Source: Acetanaerobacterium elongatum
GTDB taxonomy: Bacteria > Bacillota > Clostridia > Oscillospirales > Ruminococcaceae
DNA: 64,000 bases
Direction of reading: 5' to 3'
NCBI RefSeq assembly: GCF_900103835.1
Contig: NZ_FNID01000004.1
Location: 1 to 64,000 of the forward strand
Shown here: positions 1 through 64,000 of the stretch, piece after piece
Numbering within the stretch: position 1 is the first letter of the stretch
How the letters are laid out: each line of letters opens with the position of its first letter
Translations under genes and position numbers: made by a program
Notes under the pieces: model-generated
The model's input: only the letters and a program-made list of their open reading frames with translations
What the model was told of the DNA's origin: nothing
Database searches by the model: none

Positions 1-94
1 TGTTATATTTCCGGCTGGCTCGGCTCACGCCATATTTCTCCACATACTTCATTAGGGATTGTCTGTACTTCATGTCTTGTGTTATGCTGTTCAT
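1..94 (-). CDS. IS transposase, N-terminal fragment (runs off left edge)
   Basis: Thirty-one codons are visible. ATG at 94-92 is preceded by AAGGAG at 112-107. The peptide begins MNSITQDMKYRQSLMKYVEK and continues with YGVSRASRKYN, which looks like the N-terminal helix-turn-helix of integrase-core (DDE) transposases of the IS481/IS3-like group common in Clostridia; these bind the element ends and catalyse cut-and-join transposition. The catalytic domain lies beyond the window, so family and integrity cannot be settled. It is transcribed away from the sugar-transport operon it has broken. Confidence 0.55.
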   Translation of the reverse strand, partial: MNSITQDMKYRQSLMKYVEKYGVSRASRKYN

Positions 95-206
95 GAGAGA
101 TGAGGTCTCCTTTCGGCTTGTTAGGTGTGGTAACTCAACAATAACCGATTTCTCCTCATCTTTCATCTTTTTTTATCTACTGTCCAATATGTATTGTAGT
201 CCTACA
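1..206 (-). mobile_element. End of an insertion sequence (5' end of the element)
   Basis: Read on the minus strand, the element appears to begin near 206 with TGTAGGACTACAATACATAT, runs through an untranslated leader, and then opens a transposase reading frame at 94 that leaves the window at base 1. Homology to the sugar-binding gene on the other strand starts abruptly at about 207, and an in-frame TAG at 197-199 lies just before it, so 206/207 is taken as the insertion junction. The other end of the element is outside the window, so its terminal repeat and target duplication cannot be checked. An assembly joint at this place is possible but less likely, because the transposase start and ribosome site are intact. 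Confidence 0.6.
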
Positions 207-664
207 CCGCTCAGATTGGCCGTACTGATGGCTTTGCAGAAAAGATGAAGGCCTTCCCAAGCTGGAAAATGCTTGACAAGCAGACCGGTGAATTCACACA
301 GGATAAGGGCCAAGAGGTTATGGAGTCCTTCCTGAAGTCCTATAAAGATATCGATGTTGTTATTGCTGAAAACGATAATATGGCGTTTGGCGCCATCAAG
401 GCCATTAAAGCTGCCGGTAAGACCTGCGGACCTAAGGGCGATATCACCATCGTTTCTTTCGATGCTGTTAAGGCTGCTTTTGAATCCATGATTGCCGGAG
501 ACATCGATGTTGATGTTGAGTGCAACCCGTTGCACGGCCCCCGTGTTGCCGGTATTATCGAGGCACTTGAGGCCGGTAAGTCGGTAGATAAGATTGCGTA
601 TGTTGAAGAAGGCACCTTCTATGCAAAAGACGCGAAAGAAATTCTACCTAAGCGTGCTTACTAA
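207..664 (+). pseudogene. Sugar ABC transporter substrate-binding protein, N-terminally truncated by IS
   Basis: The reading frame encodes the C-terminal half of a periplasmic-binding-protein-type sugar receptor (YtfQ/RbsB family): TAQIGRTDGFAEKMKAF, then DVVIAENDNMAFGAIKAIKAA, the sugar-contact stretch ITIVSFDAVKAAF and a C-terminal helix ending KRAY. An intact member has roughly 320-350 residues including a lipoprotein signal; only about 152 codons remain, and the signal peptide and first lobe are gone. An internal ATG at 245 could in principle start a 139-residue product, but no ribosome site precedes it and it could not be exported. The transporter downstream has therefore probably lost its cognate receptor unless another copy exists. 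Confidence 0.7.
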
Positions 665-704
665 TCATAAGAAATAAAAGAATCATATTACTCAGCTACA
701 GAAC

Positions 705-739
705 CGCCGGAGAGCCAGACTACAGTTGGTTCTCCGGCG
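705..739 (+). promoter_or_regulatory. Intergenic stem-loop between receptor and ATPase genes
   Basis: CGCCGGAGA at 705-713 is exactly complementary to TCTCCGGCG at 731-739, and the stem can be extended inward by about four pairs including G-T. No T-run follows, so it does not look like a full terminator. In binding-protein-dependent ABC operons a hairpin at this place commonly stabilises or partially terminates the message, so that receptor is made in excess of the membrane parts; that role is inferred. Confidence 0.6.
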
Positions 740-762
740 AAACTTTTAAAGGGGTGAGCATA

Positions 763-2286
763 ATGGCCTCTGGTCGTGAGATTTTGACAATGCGCCATAT
801 CAGCAAGAATTTCCTTGGTGTACGTGCGCTGAATAATGTCGACTTTACACTCAGAGAGGGAGAAATTCATGCCCTGATGGGCGAAAACGGTGCAGGGAAA
901 TCAACGCTGATCAAGGTACTTACCGGTGCCGAGGAGTTTGAATCGGGTGAAATACGCATCACCGGTATTCCCCGCCCGATTATCAACCGCTCGCCTCAGG
1001 AAGCACAGCAAAACGGCATTAGTACCGTGTATCAGGAGGTAAACCTCTGCCCCAACCTTTCTGTCGCAGAAAACCTGTTTCTTGGCAGAGAACCCAAAAG
1101 GCTTGGGACAATTGATTGGAAAACTATGAATAAAAAGGCTGTTGAAGCCTTTGCCGCGATGGATATCGACATAGATGTTACCCTAAACCTCGAAAACTAC
1201 TCGGTTGCAATCCAGCAGATGGTGGCGATAGCCAGAGCGGTAGAAATCTCCTCTCGGGTGCTTATCCTTGACGAACCAACCTCCAGCTTGGATGATTCCG
1301 AGGTTAATAAGCTATTCTCTATTATGCGCAAACTTAGTAAAAGTGGTATCGGCATTATCTTTGTTACCCATTTCATCGAGCAGGTATACGAGGTTTGCAA
1401 CCGTATTACGGTGCTTCGAAACGGTGAGCTGGTTGGTGATTATGATGTTGAATCGCTTCCCCGTCTGCAGCTGGTAGCAAAAATGTTGGGGAAGGACTTT
1501 GACGACCTGGCCGAGGTAAAACGGGAGGGTTCGGATAACACGAGTGATGATACCGAAGTTGTAATTGAAGCCGAGAGCTTGAAAAGCACCAGCAGAATCA
1601 GGCCCTTTGACCTTGCAGTGAACAGGGGTGATGTTATCGGGCTTTCCGGTCTGCTTGGTTCGGGGCGCAGCGAACTTGCCCGTGCAATATACGGTGCGGA
1701 TGCTGCCAAGGGCGGCAGGCTTAAGATGAAAGGCAAACCACTGAATATACATAAACCGCTTGATGCGATGAAGGCAGGTATGGCATTTCTGCCCGAAAAC
1801 CGTAAAGAGGAAGGCATTATTGCCGACCTTTCGGTGCGGGAGAATATTATTCTGGCGTTGCAGGCTCGAAAGGGTGCTTTCAGGCAGCTTAGCAGGAAGG
1901 AGCAGGAAGAGCTTACCGACCGATATATTGATATTTTAAAGATTAAGACCTCAAGTCGCGATACCCCGGTAAAACAACTCAGCGGCGGCAACCAGCAAAA
2001 GGTTATACTTGCGCGCTGGCTGCTGACCAACCCGGACTTTTTGATTTTGGATGAACCAACCCGAGGGATAGACGTGGGCACTAAGGCAGAGATTCAAAAG
2101 CTGATAGTGAACCTTTCTGATCAGGGGAAAACCGTGATGTTTATCTCTTCAGAGATTGAAGAGATGTTACGAACCTGTAACCGTATGATTGTTATGAGGG
2201 ATTGTGTAAAAATCAGCGAACTGAACGGTACCGATATCACTCAGGACAATATTATGAAAGCGATAGCGGGAGGTGGCGTAGAATGA
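763..2286 (+). CDS. ytfR: Sugar ABC transporter ATP-binding protein (YtfR/RbsA/MglA type)
   Basis: A tandem ATPase of about 507 residues that energises sugar uptake. Domain 1 has Walker A GENGAGKST (about residue 40), a signature-like SVAIQQMVAIARA and Walker B ILDEPTSSL. Domain 2 has the degenerate P-loop GLLGSGRSE, signature LSGGNQQKVILA and Walker B LILDEPTRGID. This asymmetry is standard for the CUT2 (RbsA) family. ATG at 763 is chosen over GTG at 754 because AGGGGTG at 750-756 is then an 8-nt-spaced ribosome site. The following permease start overlaps the stop (ATGA). Two different permeases downstream match the ytfR-ytfT-yjfF order of the E. coli galactofuranose importer; the substrate here is inferred from that order only. 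Confidence 0.85.
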   Translation: MASGREILTMRHISKNFLGVRALNNVDFTLREGEIHALMGENGAGKSTLIKVLTGAEEFESGEIRITGIPRPIINRSPQEAQQNGISTVYQEVNLCPNLSVAENLFLGREPKRLGTIDWKTMNKKAVEAFAAMDIDIDVTLNLENYSVAIQQMVAIARAVEISSRVLILDEPTSSLDDSEVNKLFSIMRKLSKSGIGIIFVTHFIEQVYEVCNRITVLRNGELVGDYDVESLPRLQLVAKMLGKDFDDLAEVKREGSDNTSDDTEVVIEAESLKSTSRIRPFDLAVNRGDVIGLSGLLGSGRSELARAIYGADAAKGGRLKMKGKPLNIHKPLDAMKAGMAFLPENRKEEGIIADLSVRENIILALQARKGAFRQLSRKEQEELTDRYIDILKIKTSSRDTPVKQLSGGNQQKVILARWLLTNPDFLILDEPTRGIDVGTKAEIQKLIVNLSDQGKTVMFISSEIEEMLRTCNRMIVMRDCVKISELNGTDITQDNIMKAIAGGGVE

Positions 2287-3335
2287 AAACGCTTTCTTCA
2301 GTATTTAAACGTATTACTAGTTTCCGGTTATTTCTGCCACTGCTTTGTCTGGCGCTGGTACTGATCGTAAACTTAATTCAAACGCCCTCCTTCTTTGAAA
2401 TAACCATACAGAACGGGGTATTTTATGGCTTTATCATTGATATTCTAAATCTCTCCAGCCGCCTGATCATCATGGCTGTTGGCATGACGTTAGTCGTAGC
2501 CTCCTCAGGCGGAACCGATATTTCGGTAGGCGCTGTAAGCGCGCTTGCCGGTGCGGTTTGTGTGGCGGTACTGGGTACCGGTGAAAGCTATCAGATGCCT
2601 TACTATGTCAGCATCCTGTTAGCCCTGCTGATAGGTGTAATATGCGGAGCCATGAACGGTTTCTTGGTTTCATACATGAAGGTTCAGCCAATGGTGGCAA
2701 CACTGATTTTGCTTACTGCAGGACGCGGAATCGCACAGCTTGTAACAGGCAGCTTTATTCTCTATGTTAAGCCTGCGGAATTTGGGTATTTAGGCGCCTT
2801 CCTTCCGGGGGTACCTATCCCGACACCCTGTTTTGTTGCGATATTCGTGGTATTGGTAACCTGGCTGATTCTAAAGAAGACAGCATTCGGTATGTACATT
2901 GAATCTATTGGAATCAACCGCAAGGCCAGCCGCCTTGTTGGGCTAAATTCCAAGTTGATTATGTTTTTAACCTATGTGTTCTGCGGAGTATGTGCCGCAT
3001 GCGCCGGATTGATCTCTGTTTCACGCACATCCTCTATCGATGCGAATAATGTGGGAAAATACGCCGAACTGGATGCAATTCTTGCGGTGGCAATAGGCGG
3101 TAACAGCCTGGCGGGCGGAAAATTCTCGCTGATGGGCAGCGTTATCGGCGCTATAACCATTCAGGCGCTTACCACCACCCTTTACGCAATGCATGTTTCG
3201 GCAGACCAGTTGCCTCTATATAAGGCTGTGGTAGTAATAATTATTGTTGCATTGCAGTCACCGGTATTGATCAAATGGGTTCGTTCCTTTACAGGCAACT
3301 TTCTGCCTGCCAAAGTCGCAAAGGAGGCGAACTGA
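2283..3335 (+). CDS. ytfT: Sugar ABC transporter permease (YtfT-like)
   Basis: About 350 residues, strongly hydrophobic with some eight to ten predicted membrane helices, of the BPD_transp_2 (RbsC) family. The hallmark MAVGMTLVVASSGGTDISVG corresponds to the conserved GGIDLSVG loop of CUT2 permeases. The start ATG overlaps the ATPase stop codon, giving translational coupling. It should pair with the next gene as a heterodimeric channel in the cytoplasmic membrane, driven by the ATPase upstream. An upstream in-frame start at 2202 would lie inside the ATPase gene and is not used. Confidence 0.85.
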   Translation: MKTLSSVFKRITSFRLFLPLLCLALVLIVNLIQTPSFFEITIQNGVFYGFIIDILNLSSRLIIMAVGMTLVVASSGGTDISVGAVSALAGAVCVAVLGTGESYQMPYYVSILLALLIGVICGAMNGFLVSYMKVQPMVATLILLTAGRGIAQLVTGSFILYVKPAEFGYLGAFLPGVPIPTPCFVAIFVVLVTWLILKKTAFGMYIESIGINRKASRLVGLNSKLIMFLTYVFCGVCAACAGLISVSRTSSIDANNVGKYAELDAILAVAIGGNSLAGGKFSLMGSVIGAITIQALTTTLYAMHVSADQLPLYKAVVVIIIVALQSPVLIKWVRSFTGNFLPAKVAKEAN

Positions 3336-4403
3336 ATGAGTAAGACCGCAACTGCACCACGCAGACTAGACACAATAAAAAAGGTTAACCGTGTAAAAGA
3401 TATCCTATTGGGCCATAACTTCTTACTGTTTGTTACCATCGTACTTTTCGTTTTAATGTACATCGGAGGGTTAGCCGCTTACAGCGGAAAAAACTTCGGG
3501 AATCTGCAGGTACTGCTGAATCTGTTTATCAGTAATGCCGGCCTGATTATCACCTCGGTAGGTATGACAATGGTGCTGATTATCGGCGGTATCGACATCT
3601 CCGTCGGTTCGGTGGTTGCCGTTACTTGTATGATGCTTGCTGCGATGATGGAAAAGCTGCATATGGACGCATTGCCGGCAATGGGTATTGTACTGTTGTT
3701 CGGTATTGCATTCGGGGCCGTACAGGGGTGGTTTATTTCATACCTGCGCCTGCAGCCGTTTATTGTAACACTCGCAGGTATGTTTTTTGCGCGCGGCCTT
3801 ACGGCGGTTATCAGTCTTGATATGATCACCATTACCAACAAAACGTTTCTTTCTATCGCCCAACAAAAGATATACCTGCCCTTTTTCGGTGTACTCAATA
3901 AAAGAGGCGTAATGGTTTACCCTTACATATACCCTACGGTTATCATTGCGCTGGTGGTTCTTGTGATAGCATTTTTAATGCTGAGATATACCAAGTTCGG
4001 CCGCTCAATCTACGCGGTGGGTGGCAGTGAGCAGTCGGCGATGCTGATGGGGCTGAATGTAAAGCGTACAAAATTAATGGTATATATCATTAACGGCTTC
4101 CTTGCAACGCTTGGCGGTATCGCATTCTGCTTCAATACGTCAGGTGCCTTCGTAGAGCTTGCAAAGGATTTTGAGATGGATGCCATCGCGGCAACGGTAA
4201 TCGGTGGTACACCGTTAACCGGCGGCGTAGGCAATGTATTTGGCACCCTGTTCGGTGTACTGATCAAGGCGCTCATCGAAACCTTTGTATCGTTCCAGGG
4301 CAATCTTTCTTCCTGGTGGTCAAAGATTATTATTGCGTCACTGCTTGCCTTCTTTATTGTTTTGCAAAGCCTTCTGACAATGCGCAAGAGTAAAAACGAT
4401 TAA
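3336..4403 (+). CDS. yjfF: Sugar ABC transporter permease (YjfF-like)
   Basis: A second RbsC-family permease of 355 residues, clearly different in sequence from its neighbour, with the loop VLIIGGIDISVGSVVAV. Its N-terminus is a basic cytoplasmic stretch before the first membrane helix. The ATG follows the upstream stop directly and is preceded by AAGGAGG inside the end of the previous gene. Two non-identical permeases per operon is the YtfT/YjfF arrangement rather than the RbsC homodimer. The gene ends the operon, followed by a strong terminator. Confidence 0.85.
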   Translation: MSKTATAPRRLDTIKKVNRVKDILLGHNFLLFVTIVLFVLMYIGGLAAYSGKNFGNLQVLLNLFISNAGLIITSVGMTMVLIIGGIDISVGSVVAVTCMMLAAMMEKLHMDALPAMGIVLLFGIAFGAVQGWFISYLRLQPFIVTLAGMFFARGLTAVISLDMITITNKTFLSIAQQKIYLPFFGVLNKRGVMVYPYIYPTVIIALVVLVIAFLMLRYTKFGRSIYAVGGSEQSAMLMGLNVKRTKLMVYIINGFLATLGGIAFCFNTSGAFVELAKDFEMDAIAATVIGGTPLTGGVGNVFGTLFGVLIKALIETFVSFQGNLSSWWSKIIIASLLAFFIVLQSLLTMRKSKND

Positions 4404-4436
4404 AGTTTTATCTTGAGCAGTCAATTCTTTTATGTA

Positions 4437-4480
4437 CCCCAAAGAGCCTCTGCATTTGCAGAGGCTCTTTGGGGTTTATA
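4437..4480 (+). terminator. Rho-independent terminator of the sugar ABC operon
   Basis: An 18-bp perfect stem, CCCCAAAGAGCCTCTGCA (4437-4454) with its complement at 4457-4474 and only TT between, is followed by TTTATATAA. It lies between convergent genes and may also damp read-through from cotJC. Confidence 0.85.
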
Positions 4481-4564
4481 TAATGTTAAATTATCAGGTC
4501 AAGTGCACCACTTTATATAGGAAAACTTGAATAGACCTGCCCTTTCAATTTAAATCTTTGATAA

Positions 4565-5722
4565 TTAATATCTCGGCTTTGGTGCTGTTCCAAAAACATT
4601 AGAGGCACCGAACATATTGGCTATACCAAATATATTGGATGCCGCTCCGGCAACATTGGAGGCACCTGAAGTACTAGTGGTACCTGCTGCGTTTGGCGTT
4701 CTTGCTGTGCCTGCTGCATTAGAAGTACCGGCTACGCTTGGCATGCTCATCCCGTTGGTTGCGCCTGAAACGTTAGTGGCTCCAGCTACATTAGGTACTT
4801 TAGGAGTGGTTGCTGTCGTGCCTGCAGCATTAGAAGCACCGGCTACGCTTGGCATGCTCATTCCGTTGGTTGCGCCTGAAACGTTAGTGGCTCCGGCTAC
4901 ATAGGGGGTTCGCAGCGCGTTGGCGGCACCTACAACATTTGCTGCACCTGCTGCATTAGAAGCCCCAGCTATGCTCGGGGTAGTCGTTGTGTTGAGAGTA
5001 CCGGTTCCTGCAGTATTCTGCAGGCCAGCAACATTCATAGCTCCCGCTACACTTGGCGTTCCCATCATATTACCTGCCCCTGCAACGTTGGCGATATAGG
5101 GGGTATTACTGGGTGCCGCGCTCTTTACCTTGTCAAAAGCGGGGTTAAACGCGTAGAAGTTCGCTGAATTCAGATGATCCTGTGTTATGCGTAAGCCCTC
5201 ACCGAACCTTTGAAAATGCACAATCTCACGCTCACGTAAAAACTTAATGGCATCACGAACATCGGGGTCATCGGCTAATCGCAGGATATTGTCATATGTT
5301 AACCTTGCTTTTTGCTCTGCAGCCATATCCTCATGAAGATCCGTTAGTACATCTCCGGAAGAATCAAAGGTGCTTGCATCAAAGGGTACTCCGGAGGCCG
5401 CAATCGGATATAAGCTTGTGGTATGATCTACAAAGTAGGTATCGAAACCACTGTCCTTAATCTCCTTCTCCGAAAGGTTTCTGGTAAGCTGATAAACGAT
5501 AGCGCATACCATTTCTATGTGGCCAAGTTCTTCGGTACCGATATCGGTTAATAGGGCTTTTAGCTCGCCGTAAGGCATGACATAGCGTTGCGAGAGATAA
5601 CGGTTGGCGGCACCCAACTCACCGTGCGGCCCACCAAACTGCGAAATTACAACCTTTGCAAGCGCCGGGTTTGGCCTTGCAATCTTTACAGGATATTGAA
5701 GCTTTTTTTCATATGTCCACAT
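4565..5722 (-). CDS. cotJC: Spore coat protein CotJC, manganese-catalase family, with long repetitive C-terminal tail
   Basis: Residues 1-200 are a typical CotJC: start MWTYEKKLQYPV, then GGPHGELGAANRYLSQRY, GTEELGHIEMVCAIVYQL, MAAEQKARLTYDNIL and REREIVHFQRFGEGL. A complete dimanganese ligand set can be picked out (E35, E65, H68, E136, H169), so catalase activity is plausible. Residues from about 203 to 385 are unusual: a low-complexity Ala/Gly/Asn/Ser/Thr tail built from five-residue steps such as NVAGA, SNAAG and NVSGA, with one longer unit repeated. CotJC homologues are normally about 190-220 residues and lack this tail. It is the last gene of cotJABC, three bases after cotJB, and should be made in the mother cell during sporulation. 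Confidence 0.85.
   Translation of the reverse strand: MWTYEKKLQYPVKIARPNPALAKVVISQFGGPHGELGAANRYLSQRYVMPYGELKALLTDIGTEELGHIEMVCAIVYQLTRNLSEKEIKDSGFDTYFVDHTTSLYPIAASGVPFDASTFDSSGDVLTDLHEDMAAEQKARLTYDNILRLADDPDVRDAIKFLREREIVHFQRFGEGLRITQDHLNSANFYAFNPAFDKVKSAAPSNTPYIANVAGAGNMMGTPSVAGAMNVAGLQNTAGTGTLNTTTTPSIAGASNAAGAANVVGAANALRTPYVAGATNVSGATNGMSMPSVAGASNAAGTTATTPKVPNVAGATNVSGATNGMSMPSVAGTSNAAGTARTPNAAGTTSTSGASNVAGAASNIFGIANMFGASNVFGTAPKPRY
4711..4902 (-). repeat. Two-copy direct repeat of about 81 bp inside the cotJC tail
   Basis: 4711-4791 and 4822-4902 are nearly identical at DNA level (about four differences), 111 bp apart. Each encodes one long unit containing NVSGATNGMSMPSVAG. The near identity, including silent positions, points to a recent tandem duplication within an already repetitive segment. 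Confidence 0.8.
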
Positions 5723-5725
5723 ATA

Positions 5726-5983
5726 CTACACCTCACTTGCCCTTTCCCACGGCCACGGATTCTCTACCCATCTCCATACAGGGCCTCCGTCATACTGCCC
5801 CGCGCTGATAGGCCCAAACCGTTTAAGATACTCATCCATTGCCTTACTTCTGAGGTCAAGAAACTTGCTGTAGTAAGCCAGGGCATCTTTATCGGTAGGA
5901 TGAGTATCAAGGAACAGCTGAGTTTCGAACAAAACGAAATCGCAGATCTGTATCCTTCTTATCAGTGTATTTTTATCTTCCAT
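5726..5983 (-). CDS. cotJB: Spore coat protein CotJB
   Basis: An 85-residue protein of the CotJB family: a helical first part with FVLFETQLFLDTHPTDKDAL and YYSKFLDLRSKAMDEY, then the conserved aromatic end GPVWRWVENPWPWE. The start ATG lies inside the end of cotJA (11-bp overlap) and the stop is three bases before cotJC, so the three are one transcription unit. In Bacillus subtilis CotJA and CotJC interact and are assembled into the coat; CotJB has no known catalytic role. Confidence 0.85.
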   Translation of the reverse strand: MEDKNTLIRRIQICDFVLFETQLFLDTHPTDKDALAYYSKFLDLRSKAMDEYLKRFGPISAGQYDGGPVWRWVENPWPWERASEV

Positions 5984-6188
5984 TAGGGGTTACCTCCTCA
6001 CCTAAAAAGGGCTTATCCAGGCTTGGAAAGATGGTGGCACGCTCGAAGCCAACCTCTGGCTCATAGGGCCTTTCCCACGTTTGATACGCAACATATGCGA
6101 TAGCATAGGAAATCGGTTGGCTGGTGAACGCATCGCAGCTTATTGCGGCTTGGGCACTGCCTTCGTTTGCATTGTTATACCTAATCAC
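5973..6188 (-). CDS. cotJA: Spore coat associated protein CotJA
   Basis: A 71-residue protein whose middle, ISYAIAYVAYQTWERPYEPEVGFERATIFPSL broken here into its parts (AYVAYQTWERPYEPE, GFERATIFPSLDKPF), is the CotJA signature. The start is GTG at 6188-6186 with GGAGG six bases upstream. It is first in the operon; a sporulation (sigma-E) promoter would be expected in the 140 bases upstream, but I found no convincing match. An N-terminal stretch of about 20 residues before the conserved part is Ala/Ser-rich. Confidence 0.75.
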   Translation of the reverse strand: MIRYNNANEGSAQAAISCDAFTSQPISYAIAYVAYQTWERPYEPEVGFERATIFPSLDKPFLGEEVTPNGR

Positions 6189-6331
6189 GTTCTACCTCCA
6201 TCGCTTTCATGTAAGATTCGGAAGACATAAAGTCTTCAACACCATCCTATGCTTTAAGGAGGCATGCTGTTACATAATTATACAAAAAAGGCTTTGCTTA
6301 ACATCCTAGCTAAGGAGGTTTTGTCGATTAT

Positions 6332-6433
6332 ATACTAATCTCTTGATAAAACCTTTCTGAGTAATTCTCGCAAAAAGCCATGAATTAAAGCTTTTGGCTT
6401 GATTTTTAGAGGTTTTATAACCGGGATAAGTAC
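6332..6433. repeat. Palindromic intergenic element, copy 1 (102 bp)
   Basis: One end reads ATACTAATCTCTTGATAAAA and the other, read inward on the opposite strand, GTACTTATCCCGGTTATAAA; both arms continue with ACCT and interrupted complementarity, so the whole can fold into one long hairpin. Ends match those of copies at 12835, 13979, 20059, 31100 and 61535. It lies about 140 bp upstream of cotJA and beyond the terminator of the ftsZ operon. The rest of the 317-bp gap shows no gene. Confidence 0.7.
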
Positions 6434-6476
6434 AAGGCGGTTGGAGTAATTGTTCTGAAGCAACTACATACAACAT

Positions 6477-6504
6477 AAAAAGCCTGCGGATAGCAGGCTT
6501 TTTG
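6477..6504 (-). terminator. Rho-independent terminator of the ftsZ operon
   Basis: On the minus strand AAAAAGCCTGC, a five-base loop TATCC, and GCAGGCTTTTT form an eleven-pair stem ending in a T-run, two bases after the stop of the small membrane protein gene. The symmetric A/T flanks could let it work in both directions. Confidence 0.85.
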
Positions 6505-6505
6505 C

Positions 6506-6730
6506 TTAATCATTTTTCTTTTTAATGATTGAAAGTATAACCCTGAGCAGGATAATCAAAATTAACACTCCGGCCGCTGTACCGATGATAATCTCCATGC
6601 CAAGCGGTAATACATCGCCGGCAAAGGCGGTACTTTGCACTGTTTCAGCAAACAACACAGGTGAAAGCGCCGATAGTATCATAAGGATAGCCAGTATAAT
6701 GCAGAATATTATCACTATTCTGCGCTTCAT
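6506..6730 (-). CDS. Small two-helix membrane protein of unknown function, downstream of ftsZ
   Basis: I do not recognise this 74-residue protein. It has a signal-like first helix (IVIIFCIILAILMILSAL) ending near SPVLFAET, a short polar outside segment of about 20 residues, a second helix (IIIGTAAGVLILIILLRVIL) and a basic tail KKKND. A ribosome site GGAAAGGA precedes the ATG. Only 37 bases separate it from ftsZ with no terminator between and a strong terminator follows, so it is cotranscribed with ftsZ and perhaps the rest of the cluster. The first helix could be cleaved as a signal peptide, leaving a single-pass protein. Confidence 0.65.
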   Translation of the reverse strand: MKRRIVIIFCIILAILMILSALSPVLFAETVQSTAFAGDVLPLGMEIIIGTAAGVLILIILLRVILSIIKKKND

Positions 6731-6767
6731 AATATGACCATTCCTTTCCCCGTCAGGAATTTAAGCT

Positions 6768-7859
6768 TTAGTACCGCTTATTATTAAAGATTTTCAGTAG
6801 GTCGATATAATCCTTGTCCTCTTCCTCAGTCTCTTTGGGAGGAATCGGATCGGAATTATTATTAAACGAAAAATCCATAATAGGGCTGGAAATTTTTTCG
6901 TTATCAAAGCCTGTGGCAATTACAGTAATACGCATCTCGTCATCTAAAGAATCATCAAACGCCGCACCCCAAATGATGTTGGCATCCTTGTGCGCTGCGT
7001 TGGAGATCATGGTGGAAGCCTTCTCAACCTCATCGAGCTCTACCTCTTTGGAGGAGGTAATGTTGATGATTACACCGCGGGCCCCCTCAATGGAGGTTTC
7101 CAGAAGCGGGCTGGAGATAGCGGCAGCGGCGGCCATCTCGGCCTTATCCTTACCAGAAGCCACACCTACACCCATGTGAGCATAACCTGCATCCTTCATT
7201 ACGGTACTGATATCGGCAAAGTCAAGGTTTACAAGGCCAGGGATATTGATAAGATCGGAAATACTTTGAACACCCTGCCTCAACACATCGTCGGCTGCGG
7301 CAAAGGCAGAAAGCAGACTGATTTTTTGCTGGGAGATAAGCTTTAAACGCTCGTTTGGAATAACCACAAGAGCATCAACCCGTTCACGAAGGTTGGCAAT
7401 ACCCTCCTCGGCCTGTGCCATACGGCGCTTGCCCTCAAAGTCGAAAGGCTTAGTAACAATACCAACAGTAAGGATACCCATATCACGGGCGATCTCGGCA
7501 ACCACGGGTGCAGCGCCTGTGCCGGTGCCTCCGCCCATACCCGCAGTAATAAATACCATCTGCGTACCCTTTAAGGCCGCCGCTATCTCCTCACGGCTTT
7601 CCTCGGCGGCGCGCTGCCCCTTTTCGGGGGAACCGCCGGCGCCGCGGCCCTTGGTAAGCTTTTCGCCAATCTGAATTTTATGGGGCGCAAGAGAGCAGGA
7701 AAGTGCCTGCTGATCTGTGTTCACAGACAGAAACTCCACGCTCTTGATGCCGTTCTCAATCATGCGGTTTACGGCGTTACCACCGCCGCCGCCTACACCG
7801 GCAACCTTTATATTGACTACCTTTTCAAAATCCTCGTTAAACACGAATTTCATCGGCAT
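6768..7859 (-). CDS. ftsZ: Cell division GTPase FtsZ
   Basis: 363 residues. FtsZ polymerises at mid-cell, and at the polar septum in sporulation, to form the Z-ring. The N-terminal nucleotide fold has [15 protein letters not shown] and the tubulin signature [15 protein letters not shown]; the T7 synergy loop is [12 protein letters not shown] short variable linker precedes a C-terminal peptide [14 protein letters not shown], which differs from the common D-IP-FLR form that binds FtsA and SepF; no ftsA gene is present in this cluster. The start at 7859 is preceded by AGGGGGA. It is separated from divIB by a 239-bp gap and may have its own promoter there. Confidence 0.95.
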
Positions 7860-7962
7860 GAAAGCTTCCCCCTACGTACTCATATACACAATTCGGCAAC
7901 CGCCAACTCATATATACTTATAATTATAATTTATCAGATTTTAGATAAAAAAACAACATATC

Positions 7963-8022
7963 AACACTAAATTTATGAAAAAAAGCCCTGTTTTTTATCC
8001 AAAAAGCTCTATATTTAGTGTT
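7963..8022. promoter_or_regulatory. Spaced inverted repeat upstream of ftsZ
   Basis: AACACTAAAT at 7963-7972 and ATTTAGTGTT at 8013-8022 are perfect inverted copies 40 bp apart, in the AT-rich gap before ftsZ. On the minus strand TTGATA followed 15 bases later by TAAAAT lies partly within and just downstream of the second arm, a weak promoter candidate. The spacing is too wide for an ordinary dimer operator; DNA looping or a large RNA hairpin are both possible. Confidence 0.4.
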
Positions 8023-8098
8023 TAGGCCTATCATGCAGCCATTTGCAGCCGTTTCTGCTGCTTTTAGAAGATGGTACGGATGCAAACGCTAACAATGG

Positions 8099-9064
8099 TC
8101 AGGATGAAGATGCGGAAGCGGTAGCGGAGCCCGCCTCTTCGCTTGTTTGTGATTTTGTGCTTTCAGCCTGTTTGGAAGAGGATTTGCTGCTGGAAGCATC
8201 AGCCTGTCCGCCTTGCTTTGAGGAATCAGCTTCCTCATTTGAACTGCCCGGTGGCGTGGAACTTGTATCTGTATAGATGGTTGTTGCCGGTAAAACGCTT
8301 ACGTAAGGGTGCGCCTTGCTGTCGAGTGTCTGAGCGTTAATGGTTAATCCGCCCGTGTTATTCGACTCTGCGTTTTTATTCAGCACCTCTTTCACAAACC
8401 TTATTTTATATGTCAGTTGGCTTGGTCCACCAAGTAAAATCTTATTCTCATTTCCATACTTAAGTGAGATGTTGGAGATATCGGAGATATCAATCAGCTT
8501 TACATCTGGGAAGGTATATTCCGCGATTGCATCGAAAAGTTCTTGAATTACGGTGATGTCTTCGCCTTTTTCAGCCTTAAACAGCTCTCCCTGCTTTACC
8601 TCTTTGGGTTTTAGGCCTCGGATAATCGGCACATTTGCGTCTGCCATCGGCGAACCGGCCTGCAGTATCTTGAATTTATCGCTTAGCAGGATATACCCGT
8701 CGGCGGTTTCTAGCGAGCAGGCCACCGAAGCCTCCGATACCGTTAGAATCACTGTTGAAGGAAGCTGAAAGCTGAGCTTCGCCTCGCCAATATAGCTGAG
8801 CTTCTGCTCGATAGCTCCGGTTACGGCACTGGGCTTAATTTTAAACATCTTATCCCCCGCCTTAAGCCCTGAAGCAGACAGTATCTCATCTGTTTGGTAA
8901 CGCGTGGTGCCCTCAACGAGAATAGTTTCAACCTTCAACAGGTTGTACAATAATACGCCAAGAGTGATAGTCATGAGCAGCGCTATGGGAACCGTATAAA
9001 AAGCCAGGCCATGACGGCGCCTATGGCGTTTTTTTCGATTGTCCGATGCGCTTTTTGTTCTCAT
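8099..9064 (-). CDS. divIB: Cell division protein DivIB/FtsQ
   Basis: 321 residues: a very basic cytoplasmic head (KKRHRRRH), one membrane helix (TVPIALLMTITLGVLLYNLL), a POTRA domain beginning VETILVEGTTRYQTDEIL, then the FtsQ/DivIB beta domain to about residue 260. The last 60 or so residues are a Ser/Gln/Ala/Lys-rich disordered tail (SSKSSSKQAESTKSQTSEE), longer than in most DivIB. With FtsL it joins the divisome complex that activates septal wall synthesis. It follows murA, as in other Firmicutes where it follows murA or murB. Confidence 0.85.
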   Translation of the reverse strand: MRTKSASDNRKKRHRRRHGLAFYTVPIALLMTITLGVLLYNLLKVETILVEGTTRYQTDEILSASGLKAGDKMFKIKPSAVTGAIEQKLSYIGEAKLSFQLPSTVILTVSEASVACSLETADGYILLSDKFKILQAGSPMADANVPIIRGLKPKEVKQGELFKAEKGEDITVIQELFDAIAEYTFPDVKLIDISDISNISLKYGNENKILLGGPSQLTYKIRFVKEVLNKNAESNNTGGLTINAQTLDSKAHPYVSVLPATTIYTDTSSTPPGSSNEEADSSKQGGQADASSSKSSSKQAESTKSQTSEEAGSATASASSS

Positions 9065-9100
9065 GACATCCTCCGGTAAGTAATGCTTTATGTGCTAAAT

Positions 9101-10357
9101 TCATTCCACACGCCTAATCTGTGCCCCAAGTGAAGCCAGCGTGTCTTCCATCTTTTCATACCCGCGGTCGATATGCCTTACTCCGCTTATTTCGGTTGTG
9201 CCCTCGGCCACCAGAGCGGCTACCACCAATGCGGCACCTCCGCGAAGATCGGTACATTCTACACTGGCGCTGTATAGCCTTGGCGTACCCTCTACCACCG
9301 CTACCCGCCCTTCCAGCTTCACCTTTGCGCCAAGCCTTATCAGCTCGGTAACGTGCTTAAAGCGGTTTTCAAAGATATTCTCTACAAAGATGGTAGTGCC
9401 ATCGGCAATAGCGGCAACCGACATGATAGGTGCCTGTGCGTCGGTTGGAAAACCAGGATAGGGCATTGTTCGAATTGTCTGCATCGCCTTCGGCCTTCCG
9501 CAGCTTAACAGATGGATGCTGTTGTGAGAAAGGGTTATCTTACATCCGGCCTGCTCCAGCACGGGCACAACCGCGCCGATATGCCGTGGGTGAATCTCGT
9601 TGAGCCAAATTTCACCGCCGGTAACCGCCGCGGCACTCAGAAAGGTTGCGGCCGCAATACGGTCCGGTATCACCGCGTGATGGGTGCCGGTAAGCTCTTT
9701 GACACCTTCAATAAATATGGTACTCTCGCCTGCGCCCTTGATTTTTGCCCCACAGGCATTAAGGTAGTTTGCAAGATCAACGATTTCCGGCTCTCTGGCG
9801 GCGTTGGCGATAGAGGTTTCGCCCTTGGCCAGCGTTGCGGCTATCATGACATTCTCGGTGGCACCAACGCTGGGAAACGACAGGTTGATGTGCGCCCCCT
9901 TAAGCCCGTTGGGAATGGTGCAGTCTATATAACCGTGATCCTCGGCAATCTCGGCGCCTAACTGCCGCAGGCCGTAGATGTGCAGATCTATTGGGCGCGG
10001 CCCTAGCTCGCAGCCGCCCGGGTAGGATATTCTTGCCCTGCCGGTTCGTGCAAGGATGGCGCCTAAAAAAACGATGGAAGATCGCATTTCACGCATGAGG
10101 TGTGTGGGGATATCACTTCTGGACAAGCCGCCGGTATGTATGGTAATTACATCGCCGGCAACCTCTGTGGTGCAGCCGAGATAATCAATAATATTTCTAG
10201 CTGCGTCGATATCTGAAAGGCACGGGCAGTTCTCAATAACGCTGCTTCCGGTGCACATAATACTGGCGGCTAATATCGGCAGCGCGCTGTTCTTGGCGCC
10301 TTGAACCCTGATTTCGCCTGAGATACGCCTTCCGCCGTCTATCAAGTATTTATTCAT
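9101..10357 (-). CDS. murA: UDP-N-acetylglucosamine 1-carboxyvinyltransferase MurA
   Basis: 418 residues, the normal length. It transfers enolpyruvyl from PEP to UDP-GlcNAc, the first committed step of peptidoglycan synthesis. Visible are the N-terminal GAKNSALPILAASI, the active-site loop PGGCELGPRPIDLHI with catalytic Cys116 (the fosfomycin target; Asp here would give resistance), and FPTDAQAPIMSVAAIADG. ATG at 10357 with GAGGGGTG upstream is chosen; an in-frame extension to 10459 has no homology or ribosome site. MurA sits between murG and divIB, where Bacillus has murB. Confidence 0.95.
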   Translation of the reverse strand: MNKYLIDGGRRISGEIRVQGAKNSALPILAASIMCTGSSVIENCPCLSDIDAARNIIDYLGCTTEVAGDVITIHTGGLSRSDIPTHLMREMRSSIVFLGAILARTGRARISYPGGCELGPRPIDLHIYGLRQLGAEIAEDHGYIDCTIPNGLKGAHINLSFPSVGATENVMIAATLAKGETSIANAAREPEIVDLANYLNACGAKIKGAGESTIFIEGVKELTGTHHAVIPDRIAAATFLSAAAVTGGEIWLNEIHPRHIGAVVPVLEQAGCKITLSHNSIHLLSCGRPKAMQTIRTMPYPGFPTDAQAPIMSVAAIADGTTIFVENIFENRFKHVTELIRLGAKVKLEGRVAVVEGTPRLYSASVECTDLRGGAALVVAALVAEGTTEISGVRHIDRGYEKMEDTLASLGAQIRRVE

Positions 10358-10493
10358 ATCTTCGCACCCCTCTAAATAAGCACAGAAAGGGAACACTCCC
10401 TCACAAGTCATACTATGCTTACCAGAACGGGTTTGTGAAAAAACGGATAATATCCTCAATTTGATATATCAAGAGTTAAGTATTAAATAATGG

Positions 10494-11609
10494 TCACAGA
10501 AGTTTTTTTATTTCACTGTAGATCCGTTCGTTGGCATCTATGATGGCAAGCTCGCCGGCGCGTTTTGCAATGCAGCGGATGGTTTCGGGTGTTTCGATCA
10601 GTTCAGATACTGTTTGAATAAGCTTGTTACCGGTTAGGTCCTTCTCCTCAATCACAACGGCGGCATTGCGCCTGCCAAGCACCATGGCGTTGTGATACTG
10701 GTGGTTTTCCGTTACATTGGGCGACGGAATGAGGATGGAGGCCTTGCAGGAGGCCTGTATCTCGCTGAGGGTGATAGCTCCTGCTCTGGAGATTACAAGA
10801 TCGGCGGCTGCGTTGCAGCGGGGCATATCGTCTATGTATTCCCGCACGATGATTTGGGGGTTTTCTGCAAGGGTTACGCCTCTATCCTGGAGAAGCGTTA
10901 AAAAAGGTTCGTATCCCTTCTTCCCCGTGCCATGAATATGGTAAACCTGCTTGTCCTTACTATGCCAAGCCATCAGGTCTGCCACTGCCTCATTGATAGC
11001 ACGGGCACCCAGACTGCCACCAAAGGAAAGAATGCACAGTCTGTCATCCAGTGAAAGCTCCTTGCGGGCAACCGCTTTATTATAGAAGATAATCTCCTCG
11101 CGGACAGGGTTACCGGTAACCACAAAATTGCATCTGGGACTTAAGAACTTCTTAGCTTCTTCCACGGCCAGAAGTACGGTATCTACATGCCTGGACACCA
11201 GTTTAGTGGTGATGCCCGGGAAGGCATTTTGCTCGTGTGTGAGGGTATGAACCCCCATGGAAGCAGCCTGCATAATCACCGGCGCGCTTACATAGCCGCC
11301 GGTACCGAGCACTAGATCCGGCTTAAACTCGTTTATAAGTCGTGCAGCCTCCCTGCGCCCTTGATACAGCTGTATTACCGCGTCAACATTCTTCTTTATC
11401 GCAGACAGACCACTTCTTCTGATAATGCCACGGGAATGGATACCCTCAAACCGAAAACCTGCGGCGGGCACCAGCCGCGCTTCCATGCCGTCTTTGGAAC
11501 CGATATAGAGTATCTCGGCCTCGGGGTGGCGCGCCCGAACATAGCTTGCTATCGCCAGTGCCGGGTTAATATGCCCCGCGGTACCTCCGCCCGTAAAGAT
11601 GATACGCAT
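10494..11609 (-). CDS. murG: UDP-GlcNAc--lipid I N-acetylglucosaminyltransferase MurG
   Basis: About 371 residues. It converts lipid I to lipid II on the inner face of the membrane. It begins MRIIFTGGGTAGHINPALAIA, the glycine-rich loop of the acceptor site, and carries the donor-site stretch LVISRAGAITLSEIQA with the TENHQYHNA loop close by. Start choice is uncertain: ATG at 11609 begins exactly at the conserved fold but has a poor ribosome site; ATG at 11621 or TTG at 11648 are possible. It follows ftsW by about 60 bases. Confidence 0.93.
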   Translation of the reverse strand: MRIIFTGGGTAGHINPALAIASYVRARHPEAEILYIGSKDGMEARLVPAAGFRFEGIHSRGIIRRSGLSAIKKNVDAVIQLYQGRREAARLINEFKPDLVLGTGGYVSAPVIMQAASMGVHTLTHEQNAFPGITTKLVSRHVDTVLLAVEEAKKFLSPRCNFVVTGNPVREEIIFYNKAVARKELSLDDRLCILSFGGSLGARAINEAVADLMAWHSKDKQVYHIHGTGKKGYEPFLTLLQDRGVTLAENPQIIVREYIDDMPRCNAAADLVISRAGAITLSEIQASCKASILIPSPNVTENHQYHNAMVLGRRNAAVVIEEKDLTGNKLIQTVSELIETPETIRCIAKRAGELAIIDANERIYSEIKKLL

Positions 11610-11669
11610 CTGATTAACCATTCCAATCGTTGAAGGTATTTCTACCAAAATCTAAAACGAGATATCCCA

Positions 11670-12803
11670 CTATGTTTTTTCATATACAGAGTATCGTGAC
11701 ACCGAAAGGATAACTCCCATCTGCAAAAGCAGCATAACCAGTGAGGAACCGCCGGAACTGAAGAACGGCAGGCTGATACCGGTATTGGGGATGGTGTTGG
11801 TTACAACGCCGATGTTTAGAATCGCTTGTATACCAATCTGTGAGCTGAGCCCCAGCACCAGCATGGAGCCAAATTTATCTCTGGCGCGCATGGCAATAAC
11901 AAAGCCGCGCCACACAAACAGCGCAAATATGATGATAATCAGAGAAGCACCGATGAAGCCAAGCTCCTCACATACTATTGAAAAGATAAAATCGTTTTGC
12001 GGCTCGGGAACATATAGATATTTCTGCCTGGAGTTACCCAAGCCCTGCCCGAGCAGCCCACCGGAACCGATGGCATAGAGTGATTGCAGGGTTTGGTGGC
12101 CCTTATCACTGGGGTCAGAAAACGGGTCTAGCCATATCTTGATACGGCTCATGGCGTAGTCCACCTTGCCGCTGAACAGGATATAGGCAGCACCCGCGCC
12201 GCCAACCGTACCACCTGCAAGTGCAAACCAGCGAAACTTGGTTCCGCCGATAAACATCATGACAAATGCCATCAAAACAACCAGAATTGTACCGGAAAGG
12301 TGCGGTTCTATTGCTATTAACCCAACAACCGGCACCAGAAAGATGGCAAACGGCAGAACACCCTTTTTAAAGGTGCCCATCTCTGATGCGTTAAGTGAAA
12401 TCATGTGGGCAAACATAAGGATTATTGCAAACTTGGCAAGCTCCGACGGCTGAAACTGCCTTCCCGCTATCCATATCCAGCGGTGTGCGTCATTAACCGG
12501 CTTTGAGAAAAGTGCCAACACCAGCAGCACAAGCGACAAGCCATAGAGCGGCAACGCAAGCTTATGCAGCCAGTGATAATCGAAGTAGGAGACGATAATC
12601 ATCCCCGCAAGACCGATTACCGCAAAGACCAGCTGGCTTTTAATAAAATGAAAGCTGTCATCGTAATAATGAAGTGCATAAGCATAGCTGGCCGAGAAGA
12701 GCATGATAAGCCCAATACCCAACAGGGTAACGGTAAGTACGAAAAAGGTTATGTCCATGCCGCCACGTTTCGGCTTCTCTACTGCAACGCCCTTGTTTTT
12801 CAA
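11670..12803 (-). CDS. ftsW: SEDS-family lipid II polymerase FtsW/SpoVE
   Basis: About 377 residues with ten expected membrane helices. SEDS proteins polymerise glycan strands from lipid II with a partner transpeptidase, here probably the SpoVD-type protein of the same cluster. Characteristic segments are GLIMLFSASYAYALHYYDD, RQFQPSELAKFAIILM, the catalytic-loop region GKVDYAMSRIKIWLDPF and the C-terminal GISLPFFSSGGSSLVM. TTG at 12803 has GGGGTG six bases upstream and is preferred; GTG at 12812 overlaps that site. FtsW, SpoVE and RodA cannot be told apart by sequence alone; the dcw position favours FtsW/SpoVE. Confidence 0.9.
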   Translation of the reverse strand: MKNKGVAVEKPKRGGMDITFFVLTVTLLGIGLIMLFSASYAYALHYYDDSFHFIKSQLVFAVIGLAGMIIVSYFDYHWLHKLALPLYGLSLVLLVLALFSKPVNDAHRWIWIAGRQFQPSELAKFAIILMFAHMISLNASEMGTFKKGVLPFAIFLVPVVGLIAIEPHLSGTILVVLMAFVMMFIGGTKFRWFALAGGTVGGAGAAYILFSGKVDYAMSRIKIWLDPFSDPSDKGHQTLQSLYAIGSGGLLGQGLGNSRQKYLYVPEPQNDFIFSIVCEELGFIGASLIIIIFALFVWRGFVIAMRARDKFGSMLVLGLSSQIGIQAILNIGVVTNTIPNTGISLPFFSSGGSSLVMLLLQMGVILSVSRYSVYEKT

Positions 12804-12834
12804 TGGACACACCCCAATCCGGCACGAACTGCTT

Positions 12835-12923
12835 ACACTAATATCCGATCAAAAAGTATATAGAAATTAAATTGAGACCTTTCGTATATGGGCTTTGACA
12901 CGGATTTTATCGGAGATTAGTAT
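12835..12923. repeat. Palindromic intergenic element, copy 2 (89 bp, at the murD position)
   Basis: Ends are ACACTAATATCCGATCAAAA and, on the other strand, ATACTAATCTCCGATAAAAT: an almost perfect terminal inverted repeat of about 18 bp. The interior carries ACCTTTCGTATATGGGCTTTG as in copies 3, 5 and 6, but the central ACGATGC hairpin is missing, so it is a deletion derivative. It fills the gap between mraY and ftsW, ending four bases from the mraY stop. Confidence 0.8.
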
Positions 12924-12926
12924 TAA

Positions 12927-13937
12927 CTATACAAGTGCTGTCGCCCATAGGGACAAGGCACCCCCCACAACGCCAACCAAGGAGAATACTAAAACAATCT
13001 TTACCTCGCTCCAGCCGCTCATTTCATAATGATGATGAATCGGGCTCATTTTGAATATCCGCTTCTTCGTCAACTTAAAGCTGATAACCTGAATTACCAC
13101 CGAAAGTGCGTCGAGCACATAAACAATGCCTACCAGTGCCAGAAAAGCCGGCATATTGATACCGAAGGCAATTGCCACAACCGAACCGCCTAAAAACATC
13201 GAGCCGGTATCGCCCATGAACACCTTGGCCGGGTGGAAGTTCCAGATTAAAAACCCGATGCAGGCAGCAGCCAGCGAGATGGCAAACAGCCCCTCTTTAT
13301 CCTGGTGCAGCACACCGCACATCAGCATTAAAAAGATTCCGCAGACAAAGGTAACAGAGGCACACAAACCATCAATCCCGTCTGTAAGATTTACGGCGTT
13401 TACCATGTAGTAAATAATCAATGCTGCAAAGGGATAATAGAAGATGCCCAGATTCCACTGGCCGATAAACGGCAGCACCAGTACAGTGCTGTGGTCCCCC
13501 GCAAGGTAGATGGTCATTAGATATAATATGGCCACCACAAACTGCATTATTGTTTTTTGCGAAGCAGTAAGGCCAAGATTTCTTTTCTTAACCACCTTGA
13601 TATAGTCGTCGGTAAAGCCGATAAATCCGTAGGCCAAAGCCATCACGCACCCGGCAAGCAGCTTGATGTTTTCAAGCCTTGCTGTCTCGGGAAAGGCATC
13701 CGGCTTGGTAAACGAGAGCACCAGTATGCCCACCGCAAGCGCCGCCAGAGTGCCGACAATAAACATAATACCACCCATGGTGGGGGTACCCTGCTTGTTC
13801 TTGTGCCATGTGGGGCCGATATCGTTGATAGTCTGCCCGTATTTCAGCCGCTTTAAAAAGGGAATGAGCTTTTTACCGAGTAAAGAGGATACTACAAAAG
13901 CTGTTAACGCGGCTACGATTGTCGCAATTCCACTCAT
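12927..13937 (-). CDS. mraY: Phospho-N-acetylmuramoyl-pentapeptide transferase MraY
   Basis: 336 residues, ten membrane helices. It transfers phospho-MurNAc-pentapeptide from UDP to undecaprenyl phosphate to give lipid I. Conserved segments include GTPTMGGIMFI, the metal-binding GFTDDYIKVVKKRNLGL, NAVNLTDGIDGLCASV, FHPAKVFMGDTGSMFLGG and the histidine motif SPIHHHYEMSGW. The start ATG at 13937 is the first good one after copy 3 of the repeat. In most Firmicutes murD follows mraY; here it does not. Confidence 0.95.
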   Translation of the reverse strand: MSGIATIVAALTAFVVSSLLGKKLIPFLKRLKYGQTINDIGPTWHKNKQGTPTMGGIMFIVGTLAALAVGILVLSFTKPDAFPETARLENIKLLAGCVMALAYGFIGFTDDYIKVVKKRNLGLTASQKTIMQFVVAILYLMTIYLAGDHSTVLVLPFIGQWNLGIFYYPFAALIIYYMVNAVNLTDGIDGLCASVTFVCGIFLMLMCGVLHQDKEGLFAISLAAACIGFLIWNFHPAKVFMGDTGSMFLGGSVVAIAFGINMPAFLALVGIVYVLDALSVVIQVISFKLTKKRIFKMSPIHHHYEMSGWSEVKIVLVFSLVGVVGGALSLWATALV

Positions 13938-13978
13938 TGTTGTTCCACAGTCCTTCTAACCGTATTCGGGCAATGCTG

Positions 13979-14100
13979 ATACTTATACCCGATTAAAGTA
14001 TATAAAAATCAAATCAAGACCTTTTGTATCTGGGTTTTGATGCAGATTTTTATAACGATGCCAGCGCATCGTCTGAATACATTTTATCGGAGATTAGTAC
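13979..14100. repeat. Palindromic intergenic element, copy 3 (122 bp, full length)
   Basis: Left end ATACTTATACCCGATTAAAG; right end on the opposite strand GTACTAATCTCCGATAAAAT. Inside are two nested hairpins: CAAGACC with GGTTTTG, and ACGATGC-CAGC-GCATCGT. Nearly the same length and interior as copy 6 at 61535. The right end overlaps the 3' end of murF, so the last codons and the TAA stop of murF come from the element. Confidence 0.85.
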
Positions 14101-15466
14101 TATCTGCAAGCCCCGCGTAAAACTGCTCCATCATCTCTTCGAGTTTCATACCGCGGCTGCCCTTAAAGAGTATTATATCATCTTTCTGGGCGAGTGCCAG
14201 TAATTTTTCCCCAGCTGCGTGTTTATCCCCAAAGCTGTATACCTGTTCAATACCGGCACGATTGGCTGCCCCTGCGATATATTCAGCCTTTTCACCATAG
14301 GTGATTAAGATATCGGTGCCGCTTTCGCCCACCATCTGCCCTACCCCCTCGTGCGCCTTCCGGGAGTAATCACCAAGCTCCAGCATATCTGCCAGCACTG
14401 CAATGCTTCTGCCGTTTTTCTTCAGTGTCTGCAGGGTGGCAAGCGCAGCTCGCATGGAATCGGGGCTTGCATTATAGCAGTCTTCTATCACCGTAATGCC
14501 GCTTTTGTGTACTACACGCTGGCGCATACCGGCAGGGGTATATTGTTTGAGTGCCTCCGTTCCCTTGTGCAGGTCGAGCTTTAACGCCACTGCTGTAGAA
14601 AAGGCTGCGAGGGCGTTTAGGATATTATGCCTGCCTACACATGGGATGCAGGCCGGATAGAGGTTATTTTTATATGAGATATCAAACGCTGTTTCATCTG
14701 CGGTTTCGCGAATATTCAACGCACGAACCTTCGCATGAGAATTGATGATGCTATAGGATATTATATCAAAGCCGCAATAGTCTTTTATGTCGCAAAGCAG
14801 GTCATCATCATAATTCAGTACCAGTGAGCCGCCTGCGGGCAGGCCTTCGGTAATCTCCAGCTTCGCTGAAAGGATATTCTCGCGGCTGCCAAGGTTCTCA
14901 ATATGTGATACCCCTATATTGGTGATTACCGCAACCGAAGGAAGCGTTGCCGCCGTTAACACCGAAAGCTCACCCTTGTGCGTCATACCCATCTCAATCA
15001 CGGCACACTCGTAGCTTTTATCCAGCCGTAAAAGGGTAAGCGGAAGCCCAATTTCATTGTTCAGGTTTCCCTCAGTTTTAAGGGTTTTTAAGCAGGAACC
15101 TAAAACACAGGCAATCATCTCTTTAGTGGTGGTTTTCCCCACGCTGCCAGTAACCGCCACCATGGGGATATTGTATTTTAAACGGTACGCGCAGCCGAGG
15201 GTTATCAACGCGCGCTGGGTGTTTTTCACCATGATGACGGGCTTATCCGTCGCTTCTATCGGCTTGTGGCATATTGCAGCTACTGCGCCCTTTTGAAACG
15301 CCTCTGTTACGAAATTGTGCCCGTCAAACCGTTCACCTTCAAGAGCCACAAAAAGGCTGTTCGGTGTAATCGCCCGGGTATCGGTGCAGATATTTTCAAT
15401 CTCTGCATCGATGGGCAGCTTTGCGCCGAAATAACGTGCAATATCACTGAGCAGCCACTTTTCCAA
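14084..15466 (-). CDS. murF: UDP-N-acetylmuramoyl-tripeptide--D-alanyl-D-alanine ligase MurF
   Basis: 460 residues. It adds D-Ala-D-Ala to the UDP-MurNAc tripeptide. Mur-ligase domains in order: N-terminal substrate domain (ICTDTRAITPNSLFVALEGERFDGHNF), ATP-binding centre with VTGSVGKTTTKEMIA, the ENLGSRENILSAKLEI region, and C-terminal domain with DCYNASPDSMRAAL. TTG at 15466 is the start, with GGAGG just upstream at the end of murE (two bases between genes). The final six residues (DSTNLR) and the stop are encoded by the inserted repeat, so the original C-terminus has been replaced. Confidence 0.93.
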   Translation of the reverse strand: MEKWLLSDIARYFGAKLPIDAEIENICTDTRAITPNSLFVALEGERFDGHNFVTEAFQKGAVAAICHKPIEATDKPVIMVKNTQRALITLGCAYRLKYNIPMVAVTGSVGKTTTKEMIACVLGSCLKTLKTEGNLNNEIGLPLTLLRLDKSYECAVIEMGMTHKGELSVLTAATLPSVAVITNIGVSHIENLGSRENILSAKLEITEGLPAGGSLVLNYDDDLLCDIKDYCGFDIISYSIINSHAKVRALNIRETADETAFDISYKNNLYPACIPCVGRHNILNALAAFSTAVALKLDLHKGTEALKQYTPAGMRQRVVHKSGITVIEDCYNASPDSMRAALATLQTLKKNGRSIAVLADMLELGDYSRKAHEGVGQMVGESGTDILITYGEKAEYIAGAANRAGIEQVYSFGDKHAAGEKLLALAQKDDIILFKGSRGMKLEEMMEQFYAGLADSTNLR

Positions 15467-15469
15467 AAC

Positions 15470-16963
15470 CTATTCCTCCATTTTTTCAGCAGGGCTTTCG
15501 TCCTTGTACTCCTGCCGTTTTTTGTCTCGCTTAGCAATGAGCTCTTTTACAATGGTATGCTCATCAAACGCTATGGTGCCGAAATTCAATACCTGATAGT
15601 CCTCATGCCCTTTTCCGGCTAGCACGATGATATCATCCTGTTGAGCGTTATCCAGTACCCATTTGATTGCCTCCATACGGTCAGGTATTACCCTATATTC
15701 CGTATCCAGCCCCTCAAACCCCGGAACCGCATCGTCTAATATCTGCATAACGTCTTCATCGCGTGGGTTATCGGAGGTTAGCACCGCTAGGTCGGAATAC
15801 TGCGCAGCCATATGCGCCATCTTCGGGCGCTTGGTACGATCACGGTTTCCGGCACAGCCGAACAGCACCACCACACGGGCGGGGGCAAATTCGCGAACGG
15901 TGGAAAGAACCTTTTCCAAGCCATCCGGCGTATGGGCATAATCACAGATAACGGTAAAATCGTCACCGGAATAGAGCACCTCGGTACGTCCCTTTACACC
16001 CTTGCAATCGCTAAGGCCCTTTGCAACCACCGACGGTTCAAAGCCCAATTCGATGGTACAGACAGCAGCCGCCATCGCATTGGAAACCGAAAAGCTGCCC
16101 GGCATGCCGAACGAAACACGCTCAATGATGCCGCTGCCAACCAGCGCGAAGTTTACGCCATCTCGCCGTTTAACGATATTCTTGGCTGTGAAATCAGCCA
16201 TATCGTTACCAGCCGAGTAGGTAACCGCCTTGCAGGGAATCTCACTCAACAGCCTTTTGCCGTACTCGTCGTCAAGGTTGATGATAGCTATATCACTCAT
16301 ATCAAACAGCTGTTTTTTTGCGCTGTAGTAGTTTTCCATCGTGCCGTGATAGTCCAGATGATCCTGCGTAAGGTTGGTAAAAACCCCAGCCACAAAGTGA
16401 CAGCCGTCCAGCCGGTGCTGGGCAAATGCGTGGGAAGAAGCCTCCATAACCACATACTCACACCCGGCGTTCACCATGCGTGAGAACAGACTGTGCAGCT
16501 CTGCGGGATCGGGCGTCGTATGCTTTGCGGGGATGCACATATCGTCAATCTCTACCTGAATGGTACCGATAAGCCCTACACTCTTACCTGCAGACTCTAA
16601 AATCTGCTTGAGCAGATAGGTGATGGTGGTTTTACCGTTGGTACCGGTTACCCCGATAAGCTTGAGCTTCCTGGAGGGGTGCCCGAACAGTGCTGCATTC
16701 AAAAGAGCATAGGCACTGCGGCTGTTTTTAACAATAACCTGTTTTTCCAGGCCTAAATCTCGCTCGGTGATTACTGCAGCCGCACCCTGAGCGACGGCCT
16801 GTTGCGCATAATCGTGCCCGTCAAAGCGCTCGCCCTTTACGGCTACGAACACCGCATCGGGGGTGGCGGCGCGAGAGTCGCAGGTTACCTTACCCACCTC
16901 GGCATCCGTAATAGGTGGGAGTGACAAGATCTCTATTTCATTCAGAAGCTCTAATAATTTCAT
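15470..16963 (-). CDS. murE: UDP-N-acetylmuramoyl-tripeptide synthetase MurE (meso-DAP type)
   Basis: 497 residues. It adds the third amino acid of the stem peptide. The ATP site is GVTGTNGKTTITYLLKQIL and the UDP-MurNAc domain has CDSRAATPDAVFVAVKGERFDGHDY. The specificity motif is SDNPRDED; DNPR is typical of enzymes adding meso-diaminopimelate, whereas L-lysine enzymes carry other residues. The C-terminus has a charged tail (KKRQEYKDESPAEKMEE). ATG at 16963 has GGAGGG upstream. Confidence 0.93.
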   Translation of the reverse strand: MKLLELLNEIEILSLPPITDAEVGKVTCDSRAATPDAVFVAVKGERFDGHDYAQQAVAQGAAAVITERDLGLEKQVIVKNSRSAYALLNAALFGHPSRKLKLIGVTGTNGKTTITYLLKQILESAGKSVGLIGTIQVEIDDMCIPAKHTTPDPAELHSLFSRMVNAGCEYVVMEASSHAFAQHRLDGCHFVAGVFTNLTQDHLDYHGTMENYYSAKKQLFDMSDIAIINLDDEYGKRLLSEIPCKAVTYSAGNDMADFTAKNIVKRRDGVNFALVGSGIIERVSFGMPGSFSVSNAMAAAVCTIELGFEPSVVAKGLSDCKGVKGRTEVLYSGDDFTVICDYAHTPDGLEKVLSTVREFAPARVVVLFGCAGNRDRTKRPKMAHMAAQYSDLAVLTSDNPRDEDVMQILDDAVPGFEGLDTEYRVIPDRMEAIKWVLDNAQQDDIIVLAGKGHEDYQVLNFGTIAFDEHTIVKELIAKRDKKRQEYKDESPAEKMEE

Positions 16964-16999
16964 AATCTGCCCTCCTGAGATGCCATACAGCGTAAAAGC

Positions 17000-19240
17000 T
17001 TATTGTACCGCGTCGTTTACGCCGAAGGTCACCTCAACTACCGTGCCATGCTCAGCCATGCTTCCAGAAGCCATAGACTGTGAGATAGCAATAATACCAC
17101 TTTGGTTGATACCGCCGCCCACTATACGCAGGTTAAAGCCTGCATTGGTAAGAGCCTTATTGGCCTGCTGCGGCGACATACCCACGACATTGGGTACGGG
17201 CGAGGTTTTGGTCGCCTCCTCCGCCGTAGTATAGAGCAGCACCCTTCCTCCCCGTGGTACGGGCTGGCCCGCCATTGGAATCTGCTTGATTACCTTTTCG
17301 CCATTGCCCACAATTTCAGCCTGCAGGCCCTGCTTTGTAAGCTTCGCAGAGGCCTCATGCGGTGCAGCCCCGACAACACCCTCTACCGCGATATCCATCT
17401 TTTCTTTTTCTTCGTCGGTATAGGTTGGTTCGAAACCAAGGTAAGAGAGTGTTTCGGAAAGTATAGCGCCCGTAACAGGGGCCGCGATAGTGGAACCGTA
17501 TGCGCCGGAATCCTTTGGCTCGTCGAGGATTACCAGCACCGCAACCTGAGGCTTATCGGCCGGAGCAAAACCAAGAAACGAAAGGATATGCTCCTTTACA
17601 CCGCTTTGGGCGGCACTTTTATCCAGCTTTTCGGAGGTGCCGGTTTTACCGCCGATACGATAGCCTTTTATGTACGCACTGCGTCCGCTGCCCTCGCTTA
17701 CAACCTTTTCGAGCATAAGTGCCAGCTCGGAAGAAATCTTTTCGGAGATTACCTGACGTTTTACTACCGGGTCGATGGTTTCCACAACATTGTTTCCGGA
17801 ATCAATAATCTGCTTAACGATATGCGGCTCGTATAAATACCCGCCGTTGATAGCCGCCGATACGGCTGTAATCACCTGTAGCGGAGTTATTTTGAAGCTC
17901 TGGCCGAAGGAGCTTACTGCGAGGGTATCCGGCTCCTTCTGCAAAACCGACAGTGCGTGGTAGATACCGCTGGTTTCACCCGGCAGGTCAATACCTGTTT
18001 TTTCACTGAAACCGAAAGCCTTATAGTACTTTGCTGTTCTTTCCGGCCCCAGTGACAAACCGACGGCCATAAATACAGGGTTGCAAGAGTTTTTTATGCC
18101 GTCTACAAAGGTTTCAGGGCCGTGGCCAACCGTCTTCCAGCAACCGATAGAACGACCATTTACCACGAGTGAACCGCTGCAGAAAAAGCGGTCTTCCGGA
18201 TGAACTACCCCTTCCTCCAGTGCCGAAGCGGCGGTGATAATCTTATAAACCGAACCGGGCTCGTAGGTATCGGAGATAGCCTTGTTTCTCCACTGAGCCT
18301 CTCTTGCGGTCTGGAGGGCCGCTTTGCGCTGGTTCTCATCGGTAATGGCATCAATCGACGCCTGAAGTGCTTGATCCTGCAGTGTAAACGGTGAGTTCGG
18401 GTCGAAATCCGGCTTGGTGGTCATGGCTAGAACCTCGCCGTTGGTAACATTCATTACGATACAGGTGGCGCGGTTCTTGATGCCATATTCCTTTACCGCT
18501 GTTTCGATATTCTTTTCAGCGATATGCTGAATCACTTCGTCTATGGTAAGCACCAGCGAGTAGCCGTCCTGCGCCTCGTTGCGCGTTTCGTACTGAAACA
18601 GCGGCATATCCTTGCCTACCGCATCCTTTGCCGAAAAGATACGCCCGTCGGTACCCTTCAGATACTTCTCATAGTAGGCCTCTATGCCGTTTAACCCCTG
18701 ATGGTCGTTGCCGGTAAAGCCCAACACTGCGGATGCAAAATCACCATAGGGATAATAACGCTTGTAGTCTTCGTTGAGTACGATGCCCTTGATTTTTTCA
18801 TCTTTAACAAACTGCTTAATCTGGTTGGCCTCGGCATCCTCTACCTGTCGCTTAACAAGCTGATAATACTTATCCTTTTTTTTAGCCATTGCAAGGACCT
18901 TGCTTGCATCAACCTTTAAAATCTCCGCGAGCTTGTTTGCAATTTTTTCCTCGTCTCCTTCGGAGATGTTGGTGGGGTTGAGGCTTACCTCCCACACGCT
19001 GGCGCTGGTTGCAAGCGTATTCATATTGCGGTCGTAAATTGAACCGCGTTTTGCCTTAATAACAGTTTCGCGCATCTGCTGATCGATGGCTCTGGTTTGG
19101 TAGCGCTCGTTGTCAACCAGCTGCAGGTATGCAAGCCGCCCGAGCAAAATGGTAAAACAAACAACAGTCAGGGCAAGTACGGTAAAAAGCATCTTTTTGA
19201 GCATCGCGTTGCTTGGCCCTGCCGGCATATCGGTAACCAT
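17000..19240 (-). CDS. spoVD: SpoVD/FtsI-type penicillin-binding transpeptidase with two PASTA domains
   Basis: 746 residues: short cytoplasmic head, one membrane helix (about 14-40), PBP dimerisation domain, transpeptidase with SxxK at S330-K333 (GSVYK), SCN at 385-387 and KTGT at 532-535, then two C-terminal PASTA domains (from about 620 and 685; the second contains PNVVGMSPQQANKALTNAGF). It crosslinks peptidoglycan with a SEDS partner. Only one such gene is present, whereas Bacillus has both pbpB and spoVD here, so it may serve vegetative septation, spore cortex, or both. The ribosome site is poor for the first ATG; starts at 19228 or 19204 are alternatives. Confidence 0.9.
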   Translation of the reverse strand: MVTDMPAGPSNAMLKKMLFTVLALTVVCFTILLGRLAYLQLVDNERYQTRAIDQQMRETVIKAKRGSIYDRNMNTLATSASVWEVSLNPTNISEGDEEKIANKLAEILKVDASKVLAMAKKKDKYYQLVKRQVEDAEANQIKQFVKDEKIKGIVLNEDYKRYYPYGDFASAVLGFTGNDHQGLNGIEAYYEKYLKGTDGRIFSAKDAVGKDMPLFQYETRNEAQDGYSLVLTIDEVIQHIAEKNIETAVKEYGIKNRATCIVMNVTNGEVLAMTTKPDFDPNSPFTLQDQALQASIDAITDENQRKAALQTAREAQWRNKAISDTYEPGSVYKIITAASALEEGVVHPEDRFFCSGSLVVNGRSIGCWKTVGHGPETFVDGIKNSCNPVFMAVGLSLGPERTAKYYKAFGFSEKTGIDLPGETSGIYHALSVLQKEPDTLAVSSFGQSFKITPLQVITAVSAAINGGYLYEPHIVKQIIDSGNNVVETIDPVVKRQVISEKISSELALMLEKVVSEGSGRSAYIKGYRIGGKTGTSEKLDKSAAQSGVKEHILSFLGFAPADKPQVAVLVILDEPKDSGAYGSTIAAPVTGAILSETLSYLGFEPTYTDEEKEKMDIAVEGVVGAAPHEASAKLTKQGLQAEIVGNGEKVIKQIPMAGQPVPRGGRVLLYTTAEEATKTSPVPNVVGMSPQQANKALTNAGFNLRIVGGGINQSGIIAISQSMASGSMAEHGTVVEVTFGVNDAVQ

Positions 19241-19528
19241 TCCCTTCTAAAGAAATAATACTCATCCTTATTAAAAAAGTGATATCACTTTTTAATCTCC
19301 GCCTTCAGCGGAATGCAAAAACACATGGCGTTTCTGAAAGACGAATATTGTTTAGCTTATTCAGCGTCATCTACCGCCGCCACACACTTCACGCCTGCTA
19401 TAGAAATGCGCCTGATTGCGTATGTCTATAGAATAATAGTATAAGTTTGAAAGATATTCCTTTCAAACTTATTATCTTCCCTAAAACTATGCGGGGAACA
19501 ACGGTATTCATTTAATTGTATTGCTGTA
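19241..19528. other. Gap in the dcw cluster with two strong palindromes
   Basis: No gene seen in 288 bp. AAAAAGTGATATCACTTTTT (19274-19293) is a perfect 20-bp palindrome with an extra T on the minus strand, terminator-like but AT-rich. ATAAGTTTGAAAG (19441-19453), loop ATATTC, and its exact complement at 19460-19472 form a 13-bp stem without a T-run. TTCTATAG also occurs twice about 30 bp apart. The place, between ftsL and spoVD, suggests separate control of spoVD; I found no convincing promoter. Confidence 0.55.
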
Positions 19529-20008
19529 TCAATTGATGTATTCCACCAGTTTATAAAACAAATCGTTAATATTCAAACTTAATTTCGGCTTTTCTTCTGT
19601 CTTCACTTGTTCTGCAATCTGGTCACTTCCGGCGAGAGCGATATAGGTTGTCTGATATTTATCCATACGGCTTAAGCCCAGTTGGTTGGTGGCATATTCC
19701 TCAATATTCTTTATTGAAACCTTTTCGTCAAGCTCCATCGTCAAACGGGTTTGTTCGCTTTGCAGCTTCGCAAGCTCTTTATTTGCATTCGTAATGCTAT
19801 TAACCGTCTCGGTAAGAATAGCCCGGTTGTAAATACTAACCGAAATAATGGCGCCAACCAGCAAGGCAACAATTAACCTTCCGGCAAGCATGGCAGCAAC
19901 CTGCAAACGCGGCTGCCTTTTTACAGAAGGGAGCTTTTTAAGCTGTACCCGTTCCTTTTTTGCGCGTTGTTCAAATAGCGATAGATCGTATGCTTCGTTA
20001 GCGGCCAT
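19529..20008 (-). CDS. ftsL: FtsL-like cell division protein
   Basis: 159 residues from ATG at 20008, which has AAGGA seven bases upstream; a longer form from 20038 lacks this. Cytoplasmic basic head (KKERVQLKKLPSVKRQPR), one membrane helix (LIVALLVGAIISVSIY), then a coiled coil (SITNANKELAKLQSEQTRLTMELDE, split here: NANKELAKLQSEQ and RLTMELDEKVS) with the FtsL/DivIC feature EYATNQLGLSRMDKYQ. FtsL is recognised more by topology, length and position after rsmH than by sequence. It works with DivIB and DivIC in divisome assembly. Confidence 0.8.
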   Translation of the reverse strand: MAANEAYDLSLFEQRAKKERVQLKKLPSVKRQPRLQVAAMLAGRLIVALLVGAIISVSIYNRAILTETVNSITNANKELAKLQSEQTRLTMELDEKVSIKNIEEYATNQLGLSRMDKYQTTYIALAGSDQIAEQVKTEEKPKLSLNINDLFYKLVEYIN

Positions 20009-20058
20009 ATCTACATCCTTGCCTTTCCGCTGCATCATGCCCCACTTGATTATGAGTG

Positions 20059-20152
20059 GTACTTATCTCGATAATGAAACCTCTGAAAAATCGAGCGAAT
20101 AGCTTTACTATTGCGAGAATTTTTCAGAAAGGTTTTAATAAGAGATTCGTAT
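20059..20152. repeat. Palindromic intergenic element, copy 4 (94 bp, near-perfect hairpin)
   Basis: Left arm GTACTTATCTCGATAATGAA then ACCTCTGAAAAATCGAGCG; right arm, opposite strand, ATACGAATCTCTTATTAAAA then CCTTTCTGAAAAATTCTCGC. The arms pair over almost the whole length around GCTTTACTATT. It lies between rsmH and ftsL. Its ends match the other copies but the interior resembles copy 1 rather than copies 2, 3, 5 and 6, so there are at least two subfamilies. Confidence 0.8.
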
Positions 20153-20232
20153 CAGGCACTGCACCTGTTACATCAATCTGAAAATCCATTTTCAAATCCA
20201 GAGCCTCTTTACAAGCATCCTGCTACAAGAGG

Positions 20233-21156
20233 CTACAGCTTTTCAATCACCCTAAGCCTCGCGCTGCGGCTTCGCGGGTTTTGATCAAGCTCCTGTTGTG
20301 AAGGCTCTATCGGTTTCTTATAAACCAATCGCCCTCTGGGAGTTTTGTGGCACACACACACCGGAAAGTCCGGCGGGCAGGTGCAGCCCTTTGTAAATTC
20401 AACAAACCGCTGTTTTACAATACGGTCTTCAAGTGAATGGAAGGTGATGATACACAGCCTGCCACCCGGAGCAAGCAGATCAAACGCATCATTTACGGCT
20501 TCTGCTAGCTGTTCGAGTTCTCCGTTTACGGCAATGCGCAGCGCCTGAAAGCTTCTGCGGGCCGGGTGTCCCTCACGCATAGCCGCTGCGGGCATTGCAC
20601 TTTTGATGATATCCACCAGTTCAAAGGTCGTTTCAATGGGCTTTACGGCCCGGCTTTGAACGATGGCATCCGCAATCCGGCGGGAGAAACGCTCCTCCCC
20701 GTATTCCCAAAGAATCTTTGCAAGCTGCTCATAGGAGTAAGTGTTCACGATATCCTTGGCAGAGAGGCCCTCTCTGCTCATACGCATGTCCAACGGCGCA
20801 TCCTTGTGAAAGGAGAAACCGCGCTCGGCAGTGTCTAACTGATAGGACGAAACACCCAAATCCAGCAGCATTCCGTTAATGTGCTCTATTTTTAGCGATG
20901 CAAGAATCTCTTTAACCGAGGAATAATCCCCCCGAACCACCTGTGCGCAAGTATAAGGAGCGAGCCTTTCGGTTGCGGTTTGCACAGCGTCGGGGTCTTT
21001 ATCTATGGCAACCAGCCTGCCGCTTGCAAGCTTTTTTGCAATTTCTGAGGAATGCCCGGCGCCGCCCGCAGTGCCGTCGACATAGATGCCGTCAGGCTTT
21101 ATGTCGAGCGCCTCGATGCACTCGTTCAAGAGCACCGAAATATGCGAAAACTCCAC
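20233..21156 (-). CDS. rsmH: 16S rRNA (cytosine1402-N4)-methyltransferase RsmH
   Basis: 307 residues (MraW). It methylates C1402 in the 16S P site using SAM. Motifs: FSHISVLLNECIEAL, SAM loop YVDGTAGGAGHSSEIAKKL, GMLLDLGVSSYQLDTAERGFS and the C-terminal CIITFHSLEDRIVKQRF. The start GTG at 21156 is chosen because AAAGGGG stands eight bases upstream; the ORF opens at 21165. It is second in the cluster, directly after mraZ as is usual. Confidence 0.95.
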   Translation of the reverse strand: MEFSHISVLLNECIEALDIKPDGIYVDGTAGGAGHSSEIAKKLASGRLVAIDKDPDAVQTATERLAPYTCAQVVRGDYSSVKEILASLKIEHINGMLLDLGVSSYQLDTAERGFSFHKDAPLDMRMSREGLSAKDIVNTYSYEQLAKILWEYGEERFSRRIADAIVQSRAVKPIETTFELVDIIKSAMPAAAMREGHPARRSFQALRIAVNGELEQLAEAVNDAFDLLAPGGRLCIITFHSLEDRIVKQRFVEFTKGCTCPPDFPVCVCHKTPRGRLVYKKPIEPSQQELDQNPRSRSARLRVIEKL

Positions 21157-21193
21157 GCGCCGCACCCCTTTATCTCTTTTCTTGGGTTAGCTG

Positions 21194-21613
21194 TTAAAAA
21201 CCCAGTTCGTCCATCACGTTTTCGATTGTTTCAGCGGTAAGACGTGCGCTCTGCTCCTGCCACTTGGTCTTGTCCCATATCTCCGCGCGTACAGAGGCAC
21301 CAACGATGATGATGTCTTTATCCAGCCCCGCATACTGCCTAAGGTTTGCGGGAATCAATACACGCCCCTGCTTATCGCTTATAGCCTCGCTGGCCCCCGA
21401 AAAGAAGAACCGCTGCAGAGCACTCGCTTTAGAGAAAGGCAGGGCGTTAATGGAATCCTGCAGGCGCTGCCATTGTGCTGGTGGGTAAACAAACAGGCAA
21501 TTATCAAGGCCCTTTGCTATGATGAAGTTGTCGCCGAGGTCTTCCCTTAGCTTGGCCGGAAAAATCACACGCCCCTTGGGATCCAGGGTATGCTCATATT
21601 CGCCCATTAGCAT
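21194..21613 (-). CDS. mraZ: Transcriptional regulator MraZ
   Basis: 139 residues, two SpoVT/AbrB-like halves: MGEYEHTLDPKGRVIFPAKLR, and ISDKQGRVLIPANLRQYAGL. MraZ forms a ring oligomer that binds direct repeats upstream of its own gene and controls the dcw operon. ATG at 21613 (MLMGEYEH) fits the family start, with AAAGGCGG upstream; GTG at 21622 overlaps that site. The promoter and a matching repeat array lie immediately upstream. Confidence 0.95.
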   Translation of the reverse strand: MLMGEYEHTLDPKGRVIFPAKLREDLGDNFIIAKGLDNCLFVYPPAQWQRLQDSINALPFSKASALQRFFFSGASEAISDKQGRVLIPANLRQYAGLDKDIIIVGASVRAEIWDKTKWQEQSARLTAETIENVMDELGF

Positions 21614-21649
21614 CTTCACCACCGCCTTTCAAAAAGCAGCCGTTTCGCT

Positions 21650-21684
21650 CACCTTTGCTCCACTTCTCACCACTATTAACCACT
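21650..21684 (-). promoter_or_regulatory. Probable MraZ operator: AGTGG direct repeats at 10-bp spacing
   Basis: On the minus strand AGTGG occurs at 21684-21680, 21674-21670 and 21664-21660, with a degenerate AGGTG at 21654-21650: exactly one repeat per 10 bp, one helical turn. The array starts just after the -10 box, so bound MraZ would cover the transcription start and early leader. MraZ boxes in other bacteria are likewise short G-rich direct repeats at about 10-bp spacing. Confidence 0.8.
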
Positions 21685-21689
21685 TTTTT

Positions 21690-21718
21690 ATTATAACCGT
21701 GAATTATGTAAATTGCAA
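21690..21718 (-). promoter_or_regulatory. Promoter of the mraZ (dcw) operon
   Basis: Minus strand: -35 TTGCAA (21718-21713), 17-base spacer, -10 TATAAT (21695-21690). Strong sigma-A match about 80 bases before mraZ and the only clear housekeeping promoter I see for the cluster. Confidence 0.85.
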
Positions 21719-21912
21719 TAGGCTTTACCCAACTACCTTAGCTCAAAAAAAGATTTATCATTTTGCACAAATATAACTAAAAATTGCCCCATTTCTATGA
21801 CGCATACTTGTCGAAAAACACACATAAACCCATCGGTTTGGTTCCATAATAATTACTATTTTTCATATATTACCTTGATTTTATGTCTGTTCCTGTTTTT
21901 GAATATTAATAT

Positions 21913-21949
21913 AAAAAACCCGTGTTCTTTCTGTTGAAAAGAACACGGG
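21913..21949 (-). terminator. Terminator after the coiled-coil gene
   Basis: Minus strand CCCGTGTTCTTT, loop, AAAGAACACGGG, followed by TTTTTT. Twelve-pair stem, 28 bases past the stop; it separates the uvrC-rsmD-coaD side from the mraZ promoter. Confidence 0.9.
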
Positions 21950-21977
21950 CTTACGGTTATTTAACTGTATGTAGGGT

Positions 21978-22445
21978 TTACATGCCGGACCTCTGAGGCT
22001 GCTTCATCTGTTGTTTAATAGAACGCACGTCATTGAGGCTGGCCGCAAGGCACTCTTCGGTGGAACGAACAATGTTCTCTACATATTCGTTGGTTGCAAG
22101 CCGAATCTCTTTGGAACGCTGCTGTGCGGCGGCCACAATCTCCTGCGCGCGTACCTGAGCCTGCTTGGTGATCTCGTTGGCGTTCACCAGCGCCTTGGCC
22201 TTTTCCTCAGCTTTGGCAACAATCGTTTCAGCCTCATGCTTGGCATCACTAATGATATCTGCCCTGTCGGATACGATTGCCTTCGCCTGCTTGATCTCGT
22301 TGGGCAGTGCTAACCGCACATCGTCCATCAGCTCGCGCAGCTTGACCACATCAATAACGCACCGCCCGCCCGAAAGGGGCATTGCCCATGAATTATCGAT
22401 GAGTTCGTCCATCATGTCCAAAACCTCGTCAATGTTCATGCTCAT
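21978..22445 (-). CDS. Coiled-coil protein of unknown function next to coaD
   Basis: 155 residues. After an N-terminal conserved-looking segment (MNIDEVLDMMDELIDNSWAM, then GGRCVIDVVKLRELMDDVRL) comes a long Ala/Glu/Lys-rich heptad region (EIKQAKAIVSDRADIISDA, AETIVAKAEEKAKALVNA, KQAQVRAQEIVAAAQQRS) resembling the b subunit of ATP synthase or DivIVA-type coils in composition only. No membrane segment. Similar proteins are found beside coaD and rsmD in Clostridia, often labelled ATPase without evidence. A role in division or envelope organisation would be a guess. ATG with AAGG eight bases upstream. Confidence 0.7.
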   Translation of the reverse strand: MSMNIDEVLDMMDELIDNSWAMPLSGGRCVIDVVKLRELMDDVRLALPNEIKQAKAIVSDRADIISDAKHEAETIVAKAEEKAKALVNANEITKQAQVRAQEIVAAAQQRSKEIRLATNEYVENIVRSTEECLAASLNDVRSIKQQMKQPQRSGM

Positions 22446-22587
22446 CTGTAAAACCTTCTTTCACTCTTCCATTCGTTTTCAAATAACAAAAGGCATAAAT
22501 CTGCCTGAAATCATGATACTTTACCTGCACAATGACGCCCAAAAGCAAAAATACAAAGAAGTTTTACACGTAACAACTAATACAAAT

Positions 22588-23076
22588 CTAATATGTTCTT
22601 GGGCTGAGGCGCTGCTCAATCTCCTGCAGCAGCACTGAAGGTACAAAGCCGGAGATATCACCGCCGAACATTGCCACCTGCTTAACGATGCTGGAGCTTA
22701 AGTACATATTCTCTAAGCTGGTAGGTACAAATACGGTCTCGGCCTCGGGGTAAAACTTTTTGTTGGCTAATGCCATCTGAAACTCATATTCAAAGTCTGA
22801 CACCGCTCGTAAACCCTTAACAATGGCGCAAGCACCCTTGAGCTTTGCATAATCGGCCAGTAAGCCCCCGTAGGTATCCACCTCTATGTTTTGAAGGCTG
22901 CCGGTTACCTTTCGTATCATATTAATACGCTCATCCACCGTAAAACTGGGCTGCTTGGCGGGGTTGTGCACCACCAGCACGATAACCTGGTCAAACAAGG
23001 CCGCCGCACGGGTGACAATATCCAAGTGTCCTTTCGTAACCGGGTCAAAACTGCCCGGACAGATTGCAATACGCAT
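22588..23076 (-). CDS. coaD: Phosphopantetheine adenylyltransferase CoaD
   Basis: 162 residues, normal length. It makes dephospho-CoA from 4'-phosphopantetheine and ATP. The nucleotidyltransferase motif CPGSFDPVTKGHLDIV carries the TxGH signature; LRAVSDFEYEFQMALANK and the C-terminal YLSSSIVKQVAMFGGD match the family. ATG at 23076 is chosen; a 33-bp upstream extension has no homology. The order rsmD-coaD is common in Firmicutes. Confidence 0.95.
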   Translation of the reverse strand: MRIAICPGSFDPVTKGHLDIVTRAAALFDQVIVLVVHNPAKQPSFTVDERINMIRKVTGSLQNIEVDTYGGLLADYAKLKGACAIVKGLRAVSDFEYEFQMALANKKFYPEAETVFVPTSLENMYLSSSIVKQVAMFGGDISGFVPSVLLQEIEQRLSPRTY

Positions 23077-23209
23077 TAAAAATCCATATCCTTTCCAATG
23101 CCATGGCACAAACCTAAGCTTCTGATACCCCGAAATGGCAGAAAGGTTTATGCCATAACAGAATCTTCACGATAAGCTCAAGCTGTGCCTGACTAAGCTC
23201 CGTACCTGT

Positions 23210-23758
23210 TTATTCGTTCTCTCGCGGCCTGCGGTATACGCTGAGCGCCGCAATACCATATTGATAAACTCTTTTCTGTGTAAATTCGCCCAGTGTCTCT
23301 GGGGTTTGAACCTTTTTGGCAGTCTCACAAACCAGCACACCGGTACTCTTTAGCCTTGCCGAGGCAAGCGAAAGAACTTGCTCAAGCCCTTCCATGGCAT
23401 AGGGCGGGTCCATAAGAATGATATCAAACTGCTCCTTGCAGTTCTGAAGGTAGGAAACGGCATCCATCGCCGCAACGCGCGACTGTTTGTTCAGGCCGGT
23501 CTTTGCAAGGTTTGCCTTAATAACATCGTTGCTGATTCGGCTTTGGTCTATAAAAACACAAAACGCAGCGCCCCTGCTTAAAGCCTCTATGCCAAGCTGA
23601 CCGGTACCGGCGTAAAGATCAAGCACACTGGCCTGTTCCACCTCAAACTGTATAATCGAAAACATCGCCTCTTTTACCTTATCGGAGGTTGGGCGGGTAT
23701 CCTGCCCCTCGGGCGCTGCAAGCTTCATGCCTCTTGCCTTACCGGTTATTACACGCAT
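23210..23758 (-). CDS. rsmD: 16S rRNA (guanine966-N2)-methyltransferase RsmD
   Basis: 182 residues. N-terminal RVITGKARGMKLAAPEG, TRPTSDKVKEAMFSII, the SAM loop VLDLYAGTGQLGIEALSRGA and the catalytic DPPYAM. It methylates G966 in assembled 30S particles. 133 bases lie between it and coaD. Confidence 0.92.
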   Translation of the reverse strand: MRVITGKARGMKLAAPEGQDTRPTSDKVKEAMFSIIQFEVEQASVLDLYAGTGQLGIEALSRGAAFCVFIDQSRISNDVIKANLAKTGLNKQSRVAAMDAVSYLQNCKEQFDIILMDPPYAMEGLEQVLSLASARLKSTGVLVCETAKKVQTPETLGEFTQKRVYQYGIAALSVYRRPRENE

Positions 23759-23879
23759 CTATTTTTACCATGCCTTTCACATCAGGATGTTTTATTTTGA
23801 AGGGCCGCTGAAGAAAATGGTGCGAATTGATTCTATTATGTGGCATGTTGCACTTTCTGTCAAGCAGACCCCCGTGTTG

Positions 23880-25715
23880 TTATTCTGTCTCGTGGAAGGT
23901 GCGGTATACCCTCTCGGCGGCCGGGCGCGTCATACCCGGCGCCTGCAAAAGTGCTTCAACAGAAGCCTCCTTTATAGCGTGCATAGTTTTAAAATGGCGC
24001 AGTAGTTTAGCAGCTCTGGAAGGCCCAATACCATCTATCTTTGTAAGGGAGGATTCCATGCCCGTTTTTTTATGCTTGGCACGCTGATATTCGATAGAAA
24101 AGCGGTGAACCTCGTCCTGTATGCGGGTTATAAAGGTAAAAGCATTTCGATAGGCCGATATGGCTATCTCGCCGCCGTTGGTAGCAATAGCACGGGTGCG
24201 GTGGCGGTCATCTTTCACCATGCCGAAAAGCGGTATATTCAGCCCGCTTTGCTCAATAATCGGCTGGATGGTGGATACGTGCCCCTTGCCGCCGTCGAGC
24301 AGAATTAAATCGGGTAAACGTCCGAAGCCCTTGCCGCTTTCCTTCTCTTCAAAATACCGTGCCAGCCTTCGGCTTAGCACCTCACTCATGGCTCCGTAGT
24401 CGTTCTGTTCTGTGAGCGTCTTAATAGAGAAACGCTTATAGGCCGATTTAAGGGGCCGACCATTTTCAAACACCACCATGCCCGCAACCATATCGGAGGA
24501 GCCGATGTTGGAAATATCGTAGGCCTCGATATACTCGGGCGTTTTGGGCAGGTTCAAAAGCCGTGCCAACTCGTCAAGAGCGGCGACCTCACGCCCTGAT
24601 GCTCCGCTATGCTGGCCAAGCAGTTCGGAGGCATTGGTTTTAGCCATCTCTACCAGCCGTGCCTGCTCTCCGCGCTGCGGCAGATGCAGCAGACATTTTC
24701 GTCCCGCCTTATCGGTTAAAAAGCGTTCGGTGAGCTCTAAATCCTCCACCTCGCCGTCAAGCGAGATCTGCTTTGGTATCTCTCGGTCACCGGAATAATA
24801 ACGGATAATAAACTCGCTGCGTGCGGCGACAATACTTTCAATCTCGCCAAGCATAAAGCTTTCCTTATCTACAAGGCGGTGGTTTCTGAACTTGATGACC
24901 ACCGCGCTGGCCTGTGAGGTATTCTGCGAAAGTGCGATAACATCCTGATCGGGGGTATTGGTGTATATTACCTTCTGGTGCTCGTTAATGCGCCGGATGG
25001 CCTGTATACGGTCACGCAGCTGCGCGGCGCGCTCAAAGTCCATCCGTTCGGAGGCGGTCTCCATCTTTTCGGTGAGAACCTTAATGGTATTGGCACTGTC
25101 GCTGCGCAGAAAATCCAGTGCCTGAGAAAGGTTTTCGGCATACTCCTGTTCCGAGATTTTTCCCATACACACGCCCATGCAGCGTTTGATATGAAAGTTT
25201 AAGCAGGGGCGGCCCTTTTTAAAATCCTGCGGGAACTTGCGGTTGCAGGTTGGCAGACAAAAGGCGGTGTTGGCCTCCTCTACCGCCTGCATTACGGCAA
25301 ACGAGCTGACATACGGACCGATATAGGTAGCACCGTCGTCCACCAGCTGCTTTGCGGCCGAGATACGGCCCCAACTCTTGCCTGAAATTCGGATGTAATG
25401 GTAGCCCTTGTCGTCTTTCAGCAGAATATTGTATTTGGGGGAATTCTGCTTGATGAGACTGCATTCTAGCACCAACGCTTCAAACTCACTGTCGGTTACT
25501 ATGTAGTCGTAGTCATAGACATGTGAAACCATCTTCTCTACCTTGGGCAGATGGTCGGCATTCTTGCGAAAATAACTGGTTACGCGTTTACGCAGGTTTT
25601 TTGCTTTGCCGATGTAGATGATCTCACCCTGCTTGTTTCGCATAATGTAACAACCCGGCTCGATGGTGAGGGTTTTTGTCTTCTCTCGCAAGTAGGGCAG
25701 GCGCTCATTCTCCAT
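23880..25715 (-). CDS. uvrC: Excinuclease ABC subunit C
   Basis: 611 residues. UvrC makes both incisions in nucleotide excision repair with UvrAB. GIY-YIG nuclease at the N-terminus (PGCYIMRNKQGEIIYIGKAK, YDYIVTDSEFEALVLE), the four-Cys region CNRKFPQDFKKGRPCLNFHI followed by RCMGVCMGK, the UVR motif (ASERMDFERAAQLRDRI), the RNase-H-like endonuclease (EAYDISNIGSSDMVAGMVVF and LILLDGGKGH), and C-terminal helix-hairpin-helix (LTKIDGIGPSRAAKLLRHF). All parts present. TTCAAA, 17 bases, TATACT on the minus strand near 25790-25820 is a weak promoter candidate. Confidence 0.95.
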   Translation of the reverse strand: MENERLPYLREKTKTLTIEPGCYIMRNKQGEIIYIGKAKNLRKRVTSYFRKNADHLPKVEKMVSHVYDYDYIVTDSEFEALVLECSLIKQNSPKYNILLKDDKGYHYIRISGKSWGRISAAKQLVDDGATYIGPYVSSFAVMQAVEEANTAFCLPTCNRKFPQDFKKGRPCLNFHIKRCMGVCMGKISEQEYAENLSQALDFLRSDSANTIKVLTEKMETASERMDFERAAQLRDRIQAIRRINEHQKVIYTNTPDQDVIALSQNTSQASAVVIKFRNHRLVDKESFMLGEIESIVAARSEFIIRYYSGDREIPKQISLDGEVEDLELTERFLTDKAGRKCLLHLPQRGEQARLVEMAKTNASELLGQHSGASGREVAALDELARLLNLPKTPEYIEAYDISNIGSSDMVAGMVVFENGRPLKSAYKRFSIKTLTEQNDYGAMSEVLSRRLARYFEEKESGKGFGRLPDLILLDGGKGHVSTIQPIIEQSGLNIPLFGMVKDDRHRTRAIATNGGEIAISAYRNAFTFITRIQDEVHRFSIEYQRAKHKKTGMESSLTKIDGIGPSRAAKLLRHFKTMHAIKEASVEALLQAPGMTRPAAERVYRTFHETE

Positions 25716-25817
25716 AATGATTCATCCTATATCTCATACTGTTGTTTCAAATCAATTAGGGCTATGCGTAGTTGGTAATGTAATCAGTATATCATAACTG
25801 CTACCTTTTTGAAACGC

Positions 25818-25848
25818 AAAAAAGCGCGCCGCCAATCAGGCGACGCGC
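25818..25848 (-). terminator. Terminator of the HPr gene
   Basis: Minus strand GCGCGTCGCC, loop TGATT, GGCGGCGCGC, then TTTTTTG; ten pairs with one G-U, 15 bases after the HPr stop. Confidence 0.9.
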
Positions 25849-25862
25849 AATCAACTGCTTCT

Positions 25863-26126
25863 TTACTCTGCAAAACCGGATTCTACAAGCTTGTACAGCC
25901 CCTCGGCAGCCTGCTGCTCGTCAGCGCCGTCTGCGATTATTCTAATCGTAGTGCCGCCTACAATGCCAAGTGAAAGAACTCCTAAGAGGCTTTTTGCGTT
26001 TACTCTGCGCTCTTCCTTCTCCACCCAAATGGAAGACTTGTACTCATTGGCTTTTTGTATAAAAAAAGTAGCAGGGCGCGCATGCAAACCCACCTGATTC
26101 TGGACGGTTACATCTTTTACAAACAT
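25863..26126 (-). CDS. ptsH: HPr-family phosphocarrier protein
   Basis: 87 residues from ATG at 26126 (AAAGG five bases upstream). NQVGLHARPATFFIQKAN contains the phosphorylated His15, and VNAKSLLGVLSLGI contains regulatory Ser46, the HPr kinase target used in carbon catabolite repression through CcpA. Both sites are kept, so this is HPr rather than the His-less Crh. No enzyme I gene adjoins it; it stands alone with its own promoter and terminator. Confidence 0.92.
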   Translation of the reverse strand: MFVKDVTVQNQVGLHARPATFFIQKANEYKSSIWVEKEERRVNAKSLLGVLSLGIVGGTTIRIIADGADEQQAAEGLYKLVESGFAE

Positions 26127-26224
26127 AAGGCCTTTCCTCTCTTGCAGTGTTAATTTGGTTTTGCAATAACCATAAGCATATTTTCTTTGGTTCATCATTA
26201 CTTTACGTAAATTACATACTCTAT

Positions 26225-26252
26225 ATTATAGCAGTTTTATTTGAGCCGTCAA
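26225..26252 (-). promoter_or_regulatory. Promoter of the HPr gene
   Basis: Minus strand: TTGACG (26252-26247), 16-base spacer, TATAAT (26230-26225), about 100 bases before the ATG. A palindrome TTTACGTAAA lies in the leader near 26202-26211 and might be an operator. Confidence 0.75.
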
Positions 26253-26338
26253 CGAAAAAACCTTGTTTCGGTAGTATTCGTGCATAAATTCTGCGTGTTT
26301 TCCAATAAACAGACAACGCGCCACTGCCCCATTGTGCA

Positions 26339-27064
26339 CTATAACCATAATGTTTTCAACATCATCAGCAGATTATACACCACAGGAACCAATAATGAGG
26401 GCAGCATGCTTACTGTTTTAATCTTTCCAATTTTCATTAGGTTTATACCGATACATAATACCAGCGCAAAGCCCACAAGGCATACGGAATTGATAACCTC
26501 AGAGGTAAAAAAGCCGGTAAGCGCACCGGCGCCAATACTGATTGCTCCCTGATAGAGCAGAACCGGTATGAATGAAAACAATACGCCGATACCAAGGGTG
26601 GCTGTAAGCACCACGGCACTGATGCCGTCCAGCGCGCTTTTGATAAGCAGTACCGTTCGGTCGCCAAGCAGGCCGTCGTTTAACGAGCCTACGATCGCCA
26701 TAGCGCCCACGCAGTAAAGCATGGTAGCAGCAATCAAGCCTTTGGAGAAACCCTCGCCGCCGATACGTTTTTCAAGCTTAAGCCCCGCCTCGGTAAGGCG
26801 CTCCTCAAGCTTAAGTGCCTCACCGATTACGGTGCCGATAGCAAGGCTTAGAATGAGCAGCATGGTTCCTTCGGTGGAAATTTTACCGTCTGTGCCCACT
26901 GTGACCATGGCCTGCAATACCCCGGAGATGCCCACGACTACCACTGCAAGACCCAGCGCGACCTGAACACTGTCTGAGATGCGCTGCGGAATCCCCTTTT
27001 TGAGCAGCAATCCAACCAGTGAGCCTGCAATGATAGCGCCCGCATTTATTAATGTACCAATCAT
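26339..27064 (-). CDS. DUF554 family membrane protein
   Basis: About 241 residues, six or more hydrophobic segments. The N-terminus MIGTLINAGAIIAGSLVGLL and the middle MLYCVGAMAIVGSLNDGLLGD, then LLIKSALDGISAVVLTATLG, are the DUF554 (YdfK/YqgA) pattern; function is not established, though a transport role is usually assumed. The ATG at 27064 matches the family start; the ORF opens at 27118. It stands directly after trmD, where rplS is expected. Confidence 0.85.
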   Translation of the reverse strand: MIGTLINAGAIIAGSLVGLLLKKGIPQRISDSVQVALGLAVVVVGISGVLQAMVTVGTDGKISTEGTMLLILSLAIGTVIGEALKLEERLTEAGLKLEKRIGGEGFSKGLIAATMLYCVGAMAIVGSLNDGLLGDRTVLLIKSALDGISAVVLTATLGIGVLFSFIPVLLYQGAISIGAGALTGFFTSEVINSVCLVGFALVLCIGINLMKIGKIKTVSMLPSLLVPVVYNLLMMLKTLWL

Positions 27065-27114
27065 GTAATATATCTTGTCCTTCCTATGGAGCGTCTGGTT
27101 GTAGGAGAATAACA

Positions 27115-27882
27115 TCAAGGCTCCTGCTGCCCCTGGGCGGCTTTCTGTGCAAGCTGTTTCTTGTAGCTTTGCAGAAACTTAATATCCTTTTCGCTCAGCT
27201 GGGCGGACTTGAGCATATCCTTGCGCTTATCGTAGGTAAGCATGAGCATCTGCTCCCTGCGCCACTTTTCAATGTTAGCGTGATGACCGGTGAGCAGTAC
27301 ATCGGGTACGGTCATGCCCTCCCATTCCGGCGGGCGGGTGTACTGCGGGTACTCCAGCAGGCCGGAGTAATGGCTTTCCTGCGTGAAACACTCCTCACTG
27401 GAGAGTACACCCTCGCACATACGGGCAACCGTATCCACCAACACCAGTGCGGGCAGCTCTCCGCCTGTTAGCACATAATCGCCGATGGAGATTTCTTCGT
27501 TAACAATCTTATCGAGCACACGCTGGTCTACCCCCTCGTAATGCCCGCAAAGGATAAACAGATTCGGCAGCCTGGAAAGCTCCGCAACCCTCTGCTGTGT
27601 TAGACGTGTACCCTTAGGGGACATATATATCACATGCGGCCTTTCACCCAGCTGCGCCTCAATATCCAAAAAGCAGCGGTAGATTGGCTCTGCCTGCATC
27701 AGCATGCCCATGCCACCGCCGTAGGGGGTATCGTCCACACGGCGGTGCTTATCCTGAGTGTAGGCGCGGATATCGTGACAATAGCACTCCATCAACCCCG
27801 CACGGATAGCACGGCCTGTGATGCTCTCGTTCACCACTGTTTCGCACATGGCGGGAAACAGGGTGGCTATATCAAAACGCAT
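27115..27882 (-). CDS. trmD: tRNA (guanine37-N1)-methyltransferase TrmD
   Basis: About 255 residues. It methylates G37 of tRNAs and prevents frameshifting. N-terminal FDIATLFPAMCETVVNESI, the SAM-binding trefoil knot with DTPYGGGMGMLMQAEPIYR, YMSPKGTRLTQQRVAELS, LFILCGHYEGVDQRVLD and IGDYVLTGGELPALVLVDTV. ATG at 27882 is preferred because AGGA is then ten bases away, against one base for GTG at 27891. It is 13 bases after rimM in the same operon. Confidence 0.95.
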   Translation of the reverse strand: MRFDIATLFPAMCETVVNESITGRAIRAGLMECYCHDIRAYTQDKHRRVDDTPYGGGMGMLMQAEPIYRCFLDIEAQLGERPHVIYMSPKGTRLTQQRVAELSRLPNLFILCGHYEGVDQRVLDKIVNEEISIGDYVLTGGELPALVLVDTVARMCEGVLSSEECFTQESHYSGLLEYPQYTRPPEWEGMTVPDVLLTGHHANIEKWRREQMLMLTYDKRKDMLKSAQLSEKDIKFLQSYKKQLAQKAAQGQQEP

Positions 27883-27894
27883 ACGCGTCACATC

Positions 27895-28404
27895 CTAATC
27901 TGGATTAAAGAGGCCCTCGAGCGGCTTGATGCGCATAATCTCGCGCTCGGTATCGGTATCGATGATTACCTGAGGAATGGCGGGAATAAGATATTCCAAC
28001 TCGCCGTTTTTAATGGTGTATACATCGTTGGCTCCGGTTTGAGATACATCGGTGATAACGCCGTATTCCTCGCCCGTATCATCGTCGATTACCTTTATGC
28101 CGATAAGGTCCTGCACAAAATACTCACCCTCGGCAAGCTTTACGTCGGAACGGCTGATGTAGAGCACCTGCCCACGCAGCGTAACCGCTCGTTCAATGGT
28201 ATCGTACCCCTCAAGTTTCATAATCACAATGTTTTTGTGCACGCGCGCATCTTCCACCGTCAGCTTGATCTCACCCTTTTTCAGGTAGACGTGCTTAAAG
28301 TCGGTGAGAAAATCGGGGGTGTCGCACCATGGGTAAACGCGCACCTCGCCTTTGATGCCGTGCGTGGTAACAATCTCTCCGGTTTCTAAAAACTGTTTTT
28401 TCAT
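27895..28404 (-). CDS. rimM: Ribosome maturation factor RimM
   Basis: 169 residues. The N-terminal RimM domain starts ETGEIVTTHGIKGEVRVYP; the C-terminal PRC barrel has EYFVQDLIGIKVIDDDTGEE and ends ERE-IMRIKPLEGLFNPD. It binds S19 during 30S maturation. Start ATG at 28404 with AGAGG six bases upstream; the in-frame extension upstream has no homology. Confidence 0.93.
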   Translation of the reverse strand: MKKQFLETGEIVTTHGIKGEVRVYPWCDTPDFLTDFKHVYLKKGEIKLTVEDARVHKNIVIMKLEGYDTIERAVTLRGQVLYISRSDVKLAEGEYFVQDLIGIKVIDDDTGEEYGVITDVSQTGANDVYTIKNGELEYLIPAIPQVIIDTDTEREIMRIKPLEGLFNPD

Positions 28405-28525
28405 ACAGTACCTCTGCAACTTGATTTCGCTGAACCAATACCAAAAAAGCAGGAGCCGCCCCGAGGCATGGGCCATGGATTCCACGCCCGTCCGCCTTGA
28501 AACAGCCCCTTTTACAGTCATTCGG

Positions 28526-28759
28526 TTAGTCGATTTCCACCGCTACCTTTTCGCCGGTGCGGCTGGCGGCGGCACGCATAACCGTGCGTATCGCCTTGGC
28601 TATTCTGCCCTGCTTGCCGATTACGCGGCCCATATCCTCGGGGCCGACATGAAGATGGTACACGATAACGCCCTCGGCGTCGGGAGCATCTACCGTAACG
28701 CTTACGGCAGACTTATCCTCTACCAGCCCGGAGGCTAAGGTAATAAGAAGCTTCTCCAT
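28526..28759 (-). CDS. khpA: KH-domain RNA-binding protein KhpA
   Basis: 77 residues: MEKLLITLASGLVEDKSAV and the KH core VGPEDMGRVIGKQGRIAKAI with its GxxG loop (GKQG). KhpA pairs with KhpB as an RNA chaperone and in several Firmicutes affects division and cell length. Start at 28759 with AAAGGAAGG upstream. Position between rpsP and rimM is the Firmicute norm. Confidence 0.93.
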   Translation of the reverse strand: MEKLLITLASGLVEDKSAVSVTVDAPDAEGVIVYHLHVGPEDMGRVIGKQGRIAKAIRTVMRAAASRTGEKVAVEID

Positions 28760-28797
28760 CCTGCAGCCTTCCTTTCTCTGTAACAAGCATTACAGCA

Positions 28798-29037
28798 TTA
28801 CTGGCCGATTTTTTTGAGCAGTGCCTTTACGGTATCGGTGGGCTGAGCGCCATTCTTAATCCACTTGTCTACCTTCTCGGTGTCTACGTTGATTACGGAA
28901 GGCTCCTTGGTGGGATCGTAGTAACCAAGCTCCTCAATGAATCTGCCGTCGCGGGGGTAACGGGAATCTGCAACTACTATGCGGTAAAACGGGGCTTTTT
29001 TAGCGCCCATTCTGCGAAGTCTGATCTTAACAGCCAT
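28798..29037 (-). CDS. rpsP: 30S ribosomal protein S16
   Basis: 79 residues: [40 protein letters not shown] and a C-terminal helix ending [13 protein letters not shown] precedes the ATG at 29037. Normal length and position after ffh. Confidence 0.97.
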
Positions 29038-29114
29038 CGTCTTTTTCCTCCAATATCTCTGTGTAAAAAATTTATGTTTACGGCAAACCAGGTGGTTAAC
29101 CGCAACGAACAAGA

Positions 29115-30455
29115 TTAAAAGGGCATTCTGCCGGGGAGCATACCGCCGAAGCGGCCTTTGCCGTGCTTGGGCGCGTGAGAAAACTGTTTTACAAGCTTCT
29201 GCATCTGCTCAAACTGGCGCAGCAACATATTTACATCCTGCACCGTGGTGCCGCTGCCAGCTGCAATGCGGCGCTTGCGGGAAGGGTTAATAATGGCGGG
29301 CTTTTCGCGTTCCTTCGCCGTCATGGAATGGATGATGGCCTCAATCCTTGCCAGACGCCTTTCGTCAATATCGTCGGGCGAAATCTGGTTGCCGCCCGGC
29401 AGCATCGAAAGCACCTGCTGCAACGAACCCATATTCTTTACCTGCTTCATCTGGTCTAGCAGATCGTTTAAATCAAAGGAGTTTTTCTTTAGCTTTTCCG
29501 CCATTTTCTCGGCGTCTTTTTGGCTAACCTCGGTCTGTGCTTTTTCGATTAAGGTGAGCACGTCACCCATGCCGAGAATTCTTGATGCCATACGGTCGGG
29601 ATAAAACGGCTCAAGGTCGTCGAGCTTTTCGCCCATGCCCACAAACTTGATGGGCTTGCCCGTAACCGCGCGCACCGAAAGCGCCGCGCCGCCGCGGGTA
29701 TCACCGTCGAGCTTAGTTAGGATGACACCGTCGATGCCCAAGGCATCGTCGAATGACTTGGCTACGTTTACGGCATCCTGACCGGTCATGGAGTCTACCA
29801 CCAGCAGGATATCGGAGGGCTCCACCGTCGATTTGATATCCTTCAGCTCGCCCATCAGCTGCTCGTCGATATGCAGACGGCCTGCGGTATCGAGTATTAC
29901 ATAGTCGTTGCCGTAATCCCTTGCGTGCGCCAGCGCCTTTTTGGCAATCTGCACGGGGCTTGCGGTGCCCATTTCAAACACCGGAGTATTTGCCTTGGCG
30001 CCTACCACCTTCAGCTGCTCGATGGCGGCTGGGCGGTAGATATCGCAGGCTACCAGCAGCGGGCGGTGCCCCTGCTTTTTAAGCATGTTGGCAAGCTTGG
30101 CGCTATGAGTGGTTTTACCGGCGCCCTGCAGCCCGCACATCATTACAACAGCGGGGGGACGCTTGGGCGATTTAAGCCTTACCTCGCTCACACCCATGAG
30201 TGCGGTAAGCTCCTCGTTTACAATCTTGATTACCTGCTGTGCGGGGGTGAGGCTCTCCAGCACCTGCGCACCTATGGCCTTTTCGCTTACCTGCGCAACA
30301 AAATCCTTTGCTACCTTATAGCTAACATCGGCCTCCAGCAGCGCAAGGCGCACCTCGCGCATGGCCTCTTTAATATCCGATTCCGACAGCTTACCCTTCG
30401 CCCGCAGGCGCTTAAACGCTGCCGAAAGCTTATCTGAAAGCCCTTCAAACGCCAT
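29115..30455 (-). CDS. ffh: Signal recognition particle protein Ffh
   Basis: 446 residues. N domain helices; G domain with [28 protein letters not shown] and [15 protein letters not shown] domain from about 300, methionine-rich, with [18 protein letters not shown] binding SRP RNA and a Gly/Met-rich end. It takes nascent membrane proteins to FtsY. AAGGGATG lies upstream of the ATG. Confidence 0.97.
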
Positions 30456-30502
30456 GGCTGTTCATCCCTTCCCAAACAAAAGCTTTACCGGTTTTGAAAC
30501 CG

Positions 30503-30865
30503 CTATTCCGAAAGCTCGCGCGCAAGCCGGAAGATGGTGTCTGCCGCCTGTGCAACCTCGCGGGAATAGCCGTGCTTTGTATTATAATCCTCAATAGCCT
30601 TGGCATTAACCATAATCTGCTCAAGGCCCTCCTGCATACGCCCAAACCGTGCGGCAATGCCCAGCTTATTCTCAAGCTCCTGCATAATGCCCTCGCCGCG
30701 CTTGATACTGTCGCGCACACCCTGACGGGTGATGCCCTCGATTTCGGCAATCTCGGCTAGCGAAAGGTCTTCGTTATAATAAAACTCAATAGCCTCGCGC
30801 TGCTTTTCGGTGATAGCATCCCCGTAAAAATCAAGCAATACCGAGATATTCAGATTCTTTGGCAC
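30503..30865 (-). CDS. ylxM: YlxM, SRP-associated helix-turn-helix protein
   Basis: 120 residues: VLLDFYGDAITEKQREAIEF, then a sigma-70-region-4-like helix-turn-helix (LSLAEIAEIEGITRQGVRDS) and a helical C-terminus. YlxM is encoded before ffh throughout Firmicutes and in streptococci takes part in the SRP system. It is the first gene of the operon running to trmD. Confidence 0.92.
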   Translation of the reverse strand: MPKNLNISVLLDFYGDAITEKQREAIEFYYNEDLSLAEIAEIEGITRQGVRDSIKRGEGIMQELENKLGIAARFGRMQEGLEQIMVNAKAIEDYNTKHGYSREVAQAADTIFRLARELSE

Positions 30866-30912
30866 GCGTGGTCACTCCTTCACAGATACATGCCGATGCA
30901 CGTTTGCTCTAT

Positions 30913-30931
30913 GTAAAGTAAACATCTTTAC
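30913..30931. promoter_or_regulatory. Inverted repeat at the ylxM transcription start
   Basis: GTAAAG (30913-30918), seven bases, CTTTAC (30926-30931). It begins two bases after the -10 box, so it overlaps the expected +1 and could be a small operator or a 5'-end hairpin. Confidence 0.4.
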
Positions 30932-30933
30932 AT

Positions 30934-30962
30934 ATTTTATAATAAAAATAGCTGTCTGTCAA
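30934..30962 (-). promoter_or_regulatory. Promoter of the ylxM-ffh-rpsP-khpA-rimM-trmD operon
   Basis: Minus strand: -35 TTGACA (30962-30957), 17-base spacer, -10 TAAAAT (30939-30934), about 70 bases before ylxM. Consensus -35 and ideal spacing. Confidence 0.88.
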
Positions 30963-31030
30963 GGCTTTTTTCTTTACAAACGCTAATGTTTTGCAACAAA
31001 GTGTCAAGTAATTTGGTCCATTAATAGGGT

Positions 31031-31060
31031 TTCCCCCTTTCCTAGTGCGGAAAGGGGGAA
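31031..31060. other. Strong stem-loop between the export operon and ylxM
   Basis: TTCCCCCTTTCC, loop TAGTGC, and its exact complement: a 12-bp stem. No T-run on either side, so termination is uncertain; it may still end the minus-strand export operon beyond the repeat element. Confidence 0.6.
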
Positions 31061-31099
31061 TGGGGGTACAAATATATCAGCAAGTTTTCTGAAATGCTT

Positions 31100-31193
31100 T
31101 AATTACATTAAAACCTTTCGCATATGGGCTTTGATGAAGATTTTCATAACGACGCCAGTGCATCGTCTGAATACATTTTTCAAGGATTCGTAT
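31100..31193. repeat. Palindromic intergenic element, copy 5 (left end degenerate)
   Basis: The interior ACCTTTCGCATATGGGCTTTG and the hairpin ACGACGC-CAGT-GCATCGT match copies 3 and 6, and the right end reads GGATTCGTAT. The left terminal repeat is not clear. It abuts the stop codon of the permease gene, overlapping it by one base. Confidence 0.7.
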
Positions 31194-32662
31194 TACTCGT
31201 GCTTGATGGCTTCCAGCGCGCTGATTTTAACCGCGCGGTTTGCTGGGTAAAAACCCGAGGCAAGGCCCACAAAGGTGGCAAACGCCATACCCAGCAGCAC
31301 CAGCCAGAGCGGAATAATAGATATCTGTACCGGGGTGCTGCCGTCGCCCATACCGCCGCCGAACATACTTGCCATGATGCCATTTGCAAGCACCTGATTC
31401 ATGATAAAGGATGCAAGATAACTGATACCCACGCCGGCCGCGCCGCCCATAACGCCGATGGCGCCCGCCTCCATAAGGAAGATGGAGCGGATATTGCCAA
31501 GGTTGCAGCCAAGCACCTTCATTACACCAATCTCGCGGGTACGCTCGTAGATGGACATAACCATGGTGTTGGCGATACCGAGCGCCGCAACCAGGAGCGA
31601 GATACCGCCGAGGCTGCCGAGGATAATCTGTATTACCATCGTCTGCTGCTTCATGGGCTGGCGGTAGGTTTCGAAGCTGTAGGTTTCAAAGCCCAGCGAC
31701 TTGATATATTTATCCACCGCCTCGACATTGTTCATATCATCGACGCGCACCTTCACATTTTGGTAGCCGTTATCTTCGTTGGGGTTGGTGCGGATTTTAT
31801 TGAGCTTATTATACTGGGCGTTTAACTCCTTGGCAAACTCTATATCCATGAAGATTGCGCCCATGGTGTTATAATCCTTGAAGTTGCCTAGCAACACGCC
31901 TGTTGGCTTAACCTTGTATTCATACTTTCTGGTGGGGGTATCTTTATCCTTATTGCTGTTGTCATCCGAATTACTGCTATTATTGCCGGTCTCGCCGGAT
32001 ATCATTACACCACCGCCACCGTAGGAAAAGTATTTCTCTCCGCCGCCGTTGTTTTCTTCGTCGGCCTTAACCACCCTCATGGTGAATTTATCCTTCATGG
32101 GGTTTACAAAGGGGTCCTGCACCTTTCCGTTTTCATCCGGGTCCGGGCCAACCCATTTGTTCGGGCGTTTGGGATCGATAAAGCTATAGGCTGCCTGCTC
32201 GCCAAATATCAGCGCCTGCTTGCCGTCACTTTCGGTGGGAAGCAGACCTTCCTTTGTTTTGTAGCCGAATTTGTCCAGCTGGTCGAGATACACACCGACC
32301 AGATTATTCTGGTAAACATACTTTCCAGAGGATAGCTGAATCTGGTTGTTCCATACCTCAAAAACCGGGGTGACACCAACAACATGGGGCTGAGCGGCAA
32401 AGTCTTTGAGCACACTGTCGTCCAGCTTCTGCGCCTTGGTGCCGTCCTCCCTCATGCCGCCGTAGTTATAAATCTCAATCATGGTGAGGTCCATCATGCC
32501 TTCGATCATCTTGGTCTGCGCCGCATCCATCCCCACACCAAGCGAGATGGTGACGATGATGGCGCAGGTGCCGATGATAACGCCCATTACGGTAAGCAGG
32601 GTTCTTACCTTTCTGCGGAAGAGATTGCGAAAGCACATGGATATAACATCAAATATCCTCAT
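31193..32662 (-). CDS. MacB/FtsX-family ABC transporter permease
   Basis: 489 residues. One N-terminal membrane helix (VRTLLTVMGVIIGTCAIIVT), a large outside domain of about 270 residues with a Ser/Asn/Asp-rich insertion (TGNNSSNSDDNSNKDKDTP), then three C-terminal helices of the FtsX fold with IANTMVMSIYERTREIGVMK, the usual signature. This four-helix layout fits MacB/LolE mechanotransmission systems that move substrates on the outer side of the membrane rather than through it. It overlaps the preceding gene by 14 bases and ends the operon. Confidence 0.85.
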   Translation of the reverse strand: MRIFDVISMCFRNLFRRKVRTLLTVMGVIIGTCAIIVTISLGVGMDAAQTKMIEGMMDLTMIEIYNYGGMREDGTKAQKLDDSVLKDFAAQPHVVGVTPVFEVWNNQIQLSSGKYVYQNNLVGVYLDQLDKFGYKTKEGLLPTESDGKQALIFGEQAAYSFIDPKRPNKWVGPDPDENGKVQDPFVNPMKDKFTMRVVKADEENNGGGEKYFSYGGGGVMISGETGNNSSNSDDNSNKDKDTPTRKYEYKVKPTGVLLGNFKDYNTMGAIFMDIEFAKELNAQYNKLNKIRTNPNEDNGYQNVKVRVDDMNNVEAVDKYIKSLGFETYSFETYRQPMKQQTMVIQIILGSLGGISLLVAALGIANTMVMSIYERTREIGVMKVLGCNLGNIRSIFLMEAGAIGVMGGAAGVGISYLASFIMNQVLANGIMASMFGGGMGDGSTPVQISIIPLWLVLLGMAFATFVGLASGFYPANRAVKISALEAIKHE

Positions 32663-34055
32663 CTTCGCGCTCTCTCCTCTTTTTCTTTACCACCTTCACG
32701 ATGATGACCGTAATAATAATAGCTACGAGCACCCCGCCGCCGATAATGCCCCACAGGATAAAGGGGTTCTGGGGCTTTTCTTCACCGGGCATTGATTCAC
32801 CGGGAACGGGCGTGTCTATAATTGGGGGTTTCTCGTCGGGCATGGGTTGTATTACCGCCTTAAAATCCTTGGAAACCTCGGAAACCTGCAGCTTATCGTT
32901 TTCGTATGAGAGGACAAACTTCAGGTTCTTCTCGCCCGCTTCGGGGAAGGTAAGGTATAAGTCCGGGCTTGATACGGCTTTGGACGGCTCGATGCTGCCG
33001 ACATAAACATCGGCGTACTCGGTGCCTGCCTCGTCAACCACCTTAATCTCGGCATTATACAGGGTAGCAAAGCCCGAGTTGATTACCGAGTAGGAAACCT
33101 CCTGTTCCTGATTGGGGAAGATCATATCGGGCAGCTTGATTTTCTGTATCTTTACACGCTCCACCGTATCGGCGGCCATTGAAATGGTAACCGTATCACC
33201 GCCCGCAACCGCGTTTTCGCCGTCGATATCAAAGTATTCAAAGGTGGATGTCAGTGAAACGGATTGTACCTCATCCTTAGCCGATGCGGTAAGAAAGAAT
33301 TTTAAAGATTCTGTTACGGTCTTTCCGGGGCTAAGGCTATCTATGTAGATAGTATCCGATGCGCTTTTGATACGCAGATCGCCCGAAGGCTTTACCGCCA
33401 GCACAATATTGCGCATAATCTTGTTTGTGCTGGTGTTTTTGAGGGTAAAGGAGAGCGGCACATCCTGCCCCGCAATCGCCTCGCCGTAGGAATAGCTGTC
33501 TACAATCAGGTGGGGCTTGAGTGCGGCAATCGGTTTGCTGGTAGTGTCACTGGAGCTGGTATCCGCACTGCCGCCGCTACTTGGCCTGAATTTCCTGTTA
33601 GTTGTTAAATCATAAGTCAAGATTTCTTTTGAATATGAGCCATCGGGGTTTTGGTGGAGAATAGAGAAAGAAATATTGTTTCCTGTATGATTATCTTTAA
33701 GATTCGCAAATTTAACAGTAAAACGACACCCAAGTGTTATTGAACTATCTGGTTTAGTAATTGATTGAATATCTATAGGGTCTGTACTCATATAACCATC
33801 TATTGAGTCATTTACCGGCACTAGGGTACAACTCTCTAAAAGAGCAGTTTGATTATCTACTACGTCAGATCCACCAATAACTGTCAATGTAATATCATAT
33901 CCCCCACTTCCTGAATTGGAGAGGTCAACGTTTGCCGTAGATACATAGCTACCGCTAAAAGCGCTTAAACTAACTGTTGAAATTTGTATTATACCAAAGA
34001 ACATTGTGAATAAAATTATAACAGTACAAACTAATGATAAAAGTCTTCTATTCAT
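32649..34055 (-). CDS. Surface-exposed, membrane-anchored protein with CARDB-like domains (export operon)
   Basis: 468 residues. Signal or anchor helix (LLSLVCTVIILFTMFFGIIQI), an outside part of beta-rich domains, and a C-terminal anchor (PFILWGIIGGGVLVAIIITV) with a basic tail KKKRRERE. The stretches LIVDSYSYGEAIAGQDVPLS, FTLKNTSTNKIMRNI and EQEVSYSVINSGFATLYNAE resemble CARDB/NEW3 Ig-like adhesion domains. ATG at 34055 overlaps the ATPase stop. Lying between an ATPase and its permease, it probably takes the adaptor place of MacA. The first 150 or so codons are AT-rich compared with the rest and its neighbours, which may mean a replaced domain. Confidence 0.7.
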   Translation of the reverse strand: MNRRLLSLVCTVIILFTMFFGIIQISTVSLSAFSGSYVSTANVDLSNSGSGGYDITLTVIGGSDVVDNQTALLESCTLVPVNDSIDGYMSTDPIDIQSITKPDSSITLGCRFTVKFANLKDNHTGNNISFSILHQNPDGSYSKEILTYDLTTNRKFRPSSGGSADTSSSDTTSKPIAALKPHLIVDSYSYGEAIAGQDVPLSFTLKNTSTNKIMRNIVLAVKPSGDLRIKSASDTIYIDSLSPGKTVTESLKFFLTASAKDEVQSVSLTSTFEYFDIDGENAVAGGDTVTISMAADTVERVKIQKIKLPDMIFPNQEQEVSYSVINSGFATLYNAEIKVVDEAGTEYADVYVGSIEPSKAVSSPDLYLTFPEAGEKNLKFVLSYENDKLQVSEVSKDFKAVIQPMPDEKPPIIDTPVPGESMPGEEKPQNPFILWGIIGGGVLVAIIITVIIVKVVKKKRREREDEDI

Positions 34056-35097
34056 GTGCAACCGCTCCCTGCTCGTCTTTTTTCTGTTCATCGGGTGTCT
34101 GCTGTGCTGCCGAAGGTTCGCTCGGCTCCCCGGCCTTTAATTCAACCTGAACCGTTTCAGGCTGCGGATTCTTGCTTTTTCTAAAAAGCCCCTCAAATAA
34201 ACGTTTCTTGAGTTTACCGCCTTGCGCTTCGGAAGGCTCTTTGCCCTTTTTCGCTTTTTTATCTGGCTTTGACTTTTTACCTTTTCCCTTTTGTGCCTCG
34301 GCTTTGGCAGCCTTGCGCTGTTCCTTTTCGGCGGCCTCTTTTTCGGCCTCCGCTTCCTTTTCGAGCCGAATCTTCTCCAGCTCCTCCTTCAGGACGGCGC
34401 GCTGTTCCTCGGTAACCCGCTCGTCGCTTTCAATATTACCGTCAATAATGCGGATTACCCGATCTGCAAACAACGAGATTTCGCTGTCGTGCGTAACCAG
34501 TATGAAGGTCTGGCTGTTTTCGCGCGACATCTTCACCATCAGGTTCATCACCTCGTAGGTGGTTTTGGTATCAAGGTTGCCGGTTGGTTCGTCGGCAAAC
34601 ACTATCTTGGGCTTTGCCACAAATGCTCTGGCTATACCCACGCGCTGCTGCTGCCCGCCCGACATCTGGGTAGGCTTATGCCGTGCCCGGCTTTTCAGCC
34701 CTACCTCGTTTAACATCTGCAAAGCAAGCTTGTTGCGCTTGCTTTTGCCAACCCCTTGGAACAGCAGCGGCATGGCCACGTTCTCGATAGCCGTTAACGC
34801 GGGCAAGAGGTTGTAAGACTGGAACACAAACCCGACATTCTTCTGGCGAAATCTCGTGAGGCGATTTTCTGATAGCTTGGTGATGTCGTACTTGCCGCCA
34901 ATCGTTACTGTGCCGCGGCTTGGCTTTTCCAAGCCCGCCAGCATATTCAGCAGAGTGGATTTACCCGAACCGGAGGTGCCCAATATACAAAGTATCTCGC
35001 CACGCTCAATATCGAGATTGATATTGTTCAGCGCCACTACCTTTTCGGAGCCTATGCGGTATACCTTGCGAAGATTACGTATTTCAATGAAGCTCAA
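34048..35097 (-). CDS. ABC transporter ATP-binding protein (MacB/LolD type) with charged C-terminal extension
   Basis: 349 residues. Residues 1-225 are a LolD/MacB ATPase: [40 protein letters not shown], signature [16 protein letters not shown], Walker [14 protein letters not shown]-loop LVTHDSEIS. The remaining 120 or so residues are a Lys/Glu/Ala-rich low-complexity tail ([20 protein letters not shown] and [19 protein letters not shown]) not usual in the family. The start is TTG at 35097, supported by AAGGAGG seven bases upstream. First gene of the three-gene operon. Confidence 0.88.
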
Positions 35098-35218
35098 AAG
35101 CAGGCCTCCTTCTATTTTGTCTTTGACGCAACACGGTACAGTATATTTTTCTGCTGTTATAATTAGTGCATTGGAATAAGAAAATTATTGCAGACATTTT
35201 AACAATTATTTCGAGAAA

Positions 35219-35249
35219 ATAACTGTATTATTCTGAACCATACAGTTAT
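35219..35249. promoter_or_regulatory. Inverted repeat in a divergent intergenic region
   Basis: ATAACTGTAT (35219-35228), 11 bases, ATACAGTTAT (35240-35249), a perfect 10-bp inverted repeat between the divergent export operon and the YhhN-family gene. It has the size of a dimer operator. The 354-bp region otherwise holds only AT-rich sequence; TATAAT occurs near 35333 for the rightward gene with a poor -35. Confidence 0.45.
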
Positions 35250-35451
35250 GAGTATAATCCTTTATTCTATTTACGTCAACAATATTTTTACAGAATAAAC
35301 CAATATTCTGGCGAAATGCTTTAATATATGATATAATACCAGTAAACTGTTTCCAAATAGTCTGGAATATTCAGGCCAACCGCAGCCATAGTCTTTAGAG
35401 GTTAAATTAATCAGCTTTCATTACGACAACACTTTGAAAGGACATCAGACT

Positions 35452-36135
35452 ATGATAATCGCACTCTGTGCAGGAATGGGGATATCCTTGGCAGCCTACC
35501 TACAGCGCAGCTTGAAGGGAGGCTATGTATCTCAGCAGATGACGAAAGCCGTAACCAGCCTGTTTTTTATAATGATAGCCTTGGCCGCATATAACCAGCA
35601 TAAAGGAGATATCTACTATTTCTCGCTTGTACTGCTGGGGCTGATCTGCTCGCTTGTGGGGGATATCTTGATTCAAACGCAGAAGGCCGATGTGCGGTAC
35701 GATAAACAGATGCTCGCTTGCGGCATTGGCGCGTTCTTTGTGGCACACTGCTTTTACATTGCGGCATTCATACACCTTGCTCCCTTTCGGTTATGGGATA
35801 TTGTTATCTTCGCTGCAGCCTATGCCGTACTGCGCTTGATATTTATCCTTGCGAAGCTTAACTTTGGCAAGCTGCTTACGGCAAGCTACATATACCTTGG
35901 GGCCATTATGCTGATGTTTACCAAGGCACTTTCGCTTACCCTTTCGGGCGGCAGGTTTACGACGCTTTCCATACTGCTGCTCACAGGTGCAAGTTTGTTT
36001 GTAATCTCTGATTTCATACTGACGTTTTTAAACTTTTACCCTCCCTGTAAAAACAACCGGGTTGCTTCCTTGGCGGTAACGGTTACCTATTACGTTGCGC
36101 AGGCGCTGTTTGCGTTGAGTATCCTGCTTGTATAA
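35452..36135 (+). CDS. YhhN/TMEM86-family membrane protein (putative lysoplasmalogenase)
   Basis: 227 residues, about eight membrane helices. LVLLGLICSLVGDILIQ and LLTGASLFVISDFILTF carry the paired acidic motifs (GD and SD) of the YhhN family, whose eukaryotic members hydrolyse the vinyl ether of lysoplasmalogens. Plasmalogens occur in anaerobic Clostridia, so a lipid role is plausible but not shown. ATG at 35452 with AAAGGA nine bases upstream is preferred to TTG at 35434. A single gene on the plus strand between minus-strand operons. Confidence 0.75.
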   Translation: MIIALCAGMGISLAAYLQRSLKGGYVSQQMTKAVTSLFFIMIALAAYNQHKGDIYYFSLVLLGLICSLVGDILIQTQKADVRYDKQMLACGIGAFFVAHCFYIAAFIHLAPFRLWDIVIFAAAYAVLRLIFILAKLNFGKLLTASYIYLGAIMLMFTKALSLTLSGGRFTTLSILLLTGASLFVISDFILTFLNFYPPCKNNRVASLAVTVTYYVAQALFALSILLV

Positions 36136-36155
36136 TAGTCTGCCTTTCATTACAA

Positions 36156-36179
36156 AAGAGCCGGCTGATGCCGGCTCTT
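36156..36179 (+). terminator. Stem-loop after the YhhN-family gene
   Basis: AAGAGCCGGC, loop TGAT, GCCGGCTCTT: ten perfect pairs, 20 bases past the stop; no T-run on the plus strand. Confidence 0.6.
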
Positions 36180-36249
36180 AGGCTGTTGAAAAAGTATAAA
36201 TTGAAATAACATTGTTCAGGCGGACATGCGCCGCCGGAGCAATACCCCT

Positions 36250-36278
36250 AAAAATGTCTGCGGTGAGCAGACATTTTT
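36250..36278. terminator. Bidirectional terminator between convergent genes
   Basis: AAAAATGTCTGC, loop GGTGA, GCAGACATTTTT: twelve pairs with A and T flanks on both sides, so it can serve the cca gene (minus) and the YhhN-family gene (plus). Outer CCCC and GGGG could add to the stem. Confidence 0.8.
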
Positions 36279-36295
36279 GCTTGGGGGTGTTCATG

Positions 36296-37492
36296 TTACT
36301 CACTATAGCAGTGTGCAAGCGCAAGTAACGTGTCACGCTCGTTTAAAAACGGGTTGCCGATACAGCAATCAAGCAAGAACCTCAATACCCGCCCTACCAT
36401 TCGGGGCTCGAACAGGCCAAGCGCAAGAATGTCGTTTCCGTTTACGGCAAGGTGCGCAATACGGTATGGCTCGCCGGAGAGCTCAATACGGCGAATCTCC
36501 ATAACACAGTCAAGCACGGTATCGTCATTATAAAGTGCCTGTTTTACCCGCACCGCACTGAGCAGCTCCTCTGCCGAGTGATTCTGCAGCAGGCGCTTGA
36601 GATGAACGGTGTCGGCTATCATCTGCTTGCCAAGAGCGTCGGTAATGGAATGTATCACCTTTTTTTCGCGATTGGAAAGACGCAGTGCCTCCATGGTAAA
36701 GCTTAAATCCTGCGCACAGAGCACAAAAAACGCTGCAAGGCGTTCATAAAGGAACTGCGGCAACTCAGCAATCTGCGTAATCCGCTCGGAGGCGGCAAGC
36801 CCCACATGCATAAGCCCATTCGCCATAAGGATGATATTAAGCATATCCGGCCTATCACTCATAACGGTTTTTACAACCTCGTCACGAATGCGCTCGCCGC
36901 TGATGTGTTGCAGCAGGCGGGCGTTTTCTATCATGCTCAGCAGGGTAGCGCTCTCGGCCTCAAAGCCAAGGGTGGCACAGAACCGCACCCCGCGCAGAAT
37001 ACGCAACGCATCCTCGCGAAAGCGTACATCCGGCTGCCCTACCGCGCGGATCAGCCCTGCGGCAATATCCTCTGCGCCGCGGTAAGGGTCGTACAATCCC
37101 TCCTCGGGGTTATAGCAGATGGCGTTTACCGTAAAATCGCGGCGTGCCAGATCATCCTCAACGCGGGCGGTATGTGTCACCAACGCGGGCCTTCGGTTAT
37201 CGTGATATTCACCGTCGATGCGGAAAGTGGTAACCTCTACACTGTTTTTACCTATTATAACGGTAACGGTGCCAAAGCGTTCACCGGTGGCAATAGTATG
37301 CTCAAACAGAGCATGAACCTGCTGCGGCAGTGCATCGGTAGTCACGTCATAGTCGCTGGGGGTGCGCCCCATCAGAGAATCGCGCACACACCCGCCCACG
37401 GCATAGCCCTGATACCCTGCGCGCTTGAGCGTATGGATGATGGTTACAACATAATGCGGCAGTTCAATCGTCATATGTTCTATCACAGCCAT
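36296..37492 (-). CDS. cca: tRNA nucleotidyltransferase (CCA-adding enzyme family)
   Basis: 398 residues. Class II nucleotidyltransferase head: GYAVGGCVRDSLMGRTPSDY with the metal-binding DYD, GTVTVIIGKNSVEVTTFR, ARRDFTVNAICYNP and RFREDALRILRGVRFCA, then helical neck and body. It completes or repairs the 3' CCA of tRNA; poly(A) polymerases share the head, so the assignment rests on length and phylum. The start is uncertain: ATG at 37492 or ATG at 37474. Confidence 0.88.
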   Translation of the reverse strand: MAVIEHMTIELPHYVVTIIHTLKRAGYQGYAVGGCVRDSLMGRTPSDYDVTTDALPQQVHALFEHTIATGERFGTVTVIIGKNSVEVTTFRIDGEYHDNRRPALVTHTARVEDDLARRDFTVNAICYNPEEGLYDPYRGAEDIAAGLIRAVGQPDVRFREDALRILRGVRFCATLGFEAESATLLSMIENARLLQHISGERIRDEVVKTVMSDRPDMLNIILMANGLMHVGLAASERITQIAELPQFLYERLAAFFVLCAQDLSFTMEALRLSNREKKVIHSITDALGKQMIADTVHLKRLLQNHSAEELLSAVRVKQALYNDDTVLDCVMEIRRIELSGEPYRIAHLAVNGNDILALGLFEPRMVGRVLRFLLDCCIGNPFLNERDTLLALAHCYSE

Positions 37493-37521
37493 TCATCTGT
37501 TTCTTGTGGGGGGTTTATACG

Positions 37522-37555
37522 ATTATACCATAACCGCTTTGCGGTTATTATTCCA
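37522..37555. repeat. Small hairpin repeat, copy a
   Basis: ATAACCGC-TTT-GCGGTTAT (37530-37548) flanked by ATTATACC and TATTCC. The arrangement recurs at 57421-57450. It lies just upstream of cca on the minus strand. Confidence 0.5.
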
Positions 37556-37577
37556 TAGGGAATTCAATGTAAACAAC

Positions 37578-37610
37578 AAGGGCCGCGAACGCAAAAGGTT
37601 CACAGCCCTT
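37578..37610 (-). terminator. Probable terminator after the sortase gene
   Basis: Minus strand AAGGGC, then GAAC inner pairing with GTTC, loop CTTTTGC, and GCCCTT; 17 bases past the sortase stop. T-rich but interrupted tail. Confidence 0.55.
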
Positions 37611-37626
37611 CCTATACATATCAGCC

Positions 37627-38454
37627 TTATTCAACCTGCCTTGCGCCCGAATTCTTCACCGGCGATTTGGGGGCTTCATACGGCTTTTCACCGTCACGCA
37701 AAAGCCTTGCCATCACCACAAAGCGGCCGGTACCGTCGCTTCCGTACTTCACCGAGCAGGTTGAAAGGGTAAGAATCTTATCGCTGCCTGTTACGTCGAC
37801 ATCATAGTTATACAGCGAGCCTTCCCTGGCCTTTTGTATCATGCGTTCGAACTGGGTATCACTTGGGTTATTTTGAATATAATTAAACGTTGTTTTAGTG
37901 TAAAACGCCGCAAACACCCGCCACACAAGGTCCTGCTGCGCAGTGGAAAAATAAACGTTCGGCGTGGCTTTAGCAAACGCCTCGTCGGCAAACTTAAACA
38001 GCTGTGAAAATCGCTTTCCATCCGCGCTGTCTTTTAAATCGCTGTGCCCGTAAATGATGGTATTACGGGCAAGCTCCTGTGCGGTGCCAACCGGGCAATC
38101 GCAATCTACAAAGTAACAGCCGTACACACTGTTATTCCGCTGTTCATCCCGCCGGATATAATAGCTGTTATCAAACGACTGCAGCACACTGTTATCGATA
38201 TCGGTGGAGGGAATATACAGCCACCCCACCGTGTCATGATTTTTATCGGCTGCCTTTGAAACATTCTTTAAAAAGCTGTTCCCGGTAAAAACATTGCTGC
38301 TGGGTACACTGGAATCGGGCTTCTTATTCAGTTCTCCTTCAATACTTTGCTGAGAAATTGTTTTCACCGTGTTGGTGTAAAACATGGAGCAGGAGCATAG
38401 GTTTAGCAGCACAGCCGCCGCAAAGGTTGCAGCAATAAGCCTTTTTAGTGTCAT
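37627..38454 (-). CDS. srtB: Class B sortase, probably lipid-anchored
   Basis: 275 residues. Sortases cut a sorting motif and join the protein to peptidoglycan. The triad is visible: His137 in NTIIYGHSDL, Cys233 in LTLSTCSVKYG and Arg244 in GTGRFVVMARLL. Further matches are VGWLYIPSTDIDNSVLQ and the class B helix-rich insertion around FNYIQNNPSDTQFERM. The N-terminus LIAATFAAAVLLNLCSCSMF ends in a lipobox-like LCSC, so the enzyme may be held by lipid rather than by the usual uncleaved helix; the lipobox is not canonical. It starts 27 bases after the large surface protein gene, its likely substrate. Confidence 0.85.
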   Translation of the reverse strand: MTLKRLIAATFAAAVLLNLCSCSMFYTNTVKTISQQSIEGELNKKPDSSVPSSNVFTGNSFLKNVSKAADKNHDTVGWLYIPSTDIDNSVLQSFDNSYYIRRDEQRNNSVYGCYFVDCDCPVGTAQELARNTIIYGHSDLKDSADGKRFSQLFKFADEAFAKATPNVYFSTAQQDLVWRVFAAFYTKTTFNYIQNNPSDTQFERMIQKAREGSLYNYDVDVTGSDKILTLSTCSVKYGSDGTGRFVVMARLLRDGEKPYEAPKSPVKNSGARQVE

Positions 38455-38481
38455 AACGAATCTCCATCTTGCCCTTTACGG

Positions 38482-41400
38482 TTAGTACATAAGGCCAGTA
38501 TCCGGGTTTACCTTTTCGGCATCACTCACCGTAACGTTGACCTCTCCCGATTTATCTGCGGCGTTTTTAACCACCTTGCCAGCTAGGAAGTAGGTAGAAC
38601 AATGGTCAATCTTAAAAGCAACCGTGCCGCGTGAATTGGTTGTAACCTTGCCGTAGTAATCATTGCGTTTCATATCCAGGTTGTAGTAATGCAGGTACAG
38701 CGCCCGGCTCTTATACTTCGTGCCAAGGTCAACCATCAGGGTGGCTTTGCCGGGTAATGCCCCGTGATATTTAAAATACATCGTGATAAGAGGGGTGTTG
38801 GACTCGCTGCCCATCAGCACGCGAAGATCGGCCTCATCGGGTGAGGTAAAGCTCATTGAAAAGTTATAGCTTTCGGCAAACGGCACCACCGTGCTGAGAT
38901 CGGAACCCTTGAATGACAACGAATAGTCGTTGCCTTGGAAGATGATGGTCGTATCAGGATACTTCTTGAGCTCGACAAACACCTTGGAGGATACGGTTGC
39001 GTACTTGGTGATATCTACATAAATCACCTTTGACTTCTTAAAATCAATCTGGTCGGTGCTGATTGGCTTAAGCGTACCCTGCTGACCGTTTACACCGCGG
39101 TTAATATTCAGGCTATAAGCTTTTTTGGTTTTTCCGTCGTCTGCCGTTACCTCTATGGTAAACTTATTGGCCCCCGATTTAATGGCTTGAGAGTAGTTTC
39201 CATTGTAGTCCCCTATCTCTTTTGAGCCCTGTTTTACTACTATCTTTGCCCTTGAATCGGCCGGTACGGGGAAAATATCAATGTAATCCACATCGTTTTC
39301 AACCGGTACATTATAGGCGGTTATGGAGCTCTTGAAAACCGGCGACATATCGCCTTTGTCGACCTTCAGACTCTTCAGGTCGGCATTAGAGCTTTTTACG
39401 CGAAGGTCGTCATTGGTAACGGTTACGGTATAGGTTCGCTTTGTAACCTTATCCTCCGCAGTACAAACAACGGTAATAACGGTTTTTTCCGCAAGCTTTA
39501 TTGCTGCGCTGGCCGATCCGCTCTTAACCGGGACACCCTCCACCGTAACGGTAGCTTTCTTGTGGGTGGTTGTAGGTGTTACTGTAACCGTTGTGGTGGT
39601 ACCGGTTGCAGTGGCAGTATAAATCTGATTGGTGGGAGAGAATACCGGCGAAAGCGTAAGAGAACCTACCGTCAGATCTGAGAGCGAGGGGTCGCTGCTG
39701 GGGAGCTGGCGCTTTACCGAAAGTGAGTAGGTCATGGTATCGTGCCCGTTTTCGGCAAGCACCGTAACCATGATAGACTTAGTGACATTCACGTCAAGAT
39801 CTATGCGCAGCCCTTTTCCGTATGCAACCTCGGTTGAGTTTACCTGAACGGTTGCATATTTGCTTTCGGGCACAGGATATACCGTAATAAACCGCACATC
39901 GTTACTCAGAAGTATAGTATCGTATTCAATGGTGTATTTATCAAACGGGTAGCTGACAAGCTGGGTGGTGTAATCCTTGATGTCCAGCGAGGCCAGCAGC
40001 GCGTTTGTATCCGGCGGCTGACGGGTAATATTCAGATAGTATGTGCTCTTACTAACGCCATCCTCGGCGGTAACCGAAATAGCAACCTGCAACGTATCGG
40101 TGCTGATGGCAATATACTTGTTCGGGTCGAAGATGTTTAAATCGTCCTGCGGCTCCGGCGTAATGGCAACTGTAGCCTTTGCGTGGGTAGTTGGCGTTTC
40201 TAGCGTAATACGCTTGATGTTGTAGGGAAGGCTCATATTATAGGTTTTCACGCCTGGGTCGAAGGTTTTGTTATTGGGGTCGCTTAGCCGTGTATACGGG
40301 TGCACCGTACCGGTATCATCCTTTACCACAAGGTTTGAAAGCGTTGAATCGTCGCTGGGGGGAAGCCTTTCAATATTGATTCGGTAAACCGATACAGTAG
40401 TATCCTGTGCGGTAACCGTCAATTCAAAAGTGTATAGTTCCACGTTTGCATCGTTAATAGAAAACAAGCTGCTTTTACTTCCCGAATGAACAGAAGCGGT
40501 GGCGGCATTGTCCTTAACATTGTCTTTATACACATTGATAACAACATTAGAGGACGCTTTTACGCTGTTTTTTGTTGGTCTGAAGCTTAAAGACTGTATC
40601 CAGTGACCTACAGAAAGGTTATAATTCTTGGTATCGGGCTTAAAGGATATGGCTTGTACGGCACTGTCGCCGGTGGCATCAATACCGAATACCTCAAGAT
40701 TGCTGAGGGTAGAATCCTTATCCGGCGAGGTGTCTACTACCTGCAGGTTAAACTTCAACTCAAAGATTTTTCTGTCGCCGCTGGAGGCAGTAACGTAATA
40801 CTCAGCGGTAATGGTGGTAATGCCCACCTGCTTGGGGAGGAACTGAATTTGCACCGGATCCTCTACGAGTTCGTTTCCTCCGGGGTTTTCAAGCTTCGAC
40901 TTCCAGGTATAGACGTTTGTAACGCCGTCTCCGCTAAAGCCCTTTAAAGCATCTACAATACCGGTATTAGACGAGGTAATGGTGAAATAATCGGCACGAC
41001 CACCCTTTTTACCCAGTAAAAATAGTATGTTCAGCGGGTTATAAGAACCAGTCTGCTGAGGAAAACCCGATATGTTTCCCTTATTAATATCAAGCACATT
41101 GGTAGGCTCTATAGGAACAGAGTCTGACGGGTCTGCTGTTTTCTGGATTCGGGCTGAAGGGGAGGTACCGCTTCCCTTTATCACCAAGCGCAGCGGGCAC
41201 ACCTCATCTACCTTATCCGCTTCCGGTGCGCCGGAAGGCCAATAGATAATGGTTGCCGTTAACTTTCCTTCAACATCATCTTCCTGCCGCTTGACTCGGA
41301 CATTATCAAACAGTGAGAAAAGCGGTTCATTAATGGTTATTGCGCCTTGGTATGCCGCGTTATTGGCCTCCCATAACCATTTTAAATCTACATTAACACC

Positions 41401-42279
41401 GTAGACTTCCACACGTTTGGCAACGGTGAAGTCGCTGGTGATAAAGTCCAGATCATCATATCCAGTTAACTGGATATAGGGCTTTCTCTGGTTTGGATCC
41501 ATAATGGCCTTCTTTACATCCTCCACCAGCTGCTGTTTGGTCTTGATTACGAGAATCAAGCTGTCGGACTTTTGGGTAGCAAAGCTGATTCTAAAGCTGC
41601 TGTCCTTGGTAATCAGATGCTCAGTAATCAATTGGATGGTAAGCTTTGCGGTGGTAGCAGAATTGTAGAAGCCCACCGTATAGGTAAATTTGTCGCCTGT
41701 TGTGGCGGTAGGTTTTGAGGAGGATACTAGATTAAAATCTTTAAATACACCAACTGAGGTGCTGGTATTCATCACAAATTTAGGCGCACCGTCCGGCGCA
41801 ATGTCCGTAACATCCAGATACACATAACTATCCTGTTTAATAAGATTATTCTTATCGCTGGTTACCTTCGCAACATAGGGGAAATAAATAGGCCCGCTGG
41901 CGCCCACAGAGCAGTAGTTTTCTTGCGCGTCACCCACGGCATTCAGAGTGTAGAAATCGCCCATAACAGAATAAACGCCGTTGGCTCCTACCACCGCGTT
42001 AAGAGTATCGTTACTCTGGTTGATGGTGCAGACCGTGCCCGGTTCAACCTCTGCATTGCTGCTGTCGCGAATAATCAGGCGGCTGAGATAATAACCGGAT
42101 GGTGCGGTATTTTTAACATGTATACCACGCCCCTCGACAATAATAGCCTGAGAGGTATCACCGGTTTTGTCAAATTGAAGCCACTTGTTTCCAAGTTCTT
42201 CAGAATAAACGGGAAAGATTTCAACCAGCAGAGAAAGTACCATAATAAGCATGATGATTTTATAAGTATGCCTTTTCAT
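38482..42279 (-). CDS. Large secreted surface protein with five cadherin-like beta-sandwich repeats and terminal NPDTG
   Basis: 1265 residues. Signal peptide (IIMLIMVLSLLVEIFPVYS), an N-terminal half of beta-rich sequence I do not recognise (to about 510), then five tandem domains of the cadherin-like beta-sandwich type, each opening with a phrase such as STLSNLEVFG, STLSNLVVKD, SLSDLTVGSL or ADLKSLKVDKG and closing with TYSLNI- or YTVTVT-type strands. A C-terminal module follows (LGTKYKSRALYLHYYN, KIDHCSTYFLAGK), of the kind seen in clostridial surface proteins. The chain ends at VNPDTGLMY: an NPxTG-type sorting motif at residues 1258-1262 but with no hydrophobic helix or basic tail after it. 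SD GGAGGT is 11 bases from the ATG. The sortase follows directly. Confidence 0.8.
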   Translation of the reverse strand: MKRHTYKIIMLIMVLSLLVEIFPVYSEELGNKWLQFDKTGDTSQAIIVEGRGIHVKNTAPSGYYLSRLIIRDSSNAEVEPGTVCTINQSNDTLNAVVGANGVYSVMGDFYTLNAVGDAQENYCSVGASGPIYFPYVAKVTSDKNNLIKQDSYVYLDVTDIAPDGAPKFVMNTSTSVGVFKDFNLVSSSKPTATTGDKFTYTVGFYNSATTAKLTIQLITEHLITKDSSFRISFATQKSDSLILVIKTKQQLVEDVKKAIMDPNQRKPYIQLTGYDDLDFITSDFTVAKRVEVYGVNVDLKWLWEANNAAYQGAITINEPLFSLFDNVRVKRQEDDVEGKLTATIIYWPSGAPEADKVDEVCPLRLVIKGSGTSPSARIQKTADPSDSVPIEPTNVLDINKGNISGFPQQTGSYNPLNILFLLGKKGGRADYFTITSSNTGIVDALKGFSGDGVTNVYTWKSKLENPGGNELVEDPVQIQFLPKQVGITTITAEYYVTASSGDRKIFELKFNLQVVDTSPDKDSTLSNLEVFGIDATGDSAVQAISFKPDTKNYNLSVGHWIQSLSFRPTKNSVKASSNVVINVYKDNVKDNAATASVHSGSKSSLFSINDANVELYTFELTVTAQDTTVSVYRINIERLPPSDDSTLSNLVVKDDTGTVHPYTRLSDPNNKTFDPGVKTYNMSLPYNIKRITLETPTTHAKATVAITPEPQDDLNIFDPNKYIAISTDTLQVAISVTAEDGVSKSTYYLNITRQPPDTNALLASLDIKDYTTQLVSYPFDKYTIEYDTILLSNDVRFITVYPVPESKYATVQVNSTEVAYGKGLRIDLDVNVTKSIMVTVLAENGHDTMTYSLSVKRQLPSSDPSLSDLTVGSLTLSPVFSPTNQIYTATATGTTTTVTVTPTTTHKKATVTVEGVPVKSGSASAAIKLAEKTVITVVCTAEDKVTKRTYTVTVTNDDLRVKSSNADLKSLKVDKGDMSPVFKSSITAYNVPVENDVDYIDIFPVPADSRAKIVVKQGSKEIGDYNGNYSQAIKSGANKFTIEVTADDGKTKKAYSLNINRGVNGQQGTLKPISTDQIDFKKSKVIYVDITKYATVSSKVFVELKKYPDTTIIFQGNDYSLSFKGSDLSTVVPFAESYNFSMSFTSPDEADLRVLMGSESNTPLITMYFKYHGALPGKATLMVDLGTKYKSRALYLHYYNLDMKRNDYYGKVTTNSRGTVAFKIDHCSTYFLAGKVVKNAADKSGEVNVTVSDAEKVNPDTGLMY

Positions 42280-42672
42280 ATTCCCGTTTTACCTCCATAT
42301 GCAGAGAAAACAATAAATCTATTAATTAATTCGGAATAACTTGTTTAAACTTTATACTTAATTGTATTATAGCATAACATAGAAATAAATAGTACGGAAT
42401 TATGCAAAATAAAGGGGATTTTCTGCCTATATAGTAGAAACTAGCTTCCTTTGCATATAAAACTGCATTTATCTTATAAAAAAGCGCATCAATTTACAAC
42501 AAGGTACTATATTTTTAAAATATTGTCGGTTATAATTATTTGTAGCATTGATTGCGATGAAGCATTCCGCTACAATAGTAATTTTATATATGGCCGCAAC
42601 AATTCAGCGGCGTAAAATGAATCCGGAATGAAGAGACATTACGGATAAGGCTGAACAAAGGAGGTGCCGAAA
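42280..42672. other. Divergent intergenic region, AT-rich
   Basis: 393 bp between the surface-protein gene (minus) and the carboxypeptidase homologue (plus). No gene seen. TTGTAGC (42540-42546) and GCTACAA (42569-42575) form a spaced inverted repeat; TATAAT occurs at both sides (minus strand near 42365-42370, plus strand near 42531) but without good -35 boxes at proper distance. Confidence 0.5.
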
Positions 42673-44016
42673 TTGAAAGTGGTTTCTTTCCTGCTTGCAT
42701 TGATAATTCTGTTGAGTGCTCTGACTGGCTGCCAGAAGGCTAATGCCCAGTATACCCATACACCCGGATTTGAGCTTTCGAGCGAAGCGGTTTTCGTGAT
42801 GGATGTGAATACCAACGATATCATCTACGAAAAGAACGCCGACAAGCTGATGTTTCCCGCAGCACTCACCCAGATGCTGACCGCGCTGGTTGCAATGGAG
42901 AAAACGCAGGACCTGAATAGTGAGGTTACTGTACCTGACGGCTTTTCACCCCTTCAAGGCAGCGAAAGCTCTCCAATCGGAACCGCCTCGGCCGGAGAAA
43001 CATTTATAATGCAGGACCTTTTGCACTGCGTTATCATGAACACCGACAATACGGCAGCTACCCTGATTGCACAAGCAGCTGGCGGCGGGGACATTAACAG
43101 CTTTATCTCCCTGCTAAACGAAAAAGCCAAGGTACTAGGCACCAAGTCAACCAACTTTATTAATCCTACGGGAATTCACGATACCCATAACTATACAACT
43201 GCCAGAGATATGGCTGCCATTGCGGCTGCTGCGGTGTCTAATACTGCTTATATGGAGATTGCCTCAAAAACCGCCTATACGTTTGCTGCCGATAACCAAA
43301 GCTCCCGAAACGTAACCAGCAATCTCAGTATTCTAAGCACTGCGGGAGAATACCCGGCTGGTACAAAGGAGATTAAATTCAGTGCCGGCGAGGATACCGG
43401 CTCTAGCTTGGTATGTGTATTGGAGCAGGACGGCTTAAAAATCGTCGCGGTCTTAATGGGAGCTCCCTATTCTGTGGACGGCGCCGCCGTTTATGCGGAT
43501 ATGAAGAAGCTGCTTGGATGGGCGTCCTCTACCTGTGTGCTGGCGATTCCCCCAAAAAGCGGAGATACAATTCTCACTATAGGAGTTTCCGGCAACTTTA
43601 ACATAAAGGAGCTTCCGTTAAAAACAGAAAAAAATCTTAGTGATTTGTTGCCCAAGAAAGCACAATTAAAGGATATACAACTGTTCTGCTGTATCCCTTC
43701 AGGTATTAATAAGCCCGTAAACTCCGGTGAAGTTCTGGGAAAGGCTGATATTATTTACAATGGCAAGAAAACAAATTCGGTAAACCTGTTGGCCGTCGGC
43801 AGCGTTACCGAGGCCGGTAAGCAGAGCTCTGTACCCGATATACTTTTGACGGTTGGAATCGTATTTCTGTCGTTGTTTTTGCTGTTGCTGATCATACGCC
43901 AAATTAATATTATACGTTATCGTAAAAAGCGCCAGAGAGCGCTTGAACAGCGCCGCCGGCAGATGCGGCGTGAGCTTGAGAAGGGTACTGCAAATTCCTC
44001 TGTAAGAAGAAAATAG
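42673..44016 (+). CDS. Catalytically degenerate D,D-carboxypeptidase (DacF/PBP5-type) lipoprotein
   Basis: 447 residues from TTG at 42673 with AAAGGAGG eight bases upstream (GTG at 42664 overlaps the site). Lipobox ALTGC gives a lipid anchor at C20. The fold is S11 peptidase: SEAVFVMDVNTNDIIYEKNA and the C-terminal half NFINPTGIHDTHNYTTARDM align well. All three catalytic motifs are altered: SxxK is A64-L-T-Q67 (MFPAALTQMLTALVAMEK), SxN is TDN (124-126), and KTG is KFS (236-238). It ends in a membrane helix (TVGIVFLSLFLLLLII) and an Arg-rich tail. It should fold like a PBP yet not form an acyl-enzyme; a structural or ligand-binding role is inferred. Confidence 0.85.
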   Translation: MKVVSFLLALIILLSALTGCQKANAQYTHTPGFELSSEAVFVMDVNTNDIIYEKNADKLMFPAALTQMLTALVAMEKTQDLNSEVTVPDGFSPLQGSESSPIGTASAGETFIMQDLLHCVIMNTDNTAATLIAQAAGGGDINSFISLLNEKAKVLGTKSTNFINPTGIHDTHNYTTARDMAAIAAAAVSNTAYMEIASKTAYTFAADNQSSRNVTSNLSILSTAGEYPAGTKEIKFSAGEDTGSSLVCVLEQDGLKIVAVLMGAPYSVDGAAVYADMKKLLGWASSTCVLAIPPKSGDTILTIGVSGNFNIKELPLKTEKNLSDLLPKKAQLKDIQLFCCIPSGINKPVNSGEVLGKADIIYNGKKTNSVNLLAVGSVTEAGKQSSVPDILLTVGIVFLSLFLLLLIIRQINIIRYRKKRQRALEQRRRQMRRELEKGTANSSVRRK

Positions 44017-44039
44017 TTACTTAAAGGGTTTACTGTATT

Positions 44040-44077
44040 GCAAGGCTTTTATGATATTATAAAAGCCTTGCTTTTTT
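44040..44077 (+). terminator. Terminator after the carboxypeptidase homologue
   Basis: GCAAGGCTTTTAT, loop, ATAAAAGCCTTGC, then TTTTTT: thirteen pairs, 23 bases past the stop. Confidence 0.92.
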
Positions 44078-44226
44078 GAAGCCAGTTTTAGGGTAGTCTC
44101 GTTTATAAAGTAAGGGCTTAACTAATCTGGTTTCAGGTAGTGTTTTGCTCCCCCGGAGAACTAGCCTTAGTGAGTATAGCGATGGCTAACAGTAAGTAAA
44201 ATTTTTATAAATTATTCCGGTTTTAT

Positions 44227-44255
44227 TTGCTACTATAAAAAAACTGCTATATAAT
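44227..44255 (+). promoter_or_regulatory. Promoter of the adaptor-permease pair
   Basis: TTGCTA (44227-44232), 17-base spacer, TATAAT (44250-44255), about 70 bases before the adaptor gene. The gap from 44078 shows no gene. Confidence 0.8.
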
Positions 44256-44326
44256 TAGATAATTATTCTTAAAACCTAATAACTAAAAATGCGATAAATT
44301 TATTTATTCAGAAAGTGGTGGTCGTT

Positions 44327-45547
44327 TTGGCGAAGGAAAAGAAGACAAAAAAAAGAGTAAGGCTCATTGTCACCCTTGCAATAATTGTTGCCTTGATTGG
44401 CGGATCTGTGGTTTATAATATATTTTTTATGGATAAAACTACGCATGTAACAGCCGCAACCGTAACCAAGGGCGATATAGACCAGTTTGTTACCCTTACC
44501 GGTACTGTAAAAACCTCGAAGACCGGAACCTATTTTGCACCCGCCCAGGTTAAGGTGGAGAAGCTGAATGTAAAGAAGGGTGATGTGGTAAAAGCAGGTG
44601 ATCTGCTAATTGAATATGACCTGGACGACCTAAAGAAGTCGTATAATGAGGCTGTACTCCAGTATAATAACGCGAAGCTCGCTTATGAGGACGCCCTGCG
44701 TGAAAACGAAGAGAATAACGCTAAGGCTTTAAACGCTCAAAAGCAGATTGATTGGACACGTGATGAAATAAATGGCCTTAACGCGCTCAGTGCCAGCGAT
44801 TCCAACAAGCTTAGTGAGTTGCAGGGTGACCTTGCTACATATAAAAGCCAGAAAGAAACGGCTACAAACTCTATTTTAAGCGCAGAAAAGCTTGAACAGT
44901 ATAAAAACACCATGAACCTGAACAGCATTGCGGTAAACGCAGCGAAGAAGTATCTCGATGAAGGTAAATCTGGTATTGTTGCGGGTATTACCGGTGTTAT
45001 CACTCAGCTTAACGTAGAAGAGGGTGCTACCGCTTCCCCCGCTGCGGCCTGTATTGTAATCGACTCGTTGGAAAACCCGGTAATAAGCTTTTCGTTAGGT
45101 AAATATGATGTTAATTCCGTTGAGGTTGGCCAAACCGCGACAATTAAGATAGGCGACACAGAATATACGGGCAAGGTGTCCCGCATCGATTCCACCACAA
45201 CACAGGAAGGTACCTCTTCGGTAGTAAAAGCCGAGGTTTCGTTTGATAAGGTACCCGAAAGTATTGTGCTGGGCATTGAGGCTGACCTTACTATCCTTGT
45301 CTCTCACAAGGCGGGGATATTAACGCTTCCGCTTGAGGCTGAAAAAACCGATCGTGACGGAAGCTATTGTATGGTAATAGAAAATGGTATCGCCAAAAAG
45401 GTATATATCAAGATCGGCAGCAGTTCCGAAACCCAAATGGAGATTCTTTCGGGTGTGCAGGAGGGCGATGTGGTAGCAACCAGTTCACCTACCACTTTGG
45501 AAGAGGGCGTAATGGTTACGGTGGATAAGCAGGCAGCAACCTATTGA
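44327..45547 (+). CDS. MacA-like periplasmic/extracytoplasmic adaptor (HlyD/RND family)
   Basis: 406 residues. Basic head, membrane helix (LIVTLAIIVALIGGSVVYNI), first lipoyl half (YFAPAQVKVEKLNVKKGDVV, KAGDLLIEYDLDDLK), a coiled-coil hairpin of about 120 residues rich in Asn/Ala/Glu, second lipoyl half (ITGVITQLNVEEGATASPAA), and beta-barrel plus C-terminal domain (VQEGDVVATSSPTTLEEGV). Such adaptors join MacB-type transporters. TTG at 44327 is preferred; GTG codons at 44315/44318 lie within the GTGGTGG ribosome-like stretch. The gene is 33 bases before its permease. Confidence 0.82.
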   Translation: MAKEKKTKKRVRLIVTLAIIVALIGGSVVYNIFFMDKTTHVTAATVTKGDIDQFVTLTGTVKTSKTGTYFAPAQVKVEKLNVKKGDVVKAGDLLIEYDLDDLKKSYNEAVLQYNNAKLAYEDALRENEENNAKALNAQKQIDWTRDEINGLNALSASDSNKLSELQGDLATYKSQKETATNSILSAEKLEQYKNTMNLNSIAVNAAKKYLDEGKSGIVAGITGVITQLNVEEGATASPAAACIVIDSLENPVISFSLGKYDVNSVEVGQTATIKIGDTEYTGKVSRIDSTTTQEGTSSVVKAEVSFDKVPESIVLGIEADLTILVSHKAGILTLPLEAEKTDRDGSYCMVIENGIAKKVYIKIGSSSETQMEILSGVQEGDVVATSSPTTLEEGVMVTVDKQAATY

Positions 45548-45580
45548 TGAGCAGGGACGCGGAAAGGTACGGTCAAGGCT

Positions 45581-46771
45581 ATGAACCTTTTTGACAATGT
45601 AAAAATGGCACTTAAAAGCATTTTCTCCAACAAGATGCGTTCCGTATTAACCATGCTTGGTATCGTAATCGGTATTGCGTCGGTTATCATGATTATCTCG
45701 GCTGGAAGCGGTGCACAGAATAAGCTTGTGGGTGAGATTTCCAAGGTGGGTAAGGCCGCGGCGTTTATTTCGGTAAACAACAAAAAGGCCTCCACCGGGG
45801 ATTATATCACCCTAAAGGATATTGAGGCTATTCAGCAGGGCATTCCTTATGTGGTTGCGGCTTCGCCAGATTTAGAGATCACAGGCTCTGTGGTGGGAAA
45901 AACAAAGGATTATGATGCCATGTTTGTCTGTGGCACGGAGCAGCTTCCCAATCTGGCAGGGCTTCAGATGATATCGGGCCGCTACTACAGCAAGAGTGAA
46001 TACGAGGAAGGGCGCAACGTATGTATCATCGATGAAGGCACCGCCACCAAGGTATTCGGCAGCACCGATGTGTTGGGGCTTTCTGTGAACATATCCATCG
46101 GCCACCACAATGCCAAGCTTCGTATTGTGGGTGTAAGCCAGAACAATATGTTTGCAGGCGGTATGTCTGTCGTTTATGTTCCATATTCCGCCTACCTGAG
46201 TATTACGGGTGACTCGCCGGATATCTATGGTATCTATGTGCTGGCTGAGAGTGACAAGCAGGTAGACAGTATGTGCAAGGCGGCGTTAAATATTCTTGAG
46301 CGCAGGCACAACAACAAGGGTGACGAAATTTACAGCGCCGAGAACATGAACAAGTATGTGGATACGCTCAATACTGTTCTTAACCTCTTCCAGACCTTTG
46401 TGGCTGCAGTTGCGGGTATCTCACTGCTGGTAGGCGGTATTGGTGTAATGAATATTATGTTGGTGGCCGTTACCGAGCGCACCCGAGAGATTGGTATCCG
46501 CAAATCGTTGGGAGCCAGAACCAAGGTTATTATGTTCCAGTTCTTAACCGAGTCGGCAATTCTCACCCTAATTGGCGGTGCCGCCGGTGTTTTGCTGGGT
46601 ACGCTCGGCGCACTGCTGGTGTGTACGCCGCTTGGCGTAACGCCCGTACTTACCCCGGGATCAATTCTTTTAACGATGTTGTTCTCCTGTTCGGTGGGTA
46701 TCTTCTTCGGGCTCTACCCTGCCCGCAAGGCAGCAAGGCTCAATCCGATTGAGGCGCTGCGGCACGAGTAG
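45581..46771 (+). CDS. MacB-like ABC transporter permease without adjoining ATPase
   Basis: 396 residues: N-terminal helix (MRSVLTMLGIVIGIASVIMI), outside MacB periplasmic-core domain of about 220 residues, then three helices with GGIGVMNIMLVAVTERTREI, GIRKSLGARTKVIMFQFLTE and the end YPARKAARLNPIEALRHE. These are MacB/FtsX hallmarks. In most such operons the ATPase stands between adaptor and permease; here none is present and a terminator follows. The nearest related ATPase is at 34048-35097 in another operon. Confidence 0.88.
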   Translation: MNLFDNVKMALKSIFSNKMRSVLTMLGIVIGIASVIMIISAGSGAQNKLVGEISKVGKAAAFISVNNKKASTGDYITLKDIEAIQQGIPYVVAASPDLEITGSVVGKTKDYDAMFVCGTEQLPNLAGLQMISGRYYSKSEYEEGRNVCIIDEGTATKVFGSTDVLGLSVNISIGHHNAKLRIVGVSQNNMFAGGMSVVYVPYSAYLSITGDSPDIYGIYVLAESDKQVDSMCKAALNILERRHNNKGDEIYSAENMNKYVDTLNTVLNLFQTFVAAVAGISLLVGGIGVMNIMLVAVTERTREIGIRKSLGARTKVIMFQFLTESAILTLIGGAAGVLLGTLGALLVCTPLGVTPVLTPGSILLTMLFSCSVGIFFGLYPARKAARLNPIEALRHE

Positions 46772-46817
46772 TTATCTGCTTAGGTTTGCTGATTACATAT
46801 TTTGATAATGAATATTT

Positions 46818-46852
46818 AAGGAAGGTGCTGTGCGGCACCTTCCTTGTTTTTT
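46818..46852 (+). terminator. Terminator of the adaptor-permease operon
   Basis: AAGGAAGGTGC, loop TGTGCG, GCACCTTCCTT, then GTTTTTT. Eleven pairs. Confidence 0.92.
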
Positions 46853-46994
46853 AGAGCCGGCCTGTCATACTTTTCACGGTTTCAGCAGAAAGGAAACAAG
46901 TTTCTTTGCATATCTGTTAAATCGGATTCATCTCCGGCGTATACTGCGGCAAAGGAAAGATTTCAATATTGTCGGGAATATGATGATAAAGACT
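46851..46994 (-). pseudogene. Remnant of an IS630-family transposase, C-terminal end
   Basis: On the minus strand one frame reads PDNIEIFPLPQYTPEMNPI, stop, QICKE, then CFLSAETVKSMTGR. This is the DDE-transposase end LPxYTPEMNPIEQIWKE with E changed to stop and W to C, followed by a deletion and the usual SxETxKSxTG-type tail. Upstream the frame is broken (TAG before 46994). No terminal repeats were recognised. It is an old, inactive copy. Confidence 0.75.
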
Positions 46995-47084
46995 CTAGAA
47001 TCATAGTTTTCAACAGAGTCAGGGCACAGAAACTGTATTGACGACTTTAATATGCAATTAACCAGTGTATCCCTAAATACAACG

Positions 47085-47117
47085 AAACCACCATCAGCCG
47101 GAAGCCTATGGTGGTTT
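47085..47117 (-). terminator. Stem-loop after the smaller lipoprotein gene
   Basis: AAACCACCAT, 13-base loop, ATGGTGGTTT: ten perfect pairs, 25 bases past the stop on the minus strand; only a weak T tail. Confidence 0.6.
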
Positions 47118-47141
47118 GCTTATGTTCAACTACCTAGTATT

Positions 47142-48110
47142 TTATGGGTCTATAATAACTGGTGCGGGGAATTGCTTATCATCATAGATGATCTTGCCGG
47201 GTTGCCCGTGAAGTGTAATATTCTTGGCATTTGCGTTTAATACATCAATCTGTTCGGCGCCAAAGATAGTTATGGTGTTGTTTGCGATGAACCGTCTCAC
47301 ACGAGTGAGCATTGTACCGTCATCCAGTATCACTTCACTCTCAGAGTCGACAATAACAGTTTCACATTTAGCTCCGTGCACCTCAAGCTTTGTTGTAAAA
47401 GGGGCTGACCGCTCAATGGTGATTACACTGTAGCCCGAATAACTGTTTCCGATATTGTACGCATATAAAGCCGCATCGGTGCCCTTTAGGTAGGTGCCCA
47501 TGATCGCAGAGTCTCCCTCAAGGTTTACCGTAATCTTTGCTCCGGAATAAAGGTAGAGCGAATTGGCAGTAACATCTATGAGTTCTATAGTGTCAAGATC
47601 GCCGTTAACCGTTAGTTTACCGTCTATCTTACAGTCTTCCAGCGTAAGAGTACCATAAGTACCATCTTTTACAACCAAATCGCCCTTGATGTATTTATTC
47701 TTGAGTATAATATCAGCCCCAGAAATCTCTACATTACCCAGAACCTCCTGTTTATCATCGGTTTGGGCGGCCTTATTGTAATTCGTTGTTTTAAGGGCCT
47801 CGGATGATGTACTTGAAGAGACTGCTGAAGATGATGCTGAAGATGATACGGATGCACCCGGCGCGGGTGCGGTTGCCACTACCGCCTTGGGTGGCTTGCC
47901 CGTTTTAGGCTTCTCCGGGGTGGCATAGGTACGGGTTTGATTGCCGCTGCTCGTTTCAGCCTCCTGCGGTGCGGTAGAAGCCGAAGTTGGCGCAGCAATA
48001 TAGTTCTGCGTAAGATAACCATCCGGTACCCTTTGGGCAACAGAACAGCCTGTAAGCGCTACAGCCGCCATGATGAAAACAGATATCATAAAACTGTATT
48101 TTTTAAGCAC
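47142..48110 (-). CDS. Ser-rich lipoprotein with beta-strand repeat domain (shorter paralogue)
   Basis: 322 residues from GTG at 48110 (AAGGCGG about eight bases upstream); the ORF runs to 48218. Signal peptide with lipobox ALTGC, a low-complexity Ser/Ala/Thr/Pro linker of about 80 residues (GASVSSSASSSAVSSSTSSE), and a C-terminal domain of short repeated strands: ISGADIILKNKYIKGDLVVK, GTYGTLTLEDCKIDGKLTVN, DTIELIDVTANSLYLYSGAK. It looks like a right-handed beta-helix or bactofilin-like stack. The domain is shared with the next gene, including the end (RFIANNTITIFGAEQI, NAKNITLHGQPGKI, PAPVIID). Function unknown; placed on the outer membrane-wall surface. Confidence 0.75.
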   Translation of the reverse strand: MLKKYSFMISVFIMAAVALTGCSVAQRVPDGYLTQNYIAAPTSASTAPQEAETSSGNQTRTYATPEKPKTGKPPKAVVATAPAPGASVSSSASSSAVSSSTSSEALKTTNYNKAAQTDDKQEVLGNVEISGADIILKNKYIKGDLVVKDGTYGTLTLEDCKIDGKLTVNGDLDTIELIDVTANSLYLYSGAKITVNLEGDSAIMGTYLKGTDAALYAYNIGNSYSGYSVITIERSAPFTTKLEVHGAKCETVIVDSESEVILDDGTMLTRVRRFIANNTITIFGAEQIDVLNANAKNITLHGQPGKIIYDDKQFPAPVIIDP

Positions 48111-48227
48111 GACAGAAACCGCCTTCCACAAACAGAATACCATTAATGTAAGATTAATTATACAACACCATCCTGTTTTTGGCAAGATTTTTGTGTGAAT
48201 TCTAAGGAAAACCACCAAAATAAATGA

Positions 48228-48252
48228 GCCCCCGTTTTTACCGGAGGCCCAT
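48228..48252 (-). terminator. Probable terminator after the larger lipoprotein gene
   Basis: Minus strand GGGCCTCCG, loop GTAAAAA, CGGGGGCTC: nine pairs counting two G-U, three bases past the stop, then ATTTATTTT. Confidence 0.65.
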
Positions 48253-48255
48253 TAC

Positions 48256-51003
48256 TTAGATTATTTTAGAAAGGACCGATAGCCAGGGCAATAATCTTAT
48301 TGCCATCGCGTCCGGTGTGGCAATCCCCTCGGGTGAGGCAATGCCGCCGTCTCCGCCCGCAGCTGCATTAGTGCCGATAATCAAGCCGAAGCTTTCAGGC
48401 AAGGAAACAAGAGGGGTATCGGGAGCAGAAGACTGATACAACTTACCGGAATAACTGCAGGTATCAGCGTTTACAATGCCTGTGTTATATCCGCATATAC
48501 CACCGACATTGCTTGTTCCTGTTACACTGCAGGAGGCGCCGGGAACAAGTGAGCAGCTGCTAATTGTCCCCGCATTTCTGCCGGCAACCATGCCGACATT
48601 GCTGGCGCCGATTACATAAGAGTTATTGTCAATTTTGATGTTTGTTATGGTTGCACCCGAAGAAACTAATTTAAACAAACCGATATCATCTGTTCCTGAT
48701 TGCCCAATAGTTACTGTAATAGAATAGCTCGTTCCGTTGCCATCGTAGTTGCCTTGGAAATTACTAATCGGATTGGAAACGGTAAAACTGCCAGTCTGTT
48801 TGAAAAATTTACCGGCTGGTACAGTACCAATGTTACTAAATTGAGCTGCGGTTTTTACCTCATAGGGGCTTGTTTCAGTCCCCAACCCCGCATCAAACTT
48901 CAAATCATCAAAGGTAACCGTCAAGTTGTTGCTGGACGAAGGAGTACTGTCGGAAAGACCAGTTGCACGGGTTTTCACGGTGGCAGTGTATGTGGTACTT
49001 TCTCCGGCAGACAACGATGGAATTGTATAAGTGCCAAACCCATAGGATGTACTTGATACAGCAACATTGGTTTCGACTATAGCCCCATTATTGCTCAATG
49101 AAACAACGTAATCTGTTGCACCTGTAACGGTTGACCAACTTAGAATTAATTTGTTATTATTGCTCCGCGTAAGTGTTACATTAGAGGGGGCTGTGGCAGC
49201 AGGCGTTGCAGTTTTGGTTACCGAGTAAGTCGCAACCGCGGAATCCAGTTCATTTCCGACAGAACCGATTTGTTTAACCGATACGGTATAGGTCGCCCCC
49301 ATGGGATAGGTCGTGTCATCCAAAACATATTGGTTGCCAACCGTTGTTTCAGAAACCCCGGTTTTACCGGACTTATAGTATGTTGCTGTGGCAGAGCCAG
49401 CCCAAGTTAGGGTTTTGGTATCGGCGTCATAGCTGAATCCGCTCGGTGTTTGAGCAACAGTTACCGTAAAGGTGCCGGAAGCTGAAACCTGCTTAAACGG
49501 GGTTTTAGCAGTAACTGTTACCGTATAGTCACCGGCAACAAAATTGGCTGTACCCATATCGGCACGGAGATCAGTCATTTGGGTTGCGGAATTGGTAATC
49601 TCCTTATTGAGCTTCACCACGTTACTGCTGTTCTTAACGATAACGTTATAACTGCTCGCGTTTGTAGAAGTCCACGAAAGGATGTACTTTGTTCGGTCAC
49701 CGCTGCTGAATGTCAATCCCGAAACAGTTGGAGTTGTCGTACTGCCGGAGAAATAAAGCGTCAGCATATTGCTATAGGAAGATTCACTCTTTGAGGCGGT
49801 GGCGCATACCTTTACTCGAACCTCGTAGTAGCCGGCAGGAGCACCTTGGGTGGTAAGAAAACTTTGCAAGTCTAAAGTACGTGACTCGGAGGGGCTAAAG
49901 TAAAGCGTGGTGTAGGCAGTGGAGCCTTGCAGGTTGATGCGTACTTCATACCCCAGCTCGGCGCCCGGAACTTGCGTCCAGTAAACATTGGTGAGCGAAC
50001 CGCTCAAATATGGTGTACCCAGCGTACCGGTACTGCTGCTGGAGAAGGACGAGCTGCTACTACTGTTTATGATGGTTGGGGGGTAATATCCAACACCAGA
50101 CTTACTAGTGATGTAGCTTGGCGAGTAGTCCACCGTGATATTCTTGCTGTTGCACTCCAAGGTGCCGATAGCGCCCGCACCCTCTATATATGCGGGAGAG
50201 TTTGCCGTAAGGTAACTTATGCTTGTAGTACCCTTTAAAAACAGGTTGGTATCATCATTAATAATCAGCGAGTAAACACCGATGTTAAGCAGCTTAAGCA
50301 CCGTTAAAAACTGTGAGGTCTTTACTGTTTCAATTTGACTAAAGCCCTTCGCGTCATAGGACAGACCGTCGCATTCCAGCAGGGTATCGTAGCGCACCTC
50401 GGTTTTACCGATGCTGGTGTTATACTGTGCCACAATGCGAGGGCGCGAAACGGTACTGGCCGAAATCAACTTTGCAGCTTTTACGCTTTTCAGGTAGATT
50501 GAGTTTTCGCCGCCGCCGTAAACATAGATGGTTTTACCTACCGATACATTCTCAAGCGTCACCTTTCCATTGGCAACACCTTTATCAATAATCAGATCGC
50601 CGGTAATAGTCTTATTGCTAAGGTAAACGCCGTCGGCCGTAATCTTTACCGATTTCAGCGTCTCCTTTTTTGAATCCGTTACGGCTTTGGAGTAGGTTCT
50701 GCCGCTGTATACAGTAGAACCCGAACCGTTTGTGCCGCCGGCAGAGGTGCTTGTGGACGGAGCCGGCTTTGATGAGGAAGCAGGCTTAGAGGAGGACGAA
50801 ACCTCCGAAGCAGTGGTATTGGAGCTTTCTGATACAGGGGCCGCAGAACTCGACGAGACAGGCGGCAGCGACGAGCTTTGCGGTACGCTTGGTACCGAAG
50901 CGGGAATATTATTGTCTCTGCAGCCAGTGAGTGTAAAGGTACTGAGAGAAACGAGTAATGCCACACATACTGTCAGGCATAAAAGCTTATAAGTACTGCG
51001 CAT
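48256..51003 (-). CDS. Large Ser-rich lipoprotein: beta-strand domain, Fn3-like repeats and GLUG-like end (longer paralogue)
   Basis: 915 residues from ATG at 51003 with GGAG six bases upstream. Lipobox TLTGC, a Ser/Pro linker (SEVSSSSKPASSSKPAPSTS), then the domain shared with the neighbouring lipoprotein (TADGVYLSNKTITGDLIIDK, GKVTLENVSVGKTIYVYGGG, SYLTANSPAYIEGAGAIGTL, NSKNITVDYS, PPTIIN). From about 310 to 710 come three or four fibronectin-III-like beta domains (ILSWTSTNASSYNVIVKNSS; LILSWSTVTGATDYVVSLSN). The end has GLUG-type repeats (IGASNVGMVAGRNAGTISSC; TGTSNVGGICGYNTGIVNAD), known from cell-surface and IgA-protease-like proteins. A ligand-binding surface protein is likely; the ligand is unknown. 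Confidence 0.78.
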   Translation of the reverse strand: MRSTYKLLCLTVCVALLVSLSTFTLTGCRDNNIPASVPSVPQSSSLPPVSSSSAAPVSESSNTTASEVSSSSKPASSSKPAPSTSTSAGGTNGSGSTVYSGRTYSKAVTDSKKETLKSVKITADGVYLSNKTITGDLIIDKGVANGKVTLENVSVGKTIYVYGGGENSIYLKSVKAAKLISASTVSRPRIVAQYNTSIGKTEVRYDTLLECDGLSYDAKGFSQIETVKTSQFLTVLKLLNIGVYSLIINDDTNLFLKGTTSISYLTANSPAYIEGAGAIGTLECNSKNITVDYSPSYITSKSGVGYYPPTIINSSSSSSFSSSSTGTLGTPYLSGSLTNVYWTQVPGAELGYEVRINLQGSTAYTTLYFSPSESRTLDLQSFLTTQGAPAGYYEVRVKVCATASKSESSYSNMLTLYFSGSTTTPTVSGLTFSSGDRTKYILSWTSTNASSYNVIVKNSSNVVKLNKEITNSATQMTDLRADMGTANFVAGDYTVTVTAKTPFKQVSASGTFTVTVAQTPSGFSYDADTKTLTWAGSATATYYKSGKTGVSETTVGNQYVLDDTTYPMGATYTVSVKQIGSVGNELDSAVATYSVTKTATPAATAPSNVTLTRSNNNKLILSWSTVTGATDYVVSLSNNGAIVETNVAVSSTSYGFGTYTIPSLSAGESTTYTATVKTRATGLSDSTPSSSNNLTVTFDDLKFDAGLGTETSPYEVKTAAQFSNIGTVPAGKFFKQTGSFTVSNPISNFQGNYDGNGTSYSITVTIGQSGTDDIGLFKLVSSGATITNIKIDNNSYVIGASNVGMVAGRNAGTISSCSLVPGASCSVTGTSNVGGICGYNTGIVNADTCSYSGKLYQSSAPDTPLVSLPESFGLIIGTNAAAGGDGGIASPEGIATPDAMAIRLLPWLSVLSKII

Positions 51004-51102
51004 GATATACTCCATTCCGCCGCTTTGCTCCGGCAATCATAATTATTAAACCGCCCCTATCCGCAAAGATTGAATAAGGGCCGACTATAACAGTTTTTAC
51101 AT

Positions 51103-51140
51103 AACAGGTTGCTTTCTTATCAATGGGGTCTCAACCTGTT
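51103..51140. promoter_or_regulatory. Inverted repeat in the 664-bp gap upstream of the large lipoprotein
   Basis: AACAGGTTG (51103-51111) and CAACCTGTT (51132-51140), a perfect 9-bp inverted repeat with 20 bases between, about 100-140 bases before the lipoprotein start. TTGATA lies between the arms on the minus strand, so the repeat could embrace a -35 box. The rest of 51004-51613 shows no gene, only AT-rich sequence and a weak hairpin near 51471-51486. Confidence 0.45.
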
Positions 51141-51613
51141 TTCGCCTATTTACCGAAAGTTTAAAAATAAGTAGTTTGTCCTATAAGAGCAATTTTATTA
51201 TACATTAATATTCTACCAAAATCAAATAATCTTTGCCAAAAATATGGTGTATGATTTTATGCATTTTACTGCAAACCCATATAATTATTTTTATTGTAAT
51301 CGGATAAATACCTGTGCGAAGTTGTCGCGGCCAGCTGCAAACTGAAATGGCCCTAAAAAACAAAAAGTACTTCATAAAAGAAAACCTGATGCAATGTTAG
51401 CTGCGACACAAACATGATCGGTTTTTAGTTATGAAGCAACAAAATTGTAACACAGAAAACAGAAAAAGAAGGCACAAGTGCCTCCTGATTTTACTCTTTC
51501 CACAAAACTTAAAGCTTTCGGAAATGCCGGTTGTTTAATAGTGCAATCTTCAAAATGAAAAAGTATAAGAATTTAGCCATATTAAGCATAGAAATCAGCA
51601 TGTTATCATTTCT

Positions 51614-51642
51614 TTGCTTACTAACATAAAATATTCTATACA
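51614..51642 (+). promoter_or_regulatory. Promoter of the 70-residue protein gene
   Basis: TTGCTT (51614-51619), 17-base spacer, TATACA (51637-51642), 26 bases before the start codon; short leader containing the ribosome site. Confidence 0.7.
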
Positions 51643-51667
51643 AATCACGTAGCGGGAGGGCTTGCGC

Positions 51668-51880
51668 ATGAAGGATAGCGCAAAGAGAAGAAAATGCTGT
51701 CCCTCTCCACAGGAGGTTTTAACCGTTGCTACTGCCCTCTCTATCCTACTGACAGAAGACCTGAGCGCCGAAGAGGCAACCAACCTATCCAACTTTTTAA
51801 ACCTGCTCAGCGTACAGGTTGCGGTTGTGGCCGAGCAGAAAAAGTTCTGCGGTGAAGAAGAACCACAGATTCTGATTTAA
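51668..51880 (+). CDS. Small cytoplasmic protein of unknown function (70 residues)
   Basis: Starts at ATG 51668 with GGGAGGG six bases upstream and a good promoter. Sequence features: a basic Cys-containing head (KDSAKRRKCCPSPQEV), a helical middle (LTVATALSILLTEDLSAEEA; NLSNFLNLLSVQVAVVAEQ) and an acidic end (KKFCGEEEPQILI). Three Cys in the pattern CC...C could bind metal. Short proteins with an ALSILLxExLSxEExxxLxxFL-like core occur in Clostridia as uncharacterised families. It is monocistronic on the plus strand. Confidence 0.7.
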   Translation: MKDSAKRRKCCPSPQEVLTVATALSILLTEDLSAEEATNLSNFLNLLSVQVAVVAEQKKFCGEEEPQILI

Positions 51881-51994
51881 GCAGTTGTGTTGTTGCCGAT
51901 TACTATGGCAGAGTCTGGTTATAAAGATTATAAATCAAGGTACTACTATAAAAGCCATTCAGATGCTGAAACAAGGTGCATTATTGTTATTACT

Positions 51995-52723
51995 TTACCC
52001 TTTATATGAAGCAGTACTGCGCTCAACATTTAAAAAATCAGTGCCTTCGTAACTGAGTAGGGTTCGCACCTCATCGGGTGAGCAACAACTGCCAAAATGC
52101 TGCAAAACTGATTTTACAAGCTCACTGCCCTCATTGTTTCCCATAATACGGATAAGCTCCTGCCCCATGGTATTATACATATGGGCTGAAAGATACTCCC
52201 ACGAATATACACAACTGCCGCCCAGTTTATCCTGTAATGCAGAAAGCCTGCGCAGACTTTTAATGTTAAACGACAGCCCGTTATATACAAATACGCAGCT
52301 ATGGCTGCCGGTGCCGATGGTTCGGGGGAGCTTTAAATCCAAGTCCAGATTAAATCCCTGCACCAGCGAAGCTTCGAATACCTGACAGTAGACACGGCAG
52401 TAATCCTCAAGCCCGAAATCCTTCCATGTGTCATACCACTCGCAGGAGGATATCTCAACTGTATATACCGGAAATACCGGAACAACCTGCGCCTCGAAGC
52501 CGGAATAGGCTGCGGGGCGCCAGTCGGTATAGGCCAGAAAAGCAATAAAATCGTTGCCGTCACCTGCCAGCTGCGCGCGCCTTGCCATACGCATACCACG
52601 TTCGAAGCCATAGCGGCGGGTACAGCTCTTTAATATATCGAAGGAATTGGGCTGTTTGGAGAGCAGAATCTGCTTCGCAAATGAGGCATATAGCAGGGCG
52701 TACTCCCGAGCAGTAAACGCCAT
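51995..52723 (-). CDS. L-2-amino-thiazoline-4-carboxylate hydrolase-like protein
   Basis: 242 residues from ATG at 52723 (AGGTGATC upstream). CTRRYGFERGMRMARRAQLA, FIAFLAYTDWRPA, then WYDTWKDFGLEDYCRVYCQV and FEASLVQGFNLDLDLKLPRT with GTGSHSCVFVY follow the layout of the ATC-hydrolase family (an R-x-G-x-ERG helix, a C-x-x-Y/D helix, and an H-x-C-x-F/Y strand). The founding enzyme opens a thiazoline ring in bacterial L-cysteine production, but most family members have no proven substrate. It lies 89 bases upstream of thiN, which makes thiamine diphosphate, a thiazole compound; a link is only suggestive. Confidence 0.55.
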   Translation of the reverse strand: MAFTAREYALLYASFAKQILLSKQPNSFDILKSCTRRYGFERGMRMARRAQLAGDGNDFIAFLAYTDWRPAAYSGFEAQVVPVFPVYTVEISSCEWYDTWKDFGLEDYCRVYCQVFEASLVQGFNLDLDLKLPRTIGTGSHSCVFVYNGLSFNIKSLRRLSALQDKLGGSCVYSWEYLSAHMYNTMGQELIRIMGNNEGSELVKSVLQHFGSCCSPDEVRTLLSYEGTDFLNVERSTASYKG

Positions 52724-52812
52724 ATTGATCACCTCACAAAGAAATTGGGGTAAAGCGGTAACTTACCTGCTAACCTGTTGAGCAAAGCCAGAGAAATTAC
52801 CGGGAAGTTCAC

Positions 52813-53442
52813 TTATTGTTTCTTGGATGAAAGAATCACCAAAAGCGTTCCACTTTTCACGGTAATCTGGGCGGTATCCTCTCGGAACTCATTGCTAACC
52901 CCAATAGGAAAGCTGTTCACAACATGTGCATCCACCAAGGGATAACGAAGCCCTTTAAGCGTGACACCGTCGGAGAAAGGCGAAAGTGAGAACACCGATA
53001 CGAAGTAATCCTTTTGGGCCTGCATTGTTTTCGTTGTATTGACGATGATAAATGCAGAATTCTTTACCCCTGCAAGCACGGCTTCTACCCCGTGCTCGGC
53101 ACAATAAAGCAACGTTTGTATGTTGGCAAACAAGTGATCCAGCCTGCCGCCGACACCGCCAAGAATAGTGATAGCATCAAATCCGCGTTCAATCGCCAGC
53201 TTTACAGCCAGCATGGTATCGGTGTCGTCCTTTTCAGCAGGCACCGGGATAATTTCTACGCCGCTTGGCAAGGCAGCAATACTGTCCATATCCCCTACCA
53301 GAAGGTTCGGCTGCAGCCCAAGCCGCAGGGCGTTATCATAGCCACCGTCGGCACAGATAATATATTCATCGCCGTTAATATAGTCCTGCTTGTTTAGATC
53401 TTCTTCCAGCCGTGACGCTGAAACGACAATACACTTTTGCAT
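52813..53442 (-). CDS. thiN: Thiamine pyrophosphokinase
   Basis: 209 residues from ATG at 53442. It converts thiamine and ATP to thiamine diphosphate. Family stretches: DEYIICADGGYDNALRLGLQ, NLLVGDMDSIAALPSG, EKDDTDTMLAVKLAIERGFD, ILGGVGGRLDHLFANIQTLL and the C-terminal thiamine-binding GVTLKGLRYPL with FPIGVSNEF. It follows rsgA as in Bacillus, though rpe, which stands between them there, is missing. Confidence 0.92.
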   Translation of the reverse strand: MQKCIVVSASRLEEDLNKQDYINGDEYIICADGGYDNALRLGLQPNLLVGDMDSIAALPSGVEIIPVPAEKDDTDTMLAVKLAIERGFDAITILGGVGGRLDHLFANIQTLLYCAEHGVEAVLAGVKNSAFIIVNTTKTMQAQKDYFVSVFSLSPFSDGVTLKGLRYPLVDAHVVNSFPIGVSNEFREDTAQITVKSGTLLVILSSKKQ

Positions 53443-53477
53443 AAACGTTACCCTTTTTGCTGAACACACAACCCCCG

Positions 53478-54383
53478 TCAGCGCCTTGCTTCCTGTGCCC
53501 ATTCCTTGATTTGCCTAGCTTCTTCATACATCGCCTTGTAGCTCTCGTGGCGACTTTTGGGGATTATACCCTCCTCCACAGCCCGCAGCACTGCACAGCC
53601 GCGTTCGGAGGTGTGGGAGCAGTCTTTAAATTTACACTTATCTATATAGTCTGCAAATTCCCTAAAACAATATTGCAGGCGGTCTTTAAAGATAATATCC
53701 AGCTGTACAGTTTCCAGCGACGAAAAACCCGGTGAATCAGCGATATACCCGCCTTCCGGCAGTTGGTAAAGCTCCACACTGCGGGTGGTATGCCGGCCCC
53801 TACCCAGCTTTTGGCTGATATCCCCTGTTTTGAGGGCAAGCGCGGGGTCAATGGCGTTGAGCAGGGTGGACTTCCCTACGCCGGAGTTTCCGCTAAAGAT
53901 ATTCAGCCCGTTCTTACAACGGGCCCGAATAGCTTCGATGCTTGCGGGGTTATCGTAATCGGCAATCAGTACCTCAAAGCCTGCCTTGAGGTAGATGTCG
54001 TAAAGGTCGGCAAACTGCTGCAGATCGATTTTAGTAATGACAATCACCTGAGCGATACCCTTGTATTCTGCGATTGCTATCAGCTTATCCAGTATCAAGG
54101 TGTTCGGCACCGGCTCGGTGGTGGATACAATCAAAAAAATGGTGTCGGCATTGGCTACGGGTGGGCGCACAAGATAGCTTTTTCGCGGCAATACCTCTTC
54201 AATTACGCCTTTTTGTGTACCGGCCTCGGTGATGATACGCACGCGGTCACCCGCCACGGGGCGGATTTCCTCCTTGCGCAGTACCCCACGCGCCTTGCAC
54301 TCATAAACCATACCGGCGGTCTCTACATAGTAGAAGCCGCCGATACCCTTTAAGATTAAACCTGTCAGTGCCTGTTCATTCAT
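53478..54383 (-). CDS. rsgA: Ribosome small-subunit-dependent GTPase RsgA
   Basis: 301 residues. OB domain (VYECKARGVLRKEEIRPVAG, DRV), circularly permuted GTPase with G4-like ITKIDLQQ, then G1 FSGNSGVGKSTLLNAIDP, G2/G3 GRGRHTTRSVELYQL and ADSPGFSSLE, and a Cys/His zinc site (CKFKDCSHTSERGCAV). It checks and releases factors from the late 30S particle. In the operon after prkC. Confidence 0.95.
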   Translation of the reverse strand: MNEQALTGLILKGIGGFYYVETAGMVYECKARGVLRKEEIRPVAGDRVRIITEAGTQKGVIEEVLPRKSYLVRPPVANADTIFLIVSTTEPVPNTLILDKLIAIAEYKGIAQVIVITKIDLQQFADLYDIYLKAGFEVLIADYDNPASIEAIRARCKNGLNIFSGNSGVGKSTLLNAIDPALALKTGDISQKLGRGRHTTRSVELYQLPEGGYIADSPGFSSLETVQLDIIFKDRLQYCFREFADYIDKCKFKDCSHTSERGCAVLRAVEEGIIPKSRHESYKAMYEEARQIKEWAQEARR

Positions 54384-54411
54384 CTGAGAAAACCAAGTCC
54401 TATCTTATGCG

Positions 54412-56421
54412 TTAAAAGTTCTTGGAATTATCGGTAACAACACGCTGTGTGCCGCGGGTGAAATCGAGCTGTATCTCTTGATAGGGCTTATCATCAAGAG
54501 TGATTTTAATTAAAATGGTACCCGAACCACTGAAGGTCGGCTTCCACTGCGGAGTTTCGGAAGGATTTACACGCTCCTCGTGCTTGGGGACGGTACCGTC
54601 ATCAACGTATGCTCTCATAGTAACCATTTTATTAATCTTAGTTGGCAGCGGCACCGTAATATTATAGCTGTCTATCGTAACACCGGAGCCTGCGGCTATC
54701 TGGAAGTTTACGGTGCTGCCCTTGGTGCTCTCGGTATCACCCAACGGGTCCTGCGCAATAATCGTACCTGCGGCAAGTGAGCTTTCAATCGGGGTAATGT
54801 CGCCCACCTTTAAGCCGGCGGCCTCCAGCAGGCGCTTGGCGTCGTTGATATTCATACCCACCAGCGGCGGAACGGTTGCAGGTGCCGTTTCGGAGCCCTT
54901 ACTGATATACAGCGTTACTTCGGTATCCGCACTGATTTCGGTATCCTTCGGCGGATCGGTTTTTACGATACGGCCCTCGGCGTAGGTATCGCTGAAGATC
55001 TGCTCCTCTTTAATCTTGGTAATACCCTCGCTGTTCAGTCTGGCCCGTGCCGCTAGGGCTTCCTGATTATATATGTCGGGAACCTTGAGCTTCTTGATGC
55101 CCTTGCTCACCTTGAGATTGACAATCGTGTTAGGCTTCACGCCGCGGCCCTCGGTAGGTACCTGCTCGTAGATAATACCCTCGGCGTATTCGCTTGAATA
55201 ATCATAAGTAACCTTGTATTGAAAACCGTGGGACTGATACTCGGCATTATTGGTAACATCACTGAAGGTAAGCCCAACCAGCTTTGGCATAGGAATATCC
55301 TCTACCTTGGCGAAAGGGTTGTTTAGAATAAAGATGTACACAATAAAAACCACGGCCGTAATCACAAATGCAAACGCTACACCTGTCATAATCGGCATAA
55401 GTGGAGATTTAAAATCTTCTTCCTCTTCGCCGGCTACTGCCACGGCCGCGCGTCGGCCCTTTCTATCGGGCTTCCGGGCAGGGGCAGCATGTTCGTCTGC
55501 GCCCCGTGCCGCCACACCGGTATTTACTTTTTTGGTGTCGTAATAGATTGTGGGGCTTTCGTTGGTAAAGTATTTATATGAAAACTGTATACTGGGGTTC
55601 TTTTTAAACTCGTCGATATCCTTTAGCATCTCGGCAGCGGAATGGTAGCGCTTGCTGGCATCCTTCTGCATGGCGCGTACTACAATTTCCTCCAAGCCCT
55701 CTGGGATATCCACATTCAACTCACGCGGGCGCTTGGCCTGTGCGGAAATCTGCTTAATGGCAACAGAAACAGGGCTGTCTGCCTCAAACGGCAGCTGCCC
55801 CGTAAGCATTTCAAACATCATCACGCCAACCGAATAGATGTCGGTTTTGGCGTCAGTTACATCGCCTCGAGCCTGCTCGGGGCTGATGTAGTGTACCGAA
55901 CCAAGTGCCTTATCCGTCATGGTGCGGGTTTCACTTCTTGCAAAGCGGGCAATGCCAAAATCCATCACCTTAATGGAGCCATCAGGCAGCAGCATAATAT
56001 TCTGGGGCTTGATATCCCGATGAACAATGCCTCTATCATGCGCATGCTGCAGTGCGCGAAGCACCTGAATAGTAAAATGCACACATTCCTTCCATTTCAG
56101 GGTATGCTGCTGGTCGATATATTCCTTTAGCGTAATGCCGTCGACATACTCCATTACAATAAACTGGATTCTATCGGTAAAACTGACGTCGTATACCTTT
56201 ACGATGTTAGGGTGAGAAAGAACGGCAATCGCCTTGGATTCGTTCTTAAAGCGACGAACAAACTCCTCATTTTCAAGGAACTCGTCTCGCAAAATCTTAA
56301 CGGCATATTCCTTATGCTCAACAATGTCGTTAGCACGGTAGACATTGGCCATGCCGCCAACGCCGATAAGCTCAAGGATTTCATATCGGCCGTCAAGCCG
56401 CTTTCCAATGTATCTGTCCAT
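54412..56421 (-). CDS. prkC: Serine/threonine kinase with PASTA domains (PrkC/Stk1)
   Basis: 669 residues from ATG at 56421 with AGGAG eight bases upstream. Kinase: LIGVGGMANVYRANDI (P-loop), YAVKIL (Lys), IVHRDIKPQNIML (catalytic Asp), VMDFGIAR, and a TxTD activation segment (ARSETRTMTDKALGSVHYIS, here in pieces). Membrane helix IMTGVAFAFVITAVVFIVYI at about 345-370, three outside PASTA domains (MPKLVGLTFSDV..., LKVPDIYNQEALAAR..., VPPLVGMNINDAKRL...), and a further C-terminal beta domain of about 90 residues with FSGSGTILIKITLDDKPYQ. It senses muropeptides or lipid II and in Bacillus triggers spore germination. Pairs with prpC upstream. Confidence 0.95.
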   Translation of the reverse strand: MDRYIGKRLDGRYEILELIGVGGMANVYRANDIVEHKEYAVKILRDEFLENEEFVRRFKNESKAIAVLSHPNIVKVYDVSFTDRIQFIVMEYVDGITLKEYIDQQHTLKWKECVHFTIQVLRALQHAHDRGIVHRDIKPQNIMLLPDGSIKVMDFGIARFARSETRTMTDKALGSVHYISPEQARGDVTDAKTDIYSVGVMMFEMLTGQLPFEADSPVSVAIKQISAQAKRPRELNVDIPEGLEEIVVRAMQKDASKRYHSAAEMLKDIDEFKKNPSIQFSYKYFTNESPTIYYDTKKVNTGVAARGADEHAAPARKPDRKGRRAAVAVAGEEEEDFKSPLMPIMTGVAFAFVITAVVFIVYIFILNNPFAKVEDIPMPKLVGLTFSDVTNNAEYQSHGFQYKVTYDYSSEYAEGIIYEQVPTEGRGVKPNTIVNLKVSKGIKKLKVPDIYNQEALAARARLNSEGITKIKEEQIFSDTYAEGRIVKTDPPKDTEISADTEVTLYISKGSETAPATVPPLVGMNINDAKRLLEAAGLKVGDITPIESSLAAGTIIAQDPLGDTESTKGSTVNFQIAAGSGVTIDSYNITVPLPTKINKMVTMRAYVDDGTVPKHEERVNPSETPQWKPTFSGSGTILIKITLDDKPYQEIQLDFTRGTQRVVTDNSKNF

Positions 56422-56462
56422 CTCGTTCACTCCTGATCATTCTCGCTGCGCCATGAGCGGCA

Positions 56463-57191
56463 TTAGCTGAATATCGCTACGATCGTGATATTATCGGTAC
56501 CGCCCCGCTCATTGGCCATATTGATGAGTGCCTCCAGACATCCGTCCGGGCCAGCCCTCCTGACAATCTCGGCCATTTCGCTCTCTTCCACATAGTTGGT
56601 AAGGCCATCGGTGCAGATCATGAGCACATCGCCTTCCTTGGCCTGCACCTCGCAATAATCTATCTCTATACCCTGTTCAACCCCTAAAGCACGCGTGATG
56701 ACATGCTTTTGGGGGTGGTTTTTTGCCTGATCGGAGGTAATCTCGCCACGTTCCACCAGTGCCTGAACCATTGTATGGTCTTTGGTAACCTGTTCAGCCA
56801 TATTGCCCGAGATGAGGTATACGCGGCTGTCGCCCGCGTAAGCAATATGCGCAGCCCCGCCCGCAACCACGGCAGCCACCACAGTGGTGCCCATACGGCT
56901 TAACAGCTCGCTGCTCATTGCCTTATCGTAAACCCGTATATTTGCCGCGCTGATTGCTGAGAGAAGCATAGTTCGTACTGAATTTGCCGTCATATCACTG
57001 CGGTAGCCGCGGGCTATGCTCTGGCTGATACTATCGACCGCAAGTGTGCTTGCGACCTCTCCACCGTTTTCGCCGCCCATACCGTCACACACCACCGCCC
57101 AGACCGAACCGTCGCCGAGTGTTCCGTATTTATAGCTGTCCTGATTTTGTTTGCGGATCATTCCGATATCCGTTTTGCCTATAGCAATCAA
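56463..57191 (-). CDS. prpC: PP2C-family protein phosphatase (PrpC/Stp1)
   Basis: 242 residues. Metal-site motifs: RKQNQDSYKYG, VVCDGMGGENGGEVAST, AYAGDSRVYLISG, CTDGLTNYVEESEM and GGTDNITIVAI. It removes phosphate from PrkC and its targets. TTG at 57191 is the start (AAGGTG seven bases upstream). 40 bases before prkC. Confidence 0.93.
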   Translation of the reverse strand: MIAIGKTDIGMIRKQNQDSYKYGTLGDGSVWAVVCDGMGGENGGEVASTLAVDSISQSIARGYRSDMTANSVRTMLLSAISAANIRVYDKAMSSELLSRMGTTVVAAVVAGGAAHIAYAGDSRVYLISGNMAEQVTKDHTMVQALVERGEITSDQAKNHPQKHVITRALGVEQGIEIDYCEVQAKEGDVLMICTDGLTNYVEESEMAEIVRRAGPDGCLEALINMANERGGTDNITIVAIFS

Positions 57192-57522
57192 GACCTACAC
57201 CTTCTCTCGATAATGCGGGAAAGCCATACCATCAAAAACCACAGCGTGTTCCGTGCTGATAAAAGGCTGCCCTTCATTGGATGTCGTATAAATATAATTT
57301 TAATTTCAATTAACAACGGAAATGGTATATTTGCCCGTTCCCAATGGCATTCACCTATTAGCGAATAACATGTTATTAGTTAATTGCCCATGGCCGTAGG
57401 CCGGGCATTGGAAATAAACCGGTATAACAACCGCTTGCGGCTATTATACCATATCTTGCGAATAATTAAAAATAATATTGGCAAGTTTTTTTTATTTTAT
57501 AAAAATTGTTAAATTGAAAGCG
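57192..57522. other. Gap between rlmN and prpC with two hairpins
   Basis: 331 bp without a gene. Near 57384-57408 TGCCC and GGCC pair with GGCC and GGGCA around GTA. 57421-57450 holds the second hairpin, described separately. The gap breaks the priA-to-thiN order into two units; I see no clear promoter for prpC. Confidence 0.5.
57421..57450. repeat. Small hairpin repeat, copy b
   Basis: GGTATAA, then ACCGC-TT-GCGG, then TTATACC: nested inverted repeats. Matches the hairpin at 37522-37555 in core (ACCGCTT, GCGG, TATTAT, CCATA) and layout. Confidence 0.5.
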
Positions 57523-58572
57523 CTATTTTTGAAGATTTTCACGTCTCAGCTGGCCGCAGGCGGCATTGATATCCGCACCAAGCCTTCGGCGAACAGTAGC
57601 TGTGATACCCGCATTCTCTAAAATATGCACAAAATTTTCGGTGGCCTCCCGCGAGCTTTTTTGAAAGCTGCGCTCCTTAACGGGGTTTACCGGAATCAAG
57701 TTCACATGGCAGAGCATGCCCTTGAGCTTTTGTGCGAGCTCCTTCGCGTTGGCCGCGGAGTCGTTCACACCATCGATGAGCGCATATTCAAACGAAATAC
57801 GGCGTGAGGTATCCGACGCATAGCTGCGGCAGGCGGCAAGCAGCTCGTCTATATTGTAACGGGTGTTTACCGGCATGGTTTTGCTGCGGATCTGGTCGTT
57901 TGGCGCGTGCAGCGAAACCGATAGGGTAAGCCCCAGCTTAAGCTTTGCAAGATCGTAAATTCGGGGCACGAGGCCACAGGTGGAAAGGGAGACATGCCTT
58001 AGGCTCATATTAGTACCCTCTTTGGACGAGAGCAGCTCTAAAAAGCGCACAACGTTATCGTAGTTATCCAGCGGTTCACCAATGCCCATAAGCACAAGAC
58101 TCTGCACCTTCTCGCCCGAATCGCGTTCGGCGGTGAAGATCTCGCCCAGCATCTCGGCCGGGGTGAGGTTGCGTACAAAGCCGAGGATGGTGGAGGCACA
58201 AAAAGTACAGCCCATCTTACAGCCCACCTGCGTGGAGATGCACAGGCTGTTACCGTGATGGTAGCGCATAAGCACCGCCTCTACCGTTTCGCCGTCATCC
58301 ATTTCATAGAGGTACTTGATGGTTCCGTCCAAGGATGAAACCAGCTTGTTTTTTACCCGTACCGCAGGGATATAAAAGCCCTCAGAAAGCTTTTCACGCA
58401 GGGCCTTGGATAGGTTGGTCATCTCGTCAAAGCCTTGCGCGTGCCTTTGATGCAGCCACTCATACACCTGTGCGCCCTTGTAGGCCGGCTCGCCGAATGC
58501 AGTAAGATGTTCTTTTAACTCTGGCAGGGTCAATGACAGGATATCAGTTTTGGTGTTAATGGCCAGGGTCAC
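57523..58572 (-). CDS. rlmN: 23S rRNA/tRNA dual-specificity methyltransferase RlmN
   Basis: 349 residues from GTG at 58572, the only usual start codon near the family N-terminus; the in-frame region upstream overlaps rsmB and has no homology. Radical-SAM cluster motif QVGCKMGCTFCAST, then LVLMGIGEPLDNYDNVVRFL and SLHAPNDQIRSKTMPVN. The catalytic Cys near the C-terminus lies in DINAACGQLRREN. It methylates A2503 of 23S rRNA and A37 of some tRNAs. AAAGGA is only a few bases from the GTG, so the exact start is uncertain. Confidence 0.92.
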   Translation of the reverse strand: MTLAINTKTDILSLTLPELKEHLTAFGEPAYKGAQVYEWLHQRHAQGFDEMTNLSKALREKLSEGFYIPAVRVKNKLVSSLDGTIKYLYEMDDGETVEAVLMRYHHGNSLCISTQVGCKMGCTFCASTILGFVRNLTPAEMLGEIFTAERDSGEKVQSLVLMGIGEPLDNYDNVVRFLELLSSKEGTNMSLRHVSLSTCGLVPRIYDLAKLKLGLTLSVSLHAPNDQIRSKTMPVNTRYNIDELLAACRSYASDTSRRISFEYALIDGVNDSAANAKELAQKLKGMLCHVNLIPVNPVKERSFQKSSREATENFVHILENAGITATVRRRLGADINAACGQLRRENLQK

Positions 58573-58636
58573 TTCCTTTGATATTTTCCGCGGAGAGACA
58601 AAACAGTCAATGTCATTTTCTATGATGAAATACAGA

Positions 58637-59989
58637 TCACTGTGTTCTGGTAAATGCTGCGATGAAGAAACCATCGGTATCAAAATGCTGTGGAAGGATT
58701 ACCGCCATGTTCGGCTGAACGCTGATGCATGGCTTTAACAGTTCCGGCAGGGGCATGGGCGCAAACGTGGGATTGTGACATAAAAATTCCTGCGCGATAT
58801 CCTCGTTTTCCTCCCGCCGCAGGGTACAGGTAGAATAGATTAATACCCCTCCAGGTTTTAGATAGCGCGCTCCGTTTTGCAGGATAGCAAACTGGATATC
58901 GTGCAGCGAACCAAAGGAATCAAGGGGTTTATATTTGATCTCTGGCTTGCGGCGGAGGATGCCAAGCCCCGAACAGGGCACGTCACACAGCACACGGTCA
59001 GCCGACGGAAGCTCCGGGTTATATATAGTGGCATCACCTACCGCCGCTTTGATATTCGTAAGTCCAAGGCGCTCTGCACCCTTTTGGATGAGCGAAGCCT
59101 TGAAGTCATACTGATCAAATGAAAGCACCGAGCCACTCCCCTGCAGCTGCTCGGCAACGGTAAAGCTTTTACCGCCGGGTGCGGCACACAGGTCGAGCAT
59201 CGTCATGCCCTTAAGCGCGTTTAAGGCAAACGCACACAGCTGCGACGAGCCGTCTTGAATATGAAACAGCCCCTCTTCAAAGGCGCGAAGCTTTTCAAGG
59301 TTACCTGTATGATATAACGAGATACAATCGGGGATCACTTCATGCGGTACAGCCTGTACACCCTCTTCCGCAAGACGGGCTACCAGTGCTTCACAGGAGA
59401 TTCTCGCGGTATTCACTCTCGCATAAAGCGGCGGTGTTCCTACCGATTTTTCTAACAGGCCCTTTGCCGCTTCCTGCCCGAACCGTTTTAGAAACAGCCT
59501 TACCAGCGGCAGAGGGCAGGAGTATTCTACGCTCAGACGTAAGGGGAGATTGTTATTATCCGGCAGGTTAAGGGGCTTGCCGTCGCGGATAAAGCCGCGC
59601 AGCACCGCATTTACAAAGCCGGAGGCACTGGTTTTACCGGTTGCCTTGCACAGCAGCACGCTTTCGTTTACCGCGGCGCTATCCGGCACCGAGCCCATGT
59701 ACAAGAGCTGATACAGCCCCATCCGAAGAATGCCGAGTACTGACTTATCAAGCTTTTCCAGCGGCAGGCGGCTGCGGCCCTTGATGATGTGGTCTAAGGT
59801 AAGGCGTCGTTCGATGACACCATAAAACAGCGCGGCGGCAAAAGCGCCGTCGCGCTTATTAAACTGCTCGCCGCCAAGAGCATCGCCTAATACCAGATTG
59901 GAATAGCCGCCCGTCTCTACCTTTGTCAGAGCCTTGAGCACCATGCGGCGGACATCTTTATTAGTGTTTTCCTGTGGATTTGTTGTCAT
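58637..59989 (-). CDS. rsmB: 16S rRNA (cytosine967-C5)-methyltransferase RsmB
   Basis: 450 residues. N-terminal NusB-like RNA-binding domain (RRMVLKALTKVETGGYSNLV; FNKRDGAFAAALFYGVIERR), C-terminal methyltransferase with MLDLCAAPGGKSFTVAEQL, DVPCSGLGILRRKPEIKY and the nucleophile region YSTCTLRREENEDI. Normal length. 55 bases after fmt. Confidence 0.94.
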   Translation of the reverse strand: MTTNPQENTNKDVRRMVLKALTKVETGGYSNLVLGDALGGEQFNKRDGAFAAALFYGVIERRLTLDHIIKGRSRLPLEKLDKSVLGILRMGLYQLLYMGSVPDSAAVNESVLLCKATGKTSASGFVNAVLRGFIRDGKPLNLPDNNNLPLRLSVEYSCPLPLVRLFLKRFGQEAAKGLLEKSVGTPPLYARVNTARISCEALVARLAEEGVQAVPHEVIPDCISLYHTGNLEKLRAFEEGLFHIQDGSSQLCAFALNALKGMTMLDLCAAPGGKSFTVAEQLQGSGSVLSFDQYDFKASLIQKGAERLGLTNIKAAVGDATIYNPELPSADRVLCDVPCSGLGILRRKPEIKYKPLDSFGSLHDIQFAILQNGARYLKPGGVLIYSTCTLRREENEDIAQEFLCHNPTFAPMPLPELLKPCISVQPNMAVILPQHFDTDGFFIAAFTRTQ

Positions 59990-60044
59990 CTTAGTACCTA
60001 TTGCAATTTATTTTTTAGGGCAGATATACGGATTGCCTATAATT

Positions 60045-60962
60045 CTAGAACTTTAAGCCCTTCTGCAGACGGTGGCCGCGCAGGAACAGCTCGGCAGTCA
60101 TGCGCTTGCCGCCTTCATACTGAACCTCCAGCAGCTCTATCGCCGTATTACCACCACACCCGATAACGAGCGCGCCATCTTCCAGCAACACGCCGCATTC
60201 ACCCCTTCGGTCGCTTATGCGTGCCCGGTGAACCTTTAAGGCTTTGCCATCCAGCAGGGTGTAAGCCACCGGCCATGGCGATAACCCCCGAATAAGGTTG
60301 TGAACCTCCCACGCGGGCTTAGAAAAATCAATAAGAGCCATCTCCTTGCTGAGCATGGGCGCATAACAGCTCTCGGTATCGTTTTGTACCTCTCGCGGAG
60401 CCTTTCCTTCAGCAACCAGCCGCAGTGTTTGGGAGAGCAGCTGAGCGCCGAGAATGCTTAACCGGTCATGCAGCTCACCGGCAGTTTCCTCTGGGCCAAT
60501 GGCAGTAGCGCATTTGAGTATCATATCGCCGGTGTCCAGCCCCTGCGCCATGTACATGGTGGTAACACCCGTCTCTTGCTCACCGTTGATAACGCTCCAC
60601 TGGATAGGTCCCGCGCCGCGGTATTTGGGCAGCAGCGAGGCATGCACGTTTATACAGCCGTGCTTGGGAATCTCCAGCACCGATCTCGGCAAAAGCTTGC
60701 CGTAGGCGGTTACCACAATGACATCGGGGTTTTGTGCCGCAATAATCGCGGCGGTTTCTTCCCCCTTGAGCGTGTTGGGCTGATAAACCGGTATCCCCAA
60801 GCTCTGTGCCAGCACCTTTACCGCCGGAGGGGTAAGCACCTGCCTGCGGCCCACCGGCTTGTCGGGCTGGGTATACACCGAGGTAACGGCATGTCCGTCC
60901 TTTACCAAAATATCCAGACAGGGTACCGCAAATTCGGGGGTACCCATAAAAATAATGTTCAT
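60045..60962 (-). CDS. fmt: Methionyl-tRNA formyltransferase
   Basis: 305 residues. N-terminal MNIIFMGTPEFAVPCLDILV, the folate site with SLLPKYRGAGPIQWSVINGE and DTGDMILKCATAIGPEET, and a C-terminal tRNA-binding OB-like domain. It formylates initiator Met-tRNA, whose formyl group is later removed by the deformylase encoded just upstream. Confidence 0.96.
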   Translation of the reverse strand: MNIIFMGTPEFAVPCLDILVKDGHAVTSVYTQPDKPVGRRQVLTPPAVKVLAQSLGIPVYQPNTLKGEETAAIIAAQNPDVIVVTAYGKLLPRSVLEIPKHGCINVHASLLPKYRGAGPIQWSVINGEQETGVTTMYMAQGLDTGDMILKCATAIGPEETAGELHDRLSILGAQLLSQTLRLVAEGKAPREVQNDTESCYAPMLSKEMALIDFSKPAWEVHNLIRGLSPWPVAYTLLDGKALKVHRARISDRRGECGVLLEDGALVIGCGGNTAIELLEVQYEGGKRMTAELFLRGHRLQKGLKF

Positions 60963-60997
60963 GTAGGCTCTCCTGTACTATCTGGGGAAGATATTAA

Positions 60998-61462
60998 TTA
61001 CTCTTCGTCGTTCTTAAGCATACGGGTGGCAATATCCATGAAAAGCTTGCCGTCAAGGTGGTCAAGCTCATGGCAGATGGCGCGTGCCAGAAGCTCGGTG
61101 CCCGAAGCACGCTGTTTCTTGCCATGACGGTCGAAATACTCCACCGTCACCTCATTTGGGCGCTCAACCATGCCGTACTCACCAGGGTAGGAAAGGCAGC
61201 CCTCTGGACCTACCTGCTGGCCAGAGCTGCTTACGATTACAGGGTTAACCAGCTCGTAGAGTCTGCCGTCGCCAACATCAATTACCACTACGCGCTTGAG
61301 CACCCCCACCTGCGAGGCTGCTAAGCCCACGCCGTCGGCCTTGTGCAGTGTCTGAACCATGTCGTCTATTAAGGTGGCAAGCTTTGCGTCAAAACAGGTA
61401 ACCTCTTTACACCGTTTGCGCAGCACCTCGTCGCCGTATAATACTATCTTGCGTGTAGCCAT
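60998..61462 (-). CDS. def: Peptide deformylase
   Basis: 154 residues from ATG at 61462, ten bases after AAAGGA; ATG at 61474 is adjacent to that site. Motif I GVGLAASQVGV, motif II EGCLSYPG and motif III HELDHLDG supply the Cys and two His metal ligands. It removes the N-formyl group from nascent proteins. 35 bases before fmt. Confidence 0.96.
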   Translation of the reverse strand: MATRKIVLYGDEVLRKRCKEVTCFDAKLATLIDDMVQTLHKADGVGLAASQVGVLKRVVVIDVGDGRLYELVNPVIVSSSGQQVGPEGCLSYPGEYGMVERPNEVTVEYFDRHGKKQRASGTELLARAICHELDHLDGKLFMDIATRMLKNDEE

Positions 61463-61534
61463 AGACCTATTCATCCTTTCACAAGCAATGCATATTGATT
61501 TGTAGTATGCTGATAAACAGCCTTTTTACTCATT

Positions 61535-61657
61535 ATACTTATATCTGCTTAAGAAGTATATAAAAAACAAATCAAAACCTTTAATATATGGGTTTTGATG
61601 CGGATTTTATGACGATGCCGGCGCATCGTATGAATACATTCTATCGGCGATTAGTAT
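61535..61657. repeat. Palindromic intergenic element, copy 6 (123 bp, full length)
   Basis: Left end ATACTTATATCTGCTTAAGA; right end on the opposite strand ATACTAATCGCCGATAGAAT. Interior hairpins CAAAACC with GGTTTTG, and ACGATGC-CGGC-GCATCGT. Compared with copy 3 one stem pair changes from G-T to A-T, keeping the pairing. It lies between priA and def. Confidence 0.85.
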
Positions 61658-61721
61658 TATATACACATTTCAGCAAAAATAACAAGCCCGCAGAGCCGAA
61701 TCTGTACCTTTGGCTGCGGCC

Positions 61722-64000
61722 TTAAACCGGCCCGTCGTAGTTTAAATCGATAAACGCGCTTACCGTTTTTGCGTATGGCAGCCTGCCATATTCACACAGC
61801 AGCTGCTGTAACAACATACGCGTGCGGCGGTCATCTCTGCACTTAATTATCAGGCGGTAGCGGTATTTATTTGCCACCTTAAGTACCGAGGAGGGACACG
61901 GCCCAAAAACCTTGAGCGGTACATCCTCATACTCGTTTTTAACAAGACCTTGCAGCAGCTTTAGCAGCTCATTTGCGGCAAGCAGCGTCTGCCCCTCGTT
62001 TTCGCCCGAAAAGCCGATAACACAAAAACTGCAAAACGGCGGGTAGAGCAGATTTTTGCGGCAGAGCAGCTCCCCTTCGTAGAACTCTCGGTAATCCTGC
62101 CGGGCGGAAAGTTCAATAATCTCATGCTCGGGGGTATAGGTTTGTATGTAGGCGCGCCCGCGCTTTGTGCCCCTTCCGCTACGCCCCACCACCTGTGTAA
62201 GCAGCGAGAACGAACGCTCCAGCCCTCTGAAATCGGTGGTGTAAAGAAAGCGGTCGGCGGAAAGCACCCCTACAAGGCTGACATTCTCGAAATCCAGCCC
62301 CTTGGCGACCATCTGAGTACCTACCAATATATCATATTCACCGCGTGCAAAACGGCTCAGATACTCATCATAAGAATATTTCGCAAGGGTGGTATCGGCG
62401 TCCATGCGCAACACGCGTGCCTCGGGGAACAGCTCGGCCAGCTGATCCTCTACCTTCTGGGTGCCAAGCCCCAGCTGCTTGATGTGTTCACTGCCGCAAT
62501 GGGAGCACTTATGTTCTGGCGTATGCACATAGCCGCAATAGTGGCACATCATACGGTCGTTAGCGCGGTGATAGGTTAGCGCAATGGAGCAGTTCGGGCA
62601 GGTGAGCACCTCGCCGCACTCGGCACAGGTTACCAAGGTATGATAACCGCGGCGGTTGATAAACAGGATGGTCTGCTCGCCTTTTATAAGATTCTGTTCA
62701 ATCTCCTGCGCAAGCGGTGAGCTGATAGCCCCAGTGTTGCCTGCGGCCGCCTCATCGCCCATATTCACCACTACAACCTGTGGCAGTACCGCCTCACCGA
62801 AACGCTCGGTAAGCTCAAACAGCTTGTACCGCCCGGTTTTGGCATGGTAAAAGGTTTCAATGCTCGGCGTGGCCGAGGCCATGAGCAGCAAAGCGCGGTG
62901 CTGTGCACACCGAAACTTTGCCACCTCTCGCGCGTGGTAACGCGGCGCGCTTTCAGATTTATAGGTATGCTCCTGCTCTTCATCAATGATAATCAGGCCG
63001 AGGTTTTCAAATGGGGCAAATACCGCTGAACGCGTACCTACTGCAATACAGGCCTCGCCTGAGCGGATGCGCTTATATTCGTCCAGCCGCTCACCCAGTG
63101 AGAGACCACTGTGCAATACCGCCACCTTACTTCCAAACACCGCATGAAACCGCTGCAGCATCTGGGGGGTAAGCGCAATCTCCGGCACAAGCATGATGGC
63201 TTGTCTGCCCTTTTCAAGCTCGTCGGCAATCAGTTTTAAGAAGATATGGGTTTTACCACTGCCTGTAATACCAAACAGCAGCGCTGCCTCGGGGTGATCA
63301 CCTGTGCAGAGCTGCCTAAGCCCCTCATACACCGCCTGCTGAGCCTCACTTAAGTCAGGTGGCGGGGCGTTTTCCGCGGCCTGAGCCGCGTAGGGGGTGC
63401 GTAAAACCTCCCGCTCGAAATATTCTGTTATGCCGCGCTTGCACATAACATCAAGTGTGCTCTTCGCGGCCTCGGTATAGTAAAACACCTCTTTTACCGA
63501 GGCACTGCCAAACTGCTCCAGCAGCTCCACCACGCGGCTCTGCTTCTCGCTCAGGCGGCCAAACTCGCCCTCTGCGGCTGGGCTTAGGCGAACCATCAAC
63601 ACCCGCTCATCCTTTGTTCTGCGCGCCGCCTCCTGCTGTTTTATGATAACCCCTTCCGCAACCAACCCTTTCAACGCCGCGGAGCGCTCGTTGATTCCCG
63701 CAGCAGCAAACAGCTTCTTTTCACTCATCGGTTTTTTCTGCTTAAGCAGGCAGCTCACAATCTCCAGCCTCTCGCCGGAAAGCTGTAAACTGTTTATATC
63801 ACAGCCAGAGCTTATCGCGTAGGTAACGGAAAACGCCATATTCAGCCCCGCGGGCAGCACCAAATGTACCGCCTCGTAGTAGGTGCACAGGGTATGCTGC
63901 TTTAAGTACATTACCAGCGAGAGCATCTCGCCGCTGAGAATGGGCGTTTGGTCTATGAGCTCGGCAACAGGCTTGAGCTCCCCTTGCGGCTCACTCTCAA
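61722..64000 (-). CDS. priA: Primosomal protein N' (replication restart helicase PriA), 5' end outside window
   Basis: 759 codons visible; the frame stays open to base 64000, and the residues before the internal Met at 63926 (ELKPVAELIDQTPILSGEM) match the PriA DNA-binding domain, so the real start is beyond the edge. Helicase: LLFGITGSGKTHIFLKL, LGLIIIDEEQEHTYKSESAP, MASATPSIETFY, LFINRRGY, QVVGRSGRGTKRG. Zinc region CAECGEVLTCPNC, CHYCGYVH, CSHCGSEH has all eight Cys. Walker B reads DEEQ instead of the common DEEH. First gene of the def-fmt-rsmB-rlmN group. Confidence 0.95.
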   Translation of the reverse strand, partial: ESEPQGELKPVAELIDQTPILSGEMLSLVMYLKQHTLCTYYEAVHLVLPAGLNMAFSVTYAISSGCDINSLQLSGERLEIVSCLLKQKKPMSEKKLFAAAGINERSAALKGLVAEGVIIKQQEAARRTKDERVLMVRLSPAAEGEFGRLSEKQSRVVELLEQFGSASVKEVFYYTEAAKSTLDVMCKRGITEYFEREVLRTPYAAQAAENAPPPDLSEAQQAVYEGLRQLCTGDHPEAALLFGITGSGKTHIFLKLIADELEKGRQAIMLVPEIALTPQMLQRFHAVFGSKVAVLHSGLSLGERLDEYKRIRSGEACIAVGTRSAVFAPFENLGLIIIDEEQEHTYKSESAPRYHAREVAKFRCAQHRALLLMASATPSIETFYHAKTGRYKLFELTERFGEAVLPQVVVVNMGDEAAAGNTGAISSPLAQEIEQNLIKGEQTILFINRRGYHTLVTCAECGEVLTCPNCSIALTYHRANDRMMCHYCGYVHTPEHKCSHCGSEHIKQLGLGTQKVEDQLAELFPEARVLRMDADTTLAKYSYDEYLSRFARGEYDILVGTQMVAKGLDFENVSLVGVLSADRFLYTTDFRGLERSFSLLTQVVGRSGRGTKRGRAYIQTYTPEHEIIELSARQDYREFYEGELLCRKNLLYPPFCSFCVIGFSGENEGQTLLAANELLKLLQGLVKNEYEDVPLKVFGPCPSSVLKVANKYRYRLIIKCRDDRRTRMLLQQLLCEYGRLPYAKTVSAFIDLNYDGPV

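Follow-up and report, generated by a model that had tools for sequence, protein, structure and literature searches.

Gene layout of the pair

The window, i.e., the whole 64,000-nucleotide stretch of DNA analyzed here, encodes a long secreted protein and a sortase in tandem on its minus strand. The first open reading frame (ORF; 38482-42279, minus strand) encodes the presumed sortase substrate, a cadherin-like repeat protein of 1265 amino acids (aa) with a Sec-type N-terminus by inspection (MKRHTYKIIMLIMVLSLLVEIFPVYS) and five stretches that match PF12733 Cadherin-like (Pfam, E 7.1e-54). Its C-terminal end is SDAEKVNPDTGLMY, directly followed by the stop, so only LMY stands after KVNPDTG. The codons of KVNPDTGLMY (38485-38514, minus strand) comprise a K-x-N-P-x-T-G motif and a three-residue tail, and they make up the flexible end of a conserved 190-aa C-terminal domain (38482-39054, minus strand) recognized by alignment and AlphaFold2.

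A gap of 27 bp (38455-38481, minus strand) lies between the substrate stop and the sortase start. The sortase ORF (37627-38454, minus strand) encodes 275 aa, including H137, C233, and R244, and an N-terminal helix with a possible lipobox, LCSC. On the other side of the pair, a divergent intergenic region (42280-42663) leads to a D-Ala-D-Ala carboxypeptidase gene (PF00768; 42664-44016, plus strand), which lies outside the pair and is given as context only. An Rfam scan of the window gave no match. The preliminary description of this DNA had recognized a 1265-residue cadherin-like-repeat protein ending in VNPDTGLMY and, 27 bp downstream, a class B sortase with a complete His/Cys/Arg triad; the ORF end and the PF12733 matches agree with the former, and the ORFs, models, and alignments agree with the latter.

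Sortase class and catalytic residues

Sequence and predicted fold both identify the window enzyme as a class B sortase, and transpeptidase activity is predicted. It matches PF04203 Sortase at 44.2 bits (Pfam cut-off 26.6) and the class B sortase family TIGR03064 at 129.5 bits, which is below the NCBIfam equivalog cut-off of 153.75; all 27 pair sortases match TIGR03064 at E 1e-5 or better. The 15 solved sequences matched by the sortase profile are each designated class B, by name or by title. Likewise, the 19 best Foldseek matches of the AlphaFold2 model (pLDDT 81) are all class B, with 4lfd at E 3.1e-19. His137, Cys233, and Arg244 are invariant in 19 aligned orthologous sortases and, in a second alignment, in 27; L094, a split gene, is left out of these alignments. 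A PF04203 search of the window's own genome missed the window sortase despite its above-cut-off score, so counts by that search may be low.

The split gene belongs to the pair of genome G083 (L044/L094), where the sortase (3701-4555, plus strand, L044 coordinates) is spread over two frames, representing either an assembly error or decay.

Conservation of the terminal motif

A family sample of 297 genomes was queried with the whole protein and, separately, with a C-terminal domain model. Strong matches were found in 20 genomes, window included (E 6.6e-67 or better; next match 7.3e-26), which represent 14 genera, the window's included. The sortase directly follows the substrate in all 20 (split over two frames in G083). 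A first scan of genome contigs with the single window sortase gave no match. A second scan, of named genomes, used the sortase alignment, and the best 80 of 246 loci were taken; among these, 27 have the pair, and 53 hold other class B sortases with no detectable partner. The sample and named sets overlap, and together they yield 29 distinct relatives' loci, or 30 distinct orthologous proteins with the window's. An opposite-strand ORF at L133 with a weak match to the substrate was set aside as spurious.

The C-terminus of 29 of the 30 distinct orthologues consists of xPxTG followed by only 3-16 residues (median 6), with no membrane helix. Two residues before the motif there is a Lys in 28 of these 29 and an Arg in one, and the first motif position is Asn in 23 of 29. 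In an alignment of 27 C-termini (made without L097, the motif-less protein), K, P, T, and G are invariant, and the preceding linker varies in length and sequence. By comparison, these loci contain 855 other distinct ORFs of 150 aa or more, and one of them has xPxTG within its last 25 residues. The terminal motif is beyond chance (29/30 orthologues vs 1/855 other ORFs). At the DNA level, the K-x-N-P-x-T-G pattern occurs once in the window's own genome, at this site; the reversed control pattern also occurs once.

Of the parts of a conventional sorting signal, the xPxTG-like motif is present, and the helix and positively charged tail are absent. In the last 45 residues at the named loci, the highest 17-residue hydropathy mean is 0.76, with no hydrophobic helix after the motif. 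The net charge of the tail is negative in 15 of 29 proteins, zero in six, and positive (+1 or +2) in eight, with no preceding membrane helix. None of the 30 distinct orthologues has an ordinary helix and tail after the motif, so the homologues that would have refuted the preliminary description did not turn up among them. By inspection, the complete N-termini appear to carry a secretion signal. Instead of the 27-bp gap in the window, 23 of 26 named loci have a 4-bp overlap between the substrate stop and the sortase start, based on start codons picked by a simple rule.

The one exception is genome G156 (Bacterium 1XD42-1, L054/L097), whose substrate has a long tail and no terminal xPxTG. After the fact, we spotted KDIPNTA in this tail, a motif-like stretch with A for G. 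The L054/L097 sortase has MPDFQ/MPDMQ-type repeats at its C-terminal end.

C-terminal domain and its distant relatives

For the last 190 residues of the window substrate, AlphaFold2 gave a confident model (pLDDT 85). Residues 178-190 of this model, which bear the motif, fall below 50 and have no secondary structure. In the model, the motif is therefore on an unstructured end past the folded domain, and hence would be accessible. A PDB fold search with the C-terminal domain gave no confident match (best E 0.017). Besides the window, searches with this domain at the order level (394 genomes) and class level (291 genomes) gave distant matches only, in one and six genomes, respectively. Thus, the flagellar form, described below, looks family-restricted within these samples.

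From among the weaker matches, we fetched 22 proteins that are more distantly related but share a similar C-terminal domain. Fifteen of these end in a membrane helix. An xPxTG-like motif is present in 11 of the 22: eight also have the helix, with the motif tens of residues away from it in several cases, one (L058) is ambiguous in this respect, and two are tail-less, namely L185 (GKVNPRTGTLPA) and L186 (VTNPATGCL). The fetched stretches around L185 and L186 contained no sortase gene. The same-family proteins L063, L181, L183, and L184 share the homologous C-terminal domain and NPxTG with the window protein but have a membrane helix and basic residues at the C-terminus, and in L181, L183, and L184 the helix is tens of residues past the motif; no sortase gene was found in the stretches fetched around these four. 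Altogether, the tail was likely lost from a tailed ancestor.

Several of these distant proteins deserve a brief description. L185 (G011:C48, 2029-5001, minus strand) ends in KVNPRTG-TLPA, and L186 (G026:C137, 1873-2874, minus strand) ends in TNPATG-CL; both are outside the flagellar cluster in genomes that also have the pair and are possible extra substrates. L181 (G113:C4), L182, L183, and L184 are large surface proteins with NPETG or NPSTG tens of residues before the membrane helix, a layout that is possibly intermediate between tailed and tail-less. L063 (1-3048, plus strand) is an ORF ending in KVNPNTG-TGEHFFS beside a relative with an ordinary NPETG tail, and its end could be a frameshifted tail; its genome, G267, is absent from the fliF list. 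L058 (G000:C62, 2-1360, plus strand), a second C-terminal-domain relative in the window genome, is at a contig edge and has an odd, perhaps frameshifted, C-terminus with IPETGG.

The preliminary description had left two readings of the window's short end: either the sorting tail was lost and the motif is a non-functional relic, or the pair is a tail-less sorting arrangement. The motif with its short end in 29 of 30 distinct orthologues supports the latter. A relic would fit a terminal motif with only LMY after it, and the helix at the end of 15 of 22 distant relatives suggests that a tail was probably lost long ago. However, the motif is conserved while the linkers before it vary, the sortase catalytic residues are invariant (27/27), and the 4-bp stop/start overlap leaves no space for a lost tail. 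We consider a relic very improbable and, based on motif conservation, variable linker, and overlap, rejected both it and a frameshifted tail.

Flagellar gene context

The preliminary description suggested that the two genes look like enzyme and substrate; it missed the wider context. Carriers of the pair are gut bacteria allied to Anaerotruncus, and flagellar genes adjoin the pair in each of the 29 relatives, typically in the order fliD-fliS-protein-sortase-flgB-flgC. At L036, for example, Pfam identifies fliD, fliS, the pair, and then flgB, flgC, fliE, fliF, fliG, and fliH; a 155-aa gene before fliD is FliT-like, below the cut-off. The order varies, and in L098 and L108 the pair comes after flgC. 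Flagellar genes were matched in 27/27 named pair loci vs 0/53 other sortase loci (E 1e-5), and they are at the pair in all 19 sample pair genomes besides the window's, from 13 genera besides the window's. Genomes with fliF over the cut-off include 20/20 pair genomes vs 98/297 overall (hypergeometric 5.6e-11, a value that ignores kinship). In G139 and G112, which are fliF-bearing and pair-less, fliD and flgB are on separate stretches, with no pair beside either.

Named carriers include Anaerotruncus colihominis DSM 17241 (L078) and Marasmitruncus massiliensis (L076). M. massiliensis (Marseille-P3646) was reported as motile, with flagella seen by electron microscopy (PMC9584879). A. colihominis carries the flagellar cluster by gene content, though a table in the same paper lists it as non-motile. 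Thus, the flagellar context is genomic, and a swimming carrier is documented here for one species, M. massiliensis.

The window genome is an exception to this arrangement. It has fliD-fliS (C24) and flgB-flgC-fliF (C27) on separate contigs, and its pair is on C45, beside the D-Ala-D-Ala carboxypeptidase gene and away from the flagellar genes. A scan of 42280-42663 (minus strand) with up to three mismatches detected no flagellar-sigma-like site, although the scan is noisy and carries little weight. Since the pair is off the flagellar genes and no flagellar-type promoter was detected, a flagellar role is unproven in this genome. A tree built from 77 sortases unites the 26 flagellar sequences with support (100/97), and the window sortase and L120, a divergent sortase with no visible partner, share a less supported fork with this group (92/93). 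The 27 pair sortases appear as one group at 61/31 (63% of bootstrap trees), in a bootstrap that had not settled. In this tree, the window sortase is only weakly joined to the flagellar clade.

These observations bear on what the protein does. It may serve as a surface adhesion module whose genes accompany the flagellar ones just for the sake of co-expression, with no structural tie to the flagellum. Its length and cadherin-like repeats fit such a role, as do the location of the window genome's pair and the listing of the carrier A. colihominis as non-motile (PMC9584879, from its table). In addition, 78 of the 98 fliF-bearing sample genomes are without the pair, so flagella do not need it. On the other hand, outside the window's genus the pair sits among flagellar genes in 13 genera, and every sample pair genome has fliF. 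We regard this role as plausible, at a little under even odds; it is compatible with tail-less sorting and differs from the reading favored below in role only.

The flagellar context could also mean that the sortase joins its substrate to another protein, either a flagellar component or a further copy of the substrate, as class B pilus sortases do. Such enzymes exist and are among the fold matches of the window sortase: Streptococcus pyogenes Spy0129 and the S. pneumoniae type II pilus SrtB (3psq, 4y4q). Class B pilus sortases, in contrast to the enzyme of the present pair, polymerise pilins with ordinary tails. Among candidate acceptors only FliD was examined, and its length does not separate pair genomes from others: FliD frames have 722-1050 aa in pair genomes, where complete, and up to 1065 aa in pair-less genomes (FliD was matched in 19 of 20 pair genomes, with none in G083, and that of G063 is cut by a contig end). 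FliD as an acceptor via an extra insert is therefore unsupported, and linkage to a protein overall appears unlikely. Across the family sample, whether or not the pair is present, FliD frames mostly exceed 600 aa and reach 1065 aa, which is long compared to Escherichia coli FliD.

Tethering of the sortase

The preliminary description considered the sortase to be seemingly lipid-anchored and, in its tail-less reading, to catch a freely secreted protein. The N-terminus of the window sortase (MTLKRLIAATFAAAVLLNLCSCS) does fit a lipobox (LCSC) by a simple rule, but this feature is not general: among 26 named sister sortases, the rule is positive in three (L075, L093, and L099) and negative in 23, with the rule covering residues before the helix in L108. 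By inspection, the remaining named sisters have an N-terminal hydrophobic stretch. L093 and L099 are sisters in the tree; the L075 and window sortases are placed elsewhere. Because few sortases have a lipobox-like N-terminus, the tethering mode seems exchangeable across relatives, and thus tail-less sorting would not hinge on a lipid anchor.

Proposed processing of the tail-less substrate

In our preferred explanation, with a probability of roughly 0.67, the class B sortase is dedicated to one tail-less surface protein, which is co-translated with it, made alongside flagella, and processed by this enzyme, probably through attachment to peptidoglycan. From sequence, conservation, gene context, and fold class, we infer cleavage, an acceptor, a mode of capture, and a role in motility or surface contact. 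An N-terminal signal peptide would direct export of the cadherin-like protein and is probably cut off (inspection shows AxA-like sites). The C-terminal domain of the exported protein would then offer the flexible K-x-N-P-x-T-G and a few further residues to the sortase, which is encoded by the following gene, overlapping in most loci. A helix, or probably a lipid in a few lineages, would keep this enzyme at the membrane. After cutting the T/G bond, the sortase would join the protein to an amine, which is most likely part of peptidoglycan. In place of the membrane tail, capture may rely on coupled translation and on export at a shared site, with a contribution from residues outside the pentapeptide, namely the conserved Lys and perhaps the C-terminal domain. 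This would yield a wall-linked protein whose production goes along with that of flagella. Peptidoglycan is the default candidate acceptor, with another protein possible, and candidate roles are a wall collar, a surface adhesin made with flagella, or other functions.

A tail-less substrate with nothing holding it would also suit an enzyme that acts mainly as a protease or in a chaperone-like way, trimming the C-terminus and releasing the protein; sortases can hydrolyse their own substrates in vitro. The conserved T-G site and the full transpeptidase fold of the model suggest transfer, and we consider mere trimming improbable. In a more far-reaching version, which strikes us as unlikely, the sortase builds part of the flagellum: tail-free KxNPxTG would link the large cadherin-repeat protein covalently to peptidoglycan round the basal body, or else to an outer part of the flagellum, as a wall collar, bushing, or flagellum-base adhesin, and native substrates would need no membrane-held tail if co-translated with the enzyme.

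Several observations go against the preferred explanation, namely the tail need of Clostridioides difficile SrtB, the missing terminal motif in G156, the split G083 sortase, the non-flagellar place of the window pair and the negative promoter scan there, the 78 fliF-bearing genomes without the pair, the non-motile listing of A. colihominis, and the weak tree placement of the window sortase. C. difficile SrtB (SPKTG/PPKTG substrates) is also a class B sortase of a clostridial gut bacterium, but it has several candidate substrates. According to PMC5569036, a sorting tail keeps a sortase substrate at the membrane so that it can be cleaved; in C. difficile, sorting depends on association with the membrane, for which a hydrophobic region and a charged tail are needed, and CD3392 and CD2537, unlike the present substrate, need these elements for cell association. 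The same paper describes two SrtB substrates with weak tails as unanchored, with the weak tails suggested as a possible cause.

The SrtB-IsdC systems of Staphylococcus aureus and Bacillus anthracis resemble the present pair in their TIGR03064 family membership, class B fold (4lfd, 1rz2, and 2oqw), invariant His/Cys/Arg, and NPxTG-type motif with one known substrate (PMC11987632). They differ in that the present substrate is without a membrane helix and basic tail, and the present pair is found with flagellar genes rather than heme-uptake genes. PMC11987632 gives the motifs as NPKTG for B. anthracis SrtB (baSrtB) and NPQTN for S. aureus SrtB (saSrtB), and reports that baSrtB needs residues outside NPKTG, i.e., P5 Asp and P2' Asp. 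Whereas baSrtB uses the P5 Asp, the motif described here is preceded by a conserved Lys. By analogy, this pair family may use extra contacts, including the conserved Lys, and coupled synthesis instead of a tail.

Among the open-access papers listed in our literature searches, some listings being the best 20 of 146, 42, or 119, none described a flagellar operon with a sortase or a native sortase substrate lacking a tail, which is not proof of absence. With a natural, conserved tail-less family, the need for a tail can be tested directly, and protein ligation would gain a tail-free pair that nature has already made. The retention of a sortase gene within flagellar clusters would also connect covalent anchoring at the surface with flagellar genes in gut commensals, among them A. 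colihominis and M. massiliensis.

The window genome also carries further sortase-like genes at L059 (G000:C58, 8537-12991, plus strand). Among the neighboring ORF ends examined at this locus, no obvious tailed substrate was seen. Here, four class B sortase-like genes are consecutive (323, 360, 307, and 305 aa), and the first has a lipobox-like LAAC.
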